Shown here piece by piece: positions 1-51,248 of a stretch of 51,248 bases of DNA; the stretch's first letter is position 1, and each line of letters opens with the position of its first letter. Source of the stretch: a virus; IMG/VR virus record IMGVR_UViG_3300042517_000782, positions 1 to 51,248 of that record, one strand, 5' to 3'. The translations under genes and the position numbers were made by a program. The notes under the pieces were generated by a model. That model saw only the letters and a program-made list of their open reading frames with translations, was not told the origin of the DNA and ran no database searches.

Positions 1-503
1 AATATGCGTCCTTCAACAACTCTCGCTCTCTACATTTCTTTTTGGCTGCTTGGCCTGTTGTTGGTATTTGGTTCACTGCTCTTGGAGTTAGCACGATGGC
101 ATTCAACCTGAATGGTTTCAACTTCAACCAGAGCATCATGAGTTCTGAAGGCAAAGTTATTAACACTTGGGCTGATGTACTCAATCGTGCTGGACTGGGG
201 ATGGAGGTAATGCACGAGCGTTTTGTGTCCGCATGGCGCTCGTTAAATCGGATGAATTGCTGGAACTCTCTTGTAGACAATCAGCAGCCAAGCCTTGCAA
301 GCGTGTAAGGAAGGTTCAGAGACTAGGTGGTTTGTGGCGATCTCCACATGTAATACACCATTAGCGTCCGACACTCTTATGAGTGATGATATAGTCCTTG
401 CCCCTGGCGACAGAGGGATTTCAAGAATGCTCACAACTTCCCACTTGATCTTGCTGCTGCTGATAGCACTCCTGTTGCTCTCACTGCACCTGCAATTGGT
501 TGA
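1..503 (+). CDS. psbA: psbA, photosystem II D1 protein, 3' part, interrupted by a group I intron
   Basis: This is the C-terminal part of the D1 reaction-centre protein, which phages express to keep photosystem II working in infected cells. Exon 1 reads in frame from base 3 to 221 and shows D1 hallmarks such as [17 protein letters not shown] and MEVMHER. Exon 2 is 426-503 and reads [19 protein letters not shown] to a TGA stop. Joining 221 to 426 restores the normal D1 C-terminus with no residue gained or lost. The split lies after the Arg usually numbered 334, between the manganese-cluster ligands His332/Glu333 and His337/Asp342/Ala344. Unspliced, the frame hits TAA at 306-308, so splicing is needed for a functional protein. 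The 5' end lies outside the window. Confidence 0.97.
222..425 (+). ncRNA. Group I self-splicing intron in psbA (204 nt)
   Basis: The insertion behaves as a compact group I intron without an internal ORF. P1 is visible: exon bases 215-221 (CGAGCGT) pair with guide bases 236-242 (GCGCTCG), giving the diagnostic U.G wobble at the 5' splice site. P10 is visible: 231-234 (GCAT) pairs with exon-2 bases 427-430 (ATGC). The intron ends in the expected G at 425. An R-like element GTTCAGAGACTA lies at 314-325 and an S-like element GATATAGTCC at 388-397; their GACTA/TAGTC pairing forms P7. A P8-like hairpin spans 326-359 and a P9-like hairpin with a GCGA tetraloop lies near 401-417. A similar psbA intron is known from cyanophage S-PM2. 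Boundaries are inferred from D1 continuity and P1/P10. Confidence 0.92.
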
Positions 504-526
504 GTTAAAACTTAAAAAATAAATAG

Positions 527-552
527 AGGAGTTCTTTGGAACTCCTTTTTTT
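527..552 (+). terminator. Rho-independent terminator after psbA
   Basis: A perfect 8-bp stem, AGGAGTTC (527-534) against GAACTCCT (539-546), closes a TTTG loop and runs into seven T residues at 546-552. It lies 24 nt after the psbA stop codon and should end the psbA transcript. Confidence 0.9.
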
Positions 553-627
553 ATGTTCTTCATCCTTATAAGTTTCATACTCTTTGGACTTTTTATGTTT
601 ATAATGTCGATTACACAAGACCTATGA
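553..627 (+). CDS. Possible 24-residue hydrophobic micropeptide
   Basis: A short frame starts with ATG directly after the terminator T-run and encodes a peptide dominated by Phe, Ile, Leu and Met, long enough for one membrane span, ending SITQDL. Its stop overlaps the next small ORF as ATGA, an arrangement typical of translational coupling in this phage. No clear Shine-Dalgarno site is present and the start abuts a terminator, so it may be chance. The family is not recognised. Confidence 0.2.
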   Translation: MFFILISFILFGLFMFIMSITQDL

Positions 628-746
628 TTGCATCAGAAACTCCTTACAAACTTGCAGAAATTATTAGGGATACTTGGCCTGGTCTTTACAGAAAACCTCA
701 AGTGACCTATAATAGTCAAAAGACTTCTAAAAATGAAAAAGTATAA
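624..746 (+). CDS. Small hypothetical protein (40 aa)
   Basis: The ORF starts MIASETPYKLAEIIRD and ends NEKV. It overlaps the preceding micro-ORF by ATGA and the following gene by 14 nt. Composition resembles ordinary phage protein, with an amphipathic N-terminal helix likely. No convincing ribosome-binding site is seen and no family is recognised. It does not resemble a homing endonuclease. Confidence 0.35.
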   Translation: MIASETPYKLAEIIRDTWPGLYRKPQVTYNSQKTSKNEKV

Positions 747-1017
747 TGAGGAATATTTTTCAGTAATTGAAACCAAAACAGGTAGAAAAATTGCTGATTG
801 TGGTGAAGAGGAAGATGCTTTGTTGATGGTTTCATTTGATCCTCAGAATAGAACTATTACAAAAAATAAGTTTTTAATGGGTCCTGTTGTTGATATAGAA
901 ATTCCTAAGGCACTTCCTACTAATGAAATCGTTGTTTCTAAAAAGACTGAACCAAAAAAATTAAAGACTTATTTTACCAAATTTCCCGATAATCAACAAG
1001 AACCTTTTTATGTATAA
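733..1017 (+). CDS. Hypothetical protein (94 aa)
   Basis: This is an unrecognised small protein with an N-terminal MKKYNEEYFSVIETKTGRK segment, which looks like a short beta-rich fold, and a Lys/Pro-rich C-terminus. Its last codons overlap the start of the FkbM gene at 1010 by 8 nt, suggesting it belongs to the same operon as the glycan-modification genes. No catalytic motif or signal peptide is visible. Confidence 0.6.
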   Translation: MKKYNEEYFSVIETKTGRKIADCGEEEDALLMVSFDPQNRTITKNKFLMGPVVDIEIPKALPTNEIVVSKKTEPKKLKTYFTKFPDNQQEPFYV

Positions 1018-1654
1018 ATTATCTGAGACTTGTCAAATTAATAACCTCAATTCAATTTACTTAAAATATTTTGGATATCCATCAAAAGGAACTTTCGTTG
1101 AAGTTGGAGCATATGATGGAGAATCTTACTCAAATACTTCATGCCTTGCTGATGTTGGGTGGAATGGTTTGTATATAGATCCAATACTTGAGCATTGTTT
1201 ATATTGCTCACAACGGCATCATGATAATGATGTTAGTGTTGTGAATTGCTCTATTGGATCAGATGAAAAGGAAATTGAGATGTATATCCATGGGGCACTA
1301 TCTACATCCAATTTAGATCATTTGAAATGGTTAAAAAATAATGCAGTTGGAAAAAATATTTGCAAGCAATATAGACTGGAAAATATTTTAAATAAATTTA
1401 AAATAATCCCAGGATTTGATCTTTTAGTCGTAGATGTTGAAGGTAATGAAGATGATGTATTTAATTCGTTTGATTTAAATTTTTGGAATCCTAAAATGAT
1501 TATAGTGGAATTAATGGACAATCATCCCGAGTTCACTGAATATGACATTTCAAATGTTCATAGAAATTTGAGGGGAAGAATAGGAAAATCAAAGTATATT
1601 GAAGTTTATAAGGATCATATTAATACAATTTTTATTAAGAATTTAGAGGAATAA
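1010..1654 (+). CDS. FkbM-family methyltransferase
   Basis: This 214-residue protein has the FkbM layout. An N-terminal SAM-binding motif, FVEVGAYDGESYSNTSCL (about residues 28-45), is followed by GWNGLYIDP, and the characteristic LLVVDVEGNEDDVF acidic loop lies near residues 137-150. FkbM enzymes O-methylate sugars or related small molecules. The gene lies immediately upstream of a GT11 fucosyltransferase-like gene (4-nt gap), so a methylated glycan is the plausible product. The exact substrate cannot be read from sequence. Two further FkbM-like domains occur in the 822-residue protein at 5100. Confidence 0.85.
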   Translation: MYKLSETCQINNLNSIYLKYFGYPSKGTFVEVGAYDGESYSNTSCLADVGWNGLYIDPILEHCLYCSQRHHDNDVSVVNCSIGSDEKEIEMYIHGALSTSNLDHLKWLKNNAVGKNICKQYRLENILNKFKIIPGFDLLVVDVEGNEDDVFNSFDLNFWNPKMIIVELMDNHPEFTEYDISNVHRNLRGRIGKSKYIEVYKDHINTIFIKNLEE

Positions 1655-1658
1655 TTAT

Positions 1659-2423
1659 ATGATATCAATGAATTGTCTTGGTGCTATTGGAAGACTTGGC
1701 AATCAAATGTTTCAATATGCTGCTCTTCGTAGTATTGCTAAAAAGAATAACTATGAATATTGTCTTCCTATTAATCCTAGATTAAATAATGAGGACTTTA
1801 ATTTATTTGATTGCTTTTTATTGGATAATGAACTTAGAGCAAATACTAATTTTTATAAAATTATATTAGAAGATCTTGGGTTTAATGAAGATCTATATTA
1901 TAAGTGTCCTGATAATATAGATCTTCAAGGATACTTTCAGGATGTTAAGTACATAGAAAATAATTCTGAAGATATTAAAAAATGTTTTACGTTCAAACCA
2001 GAGATTTTTCAAACTGCAAATAATACTTTTAGATCTTGCTTTTCTAATCAAAAAGTAATATCTCTACACATTAGAAGAACTGATTATTTTGATTGGAATC
2101 ATAATATTATTCATGGTATTGAATATTATTCTCAAGCACTTAAGTTTTTTGATGATGATATAAAGGTTTTAATATTTTCTGATGATATAGATTGGTCTTG
2201 TGATCAATTATTGTTTAAGGACAATAGATTCTTCTTCTCTCGCAATAATAATAATGCAGTAGATTTATGCTTACAGACTTTATGTGATTATCATATTATT
2301 GCTAATAGTTCTTTTAGTTGGTGGGGAGCATGGTTGGCAAACAGCAAAAGAGTTGTAAAACCAAGAGTATGGTTTAATGGAAATGAAAATTTATTAGATG
2401 TTGATCATTGGATATCAATATGA
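1659..2423 (+). CDS. GT11 family alpha-1,2-fucosyltransferase-like glycosyltransferase
   Basis: This 254-residue protein carries the recognisable GT11 motifs: GRLGNQMFQYAALR at residues 11-24, GYFQDVKY at 91-98, the nucleotide-sugar motif HIRRTDYF at 137-144, and SSFSWWGAWL at 217-226. The length is a little below the usual 270-300 but the motifs are complete. GT11 enzymes transfer fucose from GDP-fucose to galactose or a related acceptor; donor identity here is family inference. No membrane segment is seen, so it should act in the cytoplasm. It overlaps the next gene by ATGA. Confidence 0.9.
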   Translation: MISMNCLGAIGRLGNQMFQYAALRSIAKKNNYEYCLPINPRLNNEDFNLFDCFLLDNELRANTNFYKIILEDLGFNEDLYYKCPDNIDLQGYFQDVKYIENNSEDIKKCFTFKPEIFQTANNTFRSCFSNQKVISLHIRRTDYFDWNHNIIHGIEYYSQALKFFDDDIKVLIFSDDIDWSCDQLLFKDNRFFFSRNNNNAVDLCLQTLCDYHIIANSSFSWWGAWLANSKRVVKPRVWFNGNENLLDVDHWISI

Positions 2424-4105
2424 TAAAACTTCTTTATTTTGGAAGATCTGAAAAAGATGGAATTTGGGAATATGATTACATTCAAGACCAAATTCTAAAT
2501 GAGTTTGAGATAGAAACCTGCGAGTTTATTTTATCTTTAGAAGAACTTAAAATTAGAAATCAAACATTCGATGTACTTGTTTATAGTTGTAGAGATCCCA
2601 ATAATTATCCTTGGGGATATATGCCAACATATCAAGATATCTTTGAATGCGTTATGATAACTAACCCTAAAATTATAATTCAACTTTCCGATGAATTTGA
2701 CTTTGAAAATTTGCAAGAACATAATCAATTGGGAAGATACTGTGAATTGTTTTTGAGGCAACATCATTTTTCTAATTATGAATATACTTCAAATACAATT
2801 CAAATTCCTCTTGGATATGGAACTGGGTGTATATTCCCAGAATCAGTAACTCCAATTTCTCAAAGATATTATTCTTGGACACATGCAGGAGAAGTAAAAA
2901 CTGATAGGTATGAAATGTTGAATCAGTTTCAAAAGATTTATCCACATTGGCAAGTTTGTGGAATATCAAAATCCGATATGATAAACTTATATAATAATTC
3001 TATCTTTGTTCCATGTGGTAGAGGTAATTCATCATTGAATTGCTTCAGATTATATGAGGCATCTATTTGTGGGGCAATCCCAGTAGTAGTAGGTTCAAAG
3101 GATGAGATAGAATGTACTTTTAAGTATGAGGAAAATCCTCCTTGGTTATTTTTTGATAGTTGGGAAGATGCATCAATTGAATGTTTAAAACTTCTTGAAG
3201 ATAAAGAAAAACTTCAATTGATTCAATATGATGTCTTAATATGGTGGGAGACAAGAATTAATAAAGTAAGGAATAAAGTAAAGGAAGTATTATTCACCAA
3301 CCTAATAAAAAATAAACTAAAGGATTTTCCTCCTATAAATTTTGTAAGTATTGAAGAATCCGAAGACAGGAGAAAATTACTTTATAATAGTTTTGAAAAA
3401 TATAAATTACCAAATATAACTCCCCATATCTACAAAAGATATAATGATATGGATCATCAAATAAGTGGTAAAGACTGTGATTTTTTAATACCGAAACATC
3501 ATAGAGGTCCAGTAACTTCTCACTTAAAGGCAATTAAGGAGTGGTATGAAACTACAAATGAAGATTATGCCTTCTTTTGTGAAGATGATTTAAGTTTTGA
3601 ATCTGTTCAATATTGGAATTTTACCTGGGAAGAATTTTTTAACAAACTTCCCGAAAATTGGGAATGCGTCCAACTATGCTTTATTAGCACTGCTGATTGG
3701 TACACTGATAGTAGATTATATGATGCAAACCATGTCTTTAGATATAGAGATTGGTGCGATTGGTCTTGCTGTGCTTATCTAATTAAAAGATCGCACGCTA
3801 AAAATATAGTAGAAAATTATTTTAATGGTGATGAAATTATTTTGGAGTATAAAGGAATTGATTATGAAGGTAGAGAAAGGTCTGACCATAGATGGTTAAT
3901 TCCTACTCCAGAATCAATGGTGTATTCTTATTTCAAAGAAAACTCTATTTACTTTATTCCATTATTTTTGGAATCATTAAACTTCAAAAGCACTTGGGTA
4001 ACTGATGAAAGTCAGAATTCTTTCCATACTTACTCTAATATTAGTGTTCTGAATTGGTGGAAAACAATTGGCAAAAACCTTAGTTTGGATGCTATAATAC
4101 CTTAA
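2420..4105 (+). CDS. Bifunctional exostosin-like / GT25-like glycosyltransferase fusion
   Basis: Two glycosyltransferase parts are joined. The N-terminal half has an exostosin-type signature around CGRGNSSLNCFRLYEA...CGAIPVVVG (about residues 199-225 from this start). The C-terminal half looks like GT25 (LPS glycosyltransferase / procollagen galactosyltransferase family): VSIEESEDRR, then SHLKAIKEW and the acidic EDDLSFE metal-binding-like motif near residue 390. I chose the ATG at 2420, which overlaps the preceding stop as ATGA; an ATG at 2408 is also possible. The fusion suggests two successive sugar transfers by one polypeptide. Substrates are unknown. Confidence 0.82.
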   Translation: MIKLLYFGRSEKDGIWEYDYIQDQILNEFEIETCEFILSLEELKIRNQTFDVLVYSCRDPNNYPWGYMPTYQDIFECVMITNPKIIIQLSDEFDFENLQEHNQLGRYCELFLRQHHFSNYEYTSNTIQIPLGYGTGCIFPESVTPISQRYYSWTHAGEVKTDRYEMLNQFQKIYPHWQVCGISKSDMINLYNNSIFVPCGRGNSSLNCFRLYEASICGAIPVVVGSKDEIECTFKYEENPPWLFFDSWEDASIECLKLLEDKEKLQLIQYDVLIWWETRINKVRNKVKEVLFTNLIKNKLKDFPPINFVSIEESEDRRKLLYNSFEKYKLPNITPHIYKRYNDMDHQISGKDCDFLIPKHHRGPVTSHLKAIKEWYETTNEDYAFFCEDDLSFESVQYWNFTWEEFFNKLPENWECVQLCFISTADWYTDSRLYDANHVFRYRDWCDWSCCAYLIKRSHAKNIVENYFNGDEIILEYKGIDYEGRERSDHRWLIPTPESMVYSYFKENSIYFIPLFLESLNFKSTWVTDESQNSFHTYSNISVLNWWKTIGKNLSLDAIIP

Positions 4106-4132
4106 TATATACTAGGATGACTATAAAATAGT

Positions 4133-5107
4133 ATGGGATTTGTAAAAAAAGTTTTAGATAATGGTGGATATATTAAACCCTTAATCATACCATCAGAATT
4201 AACTCAAGGAACAGGATTACTCAATCCTTCAGTTTTTATAGATGAATATGGAAATATACTTGTAAATATAAGACATATTCAATACACTTTATATCATGCA
4301 GAATTAAACAGATATGAACATCAGTGGGGTCCATTAGTTTATCTTCATCCAGAGAATGATCTTACATTGACAACTACAAATTATATTTGTAGATTGGATT
4401 CAAATTTAGACATACAATCATTTGGTCAAGTAGATACTTCCTTATTGGATGTTAAACCAATTTGGGAGTTTGTTGGTCTTGAAGATGCTAGGTTATTTAA
4501 TTGGGAAGGTAAGTTATATCTGTGTGGTGTTCGTAGAGATACCACAACTCATGGTGAGGGGAGGATGGAATTGTCCGAACTTCAAATTAGCAATAATACA
4601 ATAAAAGAAATTTCTAGAGTTAGAATACCTGCTCCTGGAGATAATAAATCTTATTGTGAGAAAAATTGGATGCCAATATTGGATCAGCCATACCACTTTG
4701 TTAAATGGACTAATCCAGTAGAAGTTGTTAAGTTTGATTTGCAATCTCAGACAACTACTCAAGTTCACCTTGGTGAACATAAACAAATGCCAGCTGATCT
4801 TCGGGGTGGTTCTCAAGTCATCCCATATAAAAATGGATACCTTACTTTAAATCATGAGACTTATCTTTACAACAGTGAGGCAGGTAGAAAGGATGGTACT
4901 TATAGGCATCGTTTTACTTATTGGGATAAGAATTGGAATGTAATTTCTCATTCAGATAACTTTGAGTTTCTTGGGGGTAAGATTGAATTTTCTTGTGGAT
5001 TAGCAAAGAGAGAAAATGATTTCTTGATTAGTTTTGGTTTCCAAGATAATGCTGCATATATTTTAAGTGTTCCTGAAAGAATTGTGGAGGAAATGATCAA
5101 TGCTTGA
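4133..5107 (+). CDS. GH130-like five-bladed beta-propeller protein
   Basis: This 324-residue protein is Trp/Tyr-rich and beta-strand-rich, with propeller-blade-like segments such as FVGLEDARLFNWEGKLYL (about residues 113-130) and GLLNPSVFIDEYGNILV near the N-terminus. The GLEDARLF signature resembles GH130 (mannoside phosphorylase) and GH43/32-type propellers. Related genes occur beside glycosyltransferases in other large viruses. A phosphorylase or glycoside-processing role is plausible but not shown, and catalytic residues cannot be assigned with confidence. It overlaps the next gene by 8 nt. Confidence 0.6.
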   Translation: MGFVKKVLDNGGYIKPLIIPSELTQGTGLLNPSVFIDEYGNILVNIRHIQYTLYHAELNRYEHQWGPLVYLHPENDLTLTTTNYICRLDSNLDIQSFGQVDTSLLDVKPIWEFVGLEDARLFNWEGKLYLCGVRRDTTTHGEGRMELSELQISNNTIKEISRVRIPAPGDNKSYCEKNWMPILDQPYHFVKWTNPVEVVKFDLQSQTTTQVHLGEHKQMPADLRGGSQVIPYKNGYLTLNHETYLYNSEAGRKDGTYRHRFTYWDKNWNVISHSDNFEFLGGKIEFSCGLAKRENDFLISFGFQDNAAYILSVPERIVEEMINA

Positions 5108-7568
5108 TGTACTAAATGAATACTGTCTAGATACTGAAAATTCGAAATATAACTTTAATTTGGCATTAGAATATGACAAGATAGGACAAACTGCCTCTGC
5201 TATTTCCTTTTACTTAAGAGCAGCAGAAAGAAGTGAAGATCCTGAATTGTCATACACTTCAATCCTTAAAATGGCATTATGCTTCCAAAAGCAGGGGGGA
5301 AGAATTCAAACTGTTAAAGGGGCATATCAGCAGGCAATAACAATCCTACCAAAAAGACCTGAAGCATATTATCTATTAGCAAAAATCCATAGGGAAACTA
5401 GTATTCATCATGAGGCATATTCGACGATAGAAATTGCTCTTAATATCTGTGATTTTGATGATACTAAATTATGTGAAAATGTTGGATATTCAGGTTATCA
5501 TGATTTAATTTTTGAAAAGGCAGTTTCTTCTTGGTGGTGGGGAAAGAAAGATGAATCGAGAAAGTTATTCCGAAGATTATTTGAAGAATATTGGGATGTT
5601 CTTGATGAAAAGTCCAAAGAAGTAGTAATAGACCATATTTCTAGATTGGGATATACATCTAGAACGCAATCATTTTTACAGTATGATAAAACAAAGTATC
5701 ATTCATTAAGATATAATTTCCCAGGTTTAGAAACTATTGATAGAAATTATTCTCAAGTTTATCAAGATATGTTTGTTCTTTCTATGTTGAAGGGAAAGAA
5801 GAATGGAACTTACCTTGAGGTTGGATCTTGCCATCCATTTGATGGAAGTAACACTGCTTTACTTGAAACTAAATTTAAATGGTCAGGAGTGTCCATTGAA
5901 TTTAAAGAAGATCTAGTTAATTCTCATAATTCTCAGAGATTGCCAACTGCTATTTGTGCCGATGCTCTTAAGATAGATTATCGATCTCTCTTGAAAGAAA
6001 AATTTTCTACAAAAACTATTGATTATCTTCAACTTGATATTGAACCTGCAAAAAATACTTATGAAGTTCTGTTAAAAATTCCTTTTGATGAATATAAATT
6101 CGCAGTGATTACATACGAACATGATCATTATGTGGATGCAACTAAAAAATGTAGAGAAAAGTCTAGAGAATATCTACAGTCTAATGGATACATTTTAGTT
6201 GTTTCTGATATATCTTCTGACGGTGTATGTTCTTATGAAGATTGGTGGGTTCATCCTGATTTAGTTGATCATAATGTAATACAAATTATGAAAGATACTT
6301 CTGATGAAATAAAGGAAATTGAAAAATACTTTCTCAATAAGAAATTTTATGCCGAATTTGAAACTGATAAGTACATTTTTGAAAACTTTTTCCCAGACTT
6401 AACTTATAATGGGGTTATAGTTGAAGTTGGTGCAGGACCACCAGAGTTTTTGAGTAACTCTAAATTCTTTAGAGATCATGGTTGGAGGTCAATTTGCATC
6501 GAACCAAATCCAAAATTTGTGGAACAGCATAAAAACCTTGGAAGTGAAGTATATCAATATGCTTGTTCAAACACCGAGGGGAAATCTAATTTCACAATAA
6601 ATTTAAATAATGATCATTGGTACTCAGAAACTCATGATGGGGTCAGTTTCTCTGCATTGGAGATTAGATATGATGGAGTTCCGGAACATAATACTCAAAA
6701 TACAATAGAAGTCGAACGAATAAAATTGAATACTCTTCTTGAAAAATTATCAATAGAAAAAGTTGATATTCTTTCTATTGATGTTGAGGGATGGGAACTT
6801 GAAGTATTGATGGGGTTCGATCATTTGAAATATAATCCGAAAGTTATAGTTTTGGAAAATTTTGAAAAAAATATTGAATATGAAAAATTTATGAATTCTA
6901 TCGGATATACTAAAAATATTAATCTGGGATATAATGAAGTATATTTTAAAAATCAAACAGAATCTTCGAATAGAAAAATTTTTTCTATAAGTGAAAAAAC
7001 TCAAAACACTGTTTGGTCTGTAGATAACTTCTACGAAAATCCTGATGCAGTAAGAGAATTTGCATTGAATCAAGAATATGTTGAAGGTGGATTCGGTAGA
7101 GGATTCATCGGACGTAGGACAGATAAGCAATTTTTATTTCCAGGTCTCAAAGAAAAATTTGAGGAAATTATTGGAATGAAAATTACAGAATGGGAAAGTC
7201 ACGGTATGAATGGAAGGTTTCAAAATGCACATGCAGGAGAACCTTTAGTTTGGCACTGCGATAGTCAAAAGTGGGGAGGTATGCTATACTTGACTCCTGA
7301 TGCCCCATATCAATGTGGAACTACACTATATGCTCATAAGAAAACTAGAGCAAGAAGTTATTATGATGAAGGGTGGGATGCTGCCTGGAAAGACATTCCC
7401 GGAGATCCTCATCTAGATGGAACTTCATTTGAACCAGTGGATGTTCTTGGAAATGTTTATAACCGTCTAGTAATTTTTGATGCAAGCAATATTCATTCTG
7501 CTTCTGAATATTTTGGAACAGTAATGGAAAATTCTAGACTATGGCAAATGTTCTTTTTCGATACTTAA
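5100..7568 (+). CDS. 822-aa fusion: TPR-like / FkbM / FkbM / 2OG-oxygenase-like
   Basis: Residues 15-190 are helical with TPR-like spacing (YDKIGQTASAISFYLRAAE, then YQQAITILPKRPEAYYLLAKIH). A first FkbM-like domain follows with TYLEVGSCHPFDGSN at 237-251 and YLQLDIEPAKN at 309-319. A second, more canonical FkbM domain has VIVEVGAGPPEF at 439-450, SICIEPNPKF and ILSIDVEGWELEVL at 557-570. The C-terminal 190 residues resemble a DUF6445/2OG-Fe(II) oxygenase with H719-x-D721, a distal His799 and Arg813. Family knowledge suggests sugar methylation plus hydroxylation, scaffolded by TPRs. The first FkbM domain is atypical and may be inactive. It is the last gene of the glycan island, 4 nt before glutaredoxin. 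Confidence 0.78.
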   Translation: MLDVLNEYCLDTENSKYNFNLALEYDKIGQTASAISFYLRAAERSEDPELSYTSILKMALCFQKQGGRIQTVKGAYQQAITILPKRPEAYYLLAKIHRETSIHHEAYSTIEIALNICDFDDTKLCENVGYSGYHDLIFEKAVSSWWWGKKDESRKLFRRLFEEYWDVLDEKSKEVVIDHISRLGYTSRTQSFLQYDKTKYHSLRYNFPGLETIDRNYSQVYQDMFVLSMLKGKKNGTYLEVGSCHPFDGSNTALLETKFKWSGVSIEFKEDLVNSHNSQRLPTAICADALKIDYRSLLKEKFSTKTIDYLQLDIEPAKNTYEVLLKIPFDEYKFAVITYEHDHYVDATKKCREKSREYLQSNGYILVVSDISSDGVCSYEDWWVHPDLVDHNVIQIMKDTSDEIKEIEKYFLNKKFYAEFETDKYIFENFFPDLTYNGVIVEVGAGPPEFLSNSKFFRDHGWRSICIEPNPKFVEQHKNLGSEVYQYACSNTEGKSNFTINLNNDHWYSETHDGVSFSALEIRYDGVPEHNTQNTIEVERIKLNTLLEKLSIEKVDILSIDVEGWELEVLMGFDHLKYNPKVIVLENFEKNIEYEKFMNSIGYTKNINLGYNEVYFKNQTESSNRKIFSISEKTQNTVWSVDNFYENPDAVREFALNQEYVEGGFGRGFIGRRTDKQFLFPGLKEKFEEIIGMKITEWESHGMNGRFQNAHAGEPLVWHCDSQKWGGMLYLTPDAPYQCGTTLYAHKKTRARSYYDEGWDAAWKDIPGDPHLDGTSFEPVDVLGNVYNRLVIFDASNIHSASEYFGTVMENSRLWQMFFFDT

Positions 7569-7572
7569 TTTT

Positions 7573-7821
7573 ATGAATTTTACAGTTTATTCAAAATACG
7601 GTTGTCCTTATTGTGTTAAGGTACTTCAAGTTCTCAATACCTTGAGTGTAAATAAAGGTTATCAGATCACAGAGTATGTTTTAAATACTCACTTCAGTCG
7701 TGAAGATTTTTATGCAGAGTTTGGAGAGGGATCTACTTTCCCTCAAGTAGTTTTGGCAGATAAGCATCTTGGAGGTTGTTCTGATACTGTTAAATACTTA
7801 AAGGAAAATAATATGCTTTGA
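7573..7821 (+). CDS. nrdC: Glutaredoxin
   Basis: This 82-residue protein has the glutaredoxin fold signature: the redox motif CPYC at residues 11-14 after a short beta strand, TFPQVVL with the cis-proline, and GGCSDTVKYL for glutathione binding. Cyanophages use it as electron donor for ribonucleotide reductase and general thiol redox. The symbol nrdC follows T4-like usage. Its TGA overlaps the next gene's ATG. Confidence 0.93.
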   Translation: MNFTVYSKYGCPYCVKVLQVLNTLSVNKGYQITEYVLNTHFSREDFYAEFGEGSTFPQVVLADKHLGGCSDTVKYLKENNML

Positions 7822-8000
7822 TGACTTCTATAAATAAAGGTGATTCCTCGCAAATCAATCGAGGTGTTGAATTAATATTAAGGAGAGAAAACCGTAAATC
7901 TAAAACATTTCAATATTGTTTTGAGAAGGTGGTCTCATTCTTTAATAGAGAAGTTACCATCTACTTTAATTTTTCCTTTGATATAAGGAAGCAAAAGTAG
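7821..8000 (+). CDS. Hypothetical protein (59 aa)
   Basis: The ATG at 7821 overlaps the glutaredoxin stop (TGATG), which I prefer to the TTG one codon upstream. The protein starts MTSINKGDSSQINRGVELI and has a C-terminal beta-rich, aromatic segment (REVTIYFNFSFDIRKQK). A TATAAATA late-promoter-like string lies inside the gene at 7829-7836, and could instead serve the next gene. No known family is recognised. Confidence 0.6.
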   Translation: MTSINKGDSSQINRGVELILRRENRKSKTFQYCFEKVVSFFNREVTIYFNFSFDIRKQK

Positions 8001-8015
8001 TATAGGAGAATTACA

Positions 8016-8231
8016 ATGTTAGCAATCACCTTGGTCTTTTCAGTTCTTTTTGTTATACTAGCACTCTCTATTGGAGTGATAGGTGGATGGGTATTTAGAG
8101 AGTATGTTTGGTCTAGAAGACCTGAAAATCTGCATCCAGAATTATTTGATGCAGATGGAAATGTTTATCCCGATGAAATCATTGCTTTTAGATTTGAGCA
8201 AGTCGATCCAGAGGAAGATTACGAAGATTAA
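8016..8231 (+). CDS. Small single-pass membrane protein (71 aa)
   Basis: Residues 1-28 form a hydrophobic transmembrane helix (TLVFSVLFVILALSIGVIGG) followed by a basic stop-transfer sequence near SRRPE. An acidic soluble tail ends DPEEDYED, so the protein is probably anchored in the host membrane with a short cytoplasmic domain. AGGAG at 8003-8007 serves as ribosome-binding site. Function is unknown. Confidence 0.75.
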   Translation: MLAITLVFSVLFVILALSIGVIGGWVFREYVWSRRPENLHPELFDADGNVYPDEIIAFRFEQVDPEEDYED

Positions 8232-8248
8232 TTAATGGAGATTTAAGA

Positions 8249-8692
8249 ATGAAGTTACCACCAAATCAATTGGTGTCTGAAGTTATTCAAAGAGCATCAA
8301 ACGCAAAAACTAGAGAAGAGAAAATCGAAATTCTTCGTCATTATGATAGTCCAGCATTGAGGGCAGTTTTAATTTGGAACTTCGACCCAAGAATTGAATC
8401 AGCAATTCCTGCTGGAGAAGTTCCATATACTGCAAACGATGCTCCTGCTGGAACAGAACACACTAGATTGATTCATGAATGGCAGAAATTTAATCATTTT
8501 GTGAAAGGAGTTAATAACCTCAATCAAACAAAACGAGAAGTTCTTTTTATTCAGTTGTGTGAATCTCTTCATAGTTCTGAAGCAGAACTTCTTTGTTTAA
8601 CTAAAGATAAGCAAGTTCATAAAAGATATAAAATTACTAAAGCAGTAGTTCAAGATGCTTTCCCCGAGATTGTTTGGGGGGATGAAGATTGA
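8249..8692 (+). CDS. Conserved T4-like phage protein (DUF6433-like), 147 aa
   Basis: The protein starts MKLPPNQLVSEVIQRASNAKTREEKIEIL and contains SPALRAVLIWNFDPRIESAIPAGEVPY. I recognise this as a protein conserved in marine T4-like phages, which I recall as DUF6433. It is predicted mainly helical, with no catalytic motif. GGAG at 8236-8239 precedes the start. It overlaps the next gene by 4 nt. The biochemical role is unknown. Confidence 0.75.
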   Translation: MKLPPNQLVSEVIQRASNAKTREEKIEILRHYDSPALRAVLIWNFDPRIESAIPAGEVPYTANDAPAGTEHTRLIHEWQKFNHFVKGVNNLNQTKREVLFIQLCESLHSSEAELLCLTKDKQVHKRYKITKAVVQDAFPEIVWGDED

Positions 8693-8940
8693 AAATAATT
8701 CATAAGAATTGTGATCCAGTCACTGCAAAGGATAAGAGTCTTCCCCTAGATTCTTATCTTGTTACATATTTGAATGAGGATAACGTTTCTTATGATGTCG
8801 TAAAAGCATCATCTAAAGTGTCTATCTTCGATCACTACTATGATAATTATGGGAAAGGATCCCCTATTGATATTAAATGGACTGATGGAACAGTAAATCC
8901 AAAACTATGGGGGTCTCAAAAAACTAAAAAGAAGGGATGA
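8689..8940 (+). CDS. Hypothetical protein (83 aa), TTG start
   Basis: The reading frame most simply begins at a TTG overlapping the preceding stop (TTGA), since no ATG lies near the N-terminus. The protein reads MKIIHKNCDPVTAKDKSL, is rich in Asp/Tyr in the middle (FDHYYDNYGKGSPIDIKW) and ends in a basic KKTKKKG-like tail, which could bind nucleic acid. It overlaps the speD start by 4 nt. Not recognised. Confidence 0.6.
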   Translation: MKIIHKNCDPVTAKDKSLPLDSYLVTYLNEDNVSYDVVKASSKVSIFDHYYDNYGKGSPIDIKWTDGTVNPKLWGSQKTKKKG

Positions 8941-9266
8941 TGGGAAAGCACTATTTACTTAACTTATATGGATGTTCCTTTGTCCTTCTTGATGATGAAA
9001 AATGCCTTATAGATTTATTGGAGAATGCAGCAGTTGCTAGTGGTGCCACTGTGGTTCAAACCATCTCTAAAAAGTTTGAACCACAAGGTGTTACTGTAAT
9101 TTGTCTTCTATCAGAAAGTCATATCAGCATTCATACTTGGCCTGAAGAGGGTAAGGCTGCAGTAGATGTCTATACCTGTGGTGATTGTAATCCCAAGATC
9201 GGTTGTGATATCATCATTCAACAACTTTATGCCAAGGATCATACTTTGAGTTATATTGAAAGATAA
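8937..9266 (+). CDS. speD: S-adenosylmethionine decarboxylase proenzyme
   Basis: The enzyme decarboxylates SAM to provide aminopropyl groups for spermidine. This 109-residue protein has the prokaryotic SpeD signature SESHISIHTWPEEG: autocleavage is expected between Glu60 and Ser61, with Ser61 becoming the pyruvoyl group, His66 the processing histidine, and Cys81 in TCGDC the proton donor. The length is typical of the short bacterial/phage class. The start may be the ATG at 8937 or the adjacent one at 8940. speD is a common cyanophage auxiliary gene. Confidence 0.93.
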   Translation: MMGKHYLLNLYGCSFVLLDDEKCLIDLLENAAVASGATVVQTISKKFEPQGVTVICLLSESHISIHTWPEEGKAAVDVYTCGDCNPKIGCDIIIQQLYAKDHTLSYIER

Positions 9267-9274
9267 AATAAATA
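9267..9274 (+). promoter_or_regulatory. Putative late promoter AATAAATA
   Basis: AATAAATA lies just after speD and 21 nt before the start at 9296. It matches the T4-like cyanophage late -10 consensus (gp55-dependent, NATAAATA). The short intergenic position supports it, but the motif is common in AT-rich DNA. Confidence 0.45.
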
Positions 9275-9295
9275 CACTATATCTGGAGATTATAT

Positions 9296-9613
9296 ATGCT
9301 CTCTACTGCTTATAGATTGCGTCTTGAAGAGATTTGCGATAGGATAGTGAGACAAGAAGAAGTAAGTCTAGAAGATATTATCTGGGCAGAAAAACTTGCC
9401 AAGACAAATAGATCTGCAGCAACAATCTTAAGGCAAGCAAGAAGACGTGCTTCTAATCCAGATATGCAAGAGGGAAGTATGGATGATTTTTTAAATCAAC
9501 TTGATTTAGGAGATCCAGATCCCTCAAATCATAAGAATAGATTTGGTGGAGTTGATGACATTATTGATTTCTTTTCTGGGGATAAACCAGATGACTGGAG
9601 ACAAAGAGATTAA
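9296..9613 (+). CDS. Conserved cyanophage hypothetical protein (105 aa)
   Basis: The first 60 residues look helical (YRLRLEEICDRIVRQEEVSLEDIIWAEKLA), followed by an Arg-rich patch RQARRRA and an acidic C-terminus that ends DDWRQRD. GGAG at 9284-9287 is the ribosome-binding site. The mix of basic and acidic segments could indicate a nucleic-acid or RNA-polymerase partner, but this is speculative. No family is recognised. Confidence 0.7.
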   Translation: MLSTAYRLRLEEICDRIVRQEEVSLEDIIWAEKLAKTNRSAATILRQARRRASNPDMQEGSMDDFLNQLDLGDPDPSNHKNRFGGVDDIIDFFSGDKPDDWRQRD

Positions 9614-9655
9614 AACTGTATCCGATTTTACAAAAGTATTCTTATAGATATAACA

Positions 9656-9709
9656 CGTTCATTTGCTATTCGCAAATAGCAAACGGAAGTAGGGAAACCG
9701 AAGGAACGC
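9656..9709 (+). ncRNA. Glutamine-II riboswitch aptamer (downstream-peptide RNA motif)
   Basis: The sequence carries the conserved glutamine-aptamer strings CGTTC, CGGAAGTAGG and CCGAAGGAACG in the right order. P1 is CGTTC (9656-9660) with GAACG (9704-9708). P2 is a perfect 9-bp stem, TTTGCTATT (9662-9670) with AATAGCAAA (9675-9683), closed by CGCA. A short third pairing can form from GG near 9693 and CC at 9698-9699. The downstream-peptide and glnA RNAs are established glutamine binders of cyanobacteria and cyanophages, and the former usually precede short ORFs, as here. The consensus match is from memory. Confidence 0.9.
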
Positions 9710-9710
9710 A

Positions 9711-9730
9711 CTTTTACAATAGTAAAGGAG
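9711..9730 (+). promoter_or_regulatory. Shine-Dalgarno-sequestering hairpin (riboswitch expression platform)
   Basis: CTTTTAC (9711-9717) pairs with GTAAAGG (9722-9728) around an AATA loop, with one T.G wobble. The 3' arm overlaps the ribosome-binding site AAAGGAG (9724-9730), located 7 nt before the ATG at 9738. The hairpin begins one base after the aptamer, so ligand binding could plausibly change ribosome access. The direction of control is not evident. Confidence 0.7.
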
Positions 9731-9737
9731 CACCCTA

Positions 9738-9896
9738 ATGTCTAAAGCAACTTATAGAGGATGTCAGTATAATACTGATGTCCCAAAGGAAGAATATCGT
9801 AAGTGGTATTCACAAACACATTCACCAGCACATCCACAAAATACATATCGTGGAGTTTCTTACCGTCCCTGTAATAATCAGGAGGTTGCAAAGTGA
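9738..9896 (+). CDS. DUF4278-type small protein under the glutamine riboswitch (52 aa)
   Basis: The protein begins MSKATYRGCQYNT and repeats the pattern later as NTYRGVSYRP. The two YRGxxY motifs are typical of the cyanobacterial/cyanophage DUF4278 family, small proteins of unknown function. It is downstream of the glutamine aptamer and served by the AAAGGAG site. The stop overlaps the next tiny ORF (GTGA). The regulatory context suggests a role linked to host nitrogen status, which is inference. Confidence 0.85.
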   Translation: MSKATYRGCQYNTDVPKEEYRKWYSQTHSPAHPQNTYRGVSYRPCNNQEVAK

Positions 9897-9994
9897 ATAC
9901 TTATTTTGTTAGATATCTTAAGAATAAGGATAGAAAGGAAAAACTTCTTAAGATCGCACAAATTAATATGGCAAAGCAACCTCAAGTTGCTTGA
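9893..9994 (+). CDS. Tiny ORF (33 aa), GTG start
   Basis: A GTG codon overlaps the DUF4278 stop as GTGA and follows an AGGAGG site at 9880-9885. The basic peptide begins MNTYFVRYLKNKDRKEKLLKI and ends QPQVA, directly before a terminator. Coupling, the strong ribosome-binding site and the placement before the terminator support translation. No family is recognised. Confidence 0.55.
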   Translation: MNTYFVRYLKNKDRKEKLLKIAQINMAKQPQVA

Positions 9995-10000
9995 TAATTC

Positions 10001-10030
10001 AGAGGGGGACTTGACTTCCCCTCTTTTTTT
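10001..10030 (+). terminator. Rho-independent terminator
   Basis: AGAGGGGGA (10001-10009) pairs with the complementary run ending TCCCCTCT at 10017-10024 (one G.T pair), followed by seven T residues to 10030. It closes the riboswitch-controlled two-gene unit. Confidence 0.88.
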
Positions 10031-10060
10031 GTGTAAAATTCGGGAAACACTATTCAACAT

Positions 10061-10225
10061 ATGGATGTAGAAAAAATCAAACTCATCGTCAACAATATGG
10101 AATGTCTTGTCAGATGTTTGAAGGAAGAAATTTCAAAAGAAGAACCGACTAAAATGGAGTATGTAAAGTTCACTACTCCATATGATAATAACGATTACGA
10201 TGAAGTGTATCTAGATGAGAATTAA
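10061..10225 (+). CDS. Small acidic hypothetical protein (54 aa)
   Basis: This short ORF begins MDVEKIKLIVNNMECLVRCLKEEI, probably a helix, and ends in an acidic Asp/Glu/Tyr-rich tail. Its final codons overlap the next small ORF by 11 nt. No clear ribosome-binding site lies before the ATG. Composition and tight packing support it as real. Not recognised. Confidence 0.55.
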   Translation: MDVEKIKLIVNNMECLVRCLKEEISKEEPTKMEYVKFTTPYDNNDYDEVYLDEN

Positions 10226-10376
10226 AAAGATGATGAGACTGCTTAAGGAAGCAGTGGAACAAAAACCTAATCTTTATTCAGAAGAAGAATTAAATTATAT
10301 GAAATCTCAATTGGAGAACATTGAGAAACAGATTAAACTAGCAAAAAGAATGGACTATAGGGGATTTGGTAAATGA
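10215..10376 (+). CDS. Small coiled-coil hypothetical protein (53 aa)
   Basis: The ORF encodes MRIKKMMRLLKEAVEQKPN, then a Glu/Lys-rich helix with heptad-like spacing (EEELNYMKSQLENIEKQIKLA). Its stop overlaps the thyX start as ATGA, consistent with translational coupling to thyX. The function is unknown. Confidence 0.6.
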   Translation: MRIKKMMRLLKEAVEQKPNLYSEEELNYMKSQLENIEKQIKLAKRMDYRGFGK

Positions 10377-11032
10377 TTAAACTAATTTCAATCACTCAAG
10401 GTGCTGGAGAACTTATCAATGCAAATGCACAAGAAGTAATTTCATATATTGCCAGAGTTAGTAATCCAAGCAATCAATTAAATTTTGATACTTCTGCTGG
10501 TCTTCTTAAGTATTGCATCAAGCATGAGCACTGGAGTATCTTTGAACATGCTTTTATGACACTTGAGATTAATACTACCAGAGGTATTGCAGCTCAAGTG
10601 CTTCGTCACAGATCATTCACCTTCCAGGAATTTTCACAGAGGTATGCTGATACCAACCTTCTATCAGATGTAGCAAAAGTTCCTGAACTTCGTAGACAGG
10701 ATACCAAAAATCGTCAGAATTCTACTGATGATCTAGATGGTTATCTGAAACTCACACTTCAAAGTGAAATTCAAGAATACTTTATTAAAGGTCAGGCAAT
10801 TTACAACAGACTTCTTTCTCAAGGAGTAGCAAAAGAATGTGCTAGATTTATTCTTCCCCTTGCAACTCCAACCAGGATTTATATGACTGGTTCTTGTAGG
10901 TCTTGGATACATTATATCAATCTTCGTTCTGCCCATGGAACCCAGAAAGAACATATGGAGATTGCTGAAGGGTGTAGAGAAATCTTCAATCAACAATTCC
11001 CAGATGCTGCAAAGGCTCTTGAGTGGGTCTAA
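10373..11032 (+). CDS. thyX: Flavin-dependent thymidylate synthase
   Basis: ThyX makes dTMP from dUMP using FAD/NADPH and methylene-tetrahydrofolate. This 219-residue protein has the ThyX motif RHRSFTFQEFSQRY at residues 78-91 (RHRxxSxxExSxRY class, with Thr and Gln variants) and a conserved C-terminal catalytic-region segment with SCRSWIHYINLRS near 181-193. Length is normal. The start at 10373 is coupled to the upstream ORF by ATGA. It supports phage DNA synthesis. Confidence 0.95.
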   Translation: MIKLISITQGAGELINANAQEVISYIARVSNPSNQLNFDTSAGLLKYCIKHEHWSIFEHAFMTLEINTTRGIAAQVLRHRSFTFQEFSQRYADTNLLSDVAKVPELRRQDTKNRQNSTDDLDGYLKLTLQSEIQEYFIKGQAIYNRLLSQGVAKECARFILPLATPTRIYMTGSCRSWIHYINLRSAHGTQKEHMEIAEGCREIFNQQFPDAAKALEWV

Positions 11033-11057
11033 ATAAAATATATTGATTTCATAACTT

Positions 11058-11300
11058 ATGGCAATTTATCCTGTTATTCATGTAGAAACTGGAGAAAAGA
11101 AAGAAGTTGAGATGAGTGTTCATGAGATCACTCAATGGTACAAAGACAATCCCGAATGGAAAAGAGATTGGTCTGAAGGTTGTGCAAGTCCTGGAGAGAC
11201 TGGTGATTGGAGAAACAAACTAATCAGCAGAAATCCAGGATGGAATGATGTTTTGGATCGTGCAAGTAAAGCTCCAGGTTCCCGTGTAAAGAAACTCTAA
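11058..11300 (+). CDS. Conserved cyanophage hypothetical protein (80 aa)
   Basis: The protein begins MAIYPVIHVETGEKKEVEMSV and contains Trp-rich WYKDNPEWKRDWSEG. The beginning resembles a small beta-hairpin domain seen in cyanophage proteins of this position. There is no zinc-ribbon Cys set (one Cys only). It overlaps the phoH ATG by one base, implying co-translation. Function unknown. Confidence 0.7.
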   Translation: MAIYPVIHVETGEKKEVEMSVHEITQWYKDNPEWKRDWSEGCASPGETGDWRNKLISRNPGWNDVLDRASKAPGSRVKKL

Positions 11301-12058
11301 TGGCAAGAAAAAGAAGAAACAATGATTTGCAGCCAATTGGAATTGGCATGACCGCAAAGCAAATGAAGAGAAGGAAACCAATCAATACAGATTTCCTTTG
11401 TGATATTAATCCAGTAACACAAAATCAAACTAAACTTTTTGATGCCTACAATTCAGATAAACATTTGTTTGTGTATGGATGTGCTGGAACAGGTAAAACA
11501 TTCTGTGCTCTTTACCTAGCACTCAAAGATGTTCTCAGTGAGATTACTCCATATCAAAAGATTGTGATTGTGAGATCTCTAGTTGCCACTAGGGAGATTG
11601 GTTTCCTTCCTGGAGACCATGATGATAAATCTGCACTTTATCAAATTCCTTATAAGAATATGGTAAAGTATATGTTTGAGATGCCAGATGATGCTTCATT
11701 TGAAATGCTCTATGGTAATCTGAAGCAGCAAGAAACAATTACTTTCTGGAGTACATCTTTTATCAGAGGTACAACTTTAGACAATTCAATTATCATTGTT
11801 GATGAAGCACAAAACTTGAACTTCCATGAACTTGATAGTATAATTACTAGGGTTGGTGATAACTCCAGAATTGTTTTCTGTGGTGATGCAACTCAAACTG
11901 ATCTTACCAAGACTAATGAAAGGAATGGTATTCTAGACTTTATGAAAATCATCCAAAGAATGCCTGAATTTGAATCAATTGAATTCGGTGTTGATGATAT
12001 TGTAAGATCTGGTCTGGTCAAGTCTTATATTGTAAATAAAATGGCAGCAGGGTTCTAA
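11300..12058 (+). CDS. phoH: PhoH-like P-loop ATPase
   Basis: This 252-residue protein has Walker A GCAGTGKT at residues 60-67, Walker B IIIVDEAQN at 164-172, and the PhoH-specific VRSLVATREIGFLPGD near 91-106 and CGDATQTDL near 194-202. PhoH proteins are ATPases with proposed RNA-helicase or RNA-metabolism roles. phoH is widespread in marine phages. The N-terminus is basic (MARKRRNN). Start and stop each overlap neighbours by one base, so it sits in a tightly coupled operon with the exonuclease and gp33. Confidence 0.93.
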   Translation: MARKRRNNDLQPIGIGMTAKQMKRRKPINTDFLCDINPVTQNQTKLFDAYNSDKHLFVYGCAGTGKTFCALYLALKDVLSEITPYQKIVIVRSLVATREIGFLPGDHDDKSALYQIPYKNMVKYMFEMPDDASFEMLYGNLKQQETITFWSTSFIRGTTLDNSIIIVDEAQNLNFHELDSIITRVGDNSRIVFCGDATQTDLTKTNERNGILDFMKIIQRMPEFESIEFGVDDIVRSGLVKSYIVNKMAAGF

Positions 12059-12735
12059 TGTTTAATCATTGTAATGTAAGTCTCCCTCAACTTGAGAGGG
12101 AGACTATTGATGGGGTTAGATATTATAAAATCCTAGATGAAGATGGAGTTCATAAGTTTGCATCCATTACTTCAGTCACAAGTTATCACAATCGACACAT
12201 CTTTGAAGACTGGAGAAAACGAGTCGGAGAAGAAGAGGCAAATCGAGTCAATAAAGCAGCAACAAGTAGAGGAACTGATCTTCATACATTAGTTGAAAAT
12301 CACCTCCTGAATAAAGATCTTCCAGAGGTTCAATTAATCTCGAAACATTTATTTAAGATTATCAAACCCGAGTTAGATAAGATAAATAATATCTATGCTC
12401 TTGAAAGTTCTTTGTATAGTAAGGTTCTAGGAATTGCTGGAACTGTAGATTGTATTGCTGAGTATAATGGAGAACTTTCAGTAATTGACTTCAAGACTTC
12501 TAAAAAGGAAAAACCTAGGGAGTGGATCGAGCACTACTTCGTTCAGGCAGCAGCATATGCTTGTATGTTTTATGAACTCACTGGAATCGCAGTTAAGAAA
12601 CTTGTGGTTCTAATGACTTGTGAAGATGGTGAATGCGTTGTTTATGAAGAATATGATAAAGCAAAATACATTAAACTATTGTCAAACTACATTAAGGATT
12701 TTATAACCTCTAAACTACAGGAATATGGAAAGTAA
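12058..12735 (+). CDS. PD-(D/E)XK exonuclease (RecB/Cas4-like)
   Basis: The 225-residue protein has a RecB-family nuclease layout: SRGTDLHTLVE at residues 70-80 (motif I His), Glu116, GTVDCIAE at 128-135 with Asp131, DFKTSKK at 144-150 with catalytic Asp144 and Lys146, then VQAAAYACMF (Q-Y motif). These together define a PD-(D/E)XK active site. It probably degrades or processes DNA ends in phage recombination or host DNA scavenging. It overlaps gp33 by 11 nt. Homologues are common beside gp33/gp59 in cyanomyoviruses. Confidence 0.85.
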   Translation: MFNHCNVSLPQLERETIDGVRYYKILDEDGVHKFASITSVTSYHNRHIFEDWRKRVGEEEANRVNKAATSRGTDLHTLVENHLLNKDLPEVQLISKHLFKIIKPELDKINNIYALESSLYSKVLGIAGTVDCIAEYNGELSVIDFKTSKKEKPREWIEHYFVQAAAYACMFYELTGIAVKKLVVLMTCEDGECVVYEEYDKAKYIKLLSNYIKDFITSKLQEYGK

Positions 12736-12982
12736 ATTAGAATCAGCATTGCAATCAAAATTTTTATGCCAAGCAAAGTTCTCAAAAATTATTGAGGAGA
12801 TTGTAAAGATAAATGATGATATGAACTATATTGATGCTATAGTTCATTATTGTGAAATTAACAATTTAGAAATTGAATCAGTATCTAAATTGATTAGCAA
12901 ACCTTTGAAAGAAAAATTGAAGTGTGATGCTATTAATTTGAACTTTCTTAAGAGAACTTCCAGAGCAAAACTTTTGATATGA
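12725..12982 (+). CDS. 33: gp33 late-transcription coactivator
   Basis: In T4, gp33 bridges RNA polymerase, the gp55 late sigma factor and the sliding clamp. This 85-residue protein has the characteristic cyanophage gp33 core MNYIDAIVHYCEINNLEIES followed by SVSKLISKPLKEKLKCDAI and ends in basic LKRTSRAKLLI. It is immediately upstream of gp59 as in T4. Its presence agrees with the AATAAATA/TATAAATA late boxes before the structural genes. Confidence 0.85.
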   Translation: MESKLESALQSKFLCQAKFSKIIEEIVKINDDMNYIDAIVHYCEINNLEIESVSKLISKPLKEKLKCDAINLNFLKRTSRAKLLI

Positions 12983-13572
12983 CCCCATTTGATGTTTATA
13001 GGACTTACCTATCTTTGAAGAATCATTTCAGCAAACCAAATTATGATTATATTAAATATGCAGGTAAAACTAGAGCATCATTAGAAGCATTTAATAAGAG
13101 AAAGGATAAGTACTGGTATGAAAAACTTTCTCGTCAAAAAAATGACGAGGAAGTTAAAAATTTTTTTATAGCAAATTTCGTTCAGGTGGATGATCCAGGA
13201 AGACTATGGATTGGAGAATTAAGTCGGAATGGTGAAACCACTTATATTGAATGGAGTAAAAGACAGCAAAGTTTAAAGTATATTTTTAAAGAGCAATCAG
13301 ACGAAATGTTGTCTGAAAATGACTTGAATAAACTTTTAGATATCTCAAAGCAACATCCTCCTATCTTAAAGAAGTATTTGAGTAGTCAGATATCTATAGA
13401 GACTTTAGTGATATTTGATAAGATTTTTGAATACTCTAAAAAGTTTGATAAAGTTCTATTGGATCCAGTGTGGGAAACCGTCTCGTTAAAAATTAAAAAG
13501 TATTCCCCATTTCTAAATATTGATATAAAGGAATATAAAACTATACTCCGAGTTTTAATTGAGGAAAGTTAG
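12979..13572 (+). CDS. 59: gp59 loader of gp41 DNA helicase
   Basis: T4 gp59 loads the replicative helicase onto gp32-covered forked DNA. This 197-residue protein matches it in length and layout: YRTYLSLKNHFSKPNYDYIKYAGK near the N-terminus resembles the T4 YKLYLMIKQHMNGKYDVIKYN segment, with KDKYWYEKLSRQ and NFFIANFV following and a helical C-terminal half. It lies between gp33 and gp32 as in T4, separated from gp32 by the DUF1825 gene, and overlaps gp33 by 4 nt. Confidence 0.88.
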   Translation: MTPFDVYRTYLSLKNHFSKPNYDYIKYAGKTRASLEAFNKRKDKYWYEKLSRQKNDEEVKNFFIANFVQVDDPGRLWIGELSRNGETTYIEWSKRQQSLKYIFKEQSDEMLSENDLNKLLDISKQHPPILKKYLSSQISIETLVIFDKIFEYSKKFDKVLLDPVWETVSLKIKKYSPFLNIDIKEYKTILRVLIEES

Positions 13573-13899
13573 ATGTCATTTTTTGATTCCGAAATAGTAC
13601 AAAAGGAAATTGAGGATATTTCTGATTTGCAGAAGACCTTAACCAGAGATATCTTTAAGTTTCCCTCTATGACAAAGGAGGAAAAGCAAGAACACATGGA
13701 AGTTCTTGAACAGTTATTAGAAAAGCAACAATTGCTATATACTAGGTTAAGTCTATCTGATGACCCAAAAGCAATTGAAATGAAGAAGCAAGTAGTTGAA
13801 TCTTCTAGACTTTTGGGGTTTGGTAATGCTGATATTAATACAATTTTCAACTCAATGAAAATGACAATTAAGAACATTAAGGCTGGTATTGACAGATAG
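13573..13899 (+). CDS. DUF1825 family protein (108 aa)
   Basis: It begins MSFFDSEIVQKEIEDISDL, closely resembling cyanobacterial DUF1825 proteins (MGFFDSEIVQ...). Predicted all-helical with an EEKQEHMEVLEQLLEKQQLL coiled segment. The ATG directly follows the gp59 stop. DUF1825 is a cyanobacterial family of unknown function, so the phage copy may be host-derived. Position between gp59 and gp32 suggests a role at the replication fork or in replication-linked expression, which is inference from context. Confidence 0.82.
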   Translation: MSFFDSEIVQKEIEDISDLQKTLTRDIFKFPSMTKEEKQEHMEVLEQLLEKQQLLYTRLSLSDDPKAIEMKKQVVESSRLLGFGNADINTIFNSMKMTIKNIKAGIDR

Positions 13900-13905
13900 A
13901 CCAGC

Positions 13906-13929
13906 ACCTGCTAGGATGACCTAGTGGGT
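13906..13929 (+). promoter_or_regulatory. gp32 leader hairpin, candidate autoregulatory operator
   Basis: A 10-bp stem, ACCTGCTAGG (13906-13915) with CCTAGTGGGT (13920-13929), closes an ATGA loop (two G.U pairs). It lies 44 nt upstream of the gp32 start. Between them is a C/A/T-rich stretch with repeated ATCC units and GAGG at 13962-13965. T4 gp32 represses its own translation by binding a leader pseudoknot and the unstructured region beyond it. The layout here is analogous, but a pseudoknot is not demonstrated. Confidence 0.55.
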
Positions 13930-13972
13930 ATCCATTCAATCCTACAAATCCAATTAATCCGAGGTAATCCGA

Positions 13973-14878
13973 ATGTCCTTTTCAGATCTTAAGAAAAAAT
14001 CTTCTCTTGGTTCTCTGACTTCTAAACTGATTAGTGAAGTTGAGAAGATGAATACTTCAGGTGGTTCTGATGAACGAATCTGGAAACCAGAAGTCGATAA
14101 AGCAGGCAATGGTTTCGCAGTCATCCGTTTCCTTCCTGCTCCAGAGGGTGAAGAACTTCCCTGGGCAAAAGTCTACAGTCACGCATTTCAAGGAACTGGT
14201 GGATGGTTCATTGATAACTGCCTGACTACTGTAAATCAATCCTGTCCTGTTTGCGAATCCAATCGTGATCTTTGGAACACTGGAAGCAAAGCAAATCAGG
14301 AGATTGTACGTCAACGTAAACGCAAACTCTCCTATTACTCCAACATCTATGTTGTAAGTGATAAGGCACATCCCGAAAACGAAGGTAAGGTGTTCCTCTT
14401 CAAGTTTGGTAAGAAGATCTTTGATAAGATTTCTGCAGCAATGCAACCAGAGTTTGATGATGAAACTCCAATTGATCCTTTTGATTTCTGGCAAGGTGCT
14501 AACTTCAAAGTGAAGATCACTAAGAAGGATGGGTATTGGAACTATGACAAGTCCGAGTTTGATTCCCCTGGAACTCTTGGTAATTTTGATGATGATGTTC
14601 TTGAAAGTATCTGGAAGAAAGCATACTCTCTTGAGGACTTCACTAAAGCAGATTCCTTCAAGTCCTACGAACAACTTGATGCTCGTCTCAAGTCTGTCCT
14701 AGGTCAGAAGACTGCTCCTAAGAAAGATGAATCTTTCGATGATGAGGACAATGATCGTGGTCCAGAACTGACTGAAGATCTTCGTTCCGAACTTAATTCA
14801 CTCTCTCGTTCTTCTTCAAGTGTTGATGAAGATGAAGATGATGCTCTAAGTTACTTCCAAAAACTTGCCGAGGAATGA
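13973..14878 (+). CDS. 32: gp32 single-stranded DNA-binding protein
   Basis: The 301-residue protein covers single-stranded DNA at replication forks and coordinates gp59/gp41. A zinc site is visible: His70, Cys83, Cys91 and Cys94 (T4 pattern His-x12-Cys-x9-Cys-x2-Cys, here x12/x7/x2). The basic N-terminal segment SFSDLKKKSSLGSLTSKL matches the cooperative-binding domain, and the C-terminus is the usual acidic protein-interaction tail (DDEDNDRGPE...DEDEDD). gp32 ends exactly next to the stop codon of the convergent gp53 gene, and its terminator lies inside gp53. Confidence 0.95.
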   Translation: MSFSDLKKKSSLGSLTSKLISEVEKMNTSGGSDERIWKPEVDKAGNGFAVIRFLPAPEGEELPWAKVYSHAFQGTGGWFIDNCLTTVNQSCPVCESNRDLWNTGSKANQEIVRQRKRKLSYYSNIYVVSDKAHPENEGKVFLFKFGKKIFDKISAAMQPEFDDETPIDPFDFWQGANFKVKITKKDGYWNYDKSEFDSPGTLGNFDDDVLESIWKKAYSLEDFTKADSFKSYEQLDARLKSVLGQKTAPKKDESFDDEDNDRGPELTEDLRSELNSLSRSSSSVDEDEDDALSYFQKLAEE

Positions 14879-15541
14879 TTATCTGAGGGAGATGATTCTT
14901 AAATCATCTCCTTTTTTTGTAAGGTCATCTACGTATTGAGATGAGAAACCATATGACATAATCTGTCTCATATCATCAATTGCTGTTTGTAAATATCTTG
15001 TTCTCAATATGTAAATGTTTCTCTTTTCATCATTCAATTTTGTTTCATATTCATAATTTGAAACTGATTTAATAGGAGAGATTGTTTTTGTTACTTCTTC
15101 TATTGGATCATAATAATTCATAGAAAAGTTTTGATCTACCATTTTTCCACTGGGGAGAATTAGTTTTCCATTTCCATCATAGTATGTAATCGTTTCATAA
15201 TGATGGATCTCTGATAATTCTTCTTCAGTATATTTTCTAGTTAAGTAATTTTGCATCTCATAGTCAGACATCGGCCATTCTGTTCTGACATTGATAACAT
15301 TGTTTGAAATCAATACAACCCAATCATAGATTGGACTTCCATAGATCTTCTCTGCAACTTGCTCTGGACGTTCTTCACCTTGGATTGTATACTTTGAAAA
15401 GACAGTTATATTTTGAAAAAAGTCATCACGAATCTTTGCTCTACGAAATAGATTCTTAACCCTCACATAATCATATGCAGAGTTTCTTTCTGGTAATTGA
15501 GACTGGTAAAGTAAGTCTGATACTTCTCTGAAATAAGTCAT
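14879..15541 (-). CDS. 53: gp53 baseplate wedge subunit
   Basis: The 220-residue protein starts MTYFREVSDLLYQSQLPERNSAYDY and contains VRVKNLFRRAKIRDD, ERPEQVAEKIYGSPIYDWVVLISNNV (LysM-like, as in T4 gp53) and REWPMSD-like TEWPMSDYEMQNYL. gp53 joins baseplate wedges around the hub. It is the last gene of the minus-strand block and its stop touches the gp32 stop. Its 3' end also encodes the gp32 terminator on the opposite strand. Confidence 0.9.
   Translation of the reverse strand: MTYFREVSDLLYQSQLPERNSAYDYVRVKNLFRRAKIRDDFFQNITVFSKYTIQGEERPEQVAEKIYGSPIYDWVVLISNNVINVRTEWPMSDYEMQNYLTRKYTEEELSEIHHYETITYYDGNGKLILPSGKMVDQNFSMNYYDPIEEVTKTISPIKSVSNYEYETKLNDEKRNIYILRTRYLQTAIDDMRQIMSYGFSSQYVDDLTKKGDDLRIISLR
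14887..14918 (+). terminator. gp32 terminator embedded in the gp53 coding end
   Basis: A perfect 10-bp stem, GGAGATGATT (14888-14897) with AATCATCTCC (14902-14911), has a CTTA loop and a run of seven Ts (14912-14918) on the plus strand. It begins 9 nt after the gp32 stop, inside the last codons of minus-strand gp53. No T-run follows on the minus side, so it acts for gp32 only. Confidence 0.9.
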
Positions 15542-15544
15542 TTA

Positions 15545-17086
15545 TTATACTCCTGGAGGTCTCGATGTAGGTTGGAATGGTTCAACTGGTACTATCAGGG
15601 ATTGTGCTGGAGAAGTTCCTTGTCCTGATGGACCAGGAGGTCCAGGAGGTGTAGGTGTTCCTCCACCAGTATTTTGAGTGGTTCCAAAACTCACATTATT
15701 CAGACTATCATACCCAACGGTGTTTTCATCGTTTGCATCATAATTATCATTATACAGTGGGGTTAATTCCGTAAATGCCAATTGCATTGTGACTGCAATT
15801 GGTTGAGAACCTCCTGCGGGTTGATCATTAAATGCTGCATAAAATCCATCTGGAGTATAATTAACTACACATTGCTGAAGAGCACAAGTTTTAATTTTCC
15901 CAATACTTTTTAAATCATCATTAGTAGATTCAGAACCTCTAAAATGAATATCAAATACATTTGGAGCACCAAGGAAATATGCAGCCTTTCCACCAGATCT
16001 TTTTGCTGCCATTCCTTTTTTGAAGAACTTAAGAATGTATCTGATGTTTCTTGCTTCCTCTTGACTTCTTGGGGTCATCTTAAATTGGAACCCAAATGAT
16101 CTTAACTTTGGTCCTTGGAATAATAATTCAAGGTTAGGATTGATTGCAGTTCCAGTAATTCTAGATCTGAATGCCTCTGGATTTATATTGATGCCGAATT
16201 TTTGAGTGACTGCTGCTGCAGCGTTCAGAGCAAGAAGTTGTTTTATTGTTTCATTTGCAGTCGTATCTTTATTAAGTGCATTTGATGCTGCCCCCATTGC
16301 ACTTTGTATTGCTGCATCTAAATTGAAGTTGGCAAGACCACTCGCAGCACCTAAAGCAGCACCACCAACTAATGCTGCTAATGATGACAGACTATCCTCA
16401 CCCCAAGCAGTTACATTAGTTTCCGAAATATCATTAGGCATTGGAAGAACTGCAGTTCCTATTAATTCACTTTCTGTAGGTTTTTCACGAAATCTTTCTT
16501 TTGAAAATTCACCCGCAATTATTTTGTTAATATCTAATCCCTTTCCATTTAAAACTTCTGGAGTTCTATATCGTCTTTGGACTATTACTATTCTATCTTG
16601 TCCTGAACTCATATCCAATGGATACTTCAAAAATTCAGGTTTAAATTTTTCATTTTCTGATTGAAAGTCTTTCGAGGTTACTTCAAAAATTGCTGGAGTT
16701 CCTGATGGTGCTCCAGAACCTCCACCAGTATCTTGATTTGGGTCTGCTCCTGGTGGATTTTCCGGTGGAGAAACTTCAGTATTTCCTAGTAATAATTCTT
16801 CTGCGTTAGTTGCTCCACCAACAGTTGCTGTTGCTACAGACTGTCTTCTAAATATATCAATATTTTTTATAATTGAAATTTCATTATCCTTTGTTATAGG
16901 AGCGTTTTCATCAAAGGTTAATTTGTTACTTTTTAAATCGAGAGTTCCTATTGATTGGAAATCAAATTGAGATTTTCTTTGATAAATTTGAGATACTTTA
17001 GTTGTAGGATTTACTACTATCGAGTATTTTCCGTTTATATTCGGCAATAAAAATTCATTTTTTCCTGGTTCTCCGTAGGTTTCCAT
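15545..17086 (-). CDS. 48: gp48 baseplate tail-tube cap protein
   Basis: The 513-residue protein has a C-terminal half typical of gp48: LLFQGPKLRSFGFQFKMTPRSQEEARNIRYIL, FLGAPNVFDIHFRG, and CVVNYTPDGFYAAF...AVTMQLAFTELTPLY, the tube-like fold that starts tail-tube assembly. It is longer than T4 gp48 (364 aa): the N-terminal part (1-190) adds an extra domain and Pro/Gly linkers occur near 106-130 and 475-510. Four bases separate it from gp53, and it should be co-transcribed with the upstream minus genes. Confidence 0.85.
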   Translation of the reverse strand: METYGEPGKNEFLLPNINGKYSIVVNPTTKVSQIYQRKSQFDFQSIGTLDLKSNKLTFDENAPITKDNEISIIKNIDIFRRQSVATATVGGATNAEELLLGNTEVSPPENPPGADPNQDTGGGSGAPSGTPAIFEVTSKDFQSENEKFKPEFLKYPLDMSSGQDRIVIVQRRYRTPEVLNGKGLDINKIIAGEFSKERFREKPTESELIGTAVLPMPNDISETNVTAWGEDSLSSLAALVGGAALGAASGLANFNLDAAIQSAMGAASNALNKDTTANETIKQLLALNAAAAVTQKFGININPEAFRSRITGTAINPNLELLFQGPKLRSFGFQFKMTPRSQEEARNIRYILKFFKKGMAAKRSGGKAAYFLGAPNVFDIHFRGSESTNDDLKSIGKIKTCALQQCVVNYTPDGFYAAFNDQPAGGSQPIAVTMQLAFTELTPLYNDNYDANDENTVGYDSLNNVSFGTTQNTGGGTPTPPGPPGPSGQGTSPAQSLIVPVEPFQPTSRPPGV

Positions 17087-17088
17087 AT

Positions 17089-17649
17089 CTATCTACCCCA
17101 CACTTTTTCTGAAGGAATTGGTATTTCTACTCCACCCAAGTCCCGAACAAATTCTTCGATAGGTAATAGACATATGGTATTCCATTCTGGTGTTGCAAAG
17201 TCTAAAAAAGGACTACGGACCTCTGATAATAAGTATTTATGTGCTCCTTTAGTAAACTTTGGAATTTTATTTTCTGCAAGTGAATTTGCAATTCCAATTC
17301 GTTCTTCTGGAGAATAATAATGTAGATTGACCGCAAAGAAATAATTAGGTTGAAAGTCTAAAATATAAGCAAGAGGATACTTATCGTAGAATGGAAGTTG
17401 CCTTCTCCACTTGGCACGGTATTCCCATAACATTAAACTGAATAGTTTTGGAAATCCTCTCACGACATTTTGATCTCGACCTCCCATAACATCAATATCA
17501 TCAACCCTCTCATCAGTTATCATTTTACTGGGATCTTTTTCATACTTAACTGATCGTGCGAAAAAGATATTAGAACGATACCATTCCTTTGATCTATTCT
17601 GTCCCCCTGCTTTTTGATTAACTTCTTCGAAGATTGTTCTATACGCCAA
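17089..17649 (-). CDS. Structural-cluster protein of unknown function (186 aa)
   Basis: It lies between gp4 and gp48 with an 11-nt overlap at gp4. Visible motifs include LFSLMLWEYRAKWRRQLPFYDKYPLAYIL and FFAVNLHYYSPEERI, a Y-D-K/R-F/Y-P...NLHY pattern I associate with conserved T4-like marine phage proteins of this cluster. A link to head completion or DNA-end protection (gp2-like) is possible from position but I could not support it by motif. No signal peptide or membrane segment. Confidence 0.7.
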   Translation of the reverse strand: MAYRTIFEEVNQKAGGQNRSKEWYRSNIFFARSVKYEKDPSKMITDERVDDIDVMGGRDQNVVRGFPKLFSLMLWEYRAKWRRQLPFYDKYPLAYILDFQPNYFFAVNLHYYSPEERIGIANSLAENKIPKFTKGAHKYLLSEVRSPFLDFATPEWNTICLLPIEEFVRDLGGVEIPIPSEKVWGR

Positions 17650-18073
17650 GATTATCCTCCGTAAGTATTTGGAATTTCCACTTTCGATCTAAACAAAACT
17701 CTTCTGCTGCTTTCCATTTTGCCTGGTTCTTGGCGTATTCTTTCACTTCGTAGATTTGTTTTTGAGTAATTTTTTTACCAACCTTTGGTTCTTTAACTTG
17801 TCTTTTGGGTTTGATTTCAATTAAACTTTCTTTGATACATCCATCAGCATCTTTATACTTTATAAAAAAGTCTGGATAGTATCTATGAATTCTGTTATCA
17901 ATAGGAGAAATATATGGAATATGTATTTCTTCAGAGGACCACTTTAGAATATTTTCATTTTTATCACAGTAGTTCATAAATTTAAGTTCCCATAATGATC
18001 TATAAATTATATTTTTATAGTCACCAATGTACTTTTCTGGGAATGATGGTTTGAATATTCCCTTATAGGACAT
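17639..18073 (-). CDS. 4: gp4 head completion protein
   Basis: This 144-residue protein matches T4 gp4 along its length: MSYKGIFKPSFPEKYIGDYKNIIYRS corresponds to the T4 start with GKW.PKN...YRGDP.KITYRS, followed by WSSEEIHIPYISP, HRYYPDFFIKY, ESLIEIKPKRQ and KWKAAEEFC...KFQILTEDNLG. The DFF...IEIKPK arrangement is a PD-(D/E)XK nuclease-like core (TnsA-like). gp4 is needed to finish filled heads before tail joining. It heads the minus-strand block, divergent from the tube-like gene at 18105. Confidence 0.92.
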   Translation of the reverse strand: MSYKGIFKPSFPEKYIGDYKNIIYRSLWELKFMNYCDKNENILKWSSEEIHIPYISPIDNRIHRYYPDFFIKYKDADGCIKESLIEIKPKRQVKEPKVGKKITQKQIYEVKEYAKNQAKWKAAEEFCLDRKWKFQILTEDNLGV

Positions 18074-18104
18074 ACATATATTATATACACTTCCAATTAT
18101 TTAG

Positions 18105-18725
18105 ATGCCATCAAGAAGACTTTTCTATAGTACTGATGAGTTAGTAAGGAAATTTAAACCGTCACTTACCTCAACATTTGATGTGTTTATTAGTAAGTCA
18201 TTTTCTGGAATTGATGATGAGGTTGTAAATTTTTCAGCATATGAAGCTGTCCTTCCAGGTTCATCTTTTGAACTAGGACAAGTGTTTGGTGATAGGCAAG
18301 GAGTAACAGAACAGTATGCAACTAAGAGAGTTTATCCTCCTGTAGATGTGAGTTTTTATGTTGATGTTGAGTATGGTGTATTAGATTTTTTCGAGAGGTG
18401 GTTTAAGCAAATTAATGATAAGTCTGATAATTTTAGATTTAGCTATCCATCTGGAGGTTATAAAACTAATGTAATTATTACGAAATTTGAAAGAGAATTT
18501 AGAGAAAGTAAAGATAGATTGAATTCCCCAGGAACCGCAGGAACAGTTTCTGAACCATCATATCAAGCAAGATATAATTTAAGAAATGCGTTTCCTTCTA
18601 ATATTATTTCGGTTCCTGTATCATATGGTCAATCTGATGTATTAAGAACAACTATAACGTTCAATTATGATTACTATGATTTTGAAGTTAAGAAGAATAA
18701 GACATCGTTCAATAAAGAAATCTAA
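18105..18725 (+). CDS. Tail-tube-like baseplate protein (gp54/gp19-like fold)
   Basis: The 206-residue protein has tube-fold features: FDVFISKSFSGIDDEVVNFSAYEAVLPGSSF, followed by TKRVYPPVDVSFYVDVEYGVLDFFERWFKQI, a beta-hairpin and helix pattern typical of gp19/gp48/gp54 proteins, and a final FNYDYYDFEVK strand. It starts the plus-strand hub block. Role as tube initiator (gp54) is likely from position, but gp19-like cannot be excluded. Confidence 0.65.
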   Translation: MPSRRLFYSTDELVRKFKPSLTSTFDVFISKSFSGIDDEVVNFSAYEAVLPGSSFELGQVFGDRQGVTEQYATKRVYPPVDVSFYVDVEYGVLDFFERWFKQINDKSDNFRFSYPSGGYKTNVIITKFEREFRESKDRLNSPGTAGTVSEPSYQARYNLRNAFPSNIISVPVSYGQSDVLRTTITFNYDYYDFEVKKNKTSFNKEI

Positions 18726-18754
18726 ATACTTACAACTGAATTGTATATTTCAAA

Positions 18755-19486
18755 ATGCCTTTACCAAAGATTGCAACTCCTAGTTATGAGTTGATTTTAC
18801 CATCTACTAAAAAACCAATTAAGTATCGTCCATTCCTAGTTAAAGAAGAGAAAATTCTTATTCTTGCAATGGAAAGTGGAAATCAAGATGAGATTACAAA
18901 TGCAGTCAAAACTACTTTAAAAGATTGCATCCTAACTCGTGGAGTAAAAATTGAAACTCTTCCTAGTTTTGATATTGAATATTTGTTCTTGAATATTCGT
19001 GCAAAGTCTGTGGGAGAATCTGTTGAACTGACTATTACTTGTCCCGATGACAATCAAACTCAAGTTGATGTTAGTGTAAATATTGACGAAATTAAAGTTC
19101 TAATTCCAGAGGGACATACTTCTGAAGTTAAAGTTGATGATAATATTACAGTGAAGATGAAGTATCCATCACTTCAAGAATTTATTGATAACAACTTTGA
19201 TTTTGGTGCTCAAAATAATAGTAAAGAAGTAATTGACAAATCATTTGAGGTTGTTGCTTCTTGTGTTGATATGGTTTATACTAAAGATGAATCTTGGTCT
19301 GCAGGAGATGTCAGTAAGAAGGAATTGATTTCTTGGTTAGAAACTATGGATTCAAATCAATTCAAAGGAATTGAGCAGTTCTTCGACACAATGCCTAAAT
19401 TATCTCATACATTAACTGTCGTTAATCCAAAAACAAAAGTTGAAAATGAAATAGTTTTAGAAGGGTTATCAAGTTTTTTCGGATAA
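18755..19486 (+). CDS. 26: gp26 baseplate hub subunit / chaperone-like
   Basis: The 243-residue protein starts MPLPKIATPSYELILPSTKKPIKYRPFLVKEEKILILA, the typical opening of T4-like gp26 (DUF of baseplate hub), with LKDCILTRG and PSFDIEYLFLNIRAKSVG in the next section. T4 gp26 is required for hub assembly. It overlaps the next small gene by one base, as gp26 and gp51 are often adjacent. Confidence 0.85.
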   Translation: MPLPKIATPSYELILPSTKKPIKYRPFLVKEEKILILAMESGNQDEITNAVKTTLKDCILTRGVKIETLPSFDIEYLFLNIRAKSVGESVELTITCPDDNQTQVDVSVNIDEIKVLIPEGHTSEVKVDDNITVKMKYPSLQEFIDNNFDFGAQNNSKEVIDKSFEVVASCVDMVYTKDESWSAGDVSKKELISWLETMDSNQFKGIEQFFDTMPKLSHTLTVVNPKTKVENEIVLEGLSSFFG

Positions 19487-19668
19487 TGATGAGTCACGAA
19501 GACTTGGAATCTTATTTTAGAATTAATTTTGCCCTGATGCAGTATCATAAATATTCATTAACAGAGATTGAAAATATGATACCTTGGGAAAGGGAAATCT
19601 ATTTAACTCTATTGGAGCAACATATTCAGGAAGAAGAAGAAAAGGCATCAAAAAAGCAGAGTCTCTAA
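19486..19668 (+). CDS. 51: gp51-like baseplate hub assembly protein (60 aa)
   Basis: This short helical protein contains FALMQYHKYSLTEIENMIPWEREIYL, the pattern of tail-assembly chaperones that follow gp26 in T4-like phages (gp51). It ends with an acidic/basic coiled tail. ATG ATG at the start lets translation begin at either codon. The stop at 19668 is directly followed by the next ATG. Confidence 0.78.
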   Translation: MMSHEDLESYFRINFALMQYHKYSLTEIENMIPWEREIYLTLLEQHIQEEEEKASKKQSL

Positions 19669-21780
19669 ATGGATACGCAAGATCTAATCAAAATTAAGAA
19701 ACAAAGAATCCAGGAGGAACTCTATAAATTAGTTCCTCCTGGATTCCATTTGTCCCCACCTCCAAAGAATAGGGGAACGACTTATGAGAATTTAGATAGG
19801 TTTTTGGATAGAGATACTGAATTCTTGATGCAGGTTGGATATTTATATGCAACAAATAAAGATTATGATACTGCAATACAACATTTAAGATTTTTCGGAT
19901 ATTCACTTTCTAACTATAAAGAAGCAGAAGGTAAGGGTATATTTCATAAAGAACCAGAATTAAACAGAAACCTCGTTGAGGCTTGCGATTACCTTATTCG
20001 TTTCTATGATCTTGCTGAAATTACTATTAAGAGAATTAATGATGAAGAAGATGTAAGACTTAAATTACTTCAACAGCAGCAGGATAAAGAGAAGAAAACA
20101 TTAGAGCAATCTGAAGAGAAGAAGCAAAAGGCAAAATCATTTGTTTCTGGTGCTACTAGTTTTAGACCAGGAACAAAGGCAAAATTAAAAGTCACGAAGT
20201 TGCCTGGAATTATTCCAAAGAGAGCAGCTCCTCAAGAAATCGTAGATAAAATTTCAAAACCACAGTTAGAAGCACAAGAAACTGAAGAAGGAATTGGTGG
20301 TTCAAAGAGAATTGTATCTGCTCTTGGAAGATTAGCATTATCAATTGAGCAGACTAATGATAATCTGAATGCTACTCTTGCCAAGATTGCAGAAGATATT
20401 GCAAATACAAAGGTAGAAAATAAAAAAGAAGTTGATGAATATAGAAAGAGAGTTGCCAATCGTGGAAGAAAGATTGGGAAGACTGAACTCGGAAGCAGCA
20501 AAGTAGATGTTTCTGGTTTAGTTAAGAAGTATGTTGGAAACTTCTTTAGTGGTGCTGGTGGAGCAATTCGTGCTCTAGCACTCTTCAATATGCTAGAAGC
20601 ATTTATGAACGGGAGACCGTTGGATGCTCTTGGTCCATTATTAGGAATTGGTGCTACTTATCTTCCTGCTATTGGCGGATTGATAGCAGGAATGATAGGG
20701 AAGAAAGTCCTGGGAGGACTACTTGGTGCTGCTAGAGGAGGTTCTGCCGCAAGAGGTGGAGTAACTGCAGCAAGAGGAGTTGGGACTGCTGCTGCAGGAA
20801 TGCCTAGGTTAGGTAAGTTTGGAGCAATCGCAGCATTAGGTGCTGGAGCATTGGCACTTGGAAGTGGAATGCTGGGAAAGAATGGAGGGGAACAAGATAC
20901 TTCTGCACCAGATTCTGCCATTCAAACAAGATTAGATGAACTCGAAACTCAACAGAAAGAATCAACCCAACCTCAAGCATTAGGTGCCATACCAGATAGT
21001 GCTTTGAAGAGATTTGAATCATTGAATCAAAAATTTGAAAACGCACTTGACTTTTTATTGAAGAAACAAAAAGAGGTTCCACGTAGCAGAACTAGAGGTT
21101 CTGGTGGCAGTCCCACTCCACCGACACCTTCAGGAACTCCACCATCTGTAGATCAATTGTCAACTGATGTCCCTCAAGATGTAAATATCACAGGACAAAC
21201 CGTAGATGTTGCTGGAGGAATTAGTTATTATGGTCCAGGATTTGAAGGAAATAAAACGGCAAGTGGAACTACTTTTGACCCCAATGAGCTGACAGCAGCA
21301 CATAAAACTTTGCCATTCGGAACATTATTAAAGGTAACAAACAAAGATAATAATAAATCTGTTGTTGTTAGAGTTACCGATAGAGGACCTTTTGTCGGGG
21401 ACAGATCTTTAGATTTGAGTGAAGGTGCTATGAGAGCTCTTGGTGGTATTGGAACTGGAGTTCTAAAAAATGCTACTATTGAAGTTGTAGAACCGAAAAA
21501 TTCTCCTCCATCAACACCAGCACAACAATCACCAGTAGCACCAGCACCTAATCCCGTTGATCCAAATGGACCTCAATCAAATATAAAAAGATTAAGTGAA
21601 TCAGTTGCAAAAGTTCCACAATCAACTCCAAATTTAATAGCATTAGGATTGCCCCCGCAAAATTCGGAAAAAACTCCAATGTCTATGGGTGACAACGGAG
21701 GAAATCCTATTAATCCAGTTTCCACTGGTTATGATTGTGTATATAGTGATTCCGCAAAAACTTATTGCCAACTAGCATAA
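19669..21780 (+). CDS. Hub/tape-measure-like protein with C-terminal RlpA-like domain (703 aa)
   Basis: N-terminal 1-130 is helical. Residues 130-270 are coiled-coil-rich, and 290-405 are Gly/Ala-rich and hydrophobic (membrane-active or tape-measure-like). A Pro-rich linker follows at 470-500. Residues 517-608 form an RlpA-like double-psi barrel with GGISYYGPGFEGNKTASG, TAAHKTLPFGTLLKV and TDRGPF (Asp571), matching lytic-transglycosylase-type domains. It sits between gp51 and the M23 protein in the hub operon. A tail-associated peptidoglycan role is likely; whether it is also the tape measure is unclear. A 16-bp perfect inverted repeat covers codons 13-26. Confidence 0.75.
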   Translation: MDTQDLIKIKKQRIQEELYKLVPPGFHLSPPPKNRGTTYENLDRFLDRDTEFLMQVGYLYATNKDYDTAIQHLRFFGYSLSNYKEAEGKGIFHKEPELNRNLVEACDYLIRFYDLAEITIKRINDEEDVRLKLLQQQQDKEKKTLEQSEEKKQKAKSFVSGATSFRPGTKAKLKVTKLPGIIPKRAAPQEIVDKISKPQLEAQETEEGIGGSKRIVSALGRLALSIEQTNDNLNATLAKIAEDIANTKVENKKEVDEYRKRVANRGRKIGKTELGSSKVDVSGLVKKYVGNFFSGAGGAIRALALFNMLEAFMNGRPLDALGPLLGIGATYLPAIGGLIAGMIGKKVLGGLLGAARGGSAARGGVTAARGVGTAAAGMPRLGKFGAIAALGAGALALGSGMLGKNGGEQDTSAPDSAIQTRLDELETQQKESTQPQALGAIPDSALKRFESLNQKFENALDFLLKKQKEVPRSRTRGSGGSPTPPTPSGTPPSVDQLSTDVPQDVNITGQTVDVAGGISYYGPGFEGNKTASGTTFDPNELTAAHKTLPFGTLLKVTNKDNNKSVVVRVTDRGPFVGDRSLDLSEGAMRALGGIGTGVLKNATIEVVEPKNSPPSTPAQQSPVAPAPNPVDPNGPQSNIKRLSESVAKVPQSTPNLIALGLPPQNSEKTPMSMGDNGGNPINPVSTGYDCVYSDSAKTYCQLA
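19706..19746 (+). repeat. 16-bp perfect inverted repeat inside the start of the RlpA-domain gene
   Basis: Bases 19706-19721 (GAATCCAGGAGGAACT) are exactly complementary to 19731-19746 (AGTTCCTCCTGGATTC), separated by a 9-nt loop CTATAAATT. The stem contains AGGAGG at 19712-19717. It encodes the residues RIQEELYKLVPPGF on the plus strand. There is no T-run, so it is not a terminator. Confidence 0.85.
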
Positions 21781-21781
21781 T

Positions 21782-23836
21782 ATGGAAGAAACTGTAGTAA
21801 AGGCAAAACCTAAACAACCAAAGATTGTTACAAGAGTTTCTAACATAGAAAATCTTCAGAAGTCTGTTGATGATTTAAACACGACTTCCAGAAGATTAAG
21901 AAGATTATTTGAAAGAAATAGTTATCAAAAGAGAACTCAATTACCAGTATTAAAAAGATATAAAAGACAATTAGATTCAATTGAAAGAGCAGAAGAAGAA
22001 AGGGCAAGAAGGGCATCTAAAAAGAAAATAAAACTTCCAACAATTAAGAAATTTGCTGGATCATTTTTTGCACCTGATGCTTCTAAAGATCCATTTAAGG
22101 CAATTGGAGCACTTGCAGCATTTAATAGTCTTGAGAAAATTGCTTCGGGAGATTTGTTAGGAGCACTTGGTCCTGGATTAGTTGCTGCTGGAATGGTAGC
22201 AGGACCAAGTTTGATAGGTGTTGGGGTCAGTGCAGGAATGGATAAAATTTTGGGTAGAAATAAATTGAGGAGAGGATTTGATGTTACTGGAAGAAGAGTA
22301 AGTCAAGGGGCACAAGAAAGATACTTAAGTCGTTATGGTGATAAGGCATTTAAAAATAGATTTGGAGCAGATGCTCTCAAAAAATCTCAGCAAGCAGCAA
22401 GTTCTACTGCAACTGCTAGTGGAGGAGGAAAGGTAGCAAAAGCATTTGGCAGATTAGGAAAATCTATTATACCTGGTGTTGGTGCAGTTCTTGGTGCGGT
22501 TGATGCCAAGATGAGAGCAAATGAAGGTGACATTACTGGATCAAGAATTGCTGGAGCATCTGCTGCTTTAGATGCTGCTGCGGCTGCATCTGCAGCAACT
22601 GGAATTGGATTAGTTGCAACTCCTTTCCTAGGACTTGCTTCAGTAACTTTAGACCTTGTTAATTTTGCTCGTGACATTACAGGAATGAGTGAGAATGAAG
22701 CAAAGAAAAAGAAAGGAATACAAACAAAGTTAGAAGAGCAAACTAAAAAGCAAAAGGATCTAGTTAAAAGAAAGGATGAAGGTGGAGTGGGTCTTTCGTT
22801 CTCAAAAACTTTAATTGGTTATGAAAGGGTGGTTAATAAATTTGAAGAGTTTTCTAAGAATTTTAAACCACCAGAGGAAATTCTGGATATGACTGAAGGA
22901 GGACCACCAAATCCACCTCCATCATCAGCAAATCCATATACTGGACCAATAGATAAGGATTCCTTTTTTCCTCTTCCTGGGGGGATTTTATCTACTGCTG
23001 CAGTAAATATTCCTCTTGGTGAGTATGGTGCGCGAAGAGATTATGAGGGAGGACATAGCGGACAAGATATAGGTGGACTTCCTGGTAATAGTCCAGTTGT
23101 TGCTTGGAAAACTGGAACTGTTACAGTGGAACCAGGATTAGAAGGTCCAGATAATATTATTACTATAGATCACGGGAACGGTGTTTATACAAAATATAAG
23201 CACGTTATTGCTACAGTTAGTAATGGAGATACTGTATATGGGGGGCAGCAAATTGGGAAATTGCTGCCAGGAAGAGAGGAAGTTTCTGGAAGGATGTATG
23301 ATACTCATTTACACTTTGAGGTTTGGAAAAATGGCAGACATATAAATCCTAATACTGACATATCAGCATCTCAAAAAATACCATCACCTTTAACCAGACA
23401 ACGTGCCGAAGAGGAGCACAAGAAAAAATCGACCTCACAACCTTCACCACCAACTACACCTTCAAATTCAGTTCAACCTGTACCTGGAAGTAAATATACT
23501 TTAAGGGGAACAACATTATTCAAAGGAAATGATGGTAAATATTATTCAACAACGAAAGGTAATGATGGAAAATTTTTGGAAGTTGATAAACGTAATTGGG
23601 ATTATGTGAAAAAAGAAGGAGAACTTGTATCATTCTCCCCTAAAGATAGGAATATTGAAATGTATCCATCTTACAATGACCAATCTTCTACGATTGCTAT
23701 GGTATATGTCCCTCAGCCAGTGAGATCTCCCCAACCACAATCGCAATTATCAACTCAATTCATCACAATTGGTGGTGATACCTCGTTAAATACATTAGCA
23801 TCATTAAAACGCCAAGCACTTTCTGAACTAGGATAA
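21782..23836 (+). CDS. Hub/tape-measure-like protein with M23 peptidase domain (684 aa)
   Basis: A coiled-coil, basic N-terminal region (1-90) leads to a Gly/Ala-rich hydrophobic section (105-300) resembling the neighbouring 703-residue protein. A Pro-rich linker lies at 370-390. Residues about 400-525 are a LytM/M23 zinc endopeptidase: His425 and Asp429 in GHSGQD and His509/His511 in HLHFE, the expected zinc and catalytic residues. It probably cuts peptide cross-links during injection. A C-terminal domain follows (545-684). Adjacent paralog-like arrangement suggests duplication with different enzymatic tips. Confidence 0.8.
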   Translation: MEETVVKAKPKQPKIVTRVSNIENLQKSVDDLNTTSRRLRRLFERNSYQKRTQLPVLKRYKRQLDSIERAEEERARRASKKKIKLPTIKKFAGSFFAPDASKDPFKAIGALAAFNSLEKIASGDLLGALGPGLVAAGMVAGPSLIGVGVSAGMDKILGRNKLRRGFDVTGRRVSQGAQERYLSRYGDKAFKNRFGADALKKSQQAASSTATASGGGKVAKAFGRLGKSIIPGVGAVLGAVDAKMRANEGDITGSRIAGASAALDAAAAASAATGIGLVATPFLGLASVTLDLVNFARDITGMSENEAKKKKGIQTKLEEQTKKQKDLVKRKDEGGVGLSFSKTLIGYERVVNKFEEFSKNFKPPEEILDMTEGGPPNPPPSSANPYTGPIDKDSFFPLPGGILSTAAVNIPLGEYGARRDYEGGHSGQDIGGLPGNSPVVAWKTGTVTVEPGLEGPDNIITIDHGNGVYTKYKHVIATVSNGDTVYGGQQIGKLLPGREEVSGRMYDTHLHFEVWKNGRHINPNTDISASQKIPSPLTRQRAEEEHKKKSTSQPSPPTTPSNSVQPVPGSKYTLRGTTLFKGNDGKYYSTTKGNDGKFLEVDKRNWDYVKKEGELVSFSPKDRNIEMYPSYNDQSSTIAMVYVPQPVRSPQPQSQLSTQFITIGGDTSLNTLASLKRQALSELG

Positions 23837-25138
23837 ATGGCATCATATTTTAATTACAAAATAGAAGAGTTTATAATTGAGTCTTTAGATGGAGAAAAAT
23901 CTATTGATGCCACTTCTTGTGTTGCCCGAATAAAATACTTTGAAGATATATTCAATCCATCAATTTTCATTTCAATGCAAGTTGTGAATACTGATGGTTT
24001 AATTTCATCACTTCCAATTCGTGGTGGAGAAAGAGTTCGATTAATAATTTCTCAAGAAGCAACAGGACAAAGAATAGAATTTACTGAAGATAAAAATCAA
24101 TACTACATTTACAAAGTTTATGGATCAACATCTCAATCAACAAGGGAAGCATTCTTTGTTGATCTTGCTCCAGTTGATATGTATAAGAATGAGACATCTA
24201 GAGTAATTAGAAGGTATCCAGAAAATCAAGGTTCAGAACAAAAAATTAGTGATTCTGTAGAACAAATTTTAAAATCTGTATTAAAGACAGATAGGAATAT
24301 TTTTGTCGAACCAACTCAAAATAGTTATGCATTTTATGGAAATACAAAAAAACCATTTAATGTCATCTCTTGGCTCTGCCCCAAATCAATACCTCCTGTC
24401 GGGAAATCTTCTCCAGAGGCTGGAACTGCTGGGTATCTGTTCTATCAAAGTAAAAATGGGTACAACTTTAGAAGTGTAGATTCTTTAATGTCACCTCTTC
24501 AACCTTCTTCAGGTGATTTGAAAAATTATATTCGGTATTTTTATAATGAAAATACAAATGAGTATGCAGATAATACTACTAATTTTAAAGTTCTTACAGT
24601 CCCAACATTTAATAAGAATGTAAATGTTCTTGATAATTTACTTGCTGGAATGTATTCAAGTTCAAATTACTTCCTTGATTTGAATACCAAAAAATTCAAT
24701 TATTATAAGTATAAACTTTCCGATAGTTATGAGATTATGAACCACGCATCAAGTGATAAAAAATCTCCAAAAATTCCACAAGGATTGGAAGAAAGTCCTT
24801 CTAGAGTAATGGTAAGATTTATTGATGGTATCGTAAAATCTCCAGGAACAGTGAATCCAAATGAAAAAATAGATGATAGAATTAGATATCAGGCACACTC
24901 TGTAACTAGATATAATTTAGCATTCAGTCAGATTGCCAATATTACAGTACCCTTAAATTTAAATCTTACAGTTGGTGATGTAATCTTCCTAGATATAGGA
25001 GAGATTACAAAGCAAGAAAAGCAAAAGGACAGTAAGAAATCTGGGTTGTATTTAATTGCAGAACTCGCACACGAATTCAGTGACAATCAGGGTTATACTG
25101 GACTTAAATTAGTAAGAGATTCATACGGGGAACCATAA
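23837..25138 (+). CDS. 27: gp27-like baseplate central hub protein
   Basis: The 433-residue protein has the gp27 layout: an opening MASYFNYKIEEFIIESLDGEKS and TSCVARIKYFEDIFNPSIFISM, then GGERVRLIIS and YYIYKVYGSTSQ (VgrG/gp27 tube-fold), FNVISWLCPKSIPP in the middle and a closing SDNQGYTGLKLVRDSYG. T4 gp27 trimers link the tail tube to the gp5 spike. It lies just before the gp5 homologue as expected, with 4 nt between genes. Confidence 0.82.
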   Translation: MASYFNYKIEEFIIESLDGEKSIDATSCVARIKYFEDIFNPSIFISMQVVNTDGLISSLPIRGGERVRLIISQEATGQRIEFTEDKNQYYIYKVYGSTSQSTREAFFVDLAPVDMYKNETSRVIRRYPENQGSEQKISDSVEQILKSVLKTDRNIFVEPTQNSYAFYGNTKKPFNVISWLCPKSIPPVGKSSPEAGTAGYLFYQSKNGYNFRSVDSLMSPLQPSSGDLKNYIRYFYNENTNEYADNTTNFKVLTVPTFNKNVNVLDNLLAGMYSSSNYFLDLNTKKFNYYKYKLSDSYEIMNHASSDKKSPKIPQGLEESPSRVMVRFIDGIVKSPGTVNPNEKIDDRIRYQAHSVTRYNLAFSQIANITVPLNLNLTVGDVIFLDIGEITKQEKQKDSKKSGLYLIAELAHEFSDNQGYTGLKLVRDSYGEP

Positions 25139-25142
25139 ATCT

Positions 25143-27182
25143 ATGTTAGAACAATCACTAATTAATCCTAATTTTGCAGGAAGAGATGGTTTCAAATGGT
25201 TTATTGGTATCGTAGCAAATACTCAACCAGATCGTGCTGACCTAGAGTATGGTTATAGAGTTCAAGTAAGAATTATCGGTCATCATCCAGGAGATGAAAT
25301 AGAAGATAGAAATCTTCCTTGGGCTCACGTACTAATCCCTACAAATATGGGAACTGGTGCAGGTGGTGCTGGTATTAGTATGAATACCCGTGGTGGTGAA
25401 GTTGTGATTGGGTTTTTTGCCGATGGGGAAGACGCACAACAACCAATTGTAATTGGTTCATTATACAATGGAGCAAATGTAGATTACTTGAATACTTTTA
25501 CGCAAGGAACAAAAGGATTTAAGTTATTCCAACAAAAACCAGGAGCAATTGTTAGTCCATATAACAAAACCGTAAGGAATGGCAAATCATCTCCAGGTGA
25601 ACCTGGAATAGTAAAAACATCTGGTTATCACAATGGAGCAGGGACTGTAGCAAAAGAAGTGATAGATAACAATAATCCAACAGTAACTATTCCAGGGCAC
25701 TGTAGAGAAGGAAAGGATGTTGTATCCCAAATCAATAAAGGATTAATCAAATTTATTCAGTTGATGAATGAAGTTAAGTACGTTAATGATACTTACATCA
25801 ATCCAGTTTTAAACAAAGTTACTGATATTTCATCAGAGATTGATGAGATTGCTATTGTAATATCTGATGCTCTGATATGGTTGGTAAAATATATACGAGA
25901 TGAAATTATAACAGGGGTCTATAATCTTTTAGAGGATTATATCGAACAAGTAAAACTTCCGAAGTGGGCGGAATTTTTAAAGAAGGCAGCAGCAGGTGAG
26001 ATTGCTGATGGGATATGGTGCCTTTTCTTAAATATCATCAAGAAAATAAAAAATTTTGTTTTTGAGTTTTTGTTTGGAATGATTGGAAAGGTAGCAAGTA
26101 TTCCAGTATGTTTAGTGGAAACTTTTACTGGTAGTATTTTGCAGTCAGTAGTAAATGAAATTCAAGATGCCATTCAACCTGCACTAGATCAGATTTCTTC
26201 TACTCTAGGTGGAGGAATTGGAACTGTAATGTCATATGTAGAAAAGGCAATTGGAATTACAAAAACAATTGCAAGTTTTCTTCAGTGTGAAGAATCTCCC
26301 TGCAAACAAGTCTTTAATTATGAAATGAACAAAGGATTTGTTCCAAAGGATGGAGACATTAAGTTCCAAAATATTATTAATTATTCTCCAGCACAAGGAT
26401 TGAGAAATCTTTTAGATGATGGTAAGAAACAGGCAGCAGGATTTTTGGGTGGAATATCTGGAGGGGAAGGATTGCCTGAAGAATTGGCACCATATGTTGG
26501 TGGTTGTGATGTAAGTCTTCAGTGTGGAATGCCACAAGTTAAGATTTTTGGTGGAGGAGGATCTGGCGCAACTGGAAATGCAGTTGTTGATTCATTTGGA
26601 CAAATTATGGGAGTTAATATTACAAATCCAGGTGGGGGATATTCTTCTCCTCCATATGTTTCATTCGAAGATTCTTGTGAAAATGGAACTGGAGCATATG
26701 GATATGCTCGAATTGAAAATGGGAAATTATCAGAAGTTGTGATGCAAAATCCTGGAGGTGGATATTTAGGACCAGATACATCAAATGTTGATGAAGAATC
26801 TGATGAAGAAACTTTAATACAATCTTCTTGCTCTATCCCTCCAGCAGAATCTTCTGGTGCTATTGTTTATCCTTATGTTCTTAATGTAATCATTGAAGAG
26901 ACTGGAATTGGATATTCTTCAGAGGACTTTGCAATTAATTCAAGTTGTCCTGATAGTGATGTGAGATTAGATTTAGAATTGGATGATGATGGAAGAATTA
27001 CTGCAGCAAAAATTACTAATCCAGGAACATCTATTAATACATACCCAGAGTTGGAAATAAATAGTGATACTGGATCTGGAGCAATTCTGAAACCCGTTTT
27101 AGGATTTAGTACAACTCCACCAGAGGAACGAATTAGTAATGTAGAAGTTCAAACTGTTGTATATTGTTCTGATAAGAAATGA
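25143..27182 (+). CDS. 5: gp5-like baseplate hub spike (OB-fold), without lysozyme domain
   Basis: The N-terminus is the gp5 OB-fold: GFKWFIGIVANTQPD, GYRVQVRIIGHHPGDE, LPWAHVLIPTNMGTG, and GGEVVIGFFADGEDAQQPIVIGSLYN (residues 16-112). Unlike T4 gp5, the next 250 residues are helical and hydrophobic (LIWLVKYIRDEIITGVYNLLEDYI and others) with no Glu-(x)-Asp-(x)-Thr lysozyme-like catalytic pattern. The C-terminal 220 residues contain repeated NPGGGY beta motifs. Translation of the next gene overlaps by 4 nt. Confidence 0.85.
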   Translation: MLEQSLINPNFAGRDGFKWFIGIVANTQPDRADLEYGYRVQVRIIGHHPGDEIEDRNLPWAHVLIPTNMGTGAGGAGISMNTRGGEVVIGFFADGEDAQQPIVIGSLYNGANVDYLNTFTQGTKGFKLFQQKPGAIVSPYNKTVRNGKSSPGEPGIVKTSGYHNGAGTVAKEVIDNNNPTVTIPGHCREGKDVVSQINKGLIKFIQLMNEVKYVNDTYINPVLNKVTDISSEIDEIAIVISDALIWLVKYIRDEIITGVYNLLEDYIEQVKLPKWAEFLKKAAAGEIADGIWCLFLNIIKKIKNFVFEFLFGMIGKVASIPVCLVETFTGSILQSVVNEIQDAIQPALDQISSTLGGGIGTVMSYVEKAIGITKTIASFLQCEESPCKQVFNYEMNKGFVPKDGDIKFQNIINYSPAQGLRNLLDDGKKQAAGFLGGISGGEGLPEELAPYVGGCDVSLQCGMPQVKIFGGGGSGATGNAVVDSFGQIMGVNITNPGGGYSSPPYVSFEDSCENGTGAYGYARIENGKLSEVVMQNPGGGYLGPDTSNVDEESDEETLIQSSCSIPPAESSGAIVYPYVLNVIIEETGIGYSSEDFAINSSCPDSDVRLDLELDDDGRITAAKITNPGTSINTYPELEINSDTGSGAILKPVLGFSTTPPEERISNVEVQTVVYCSDKK

Positions 27183-27754
27183 CCCTTAAAAAACCTCAAC
27201 CTCAACCCACGGGTTATGTAATTAGTGATCCTCAAGATGGGACCATTATTATCGGAAAAGATCCAGATTCAAAAAGACCTAGACAAATTGAATTAGGAGC
27301 ACAATCTTTAGGTTGTATCCGTCTTTTTGGTGATGGTGGATTTGATATCAGAAGTAATCCATCATCACAATTAAAAGATAACATCATCAGTAACTCAAAA
27401 GATGGTCTTGGGATCTATAGTAATGGAAAGGGAATTCATATTGATGCTGGAAATGGTGAGTTAACAATTACAGCAAGAAGTATTGTAATCAATGCCACAG
27501 GAGCAGACGAAGCAGGAGTTACAATTAGATCCGCACAACACATAAATTTAGATGCTGCTGATAATATTAAGATAGAGGGATCAAACGTTGCAGTAGCAGC
27601 AAGAAATAAATTAATTATAGCATCAAAAGGTCTTTTAAATATAAGAGGTAAAGGTGGAGTTCTGATTTCAGAACCAAAGACCAAATTAATTCCAACATCA
27701 ATATCTGATGTAATACAAACTGCATTCCAATTCATTCTTCCGGAGTATTTTTAA
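27179..27754 (+). CDS. Beta-helix spike protein, gp5 C-terminal-like (191 aa)
   Basis: The protein consists of short repeating beta strands: LGCIRLFGDGGFDIRSN, GLGIYSNGKGIHIDAGNGELTITARSIVINATG, AQHINLDAADNIKIEGSNVAVAARNKLIIASKGLLNIRGKGGVLIS. This is the triangular beta-helix of the gp5 needle that in T4 is part of the same polypeptide. Here it is a separate gene overlapping the gp5 homologue and the next gene, so the spike is built from split parts. Confidence 0.78.
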   Translation: MTLKKPQPQPTGYVISDPQDGTIIIGKDPDSKRPRQIELGAQSLGCIRLFGDGGFDIRSNPSSQLKDNIISNSKDGLGIYSNGKGIHIDAGNGELTITARSIVINATGADEAGVTIRSAQHINLDAADNIKIEGSNVAVAARNKLIIASKGLLNIRGKGGVLISEPKTKLIPTSISDVIQTAFQFILPEYF

Positions 27755-28473
27755 TGGACGCTGACGTAGTAAATTGTTCTTCGATGCAAGTTGGAGAATC
27801 TATATCTTTTCCAATTTCATCAGCAGAATTTTGGCCTAGTATTGATCCTCAAGCAATTTTTTCTCAACAAAATTGGGGCATCTCAAACTTTGTTGGAATG
27901 CATAATCAAGTTGGTCTTTATAATGGTATTGGATTATGGAATCAACTTGGAACTTATAGTGGAATTGGATTAGGATTGCACGTTGGTGGACACGTTGATG
28001 CTCAACCATCTTATGATAGTGCCGCAGTAACTACTGATTATGCTTCTCCGGATGGAGATCTCTGGGGAGATTGGGATTATAACGGAACCCCATTAGATTA
28101 CTTACACAATCATTCCGACGTTCGATTAAAGGAAAATATCAAAACCCTTGATAGTTCATTGGATAAAGTTTTAAATCTTCGTGGTGTATCATTTACCTGG
28201 AATAAGCAATTAAGTCCATATGTAGGTAGAAGAAAAGATGTTGATATTGGTTTAATAGCACAAGAAGTGGAAGAAATTATTCCAGAAATAGTTCAAGAAA
28301 CTTCAATTCCAAATTTAGATTTTCAAATTAAAAATGTAGATTATGATAGACTTGTTCCGGTACTAGTAGAAGCAATTAAAGAGCAGCAAAAGCAAATTGA
28401 GGACCTGAAGGAGACAGTCAGCAAACTGTCCACTCCTTCGGAAAAAGTCCAAGGAGTATGCTATGATACATAG
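27754..28473 (+). CDS. Baseplate/needle protein with C-terminal S74 (endosialidase-type) chaperone
   Basis: Residues 40-80 form a beta-repeat (GMHNQVGLYNGIGLWNQLGTYSGIGLGLHVGGHV), resembling a needle or tube extension. Residues 121-239 are a peptidase S74 intramolecular chaperone: SDVRLKENIKTLDSSLDKV, IGLIAQEVEEIIPE and a C-terminal coiled coil. Ser121-Asp122 is the probable autocleavage site. Such domains fold trimeric fibres then leave. The gene overlaps a small ORF by 11 nt. The first 120 residues would be the mature part. Confidence 0.78.
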   Translation: MDADVVNCSSMQVGESISFPISSAEFWPSIDPQAIFSQQNWGISNFVGMHNQVGLYNGIGLWNQLGTYSGIGLGLHVGGHVDAQPSYDSAAVTTDYASPDGDLWGDWDYNGTPLDYLHNHSDVRLKENIKTLDSSLDKVLNLRGVSFTWNKQLSPYVGRRKDVDIGLIAQEVEEIIPEIVQETSIPNLDFQIKNVDYDRLVPVLVEAIKEQQKQIEDLKETVSKLSTPSEKVQGVCYDT

Positions 28474-28660
28474 GTCACTACCCCCCGACAAGATGCAAAT
28501 TTCCAAAGAGCAACTCAAAGACCTCCAAGCAATGCACGAAGATATGGCAGCATATTTCACTGATGAGAATTTTCCCATTAGTGGAGAAACTTATTGGACT
28601 TGTGTAGAGTGTCTTGCTATTGCTAAACTTGCTGAACTTCGTGGAGAACTTGTTGCCTGA
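28463..28660 (+). CDS. Hypothetical protein (65 aa)
   Basis: AAGGAG at 28450-28455 supports the ATG at 28463, although an internal ATG at 28493 is also possible. The protein contains QISKEQLKDLQAMHEDMAAYFTDE and ISGETYWTCVECLAIAKLAEL, so it is short, mostly helical, with two Cys in a CVEC pair. Its function is unknown. It is the last plus-strand gene before the convergent gene at 29483-28731. Confidence 0.65.
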   Translation: MIHRSLPPDKMQISKEQLKDLQAMHEDMAAYFTDENFPISGETYWTCVECLAIAKLAELRGELVA

Positions 28661-28690
28661 TTTCAAAATTGACTTTTAATTCCAAAAATC

Positions 28691-28732
28691 GGGCAAAAAA
28701 ATCTCCGGGTAAAAAATGCCCCTAGGGTTTTT
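28691..28732. terminator. Possible terminator region between convergent genes
   Basis: GGGCA (28691-28695) can pair with TGCCC (28717-28721) across an A-rich loop, followed by the short palindrome CCCTAGGG and a T-run to 28732. The structure lies between convergent genes where a terminator is expected. The stem is only 5 bp and the loop is long, so this is tentative. Confidence 0.35.
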
Positions 28733-29483
28733 ATAACCATTCGTCATTAGCAGGGTCTTGTAGGAATTCAAGTATTTGTTGAGTGCTTTGAATTCTTTGA
28801 TTTAATTTATTTTTTGACTGTGTATAAGCATATTGTTGAAGTTCAAACTCTGATCTAGATGCCTTTAAAGTATTGACTTTATCAATTAGGTCATTTCGTT
28901 CGGTTTGAAGAATTTGTATTTGATTAGTTATATTTGTAATTGAAGTTGCATATCCAGCACATTCCCCACTCGTGCATCCCAAAAATGGGTTCGAACAAAC
29001 GTTAATGGGTGAGAAATAACTTCCTATTGCTACTTGATTGATATAATCCTGAGTTCCAATTCCAGCATTTCCGACTGTTAATGTTCCATCGGTTGGAGAA
29101 AATGGATTTGGTGCAGTATATGTGTATCCTCTATATCTTGCTTGATCTTGATTTACGATAGTTGTTGTAAGACCTGCAACCCAAGCAGTGGAACCACATC
29201 CAACGGAATTTGCTTGTTCTCCAATATCCAACACTAACTGCTGAAGATCTCTTATTTGAGTATTGATTGATACGACTTCTTCATCCAGTGATTCAATTGG
29301 AACATCAAAATTCTCAATTAATTGATTTGGACCAAAAACTTTTATTTGATGAGTTGAACCAATTCCAGTGGTAACTGCAATTCCAACTTCTAGAGTTTCA
29401 ATTTGAGATATTTGTGCTAAATCTAAAGAAATTCGTTGATTATAAAACGCAATAATCTCTTCAGTTTCCGAACTAATTGCCAT
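28731..29483 (-). CDS. Hypothetical structural-region protein (250 aa)
   Basis: The protein is flanked by coiled-coil segments: the N-terminal 20-90 region (LDLAQISQIETLEV...LDEEVVSINTQIRDLQQLVLDIGEQA) and the C-terminal 185-245 region (ITNQIQILQTERNDLIDKVNTLKASRSEFELQQ). The centre has Cys/Gly-rich segments with CSNPFLGCTSGECAG. Coiled-coil ends around a beta middle suggest a fibrous or whisker-like virion part. It is divergent from the 1741-residue gene and shares a palindromic late promoter. Not recognised. Confidence 0.7.
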   Translation of the reverse strand: MAISSETEEIIAFYNQRISLDLAQISQIETLEVGIAVTTGIGSTHQIKVFGPNQLIENFDVPIESLDEEVVSINTQIRDLQQLVLDIGEQANSVGCGSTAWVAGLTTTIVNQDQARYRGYTYTAPNPFSPTDGTLTVGNAGIGTQDYINQVAIGSYFSPINVCSNPFLGCTSGECAGYATSITNITNQIQILQTERNDLIDKVNTLKASRSEFELQQYAYTQSKNKLNQRIQSTQQILEFLQDPANDEWL

Positions 29484-29504
29484 TTATCAAAAAATACTAA
29501 TAAT

Positions 29505-29524
29505 CTTATTTATTGATAAATAAG
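29505..29524. promoter_or_regulatory. Palindromic bidirectional late promoter
   Basis: CTTATTTATTGATAAATAAG is a perfect inverted repeat of 9-bp arms with a 2-nt TG spacer. It holds ATAAATA on the plus strand (29516-29522) and its mirror on the minus strand (29507-29513). The plus gene starts 31 nt after the palindrome (29556) and the minus gene 21 nt on the other side (29483), so both can use it. Confidence 0.7.
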
Positions 29525-29555
29525 TCAGAAGAAAAATTAGTAGGATAATCTCCAA

Positions 29556-32500
29556 ATGCCTTTAGCGAGACTCGAAAATTTACTGAAAAATCTGAACGGT
29601 AATATTCTTTATGTAGATCCGGCACAGTTAGATTCAACGGATTCTACAGATAATAGAGGAAATTCTGCTTTAAGACCTTTTAAGACTATTCAAAGAGCAC
29701 TCCTTGAAGCAGTTAGATTCTCATATATTCAAGGTGCGAATAATGACTTATTCGACCAGACAACAATTCTAATTTCCCCAGGTACTCATTATATTGATAA
29801 TCGTCCTGGATTTTATGTAGATGGAGATACTATTAAAAATTATAGTGGAACAACCACTGTATTGCCAGAATTAACACTTCAGAGCATAATGGATCTTGAT
29901 GATCCTACTAATGAACTATACAAGTATAATAGTGCAGATGGTGGAGTTATTGTCCCTAGAGGTGTTTCCATTGTTTCAAGTGACCTTCGTAAGACAAAGA
30001 TTCGTCCAAAATATGTTCCTTATCCAACTGACGAATTAATACCATCCACCTCAATTTTCAGATTGACTGGTTCTTGCTACATCTATGGTTTCTCTATTTT
30101 TGATGGTGATCCAAACGGAAATGTATATAATTATCCTTCTTCAAATTTCAGAACACCCCCAAGTTATTCTCACCACAAACTAACTGCATTTGAATATGTG
30201 GATGGTAAGAATAAGTATGTGAAGAATGGGGTCACTCTAGATAAGACTGACCTTGAAATGTATTACTATAAAGTTGCTAAAGGTTTCGGACAAAATACTG
30301 GAATTCCTGTAATTATTGATTGGGGGGTTAATACTAATCCTGACTTATATCCAAATGTTGAAGAAAATAGAATTGTTGGAGATCTTGGATTTGGTACAAA
30401 TATAATCACGAACATTTATGCTGGAGACGGTGGACTTGAAATTTCTAACATTGTCACAGTAACAACTACTACAGATCATAATTTAAGTCCAAACACCGCG
30501 ATTTTAATTTCAAATGTTGGAAATGGTTCTCAGCAAATTGCAGAGTATAATGGTTCATTTACAGTAGCTCAAGTTATAAACAGCACACAATTTACATATA
30601 GACTTCCCTCAAATCCAGCATCTACACTTACTCCACAGGTCAATAGCGATTCTAAACTGACAACAGTTTCTGATACTGTATCATCAAGTTCTCCTTATGT
30701 CTTTAACTGCAGTTTGAAGTCTGTTTATGGCATGAATGGTCTTCATGCTGATGGATCGAAGGCAACTGGTTTTAGAAGTATTGTCACGGCACAATTTACT
30801 GGAATTTCACTTCAAAAGGATGACAATGCATTTGTAATTTATAATGAATCCTCTGGAACATATAACGACCAAAGTGCATTTGAGGATGAGTTCTTACATC
30901 AGAATTCTAGAGCAAGATATAAACCTGATTGGGAAAGTTTCCACATAAAAGCATCAAACGATGCATTCATTCAGTGTGTGTCGATATTTGCGATTGGATA
31001 TGCAAACCATTTTTCGGCACAAACTGGCGGAGATCAAAGCATCACCAACTCAAATAGTAATTTTGGAGCAATTTCTCTTTCTGCTAGTGGTTTCAAAAAG
31101 TATGAGTTGCCAAAGGATAATCACGGATTTATAACTCACATTATTCCACCTAAAGAGATTGATTCTCAAGAAGTAAATGTTACTTGCTTTGAATTAGATT
31201 CGGGTAAAACAAGTGACGTTGATTTGCCTACAAGAGTATATTTAAAAGGATATAATAATGAATTAACGGTTCCTCCATCAACTGTCAAAGAGTTTTCTAT
31301 CGGTGGAATGGTTGATGATAAAATTTATATTAATGTCGATGGAAATATATCAAATGCTACAGTATCTCCAAGTTATGGGTTTGATCTAACAATTTCTTCT
31401 ATTGATAGTTCTACAAATACCATTACTTTACTTAATAATCAAACTGTTGGTTCTATAACTGGAATTAATACATCGCAGGCAGTAAGAGTAGTATCAAATA
31501 ATGGTCAATTGCCTGATGGAATAGATCCACATAAAGTATATTATATTAATACTTCATTAACTACAAATACAGTACAATTATCAGAAAGCATATCTGCTTC
31601 TGAAGATGAAGATAATGTTATTGATATTAATGATATAGGATCAAGTAATAGAAATTTAAGACTAGTAAGCAAAGTATCTGATAGATCTCCAGGAACTCCA
31701 GGAAGTCCAATACAATATGACTCTGCGAATGATGGTTGGTATATTAATATTCAATCCAAACAATCATTTGTCGATGATGTTATTGCTGGAGGAGATCCAT
31801 CATTCTACATTACGAGATCTTATGACAATAGAAATCTAGATGATAAGATTTATCGTGCTAGATACGTAATTCCAAAAGATTCTTCAATAAATGCAGCAGA
31901 ACCTTCTGTTGGATTTATTCTACAAAGATCTTCTTCTGCAATTTCAGATCTATATACAAAATTAGATACTGATTTGTCCTCAGTATCTCAAGCAAGAAAT
32001 ACTAATCAAATTGTAGATGCTTGGTATGCATCTGATGAAGCAAATATTATAACCAAAAATCCTCACAATTTAAGAGTGGGAGATGTAGTCAATATTTACA
32101 ATTTGAAGAGTTCTAATGAACCATCTCCTGTTGGTTTGGGAACAGGAACTGGATATAATGGATCATTTATAGTTTCTAACGTTGTAAACGAACTTCATTT
32201 TAGATATGAAATTGAAATAAATCCAGGTACAATTACACCAACAGCAGAAACAACTAGAACTAATTGGCTAAACGTAAGAGATTGCAACTCTTCAACTTAT
32301 AGAGTTCCCCCATATACGATTGAAGATGACAATAATACTAGAGAATCTCTTCCTTATTTTAGTTGTGAAGAAATTACTAATGAATTCCAAATTTATAAGG
32401 TTGATACAATTCAGAAATATTCCTACAATGTATCAGATGGTGTTTATTATGTAACATTGAATGCTTTTAAGAATACTCCTGATGTTTCTCCGTTTGATGT

Positions 32501-34781
32501 TGATAATTTAAGACTTTCTCAAAGTATAGAAAATCTATACCCAACTACTGATTTTGATAATCCAGTTTCAGATCCATATCCAACAAAGACATATGCTTCC
32601 AGAAAAACCATTGGTAAAGTTGATGTCAATGATTTAAATTATAGTGTAACTAAAGAGACAACCTCTGCGTTTTTATCTAAATTTGGAATTTCCTATGAAG
32701 TAGAACAAATTGAAAATACTGGATCAACTTGCGTAATCACGACCACTGTAAATCACGGACTACAAGGAATTTCTGCATTATCTATTTCTGGAGGTGGTTC
32801 TGGATTTGTAAATGGAACTTGGAGTGATATTCCTTTGTGTGGTGGAACTGGAGAAAATGCAACTGCGACCATTACTGTATCCGGCGGATCAGTTACATCT
32901 GCAACAATATCTCATCCAGGATCTGGATACACAGCAGGTGATGTATTAACTGCTAGGGGAATACCTCATTCATCTTCTAATTCACAGTCAGTTAATCTTA
33001 CAGTTTCTTCAGTATTTTCTGCTGTTAATAAGGGAATTCAAATCATCGGAAGTAAAAAAGTTGGAAATGACGGGTTCTTCCCAATCGAGTCAGTAACTCC
33101 AAACACAATTACATACACAAATGCTAATGGTGCTGATGAATCCGCACAAAGTTTTGAAACTTATCCCTCTGCAATTATTTCCAATGAAGCATTAAATGTC
33201 CAATCAGTATCATATAATTCAGCAGATGACATAAGTACAATTACAGTCACTAGTTCATCTTCTCCACATTTATTCTTTGCTGGAGATAAAGTTTATTTCT
33301 CGGGCATAGTTTCAGATACCTTTGATGTTACTAGTGTAAATAGTGCTACTCAATTTGAAGTTTCTGGTAATGCATCTTCTCAAACAGGAAAAGTTTATCT
33401 AATTCCTATAGCACCATCTTTAAGTAATTCTAATAAATCAAATGAAAATCTTTCTTCTAGACAATATCCTTTAATATCAGAACTTCAAAAGAGATGCTCT
33501 TCTTCTGTCGGACAAAATGCATCATCAATTTCTGTCGGAAATTCTAGAGGTTTGAGTAAGTCAGATTTCATTCAGATTGATGAAGAAATTATGATGATTA
33601 CTAAAGTTAATGGATCATCATTGAGCGTTTTAAGAGGATTATTTAATACTAAGCAAACATCACATTTAGACGATTCAATTGTAACTAGAATTTCTCCAAT
33701 TCCTGTTGAATTAAGAAGAAACTCTATCTTAAGAGCATCAGGACATACTTTTGAATACACTGGATTTGGTCCTGGCAACTACTCAACTGGTATGCCAACC
33801 AATCAAGACAGGGTATTGACAGAAGATGAAATTTTAATTTCCCAGTCATTACCAACTCGTGGTGGATCAGTTCTCTACACTGGTATGAATAGTAATGGGG
33901 AATTTTATATTGGAAGAAGAAAAATTAATGCCCTTACTGGAGAAGAGCAATTTGTAGGAGTTCCCCAATCAATAAGTCAATCAAACTATTCAGATGAACT
34001 CACTGTAAATAACCTGACAGTTACTAATAATCTTGATGCCTCTTCTGCTACAACAGAATTTAAAGATATTCAAGTTAACAGAGACTTGAATGTTGGAAGA
34101 AATCTAACTGTTGGGGGAACAATTTCCGGAGAACTTCAATATTCAGTTTCTGAAGGAGATGGATTAACTGGAGGAACCTTTGATAATACTTCAGATAAAA
34201 CGATTGCTCTCGGAACTCCAAGCAGCATTACATCAACTTCAACTAATGGAGTTACTGCAAATAGTCATACTCATACATTAGCAAATGGATCAGTTACAAC
34301 TGACAAGTTGGATGGAACTAATGGTTCTGAAGCAGTAACATCTGCAAAAATTAGAAGTGGAGCAGTTACTTCAACTAAATTAAATGGTGGACAAACTGAT
34401 ACTGCTCCAATTTTTGGAGCAAGAGCTTGGGGTAAAATGATAAATGGAAAAACAAGCACCCCAACAGTAGAATATGGTGGAAATGTTCAGGTGACAGTAA
34501 CCAAAACAAGCACAGGAAGATACTTATTTGTCATGGAAAACAAACTCCAAAATAATGCTCAAGATACTGGTGTATATTCTCCAGATACTGGCGAATCTAC
34601 TTGGAGTAATCAAAAGTTTATTGTTATAGCAAATCCAGGAACTGATGATGAAGATCACATTTGCTCTATAGATGCTGCCGCAGGACCAGGAAACGGAGAA
34701 TTTGCAATTAAAACTTTTGACACTAGAGGAAATCAAGTACTAGCAGATACTGATGTTATTTACTTTGTTGTTTTTGGTTAA
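29556..34781 (+). CDS. Giant virion structural protein, fibre-like (1741 aa)
   Basis: The N-terminus (PLARLENLLKNLNGNILYVDPAQ, then SALRPFKTIQRALLEAVRF and TTILISPGTHYIDNR) has the look of a right-handed beta-helix start, as in cyanophage tail proteins often annotated VrlC or structural protein. The middle contains repeated beta segments and a SHPGSGYTAGDVL motif near residue 1125. The C-terminal 210 residues (GDGLTGGTFDNTS..., GGQTDTAPIFGARAWGKM) form a fibre-tip module shared with the 1319-residue protein. A late box precedes it in the palindrome at 29505. Confidence 0.8.
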   Translation: MPLARLENLLKNLNGNILYVDPAQLDSTDSTDNRGNSALRPFKTIQRALLEAVRFSYIQGANNDLFDQTTILISPGTHYIDNRPGFYVDGDTIKNYSGTTTVLPELTLQSIMDLDDPTNELYKYNSADGGVIVPRGVSIVSSDLRKTKIRPKYVPYPTDELIPSTSIFRLTGSCYIYGFSIFDGDPNGNVYNYPSSNFRTPPSYSHHKLTAFEYVDGKNKYVKNGVTLDKTDLEMYYYKVAKGFGQNTGIPVIIDWGVNTNPDLYPNVEENRIVGDLGFGTNIITNIYAGDGGLEISNIVTVTTTTDHNLSPNTAILISNVGNGSQQIAEYNGSFTVAQVINSTQFTYRLPSNPASTLTPQVNSDSKLTTVSDTVSSSSPYVFNCSLKSVYGMNGLHADGSKATGFRSIVTAQFTGISLQKDDNAFVIYNESSGTYNDQSAFEDEFLHQNSRARYKPDWESFHIKASNDAFIQCVSIFAIGYANHFSAQTGGDQSITNSNSNFGAISLSASGFKKYELPKDNHGFITHIIPPKEIDSQEVNVTCFELDSGKTSDVDLPTRVYLKGYNNELTVPPSTVKEFSIGGMVDDKIYINVDGNISNATVSPSYGFDLTISSIDSSTNTITLLNNQTVGSITGINTSQAVRVVSNNGQLPDGIDPHKVYYINTSLTTNTVQLSESISASEDEDNVIDINDIGSSNRNLRLVSKVSDRSPGTPGSPIQYDSANDGWYINIQSKQSFVDDVIAGGDPSFYITRSYDNRNLDDKIYRARYVIPKDSSINAAEPSVGFILQRSSSAISDLYTKLDTDLSSVSQARNTNQIVDAWYASDEANIITKNPHNLRVGDVVNIYNLKSSNEPSPVGLGTGTGYNGSFIVSNVVNELHFRYEIEINPGTITPTAETTRTNWLNVRDCNSSTYRVPPYTIEDDNNTRESLPYFSCEEITNEFQIYKVDTIQKYSYNVSDGVYYVTLNAFKNTPDVSPFDVDNLRLSQSIENLYPTTDFDNPVSDPYPTKTYASRKTIGKVDVNDLNYSVTKETTSAFLSKFGISYEVEQIENTGSTCVITTTVNHGLQGISALSISGGGSGFVNGTWSDIPLCGGTGENATATITVSGGSVTSATISHPGSGYTAGDVLTARGIPHSSSNSQSVNLTVSSVFSAVNKGIQIIGSKKVGNDGFFPIESVTPNTITYTNANGADESAQSFETYPSAIISNEALNVQSVSYNSADDISTITVTSSSSPHLFFAGDKVYFSGIVSDTFDVTSVNSATQFEVSGNASSQTGKVYLIPIAPSLSNSNKSNENLSSRQYPLISELQKRCSSSVGQNASSISVGNSRGLSKSDFIQIDEEIMMITKVNGSSLSVLRGLFNTKQTSHLDDSIVTRISPIPVELRRNSILRASGHTFEYTGFGPGNYSTGMPTNQDRVLTEDEILISQSLPTRGGSVLYTGMNSNGEFYIGRRKINALTGEEQFVGVPQSISQSNYSDELTVNNLTVTNNLDASSATTEFKDIQVNRDLNVGRNLTVGGTISGELQYSVSEGDGLTGGTFDNTSDKTIALGTPSSITSTSTNGVTANSHTHTLANGSVTTDKLDGTNGSEAVTSAKIRSGAVTSTKLNGGQTDTAPIFGARAWGKMINGKTSTPTVEYGGNVQVTVTKTSTGRYLFVMENKLQNNAQDTGVYSPDTGESTWSNQKFIVIANPGTDDEDHICSIDAAAGPGNGEFAIKTFDTRGNQVLADTDVIYFVVFG

Positions 34782-34792
34782 TTACATTATCT

Positions 34793-34800
34793 AATAAATA
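34793..34800 (+). promoter_or_regulatory. Putative late promoter AATAAATA
   Basis: The box lies 30 nt before the start of the 1465-residue gene and 12 nt before the 19-nt leader also found in front of the 1319-residue gene. Same box-to-start distance in both cases supports function. Confidence 0.65.
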
Positions 34801-34811
34801 ACTTTATAGAC

Positions 34812-34830
34812 AGGGGGATAGTGGAACCCA
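34812..34830 (+). promoter_or_regulatory. Conserved 19-nt leader, copy 1
   Basis: AGGGGGATAGTGGAACCCA ends directly at the ATG of the 1465-residue gene. An identical copy is at 39636-39654. It carries a G-rich Shine-Dalgarno-like stretch and can form a small GGG/CCC hairpin. Confidence 0.75.
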
Positions 34831-37800
34831 ATGGCATCACAAGATAGTTTTTTTAAGGTAAAAACAGGTCTAGGAGTAGGGACAAATACTTTATACGCAG
34901 ATGCTGAATTTAAGCAAGTTGCAATTGGAGCAACTTCTGGTGACTATACATTAGATGTATATGGCACAATCTATGGTGATGCTGATGTTTTAGTTGATAA
35001 TAATGTTGGTATTGGAACAACAATTCCATATCAGAGACTTGATGTTAGGGGAGTTGGTATAGCATATACCATCGGTATTGGAACAACTAACCCAGAGCAA
35101 ATATTCCAAGTTAATCCATCAGATGAAAATCCAGTTGTTATAACTGGATTGGGTTCATTTGGTATAGGAACCATAAATCCGGAACAAGCATTTCAAGTCA
35201 ATCCATCAGATTCAAACCCAGTTGCGATTACTACTGGGGGAAAAATTGGTATCCGATTTACTGATCCTGGTGAATATGATTTAAGATATCAACCAGAAGG
35301 TGGTGGATATGATATTGTAATTAATTCCTCTGGATTTATTGGTATTAATGAACTCAATCCAGAATATAATTTAGATATTGCTGAAAATATAAGAGTATCT
35401 GGATTTGCTACTATTACAACAGAGTATGTTGGTGTATCTACAATTGGAGTAGCAACCATTGGATCAGAAGTAGTAGGATTTTCCACTATAGGTGTTGCTA
35501 GTATTACCAGTGAAGTCGTAGGGTTCTCCACAATTGGAGTAGCGTCTATTACCCGTGAAGTAGTAGGATTTTCTACTATAGGTGTTGCTAGTATTACCAG
35601 TGAAGTCGTAGGGTTCTCGACTATAGGTGTTGCATCAATCACAACAGAAGTAGTAGGATTTTCTACTATAGGTGTTGCTAGTATTACTTCGGAAGTAGTA
35701 GGATTTTCTACTATTGGTGTTGCTAGCATTACCAGTGAAGTAGTAGGGTTCTCGACTATAGGTGTTGCATCAATCACAACAGAAGTTGTAGGGTTCTCTA
35801 CTATTGGAGTAGCATCTATTACTTCTGAGGTAGTAGGGTTCTCCACCATAGGTGTTGCATCAATTACTAATGAAGTTGTAGGGTTCTCTACTATTGGAGT
35901 AGCATCTATTACTTCTGAGGTAGTAGGTTTCTCCACGATTGGAGTTGCTAGTATCACTAATGAAGTAGTAGGGTTCTCCACCATAGGTGTTGCATCAATT
36001 ACTAATGAAGTAGTAGGGTTCTCCACCATAGGTGTTGCTAGTATTACCCGTGAAGTAGTAGGATTTTCTACTATAGGTGTTGCTAGTATCACTAACGAAG
36101 TAGTAGGATTTTCTACTATAGGTGTTGCTAGTATCACTAACGAAGTAGTAGGGTTCTCCACCATAGGTGTTGCTAGTATTACCCGTGAAGTAGTAGGATT
36201 TTCTACTATAGGTGTTGCTAGTATCACTAACGAAGTAGTAGGGTTCTCCACCATTGGAATTGCCTCAATTACAAGAGAGAATGTATTAGATTCTGAAATA
36301 GAAAATCTTTTAGTAACTGGAATTACAACAACCGCAAAACTAGATGTTGGAATTGGAGCAACATTAGTTAAGGTTCGTGGATTCGGTATCACCACAGTTA
36401 CTGATTTAGATGGAAATGAAATTAAGGAAATTAATCCTATAGTAGGTATCAATACCACAGAACCAACAAGAACTCTTGATGTTGCTGGTGATTTAAGAGT
36501 TCGTGGTGAAGTTATTGATTCAAATAATCAAGTTGGATTTGCTTATTCAGTACTTGCTTCTGCTGGTGCTATTGGAATTACTGGCAGATTTATTGATGGA
36601 GCAAATCTTTTAATTCGCAATAAGGAATTTATTGCCGAAGAAATTGTTGGTTTTATCACCTCCACTGATGGTTTATTTGGAGCATATGGTCCCAATTTTG
36701 ATTATGGTCCAGTTGGAGTTACAACTGGTAGAGAAAAGTGTAAGAGAGATATTGGACTAATTATTGATGCTATCGCATTTGATATCACAAAAGGAGGAAA
36801 CTCAAAGTCTGTTGGTGCAGGCATTTCATACTCTTTGGGCAATTATCTAGAAAGTAGTTCTCCAGCACCAACTGGTCTGGAATCTTATCCAGGTGGATAC
36901 GTAAAGTATGCAACTCTTGCTGGAATTAGTTCAATTGCAACTTTAGCACAGTATGTAATTAATAATTCCAGACCTCCAGTATCATATCAATCTGGCATCT
37001 CAAGTGTATCACAATTAATTGACCTAGAAATTGTTGCAGACGGAGATTCAAATACAAACATTCTTGGTTGTGCGAATGTATTATCAGCAATTCATAGTGC
37101 TGTTGGTATTGTTACCACAATTATTGGAGTTGGATATACTGCGTCAGGAATTACTACCAACTATCCTTCTGGGGAGTTGGTATGGCAACCACCAGGACCA
37201 AGAATTGGAAATGAATGGTTTGTTAATAAATTAGGAGATGATGGAAATGGAGGAACTGGTCCAGGAGATGCTTTCCTTACTATTAAAAAAGCAGCATCTA
37301 TAGCACAACCTGGCGACACAATTAAAGTATTTGCAGGTCTTTATATTGAAGATGCTCCAATCTCACTCAATGAAAGAGTTGCCGTAGTTGGAGAAGATTT
37401 AAGAAGAACTCTTGTTACAACTAGAGATTTGACTGATTTATTCTATGTTAAGAGAGGTTGTTACGTTGCTCAACTATCTTTTGTTGGACCAAGCAATCCA
37501 GGAAAAGCAATGGTGTCCTTCCCAACGAGAGGGTATGGATATGCTGATGGAACTGAGGAAAATTGGCAGTCACCTTACGTCCAAAACTGCACTAACTTTG
37601 TTCCAGATAGCATTGGAATGAGAATTGATGGAACCAGGGCAGGTGGTTTCAAGTCAATGGTTCTGGATGCTTATACGCAATATAATCAAGGTGGTATCGG
37701 AGTATCAATTACAAACTTTGGATATGCCCAGTTAGTTTCACTATTTACAATTTGCTGTGATACTGCAGTTTTCTGTGATACTGGTGGTGTTTGTGACCTC

Positions 37801-39228
37801 AATAACTCCAACTCCTCATTTGGAAACTTTGGTTTAGTATCCAATGGTGCAACCCCACTCCAATATACTGGAGAGATTGTTTCTGATCCGGAAGGGGATA
37901 ACGTCGATAGTTTAGTTATTAATGTTGGAGTTGGTGCATCTCAAGAATTTAAAGATTCAGTTACAATTTTAAGAGCAAATAAAGATTTTATTGCTTCTGA
38001 AGTTGTTGGATTTATTATTTCATCAGATGGTCCATTTGGTGCTGCTGGAACAGTATTTGATTATGGACCAATAGGACCCGAAAAGGGAAGAGAAATCTGC
38101 AGAAGAGATAGTAAGATTATAGTAGAACAGATATGCTCTGATATTTTAACATTGGGCAATTTAAACTCAATAGATGCTGGATTAGCATATCGTGATTCGG
38201 AGGATGGATCATTAACATATTTGAATGAAACTTCCCCTCCCCCAACAGGACTATCTACTGGTTACGTTAAGAAATCAGAAATTGCTGCTATTGAAAAAAT
38301 TGTTGACTTATCATATTATATCGTAAGAAACGAAGATGTTCCAACATCTTATCAGACTGGTGTTGGTTCTTTCCCTCAAGTTAAATTAACTGGAATTACA
38401 ACATCAGCGCAAATAGATTCCTTCATTGAATCTCGTGCCGGAATCATCACTAGTATTATTGGAATTGGAACAACTGCTGTTCCAGCACAAATACTTCCAA
38501 AGGGACAAAGACCCTATGATGGACAGATTGCAGTTATTGATACTCAATATTATTTTGTATCTAGAATTGAAGTTACTAATCCAGGATCTGGATATGACCC
38601 AACAATTCCAGTTAATGTTACTGTAGATCTTCCCGAAAATTCTGAGTTATTCATTCCAGCAGAAGCAGCAATATTTGAAAATAATATTAATGAAGACGGG
38701 ACTATCGCAAGTGTAGAAATCTTGGTTTCTGGAACTGGTTATGCAGGATACGGAGTTTCAGTTATAATTGACCCTCCTGGGGAAGGAGGAACTCAAGCAG
38801 AAGCAGTTGCTGTAATGGAAAAATATTTCTTCAATCCAGTATCGTCAACTCCTGTTTCTGTTGGAGGAACTACCACAGTTACCTTTGATGAATTTATTAC
38901 ATACTCTCCACTTGTCGGAGTTGGTGATACAGTGTACTTCTATCAATCAAGTAAAATCATTGCAAGTAGCATCACATTTGAATACATCGGTACTGGTATA
39001 AATATTGTAAATGCTATTCCATCAAAAGGAGCAGTTCCAATTGATGAAAATCAGGTAGTTGCTACTAATGGAGGAAAAGTTCCATTCACAAGCACTGATC
39101 AAAGTGGTGATTTTAGAATCAGTGAAGGTATTACGATTAATCAAAATACTGGAACTATTAGTGGTCAAGCATTTAGCAAGAGCCTTCAGGCAGAAGTTAC
39201 TCCATTAATTATTGCATTACAACAATAA
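34831..39228 (+). CDS. Giant fibre protein with 19-copy 15-residue repeat and beta-helix segments (1465 aa)
   Basis: The N-terminus has tail-fibre trunk motifs (VGIGTTIPYQRLDV, IGIGTTNPEQ, FGIGTINPEQ). Residues 198-482 are 19 near-identical 15-residue repeats of consensus EVVGFSTIGVASITS. A segment starting near residue 597 (NKEFIAEEIVGFI, YGPVGVTTGREKCKRDIGLIIDAI) is duplicated near residue 1050 (NKDFIASEVVGFI, YGPIGPEKGREICRRDSKIIV). Between them lies a pectate-lyase-like beta-helix start (GDAFLTIKKAASIAQPGDTIKVFAGLY). NPGSGYDPTIPV occurs near 1251. A virion adhesion role is probable; I do not recognise a T4 equivalent. Confidence 0.82.
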   Translation: MASQDSFFKVKTGLGVGTNTLYADAEFKQVAIGATSGDYTLDVYGTIYGDADVLVDNNVGIGTTIPYQRLDVRGVGIAYTIGIGTTNPEQIFQVNPSDENPVVITGLGSFGIGTINPEQAFQVNPSDSNPVAITTGGKIGIRFTDPGEYDLRYQPEGGGYDIVINSSGFIGINELNPEYNLDIAENIRVSGFATITTEYVGVSTIGVATIGSEVVGFSTIGVASITSEVVGFSTIGVASITREVVGFSTIGVASITSEVVGFSTIGVASITTEVVGFSTIGVASITSEVVGFSTIGVASITSEVVGFSTIGVASITTEVVGFSTIGVASITSEVVGFSTIGVASITNEVVGFSTIGVASITSEVVGFSTIGVASITNEVVGFSTIGVASITNEVVGFSTIGVASITREVVGFSTIGVASITNEVVGFSTIGVASITNEVVGFSTIGVASITREVVGFSTIGVASITNEVVGFSTIGIASITRENVLDSEIENLLVTGITTTAKLDVGIGATLVKVRGFGITTVTDLDGNEIKEINPIVGINTTEPTRTLDVAGDLRVRGEVIDSNNQVGFAYSVLASAGAIGITGRFIDGANLLIRNKEFIAEEIVGFITSTDGLFGAYGPNFDYGPVGVTTGREKCKRDIGLIIDAIAFDITKGGNSKSVGAGISYSLGNYLESSSPAPTGLESYPGGYVKYATLAGISSIATLAQYVINNSRPPVSYQSGISSVSQLIDLEIVADGDSNTNILGCANVLSAIHSAVGIVTTIIGVGYTASGITTNYPSGELVWQPPGPRIGNEWFVNKLGDDGNGGTGPGDAFLTIKKAASIAQPGDTIKVFAGLYIEDAPISLNERVAVVGEDLRRTLVTTRDLTDLFYVKRGCYVAQLSFVGPSNPGKAMVSFPTRGYGYADGTEENWQSPYVQNCTNFVPDSIGMRIDGTRAGGFKSMVLDAYTQYNQGGIGVSITNFGYAQLVSLFTICCDTAVFCDTGGVCDLNNSNSSFGNFGLVSNGATPLQYTGEIVSDPEGDNVDSLVINVGVGASQEFKDSVTILRANKDFIASEVVGFIISSDGPFGAAGTVFDYGPIGPEKGREICRRDSKIIVEQICSDILTLGNLNSIDAGLAYRDSEDGSLTYLNETSPPPTGLSTGYVKKSEIAAIEKIVDLSYYIVRNEDVPTSYQTGVGSFPQVKLTGITTSAQIDSFIESRAGIITSIIGIGTTAVPAQILPKGQRPYDGQIAVIDTQYYFVSRIEVTNPGSGYDPTIPVNVTVDLPENSELFIPAEAAIFENNINEDGTIASVEILVSGTGYAGYGVSVIIDPPGEGGTQAEAVAVMEKYFFNPVSSTPVSVGGTTTVTFDEFITYSPLVGVGDTVYFYQSSKIIASSITFEYIGTGINIVNAIPSKGAVPIDENQVVATNGGKVPFTSTDQSGDFRISEGITINQNTGTISGQAFSKSLQAEVTPLIIALQQ
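35422..36276 (+). repeat. 19 tandem 45-nt repeats (15 residues each)
   Basis: The in-frame array encodes 19 units of consensus EVVGFSTIGVASIT(S/N/R/T); the first (EYVGVSTIGVATIGS) and last are the most diverged. Codon choice varies among units, but identical runs recur at multiples of the unit: the segment at 36046 reappears at 36181, 135 nt (three units) later, which points to recent recombinational expansion. Confidence 0.95.
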
Positions 39229-39234
39229 AAAACC

Positions 39235-39615
39235 ATGGCACAACAACCTTTAAATCAATATAAAACTATTACTGGTATTGTAAGTACTTCCGCAGAAGAA
39301 ATTTACAGAACTAGAACTGGATATACTACAATTGTTCTCTATGCCCAAGTTGCCAACACTGGAGTTGGGGTAGGCACGGTTTCTTTCTATCATCAAAGAG
39401 AAACTAGAAGTCAGGCTGGAGTTACTACAAGTCAAAGTGAAATCTTATTCCAAACTCCAGTTCCTCCAAACGATGCCTTAATTATGTTGGATGGAAGATT
39501 AGTATTGGAAAGAACTGCTTTAAAAACTGATAGCATTAGATTATCAGGAATTTCAACTTCAAATCCAAATCATTTGAAATATACAGTTTCTTTATTAGAA
39601 ACTCTCAATCAATAA
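39235..39615 (+). CDS. Small virion-region protein (126 aa)
   Basis: A beta-rich protein with AEEIYRTRTGYTTIVLYAQVANTGVGVGTVSFYHQRE, DALIMLDGRLVLERTALK and LKYTVSLLETLNQ. It lies 6 nt after the 1465-residue gene and before the next late box, so it is probably co-expressed with that fibre. A beta-sandwich structural or decoration protein is likely. No family was recognised. Confidence 0.7.
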   Translation: MAQQPLNQYKTITGIVSTSAEEIYRTRTGYTTIVLYAQVANTGVGVGTVSFYHQRETRSQAGVTTSQSEILFQTPVPPNDALIMLDGRLVLERTALKTDSIRLSGISTSNPNHLKYTVSLLETLNQ

Positions 39616-39620
39616 TTAAT

Positions 39621-39628
39621 AATAAATA
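39621..39628 (+). promoter_or_regulatory. Putative late promoter AATAAATA
   Basis: The box lies 29 nt before the start of the 1319-residue collagen-like gene and precedes the second copy of the shared 19-nt leader by 7 nt. Confidence 0.65.
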
Positions 39629-39635
39629 ATCTTAA

Positions 39636-39654
39636 AGGGGGATAGTGGAACCCA
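39636..39654 (+). promoter_or_regulatory. Conserved 19-nt leader, copy 2
   Basis: AGGGGGATAGTGGAACCCA, identical to 34812-34830, ends 3 nt before the ATG of the 1319-residue gene. The flanking bases are not conserved, so the match is confined to the leader itself. Confidence 0.75.
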
Positions 39655-39657
39655 ACT

Positions 39658-42600
39658 ATGGCAAAGTATTTAAGCAGAAGAGTTGTAAGAACACCTCAAT
39701 CAAGATTAACTCCTGATAGATATCAGTTTCTGGGGTTAAATCAAGCTGAGCCTAATTTGGGTGATCCTCCTGGAGATGAACTTCCAATCGGTCCTCAATA
39801 TATGCTGGTATCCGTTGATGGATATCCAGGAGAAAGATATTGGGTCACTATTCCGCCAGGACAAATTGAACTCGGAATTACAGTTCGTGATGAAGGTGAA
39901 ATTATTGGTGGACTTGCTGGAATTGGATCTATTACTCAGTTAAACTTTGTTGGTCGTGGGGTCAGTGTAACTGGAGTTGTAGAACCTGGAATTGGAATTG
40001 CGACAATATATGTTGGAGATACTTCCCTTTATATTAATGAACCAACAGATTCTTCCCCAAGATATATTGGATTTACAAGTATAACTGCTACTGGAATCAC
40101 AACAATTCTGGATATTTCTTCAGAAAACTTGGTATTTATTCCAAGTACAGGAAATCTTGGTATAGGATCTACTCAACCACAATATAATTTAGATATTGGA
40201 TATGGAACTACCCTGAAAATTGGAGGGGATTTAGTAGATAGTTATGGAAACTTAGGACCTATATCTCAAGATAGATACTTAAAATCATTAGGCCCTGGAT
40301 TAGGTGTAACTTGGTCTACTGCTCTAGGAGAAACAGGTCTCCAAGGACTTCAGGGAATTCAAGGAAGACAAGGTGTTCAAGGAACTACAGGTTCGCAAGG
40401 TATCCAAGGAATTCAGGGAGTTCAAGGAAGACAAGGAATTCAAGGTCAATTAGGAAATCAAGGCACTCAAGGTACTCAAGGTACTCAAGGCACTCAAGGA
40501 ATTCAAGGTCAATTAGGAAATCAAGGTATCCAAGGAATTCAAGGTATCCAAGGAATTCAAGGTACTCAAGGAATTCAAGGAATTCAAGGTACTCAAGGTA
40601 CTCAAGGTACTCAAGGCACCGAAGGTTCTCAAGGAACTCAAGGAATTCAAGGTCAATTAGGAAATCAAGGAATTCAAGGAATTCAAGGTGCTCAAGGCAC
40701 CGAAGGTTCTCAAGGAATTCAAGGAGTTCAAGGAGTTCAAGGAACTCAAGGAAGGCAAGGAGTTCAAGGCACCCAAGGTACTCAAGGATTATCTGGAGAG
40801 ATTGGTTCTGAAGGACCTCAAGGTACTCAAGGTACTCAAGGCACTCAAGGAAGACAAGGAATTCAAGGAACTACAGGTTCCCAAGGTATCCAAGGAATTC
40901 AAGGAATTCAAGGAACTCAAGGTACTCAAGGAACTATAGGATCAACTGGAGATGCTGGATCTCAAGGAACTCAAGGAATTCAAGGTCAGTTAGGAAATCA
41001 AGGAACTCAAGGAACTCAAGGAACTCAAGGAACTACAGGTTCTCAAGGAAGACAAGGAATTCAAGGAATTCAAGGAATTGATGGTCCAGTAGGAGCTATA
41101 GGATCACAAGGTATTCAGGGAACGCAAGGAACTCAAGGAACTCAGGGAGTTCAAGGTGCAGTTGGATTCAGTGGAACTCAAGGTACTCAAGGTATTCAAG
41201 GCAGTCAAGGTAGACAGGGAATTCAAGGACAAACTGGTTCAGGAAATCAAGGTATCCAAGGAATTCAAGGTACTCAAGGAATACAAGGAATACAAGGAAT
41301 ACAAGGTATTCAAGGAATTCAGGGAACTAAAGGTGATGATGGCACTTCAATTAATATTGTAGGAACATTAGCATTAACTCCTGGAAGTGAAATTACTGAG
41401 TTAAATGCTGCATTCCCCTCTGCAAGTCTTGGTGATAGTGTAATTGATAGTAATACTGGAAATTTATGGGTATCCGATGGAAGTAGTGGGTGGACTAATG
41501 CAGGAAATATTCGTGGTCCACAAGGCATCCAAGGTATTCAAGGAATTCAAGGTCCTCAAGGAATTCAGGGAACTCAAGGAAGACAAGGAGTTCAAGGACA
41601 ATCTGGATCTGGTTCTCAAGGAATTCAAGGTATTCAGGGTAGACAGGGAATTCAGGGGGTTCAGGGACAATCTGGTTCTGGTTCTCAAGGAATTCAAGGT
41701 ACTCAAGGAATTCAAGGTGCTCAAGGAATTCAAGGATCAGATGGTTTTAGAGGTATTCAAGGTACTCAAGGCACTCAAGGTACTCAGGGAACTCAAGGAA
41801 GACAAGGAGTTCAAGGTCAATCTGGAACTGGAAACCAAGGAATTCAAGGAATTCAAGGTTCTGAAGGAACTCAAGGAAGACAAGGAGTTCAAGGACAGTC
41901 TGGAACTGGAAACCAAGGCATTCAAGGCCCACAAGGAACTCAAGGAAGACAAGGAGTTCAAGGACAATCTGGATCTGGTTCTCAAGGTATTCAGGGTACA
42001 GCTGGAACTAGTCAAGGTATCCAGGGCATCCAAGGAATCCAAGGTAGGGCAGGTCAAGATAGTGATGTTGCAGGACCTCAAGGAATTCAGGGATTCCGTG
42101 GAAATCAGGGAATTCAAGGATTAACTGGAACTGGAGCTTTAGGACCTCAAGGAGTTCAGGGATCCCGTGGAAATCAAGGTATTCAAGGATTAACTGGAAC
42201 TGGAGATTTAGGACCTCAAGGAGTTCAGGGATCCCGTGGAAATCAGGGTATTCAAGGACAATCTGGAACTGGAAACCAAGGAATTCAAGGCATTCAGGGT
42301 AGACAGGGAATTCAGGGGTTCTTCGGGACACAAGGTATTCAAGGTATAAGCAATCAAGGTGTTCAAGGATTTAAAGGTGATCAAGGCAATCAAGGAATTC
42401 AAGGCATTCAAGGTAGACAAGGTATTCAAGGACCAAGAGGACAAGATGCAGATCCAACAACAACTGTAAATACTGCCAAAGAACTTTATGATACTTTCGG
42501 ATCTGATTATATAAGAGTTCGAGGTGGAGAAACTGCACCTGAGTCCGCATATCTGGAGATTTTGACTGGGGATAATGGAACTGAACCAATTTATGTAAGA

Positions 42601-43617
42601 CAATATATTGGACAAACAAAAGCTCATGAGTTAATTTTGCTTGATGAATCTCAATTTACATATATTCCAAAAGCACTCGGAGTTAATGTAGGTAGTATAG
42701 ACACTTCATATAAATTGCACGTAGGTGGGAAAGGATTATTTACTAATGATTTAACAACAAATGCTAGGTTAATTTCACTTACAACTACTCAAGCTCCTTT
42801 AGCAGTCTCTTCGAATATACTAGTTTCTAATCTGAACGTAGACCTAGTGGACGGATTTAATGCTACCAATGCATCTCCTTGGTTCAATAGAATTCCTGTG
42901 GTCGGAGGTCAAGGATCTTTAAATATAGGTAGAAGAATCGAATTCCATACTGTAACTGATGCGAGTACTACATTTACAATCGACAATCCTTCTAATAATG
43001 TATTGACTTTTAGTGGATCCATAACTGCCACTGGATTAACTGGAAGTTTGGCAAATGGAGTAACTGCCGGAAATGGATTAACCGGAGGAACATTTAATAA
43101 CAGTGGCAACGTTACATTTGCAGTTGGAACTCCAAGTAATATCACAAGTACTTCTACTAACTCGGTCACTTCTACGAGTCATACTCACTTATTAGCAGAC
43201 GGAGCAGTCACAACTAACAAAATAGAAAACGATGCAGTCACGACTGCGAAAATATCAAATGGTAGTATAACTGCTCCTAAACTTAGTGGTGGTCAAACCA
43301 ATGCTGCGTGCCCGATTTATGGAATAAGAGCTTGGGCTTATATTACAAGTGGAACTACCACCCCTGTCCGTACTGGTTCCGGAAATATAGCAAGTGTCTC
43401 TAGAAATGGTAATGGAGATTATACAGTCACATTTTCCGCTTCTACACCACTTCCTAATAGTAATTATGCGGTGGTTGGTACTTGTGGAAGTGATGGAGAT
43501 CATATAGTCACAGATATAACTGATAAATCCACTACTGGGTTTAGATTCCGCACTCGGGATGTATTTAATAATGCATATCAAAATACTAGCCAAATCCATA
43601 TAATGGTGATTGGTTAA
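39658..43617 (+). CDS. Collagen-like tail fibre protein (1319 aa)
   Basis: N-terminal 1-220 is a fibre base with LGIGSTQPQYNLDI and SYGNLGPISQDRYLKSLG. Residues about 224-563 and 619-930 are collagen-like Gly-X-Gln triplets (mainly GIQ, GTQ, GVQ, GRQ), interrupted by a non-collagen knob (residues 564-618, GDDGTSINIVGTLALTPGSE). After a DTSYKLHVGG segment, the C-terminal 190 residues (GNGLTGGTFNNS..., GGQTNAACPIYGIRAWAYI) match the tip module of the 1741-residue protein. The fibre probably forms a trimeric stalk. A late box and the shared leader precede it. Confidence 0.88.
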   Translation: MAKYLSRRVVRTPQSRLTPDRYQFLGLNQAEPNLGDPPGDELPIGPQYMLVSVDGYPGERYWVTIPPGQIELGITVRDEGEIIGGLAGIGSITQLNFVGRGVSVTGVVEPGIGIATIYVGDTSLYINEPTDSSPRYIGFTSITATGITTILDISSENLVFIPSTGNLGIGSTQPQYNLDIGYGTTLKIGGDLVDSYGNLGPISQDRYLKSLGPGLGVTWSTALGETGLQGLQGIQGRQGVQGTTGSQGIQGIQGVQGRQGIQGQLGNQGTQGTQGTQGTQGIQGQLGNQGIQGIQGIQGIQGTQGIQGIQGTQGTQGTQGTEGSQGTQGIQGQLGNQGIQGIQGAQGTEGSQGIQGVQGVQGTQGRQGVQGTQGTQGLSGEIGSEGPQGTQGTQGTQGRQGIQGTTGSQGIQGIQGIQGTQGTQGTIGSTGDAGSQGTQGIQGQLGNQGTQGTQGTQGTTGSQGRQGIQGIQGIDGPVGAIGSQGIQGTQGTQGTQGVQGAVGFSGTQGTQGIQGSQGRQGIQGQTGSGNQGIQGIQGTQGIQGIQGIQGIQGIQGTKGDDGTSINIVGTLALTPGSEITELNAAFPSASLGDSVIDSNTGNLWVSDGSSGWTNAGNIRGPQGIQGIQGIQGPQGIQGTQGRQGVQGQSGSGSQGIQGIQGRQGIQGVQGQSGSGSQGIQGTQGIQGAQGIQGSDGFRGIQGTQGTQGTQGTQGRQGVQGQSGTGNQGIQGIQGSEGTQGRQGVQGQSGTGNQGIQGPQGTQGRQGVQGQSGSGSQGIQGTAGTSQGIQGIQGIQGRAGQDSDVAGPQGIQGFRGNQGIQGLTGTGALGPQGVQGSRGNQGIQGLTGTGDLGPQGVQGSRGNQGIQGQSGTGNQGIQGIQGRQGIQGFFGTQGIQGISNQGVQGFKGDQGNQGIQGIQGRQGIQGPRGQDADPTTTVNTAKELYDTFGSDYIRVRGGETAPESAYLEILTGDNGTEPIYVRQYIGQTKAHELILLDESQFTYIPKALGVNVGSIDTSYKLHVGGKGLFTNDLTTNARLISLTTTQAPLAVSSNILVSNLNVDLVDGFNATNASPWFNRIPVVGGQGSLNIGRRIEFHTVTDASTTFTIDNPSNNVLTFSGSITATGLTGSLANGVTAGNGLTGGTFNNSGNVTFAVGTPSNITSTSTNSVTSTSHTHLLADGAVTTNKIENDAVTTAKISNGSITAPKLSGGQTNAACPIYGIRAWAYITSGTTTPVRTGSGNIASVSRNGNGDYTVTFSASTPLPNSNYAVVGTCGSDGDHIVTDITDKSTTGFRFRTRDVFNNAYQNTSQIHIMVIG
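40326..42447 (+). repeat. Collagen-like Gly-X-Gln repeat-coding region
   Basis: The DNA is a 9-nt-based repeat (GGAATTCAA, GGTACTCAA, GGTATCCAA and variants encoding GIQ/GTQ). The block breaks between about 41347 and 41511. Its repetitiveness explains the many long opposite-strand and shifted open frames here, which are not genes. Confidence 0.92.
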
Positions 43618-43625
43618 TATAAATA
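43618..43625 (+). promoter_or_regulatory. Putative late promoter TATAAATA
   Basis: The exact T4 late -10 string lies just after the collagen-like gene and only 13 nt before the ATG at 43639, which would leave a very short leader. Confidence 0.5.
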
Positions 43626-43638
43626 CCTAAAAACCCAA

Positions 43639-43965
43639 ATGGCAGTACCAGTAGTAAATCTAACAATAGACCAGGGAACTAGATTTTCTACTTCCCTGAA
43701 AATCAAACTAGATGGTGGTGCATTGAATCTTTCTGGATATACATTTTCATCTAAACTAAAGAAGCATTACGGGGCAACAACATCATATCCATTTACAGTT
43801 TCTATTGCTTCTACAACAACTGGAACTATTACAATAGGAATGGCAAGTACAATTACTGATGCCATTCCTCCAGGTAGATATGTTTATGATGTTTTATCTA
43901 CTAATAGTGGGATCACCAATAAGGTAGTAGAAGGTACAGTAATAGTAAAAGGAACTGCAACCTAA
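43639..43965 (+). CDS. Small beta-rich structural protein (108 aa)
   Basis: The protein starts MAVPVVNLTIDQGTRFSTSLKIKLDGGALNLSGYTF and looks like an immunoglobulin-like or BppU-type beta-sandwich (PFTVSIAS, GTITIGMASTITDAIPPGRYVYDVL). Such small proteins often form fibre attachment or decoration units. Its stop overlaps the next start by one base, so the two are coupled. The family assignment is tentative. Confidence 0.7.
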   Translation: MAVPVVNLTIDQGTRFSTSLKIKLDGGALNLSGYTFSSKLKKHYGATTSYPFTVSIASTTTGTITIGMASTITDAIPPGRYVYDVLSTNSGITNKVVEGTVIVKGTAT

Positions 43966-44291
43966 TGGATATAGAAGTAGAATTAGTCTCATCTCAATAT
44001 ACCATAGAATTCACAACTCCTTCTATTCAAGAAGTACAACCAACCACAACAGAAATTATGAGAATTCAGGATCTAGTAGATTTTGATGATTCAAATACCA
44101 ATGACAAATATGTAATGGTATATGATTCTTCTCAGCAAAAATTTAAAATGGTTAATCCTGATGAGGTTTTAAATTATGCAGCAGGAGAAGAGACCATACA
44201 ACCTGGATTAGTTGGGTATGCTTCTACATTCTTAGAAAGATTGGATGTTGATTTGGATGATAAGATTGATTTGGATGCAGGTACTTTTTAA
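43965..44291 (+). CDS. Small virion-region protein with DAGTF end (108 aa)
   Basis: An acidic protein (MDIEVELVSSQYTIEFTTPSIQEVQ, IQDLVDFDDSNTNDKYVMVYDSSQQKFKM) ending KIDLDAGTF. The C-terminal DAGTF recurs as the last residues of the 638-residue fibre protein, perhaps an interaction tail. It overlaps the preceding gene by one base. Probably a structural accessory of the fibre set. Confidence 0.65.
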   Translation: MDIEVELVSSQYTIEFTTPSIQEVQPTTTEIMRIQDLVDFDDSNTNDKYVMVYDSSQQKFKMVNPDEVLNYAAGEETIQPGLVGYASTFLERLDVDLDDKIDLDAGTF

Positions 44292-44297
44292 TAAATA
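44290..44297 (+). promoter_or_regulatory. Putative late promoter AATAAATA
   Basis: The box overlaps the stop codon of the preceding gene and lies 20 nt before the ATG at 44318. Confidence 0.55.
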
Positions 44298-44317
44298 GTA
44301 AAAAGTAACAGAAAATC

Positions 44318-46234
44318 ATGCCAGCACCAGTCTTACAGGTAAAAAGAGGTGCTTTATCAAATCTGCCAGGTCTTAAAGCAGGTGAACCAGCCTTTACAAC
44401 AGATTCATTTGATTTTTATGTAGGCATTGATAGTACAACAAATAATAATAAGTTTGTTGGTTCTCATAGATATTGGAAAAAAGAGACTGCTTCCAGTGGA
44501 AGTGGTGTTAATCTTGTAGAATCAACAAGTGGTTCAGATTTTATTACTCTTGCAGCACCAGCATCAGTAGGTGCAGCAATAACTTATACATTCCCAGGAA
44601 CTATCACAAATGGTTACTTCCTGAAAACTAATTCAACTGGTGAGTTATCTTGGGATGCTGTAGTGAGTGATTTTAATATTGCAGCAGATTCTGGTTCTCC
44701 AGATACAGTAAGCACTGGTTCAACAATTACCTTTACTGGCGGAACTAATGTAAACACTGCAGTAACTGACAACACAATTACTATTAATTTAGATAATGAT
44801 ATTTCAGTTACCAATTTAAATGTTTCTGGGGTTTCTACTTTTGTTGGAGTAGCAACATTTACCACAAGTAATGTTTATATTGATAATCAACTTTATGTTG
44901 GTGGACTTGAGATTACTGGTGGTGGTGCTTCTATTGGAGAGGATATCACAGCAAGACATTTAAGTCTATCTGGTATTGCAACAGTAACTGGACTAATTGA
45001 TGCTAATGGTGGATTAGATGTAACAGGACACACTGAATTAGATAATTTAAATGTTTCCGGAATTACTACATTTTCAGATACCACAGATTCCACTAGCAAA
45101 GATAGTGGTGCAATAATTATTGAAGGTGGTGTGGGAATTGAGAAAGCAGTTCATGTTGGTGGAGATTTACATGTTAATGGAAATGTAACTATTGGAGGAA
45201 CCACAGTTACATTAAAAGGTGAAGATGTTTATATTCAAAACAAAGACATTATTCTTGGATTTACAACTGCAATATCCCCAAATGAGGACACTGCAAATCA
45301 TGCAGGTGTAGCAATTGCATCTACTGTAGGAAGTCCACTAGCTTCATTTGCTGCTTCTGGAATTAACACACTTCCAGATACTTACAAGCAGTTGATGTGG
45401 TTCCAAACTGGAACTCTTGGGTTTTCTACTGATGCATTTGCATTTAACTATGGATTAGCAATTGGAACCACAACAATGGCGAATGGAGTTCGTCTTGCTG
45501 TTGGTTCTGGTATCACAATGTCTGATACCTCAATTAGTGCTACTAATTTCTATGGTACTCTTACTGGACCAGTTATTGGTACTGCAACAACTGCAACCAG
45601 AGCAATAACTGTTGATACAACTGGAATTGCAACTAATCAAGATTATAACTTAACCTTTACTGATGGATCTGGCACTGGTAAGACTGTAGGTGTTGATGCA
45701 GAACTTCTGTATAATCCTAACACAAATACATTATCTGCCCCCAATATCAAGACTGGTGCAGTAAAGGCAGCAGATGGAACAACCTCCATCACAATTAGCA
45801 ATACTACAGGAAATGTTGGAATTGCAAGCAATTTAACTGTAAGTGGAGATCTATTTGTTCTTGGAACAGCAACAGAAGTCAATACAGATACATTAAAAGT
45901 TCAAGACCCTCTGATTGATCTTGGATTGGTTGATAATGGTTCAGGACAATTAGTTCCACCAACATCAGATCTCAATCTTGATATTGGTGTCCTGTTAAAC
46001 TGGTATAGTGGCTCTGCTAAGAAAGCAGCAGTTTATTGGGATGATAGTGCAGGAAGAATTGGAATTGCATCTGATGTTTCCGAAACAAATAATGTTCTTA
46101 CAGCAAGTGCTTATGCTGCTGTTGAAATTGGAGCACTTTGGGTAACTGATTGTGCTGGAACTTCACAAGTTATTTCTTGTACTGGCGCAGAAAGATTTCT
46201 TGAAAATATTACAGTGGATGCTGGAACCTTCTGA
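44318..46234 (+). CDS. Tail fibre-like protein with Mtd-type N-terminus (638 aa)
   Basis: The N-terminus VLQVKRGALSNLPGLKAGEPAFTTD resembles the start of Mtd-like fibre proteins. The middle has repeats of the type VSGVSTFVGVATF, LSGIATVTGLIDANGG, VSGITTFSDTTD and YIQNKDIILGFTTA, and the end is LENITVDAGTF. A tail-fibre or adhesin role is likely. Gene is preceded by a late box and followed, with a one-base overlap, by a 62-residue coiled-coil ORF. Confidence 0.78.
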   Translation: MPAPVLQVKRGALSNLPGLKAGEPAFTTDSFDFYVGIDSTTNNNKFVGSHRYWKKETASSGSGVNLVESTSGSDFITLAAPASVGAAITYTFPGTITNGYFLKTNSTGELSWDAVVSDFNIAADSGSPDTVSTGSTITFTGGTNVNTAVTDNTITINLDNDISVTNLNVSGVSTFVGVATFTTSNVYIDNQLYVGGLEITGGGASIGEDITARHLSLSGIATVTGLIDANGGLDVTGHTELDNLNVSGITTFSDTTDSTSKDSGAIIIEGGVGIEKAVHVGGDLHVNGNVTIGGTTVTLKGEDVYIQNKDIILGFTTAISPNEDTANHAGVAIASTVGSPLASFAASGINTLPDTYKQLMWFQTGTLGFSTDAFAFNYGLAIGTTTMANGVRLAVGSGITMSDTSISATNFYGTLTGPVIGTATTATRAITVDTTGIATNQDYNLTFTDGSGTGKTVGVDAELLYNPNTNTLSAPNIKTGAVKAADGTTSITISNTTGNVGIASNLTVSGDLFVLGTATEVNTDTLKVQDPLIDLGLVDNGSGQLVPPTSDLNLDIGVLLNWYSGSAKKAAVYWDDSAGRIGIASDVSETNNVLTASAYAAVEIGALWVTDCAGTSQVISCTGAERFLENITVDAGTF

Positions 46235-46422
46235 TGAATGACATAGATTATCAATCAATATTAGCAGCATATCAGAAAAAGGTATCTGAACTGATAAATC
46301 AAGTGATTATCTATGAAGCAAAAATTAATTCTTTGTCATCTACCAATGGTGAATTAATTTCCAAAGTACAGAAGTTGGAAAATCAAAAAACTACTAGAAA
46401 AAAACCTGAGGATTTTGCATAA
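46234..46422 (+). CDS. Coiled-coil mini-protein (62 aa) after the 638-aa fibre
   Basis: A helical protein with heptad-like patterns (YQSILAAYQKKVSELINQVIIYEAKINSL, ELISKVQKLENQ). Overlap by one base with the fibre gene suggests coupling. A second coiled-coil mini-protein follows the 1177-residue fibre. Position and shape suggest fibre assembly chaperones, by analogy with T4 gp57A/gp38, but this is inferred. Confidence 0.65.
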   Translation: MNDIDYQSILAAYQKKVSELINQVIIYEAKINSLSSTNGELISKVQKLENQKTTRKKPEDFA

Positions 46423-46431
46423 GATAATACT

Positions 46432-46439
46432 TATAAATA
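46432..46439 (+). promoter_or_regulatory. Putative late promoter TATAAATA
   Basis: The box lies in the 67-nt gap before the 1177-residue fibre gene (ATG 46490), 3 nt ahead of an 18-nt palindrome that would start the transcript. Confidence 0.65.
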
Positions 46440-46442
46440 AGA

Positions 46443-46460
46443 TGTTGGTATATACCAACA
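46443..46460. repeat. 18-nt palindrome after the late promoter
   Basis: TGTTGGTATATACCAACA is a perfect palindrome located just downstream of the TATAAATA box, where the leader would begin. In DNA it could be a binding site; in RNA a 5' hairpin that protects the transcript. No T-run follows directly. Confidence 0.75.
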
Positions 46461-46489
46461 CCTAAGGTTTTTACCAGACATGAGGTTGA

Positions 46490-49400
46490 ATGGCTGATCC
46501 AAAACTTAAGTTCAAAAGATCTTCTGTACCAGGCAAAATTCCCAATGAGACGCAGGTTCCTCTTGGTGAAATAGCTATCAATACTTATGATGGCAAAGTC
46601 TTTGCTTCAAAAAATGTTGGTGTAGGTACAACAGTTTTTGTAGTGAACCCTTGGTCGGTTGGAACTGGAACCGATAGTTATGATACTTATTTTACTAATG
46701 GAAACGTTGGAATAGGAACAACAGATCCAACCACAAAACTTACAGTTCAAGGTGATGTAAGGATCACTGGTGGAATTTACGATTCCAATAATAATATTGG
46801 ATCTAATGGGAGCGTTTTAACTTCTACAGGTGCTGGAGTTTCTTGGATTTCTGGTTCTTCAGGTGTTCAAGGACTGCAGGGTATTCAAGGAATTCAAGGT
46901 CCACAGGGAATTCAGGGAAGACAGGGAATTCAAGGAACTACAGGAACTACAGGAACTACAGGTTCTCAAGGAGTTCAGGGTATTACTGGAGATCAGGGAT
47001 CCCAAGGAATTCAAGGAACTACAGGAACTACAGGAACTACAGGTTCTCAAGGAGTTCAGGGAAGACAGGGAATTCAAGGAACTACAGGATCTACAGGAAC
47101 TACAGGTTCTCAAGGAGTTCAAGGAACTACAGGTACAGGTACTCAAGGAATTCAAGGAACTACAGGATCTACAGGAACTACAGGATCTACAGGATCTACA
47201 GGTTCCCAAGGAATTCAAGGAACTACAGGTACAGGTACTCAAGGAATTCAAGGAACTACAGGAACTACAGGAACTACAGGAACTACAGGTTCCCAAGGAA
47301 TTCAAGGAATTACAGGTACTCAAGGAACTACAGGTACTCAAGGTATCCAGGGAAGACAAGGAATTCAAGGTCCTGGTGGTTTAACAACAACTAATGCTGA
47401 TACTCTTGATAGTCTTGATAGTTCTCAGTTCTTAAGAACTGATGCTGCTGATACTGCTTCCGGTTTTCTAACATTGAGTGGTGGCGCAAATGTAAGTAGA
47501 CCCACAAGTTCTTGGACTACCTTATATTATGGTATTGTTGATTTGGGAGCTTTTTATACCTCAGGAAGTTTTCGAACTACACTTGTTTCTAATGGATATA
47601 GAAATTCTAGTAACCAGTGGACTTCACTATCTGCTGGTGGAAATACTGGAGCCTCTCAGATAGATTTATCCCCAGATGGAAATATTTACTTCTATGGAGA
47701 TTCATCTAAATCTAACGGATCTTCGTCCAATCCAACTTTGAGGATGACTTTAAGTCCAACTGGAACCCTAACCTTAGGATCCTGCTCTGCAAATACTTTA
47801 ATCTCAACAGTAGCAACAGGAACAGCACCATTAACTGTTTCTTCCACTACTGTAGTAACTAACTTAAATGCTGATTTACTTGACGGACTTCATGGATCAA
47901 GTTTTTTAAGATCTGACAACTCCAACGATACAGCCACTGGATCTATTAGAACTTCAGGAGGAGTAATTGAAGCAGGAAGAACCTCAGGAAGCATTGCATT
48001 ATCGGCCAATGATGGTTATGGTAATGCTAATGTAGCATTTAATCATTATGCTGGAGTTCCTGATACAACGGGTTCCTCTGGAAGAATTGTATGCGATGTC
48101 GATAGTTCTACTGCAAGATTTTCATTTGGATTAAAAAATAGTACTACTTCAGGTGCGGCAGTAGGATTGACTGAAGTTATGAGTATGAGTGAAAGTGGAG
48201 TATCTATTCCAGGGACATTAAGTGTAACTGGAACATTGTCCGGTGCATTATCTGGCAATGCTTCCACAGCGACTACCTTGCAAACCACAAGAACTATTTG
48301 GGGACAAAGTTTCAATGGAAGTGGCAATGTAACTGGAGCATTGTCCGGCGCCACAACGATATCGGCATCATCTGACATCAGCCTCGGAGGTGAATTAAAC
48401 TTCACAACCGCCGGAGCAAAGTATGTTGACTTTTATACAGACAATGACGCAGGAACTCTTTCGGCGGTTGCTTTTAGGCTTGTTAATAATGCTTCGAATT
48501 CGTTTCACAATGGAATAGTAATGCAGAGGGGTGGGGCTGTTAGTTTATACCATAACAATTCTCTAAAGCTGGCTACAAGTGCGTCTGGGACTGACGTTAC
48601 AGGAACCCTTACTGCTGCTACATTCTCCGGGGCACTGCTCGCCGCATCCGGATCAATCACAACTCCTGGAGTCGCATCATCTGGTGACACCAACACCGGC
48701 CTGTGGTGGGAGTCGGCAGACAAGCTCACGGTGGTCGCTGGTGGTGCGCGGGCTGCTTACTTCAACGCAACTGAGCAGATCAACTACGGCGCTATTTACA
48801 TCACCACAGCAGATGATGTTGCAGCTGATGCAACAACGACGACCAGGGATTCGGGGGCACTCTATTTCAGGGGCAAGTACTGGAACGGCAGTACATCTGC
48901 AAACGCAGACTGGCGTATTTACAACGACATGGATGGCACGGGGCCAAATGGTGTACTGAGATTTACTTGGCTGGGAACGTCAAAGGTAGCCTTCGACGAA
49001 ACTGGTTTAGTCTCCGCCACCACCTTCTCCGGCAGTGGTGCATCGCTTACTTCTCTGAACGCCAGCAACATCAGCTCCGGCACCATTGGAGATGCCTATC
49101 TCCCGGCCACTATCAGTTCCGACATTACCGGCAATGCTGCCACATCCACATCGACTACAACGCCCACCTTCGTAGGTGATGCAGTCACCAGGGATGATAT
49201 CACCACTAGGATCGATACCGGGTTCTACGAAACGAGCACCGGCACAACTGCCGAAGGTTGGCCAACCAATAGTGGCGGATATCACCACCTAATATCGGCG
49301 ACGCACAGCAACAATTCCAACTATTTCGCTCTACAAATTGCGTCGAGATTTGACACGCAAGAATTGTATTTCCGCAACACTAGTGGAAGCGGTACGCAGG

Positions 49401-50023
49401 CATGGAGCACGTTGCTACATAGCGGCAACGTCAGCAGTTACCTCACATCTCTTAATGCCAGCAATCTTACCTCGGGAACAGTCCCTGATGCTCGGATCTC
49501 TGGTGCATACACTGGAATTACTGCAATCAATGGATCCGGGATAGGCGGAACCAGTGGAGACTGGTGGACAAAGATACCTCTCATCTCTGGTGGAGGCGTG
49601 CTGGAGATTGGGAGATACATTGATTTTCATAGTGCCGCTGCTGGAACCACAGACTTTGATGTAAGAATAGAATGTACTGGAAGTAATGCCATTACTTTTG
49701 GCACATCAACAGCGGTAACAGCAGGTACATTTACAGCATCCTCTGATATAAAACTGAAGAAAAATATCAAAACTCTTACTAATTCATTAGAAAAGGTATT
49801 AAGTCTTCGTGGTGTTGAATATGATCGTATAGATATAGAAGGTCATCATATTGGTGTAGTTGCTCAAGAAGTAGAACAAATTATTCCTGAAGTTGTTTCA
49901 GAAAGCAATGGGACCAAATCTGTTGCTTATGCAAACTTAGTTGCAGTTTTAATTGAAGCAATTAAAGAGCAACAAGAGCAAATAAATAATCTCGAACATC
50001 AATTAATTGAATTGAAAAAATGA
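46490..50023 (+). CDS. Tail fibre with collagen-like stalk, GC-rich insert and S74 chaperone (1177 aa)
   Basis: The N-terminus LKFKRSSVPGKIPNETQVPLGEI is Mtd-like and followed by VGIGTTDPTTKLTV. Residues about 121-297 are collagen-like, with GTTGTTGTTG and GIQG/GVQG triplets. Residues 300-1080 are beta-rich (e.g. NADTLDSLDSSQFLRTD, LNASNISSGTIGDAYLP). Residues 1085-1177 are an S74 chaperone (SDIKLKKNIKTLTNSLEKV, IGVVAQEVEQIIPE) with a coiled-coil end. Ser1085-Asp1086 is the probable autocleavage site. A GC-rich segment covers codons of about residues 700-1040, suggesting acquisition. It is a likely receptor-binding fibre. Confidence 0.88.
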   Translation: MADPKLKFKRSSVPGKIPNETQVPLGEIAINTYDGKVFASKNVGVGTTVFVVNPWSVGTGTDSYDTYFTNGNVGIGTTDPTTKLTVQGDVRITGGIYDSNNNIGSNGSVLTSTGAGVSWISGSSGVQGLQGIQGIQGPQGIQGRQGIQGTTGTTGTTGSQGVQGITGDQGSQGIQGTTGTTGTTGSQGVQGRQGIQGTTGSTGTTGSQGVQGTTGTGTQGIQGTTGSTGTTGSTGSTGSQGIQGTTGTGTQGIQGTTGTTGTTGTTGSQGIQGITGTQGTTGTQGIQGRQGIQGPGGLTTTNADTLDSLDSSQFLRTDAADTASGFLTLSGGANVSRPTSSWTTLYYGIVDLGAFYTSGSFRTTLVSNGYRNSSNQWTSLSAGGNTGASQIDLSPDGNIYFYGDSSKSNGSSSNPTLRMTLSPTGTLTLGSCSANTLISTVATGTAPLTVSSTTVVTNLNADLLDGLHGSSFLRSDNSNDTATGSIRTSGGVIEAGRTSGSIALSANDGYGNANVAFNHYAGVPDTTGSSGRIVCDVDSSTARFSFGLKNSTTSGAAVGLTEVMSMSESGVSIPGTLSVTGTLSGALSGNASTATTLQTTRTIWGQSFNGSGNVTGALSGATTISASSDISLGGELNFTTAGAKYVDFYTDNDAGTLSAVAFRLVNNASNSFHNGIVMQRGGAVSLYHNNSLKLATSASGTDVTGTLTAATFSGALLAASGSITTPGVASSGDTNTGLWWESADKLTVVAGGARAAYFNATEQINYGAIYITTADDVAADATTTTRDSGALYFRGKYWNGSTSANADWRIYNDMDGTGPNGVLRFTWLGTSKVAFDETGLVSATTFSGSGASLTSLNASNISSGTIGDAYLPATISSDITGNAATSTSTTTPTFVGDAVTRDDITTRIDTGFYETSTGTTAEGWPTNSGGYHHLISATHSNNSNYFALQIASRFDTQELYFRNTSGSGTQAWSTLLHSGNVSSYLTSLNASNLTSGTVPDARISGAYTGITAINGSGIGGTSGDWWTKIPLISGGGVLEIGRYIDFHSAAAGTTDFDVRIECTGSNAITFGTSTAVTAGTFTASSDIKLKKNIKTLTNSLEKVLSLRGVEYDRIDIEGHHIGVVAQEVEQIIPEVVSESNGTKSVAYANLVAVLIEAIKEQQEQINNLEHQLIELKK
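48580..49620 (+). other. GC-rich module inside the fibre gene
   Basis: This segment of the 1177-residue gene has clearly higher GC and uses C/G-ending codons (my hand count gives 36 of 60 GC for 48661-48720, against 24 of 60 at 36541-36600). Flanking codons return to the AT-rich style by about 49650. The reading frame is uninterrupted, so it is an in-frame module with a different origin. Confidence 0.8.
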
Positions 50024-50226
50024 CAGAACAACAAAATCACTTAAAAAGTATCATTGAACAGCAAAAGACTTTGATTTCAGAAATTAATGAACTGAACTCA
50101 ACTCTTGCTATAAAAAAGGAAAATTTTACTAAACTTCAAGGAATTGTAGAATATCTAACTTCACTTGGAGTTACTTTGGATGATAAAGTAGAAGAAACTC
50201 CTGAAGAGACTTTATTGGAGAATTGA
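50020..50226 (+). CDS. Coiled-coil mini-protein (68 aa) after the 1177-aa fibre
   Basis: A helical protein (HLKSIIEQQKTLISEINELNSTL, KKENFTKLQGIVEYLTSLG) with an acidic end (EETPEETLLEN). Its ATG overlaps the fibre stop by 4 nt (ATGA), so it is likely coupled. Together with the 62-residue protein at 46234 it suggests one small coiled-coil partner per fibre. Role unknown. Confidence 0.65.
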   Translation: MTEQQNHLKSIIEQQKTLISEINELNSTLAIKKENFTKLQGIVEYLTSLGVTLDDKVEETPEETLLEN

Positions 50227-50232
50227 TATTTT

Positions 50233-50862
50233 ATGGCAGTTCTTGGTGCTACTTCACTTACTGGATGTACTTCTATACCATCTTTCATTGGATCTGGATC
50301 CAAGATGGTTTTTAGAATGGCAACTACTCCTGTCAGTTGGACTAAAGATACTACTGTAAATGAAGGATCTCTTCGTGTTGTAAATGGTTCTGTTTCTCCT
50401 GGAGGAAGTATAACTTGGTCTCAATGTTTTGCCACTAGACCTTTTAGTGCAAGTGTTCAACCTAATACTGATGGATGTTCTGTTCAACCTGCAACTGTAA
50501 CAGTAACAATGACACAATCTTCAGCTACAGCAGCATCAACTGGTCTTTCTGCATTACTAGAAGCACAAATAAATCCACATACCCATCAGTGCAATACGCA
50601 CCCAGCTTCACAGGTGTCCTTGTCTCCAGGAACAACACCTTATTATGAGTCTAGGGCTAATACTGCATTTCAATCTGCAGGTCCAACACCTGCTGCAGGA
50701 GGTCAACACAGTCATACAGTAGTTAGTCAGCACACACACCCATTTCCAGCAAATTCTCCTCATACTCATGCAATTTCTGGAGCACATGACCACACAGGAA
50801 ACTCTGGAAGTGTTGATTTTAATTTAACTTATGTTGATATGATTATTGCAACTAAGGATTGA
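50233..50862 (+). CDS. Receptor-tip-like protein with five HxH motifs (209 aa)
   Basis: The N-terminus (VLGATSLTGCTSIPSFIGSG) begins a beta-rich head with SLRVVNGSVSPGGSITWSQCFATRPF, seen in phage fibre heads. Residues 116-187 hold five HxH motifs (HTH 116-118, HSH 159-161, HTH 167-169, HTH 177-179, HDH 185-187). In T4 gp37, HxH motifs in trimeric tips bind iron ions in a needle. The protein ends VDMIIATKD. A receptor-binding tip is the likely role. The next gene is a paralog. Confidence 0.78.
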   Translation: MAVLGATSLTGCTSIPSFIGSGSKMVFRMATTPVSWTKDTTVNEGSLRVVNGSVSPGGSITWSQCFATRPFSASVQPNTDGCSVQPATVTVTMTQSSATAASTGLSALLEAQINPHTHQCNTHPASQVSLSPGTTPYYESRANTAFQSAGPTPAAGGQHSHTVVSQHTHPFPANSPHTHAISGAHDHTGNSGSVDFNLTYVDMIIATKD

Positions 50863-50868
50863 TAAAAA

Positions 50869-51248
50869 ATGGCAGTATTAACAGTAGATAGTTTAACGGG
50901 TTGTAGTTCAATACCAAGTTTTCTTGGTGGATCTGGAGATACTCCATCAAATCCATCTATTATGATTTTTCATCAGTCCAACGCTCCTACACCTTGGACA
51001 AAAAATACATCAGCAGGTGTTAATAATATTGGATTAAGAGTAATTGGTGGTGCTAATGGTACTGCTTTATCCTCTGGTGGCACTTTACCATTTACTCAAA
51101 CTTTTACAAGTAGATCAGTAGGACCATTTACTACGGGATCACAAAATCTAATAGGAACTCAAATTACTCAAGCAACTGTTTCATTTTCTCCTGCTGTAAC
51201 AGCAGATATGAGTGGATTTCCTGGTGCCACTCAACCAGCAACAGTAAC
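50869..51248 (+). CDS. Second receptor-tip paralog, partial (runs off window)
   Basis: The frame opens with ATG at 50869, 6 nt after the preceding stop, and reads to the window end (126 complete codons). It begins MAVLTVDSLTGCSSIPSFLGG, matching the previous protein's opening, then PTPWTKNTSAGVNNIGLRVIGGANGTA and GGTLPFTQTFTSR. It is clearly a tandem paralog. The HxH part, if present, lies beyond the window. Confidence 0.8.
   Translation, partial: MAVLTVDSLTGCSSIPSFLGGSGDTPSNPSIMIFHQSNAPTPWTKNTSAGVNNIGLRVIGGANGTALSSGGTLPFTQTFTSRSVGPFTTGSQNLIGTQITQATVSFSPAVTADMSGFPGATQPATV

Follow-up and report, generated by a model that had tools for sequence, protein, structure and literature searches.

A predicted type-1 glutamine riboswitch with a Shine-Dalgarno-masking hairpin in a phage genome, and a proposed nested double form in its relatives

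The riboswitch locus and its genes

The element lies among T4-like cyanophage genes, including those for glutaredoxin, S-adenosylmethionine decarboxylase (speD) and thyX, in the window, that is, the whole stretch of 51,248 bases that was analysed. The order speD - riboswitch - DUF4278-like gene - thyX/phoH also occurs in phage S-PM2 (there td - phoH). A group I intron (RF00028, 71 bits) is located near the window start, at 172-417. The features of the unit are as follows.

9656-9660, +: P1 5' strand CGUUC (RF01739 alignment)
9656-9660/9704-9708, +: P1 pairing (RF01739 alignment)
9662-9683, +: P2 hairpin of 9 bp (9662-9670/9675-9683) with a 4-nt loop (RF01739 alignment, fold)
9684-9691, +: J2/3 core CGGAAGUA (RF01739 alignment)
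9692-9699, +: P3, GG-GAAA-CC (9692-9693/9698-9699; RF01739 alignment)
9700-9708, +: J3/1 GAAG (9700-9703) and P1 3' strand GAACG (9704-9708; RF01739 alignment)
9709, +: C9709, equivalent of C60 (sequence), predicted to pair with G9686 if bound and with G9730 of the Shine-Dalgarno (SD) sequence if free
9708-9731, +: SD-masking hairpin, the expression platform (folds; kept in relatives)
9725-9730, +: Shine-Dalgarno AAGGAG, with ATG 9738 7 nt downstream (sequence)
9738-9896, +: DUF4278-like gene of 52 aa with two YRG motifs (Pfam, PHROG, S-PM2 p192)
9893-9994, +: ORF of 33 aa with a GTG start and a 4-nt overlap with the DUF4278-like stop
10001-10031, +: intrinsic-terminator-like hairpin and T tract at the end of the unit (scan)

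In a cmscan search of the window, RF01739 (Glutamine, type 1, glnA leader) matched the + strand at 9654-9712, scoring 53.7 bits where the gathering score is 35 bits (E value 4e-9 over the window, 1.7e-11 over 201 bases). Within 9600-9800 this was the sole Rfam match at E<1; RF01704 (glutamine-II, Downstream-peptide) gave none, ruling out the glutamine-II class to which the first-pass annotation had assigned the aptamer. The P1 and 9-bp P2 described there are recovered by the alignment, and the core strings CGGAAGUA and GAAG are present as well, but as parts of a type-1 aptamer. Also, the linchpin bases are intact, with G9686 and C9709 in the places of G23 and C60; in type-1 aptamers with glutamine bound, G23 is inserted into P1 and pairs with C60 (PMC11477058). 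A string scan for a nested element of the kind described below recovered no second set of GGAACG/CGUUCA elsewhere in the window.

The downstream gene had been announced as DUF4278; its 52-aa product scores 22.0 bits against Pfam PF14105 (DUF4278; E value 2e-4), just below the cut-off of 25.3 bits, and is referred to here as DUF4278-like. The relatives encoded downstream of such elements reach between 19 and 30 bits, one of them over the cut-off. The protein also matches PHROG 5049 (E value 3e-9) and shares 43% identity with S-PM2 p192. The coupled 33-aa ORF had been missed in the first pass, and an ORF of 27-33 aa that shares this 4-base overlap occurs in all 8 relatives inspected. By eye, it resembles a lysine-rich helix that precedes the YRG domain in other cyanophages, in which lineage helix and YRG domain are fused in one protein (MNTLNLIRKQIEKAAALHDAQI...YRG), and we infer that the window has this product in split form, as two ORFs.

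Although DUF4278 had been described as lacking an assigned function, a context for it exists, since the domain spans the N-terminal portion of IF17, a glutamine-synthetase inactivating factor whose mRNA is under the control of a type-1 glutamine riboswitch in Synechocystis; both type-1 and type-2 glutamine riboswitches activate DUF4278 genes in cyanobacteria (PMC6316151). The window protein covers the DUF4278 part only of IF17, the GS-inhibiting part of which is C-terminal. By analogy with this factor, the target of the product may be the glutamine synthetase of the host, or nitrogen regulation.

Shine-Dalgarno masking and the proposed switch

The existence of an SD-masking hairpin between aptamer and gene, proposed in the first pass together with a phage glutamine riboswitch, is corroborated by folding, the function of the aptamer (RF01739, 53.7 bits) being a prediction. 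The 33-nt platform folds with -8.1 kcal/mol and a z score of -3.58, none of 200 shuffles being equally good, and the whole leader with a z score of -3.15. The hairpin core (9711-9717/9722-9728) is lengthened by the pairs G9708-C9731 and C9709-G9730, the mask pairing of the window being GCACUUUUAC/GUAAAGGAGC. In the free fold this extended hairpin has a probability of 0.98 and P1 one of 0.01. In the free ensemble, 6.2 kcal/mol are needed to open AAGGAG, versus 4.1 kcal/mol with P1 and the linchpin formed, and formation of P1 costs about 3.5 kcal/mol in the model, an amount that the ligand would supply.

Since the ligand-free hairpin takes C9709, the partner of G9686 in the bound aptamer, a translational ON switch is the best model. 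Without glutamine, P1 would be open, and G9708 (the last P1 base) and C9709 (the linchpin base) would lengthen the hairpin over the SD, the DUF4278-like gene being poorly translated. With glutamine, P1 would shut and C9709 would be pulled into the G9686-C9709 linchpin, leaving the anti-SD helix two G-C pairs shorter and the SD cheaper to expose. The output would be a small two-part product, the YRG/DUF4278 protein and the coupled 33-aa helix ORF, made in a nitrogen-rich infected host. As the 7-bp core of the hairpin persists alongside P1 in the model, the predicted switching effect is modest (~2 kcal/mol). A candidate anti-anti-SD pairing noticed by eye (AAAAGU 9633-9638/ACUUUU 9710-9715) was discarded, its 5' strand not being conserved in relatives.

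Masking of the SD recurs in related elements. In 72 unique C60-type platforms that precede YRG proteins, the SD has a mean pairing of 0.77 versus 0.53 in shuffled sequences, and the anti-SD strand starts at or beside C60 in most of them, the mask taking several sequence forms (in nested relatives, for example, CUCUUUA/UAAGGAG). In the C23-G60 lineage the SD is masked by J3/1, with CUGAAG facing CUUCAG, UUUCAG or CUUUAG, and CUAAAG facing CUUUAG; the two strands change in step (CUGAAG/CUUCAG, CUAAAG/CUUUAG), and six of six pairs form in 52 of the 71 elements with a readable platform. When 67 G60-type platforms were folded from J3/1 onward, SD pairing was 0.41, below the shuffle value of 0.56; there the anti-SD lies partly in P3, outside the folded stretch.

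Control of translation by a type-1 glutamine riboswitch that works as an ON switch is the likely reading of the window element. That the aptamer binds glutamine and works instead as an OFF switch, or through transcriptional control rather than SD exposure, is doubtful. The coexistence of the hairpin core with P1 in the model would allow the bound RNA to stay masked; however, no terminator was found between the aptamer and the DUF4278-like gene, the masking strand competes with parts of the aptamer in both platform lineages, which fits an ON switch, and those cyanobacterial homologues that have been characterised act as ON switches (PMC6316151). Less probable still is a decayed or retuned, glutamine-blind aptamer with a hairpin that fixes a constant low translation rate: conserved core bases vary in related phage elements and glutamine binding by the window copy is a prediction, yet this copy reaches 53.7 bits with P1, P2, P3, both junctions and the linchpin bases intact. 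A scan revealed no clear sigma-70 promoter upstream of the window copy; one seems to be present ahead of several relatives.

Double elements and embedded genes in the relatives

Close relatives of the window protein were collected from 80 loci, 22 of which carry a single aptamer, as the window does, and 56 a double element, 2 being unclassified. Further double elements were obtained by a pattern scan of viral contigs, and 103 distinct ones were analysed. Rfam gives two separate weak matches in such elements and tandem glutamine riboswitches are on record (PMC2864571; PMC9481103, which counts 157 doublets), both of which favour either locally paired tandem aptamers lying side by side or a glutamine-II-like pseudoknot accompanied by another aptamer. 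The pairing between positions 23 and 60 argues against these arrangements. Locally linked pairs both fail in 29 of the 103 elements, and in one more (L167) just a G-U survives, whereas 102 of the 103 have two Watson-Crick pairs if position 23 of each half is joined crosswise to position 60 of the other. The local linchpins also have a covariation score of 0, failing in 7 of 13 aligned rows. C-class elements permit both local and nested linchpins, and the P1 strands are invariant in the aligned set, most of them having been fixed by the search patterns, so that P1 is uninformative either way.

Complementarity between the two P3 strands, one on each side of the inner unit, is maintained through joint changes (AGUCG/CGACU, AGUCA/UGACU, GGUCG/CGACU, GGACGG/CCGCCC, AGCCGACG/CGCCGACU, GGCUAACG/CGUUGAGCU). 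Covariation in this shared P3 spans inserts as long as about 200 nt or more; in 13 distinct rows, 3 pairs are changed on both sides, with a covariation score of 0.192 versus 0.068 in shuffled alignments (0 of 500), the rows being related and the counts those of non-independent events. Slid controls show almost no P3 covariation, and nested folds are better than local ones by 2.4-4.8 kcal/mol in five examples. At position 1 of P3, S-SRM01 has C-G in place of A-U, a change that abolishes the stop codon of the embedded ORF. In the 8-bp form of P3, positions 3 and 6 are mostly C.A and A.C, position 3 being swapped to A.C in two elements.

Because the linchpin pairs are swapped and the shared P3 covaries, the "tandem" aptamers of most relatives are best read, from their sequences, as an outer type-1 aptamer whose P3 holds another aptamer in circularly permuted form; side-by-side or pseudoknotted units are unlikely. 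The inner junctions are shorter than those of either known glutamine class, and the inner unit is a candidate aptamer. Strand exchange between the nested and local arrangements is possible. On balance, the window copy is probably a simple member of a family that is more commonly built as a nested double aptamer with a shared P3, swapped linchpins and an inner P2 loop that is filled in about two thirds of the distinct elements by a long insert, nearly always an ORF.

Double elements best read as nested are found in S-PM2 (L002, 3956-4051), where an embedded ORF is absent, and in S-SM1 (L327), L284, L181 and others. By blastn, a nested stretch of 326 bases matches 388 records, at least 80% of the stretch being covered in 121, and the nested element is matched by hundreds of cyanophage records. 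The C-class signature was recovered from 3 contigs in a genome scan, none with a cyanobacterial label. The cyanophage element also occurs on contigs filed elsewhere, L324 (Nonlabens xiamenensis NODE_6, 188 kb), L325 and L326 (TMED129 MAG); on L324 there are genes, named by eye, for a primase-like protein and for subunits of ribonucleotide reductase, and the three elements are probably phage DNA within those assemblies. In another contig (L165, 1413-2714) a wcaG RNA and a tRNA gene cluster lie immediately 5' of the nested element.

The inner P2 loop exceeds 80 nt in 67 of the 103 double elements, and P2 is retained in all 67, with 4-9 bp and changes on both sides (0.7 bp in an internal control). 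An ORF in the expected frame with its stop exactly at J3/1 is present in 62 of the 103, and 61 of these 62 have an AUG 9-16 nt past the start of CGUUC, the remaining one (L249) having been called from a late GTG alone. An ORF end at a UAG in P2 was dismissed, as the frame continues to a UGA or UAA in J3/1. The frame begins just past or within the P2 5' strand, and the loop of the inner P1 contains GGAG, a possible SD; in the C-class this hinge GGAG is present in 41 of 55 elements with an insert versus 0 of 18 without one (p 9e-9, uncorrected for kinship). Substitutions in the inner ORF prefer third codon positions in most length classes.

The inner protein belongs to PHROG 504 ("T4-like GC 430" in S-SM1) and has relatives in 311 phage records, while no PHROG family was found for the P2a insert of the L197 type. 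The embedded ORFs, among them S-SM1 SSM1_203 (L327, 1501-1671) and those of L329, L330 and many IMG/VR loci, are annotated as ordinary hypothetical proteins. A different ORF is contained in the outer P2 of 26 elements, and the downstream gene has a YRG motif in nearly all double elements where it is readable. Folding of the nested aptamer would silence the embedded gene and expose the downstream DUF4278 gene, suggesting a reciprocal two-gene switch in which glutamine would turn the former off and the latter on.

Comparison with known glutamine riboswitches

Glutamine riboswitches are already known before DUF4278 genes in cyanobacteria, others are reported from cyanophages, and the window copy adds one more member. 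It points to phages that track the nitrogen status of their infected hosts and tune small proteins akin to one part of an inhibitor of glutamine synthetase, which would offer a testable route by which viruses control nitrogen metabolism. The nested, gene-bearing form of the relatives is the more surprising result; it sits in well-known cyanophage genomes (S-SM1, S-SM2, Syn1, S-RIM2), and an aptamer nested in another by circular permutation, with protein genes in its loops, would, if true, constitute a new riboswitch architecture. The literature searched contains no nested or ORF-bearing glutamine riboswitch; a prior mention in Klahn 2018 or Ames 2011 is possible.

The gifB leader of Synechocystis (type 1, RF01739) has in common with the window P1/P2/P3, the core strings, the linchpin bases and a site before a DUF4278-type protein. 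The window copy differs from it in lying in a phage genome, in its short SD-masking hairpin that runs from the linchpin base, and in its free-standing DUF4278-like protein with a coupled 33-aa ORF. The type-2 glutamine riboswitch (RF01704) of marine picocyanobacteria shares with the window the ligand class and small downstream DUF4278 proteins, but its model has C at 23, G at 60 and the P1 3' strand inside the P3 loop, and leaves the window unmatched at E<1. Methylophage Melnitz also encodes a type-1-like glutamine aptamer, there tied to tmRNA and not to DUF4278 (PMC9004378). Finally, the tandem riboswitches on record (PMC2864571, PMC9481103) resemble the relatives of the window in having two glutamine aptamer-like units per leader; those on record are described as tandem, whereas the second unit of these relatives is best read as a circularly permuted one lying within P3 of the first, and its P2 loop often holds an ORF.
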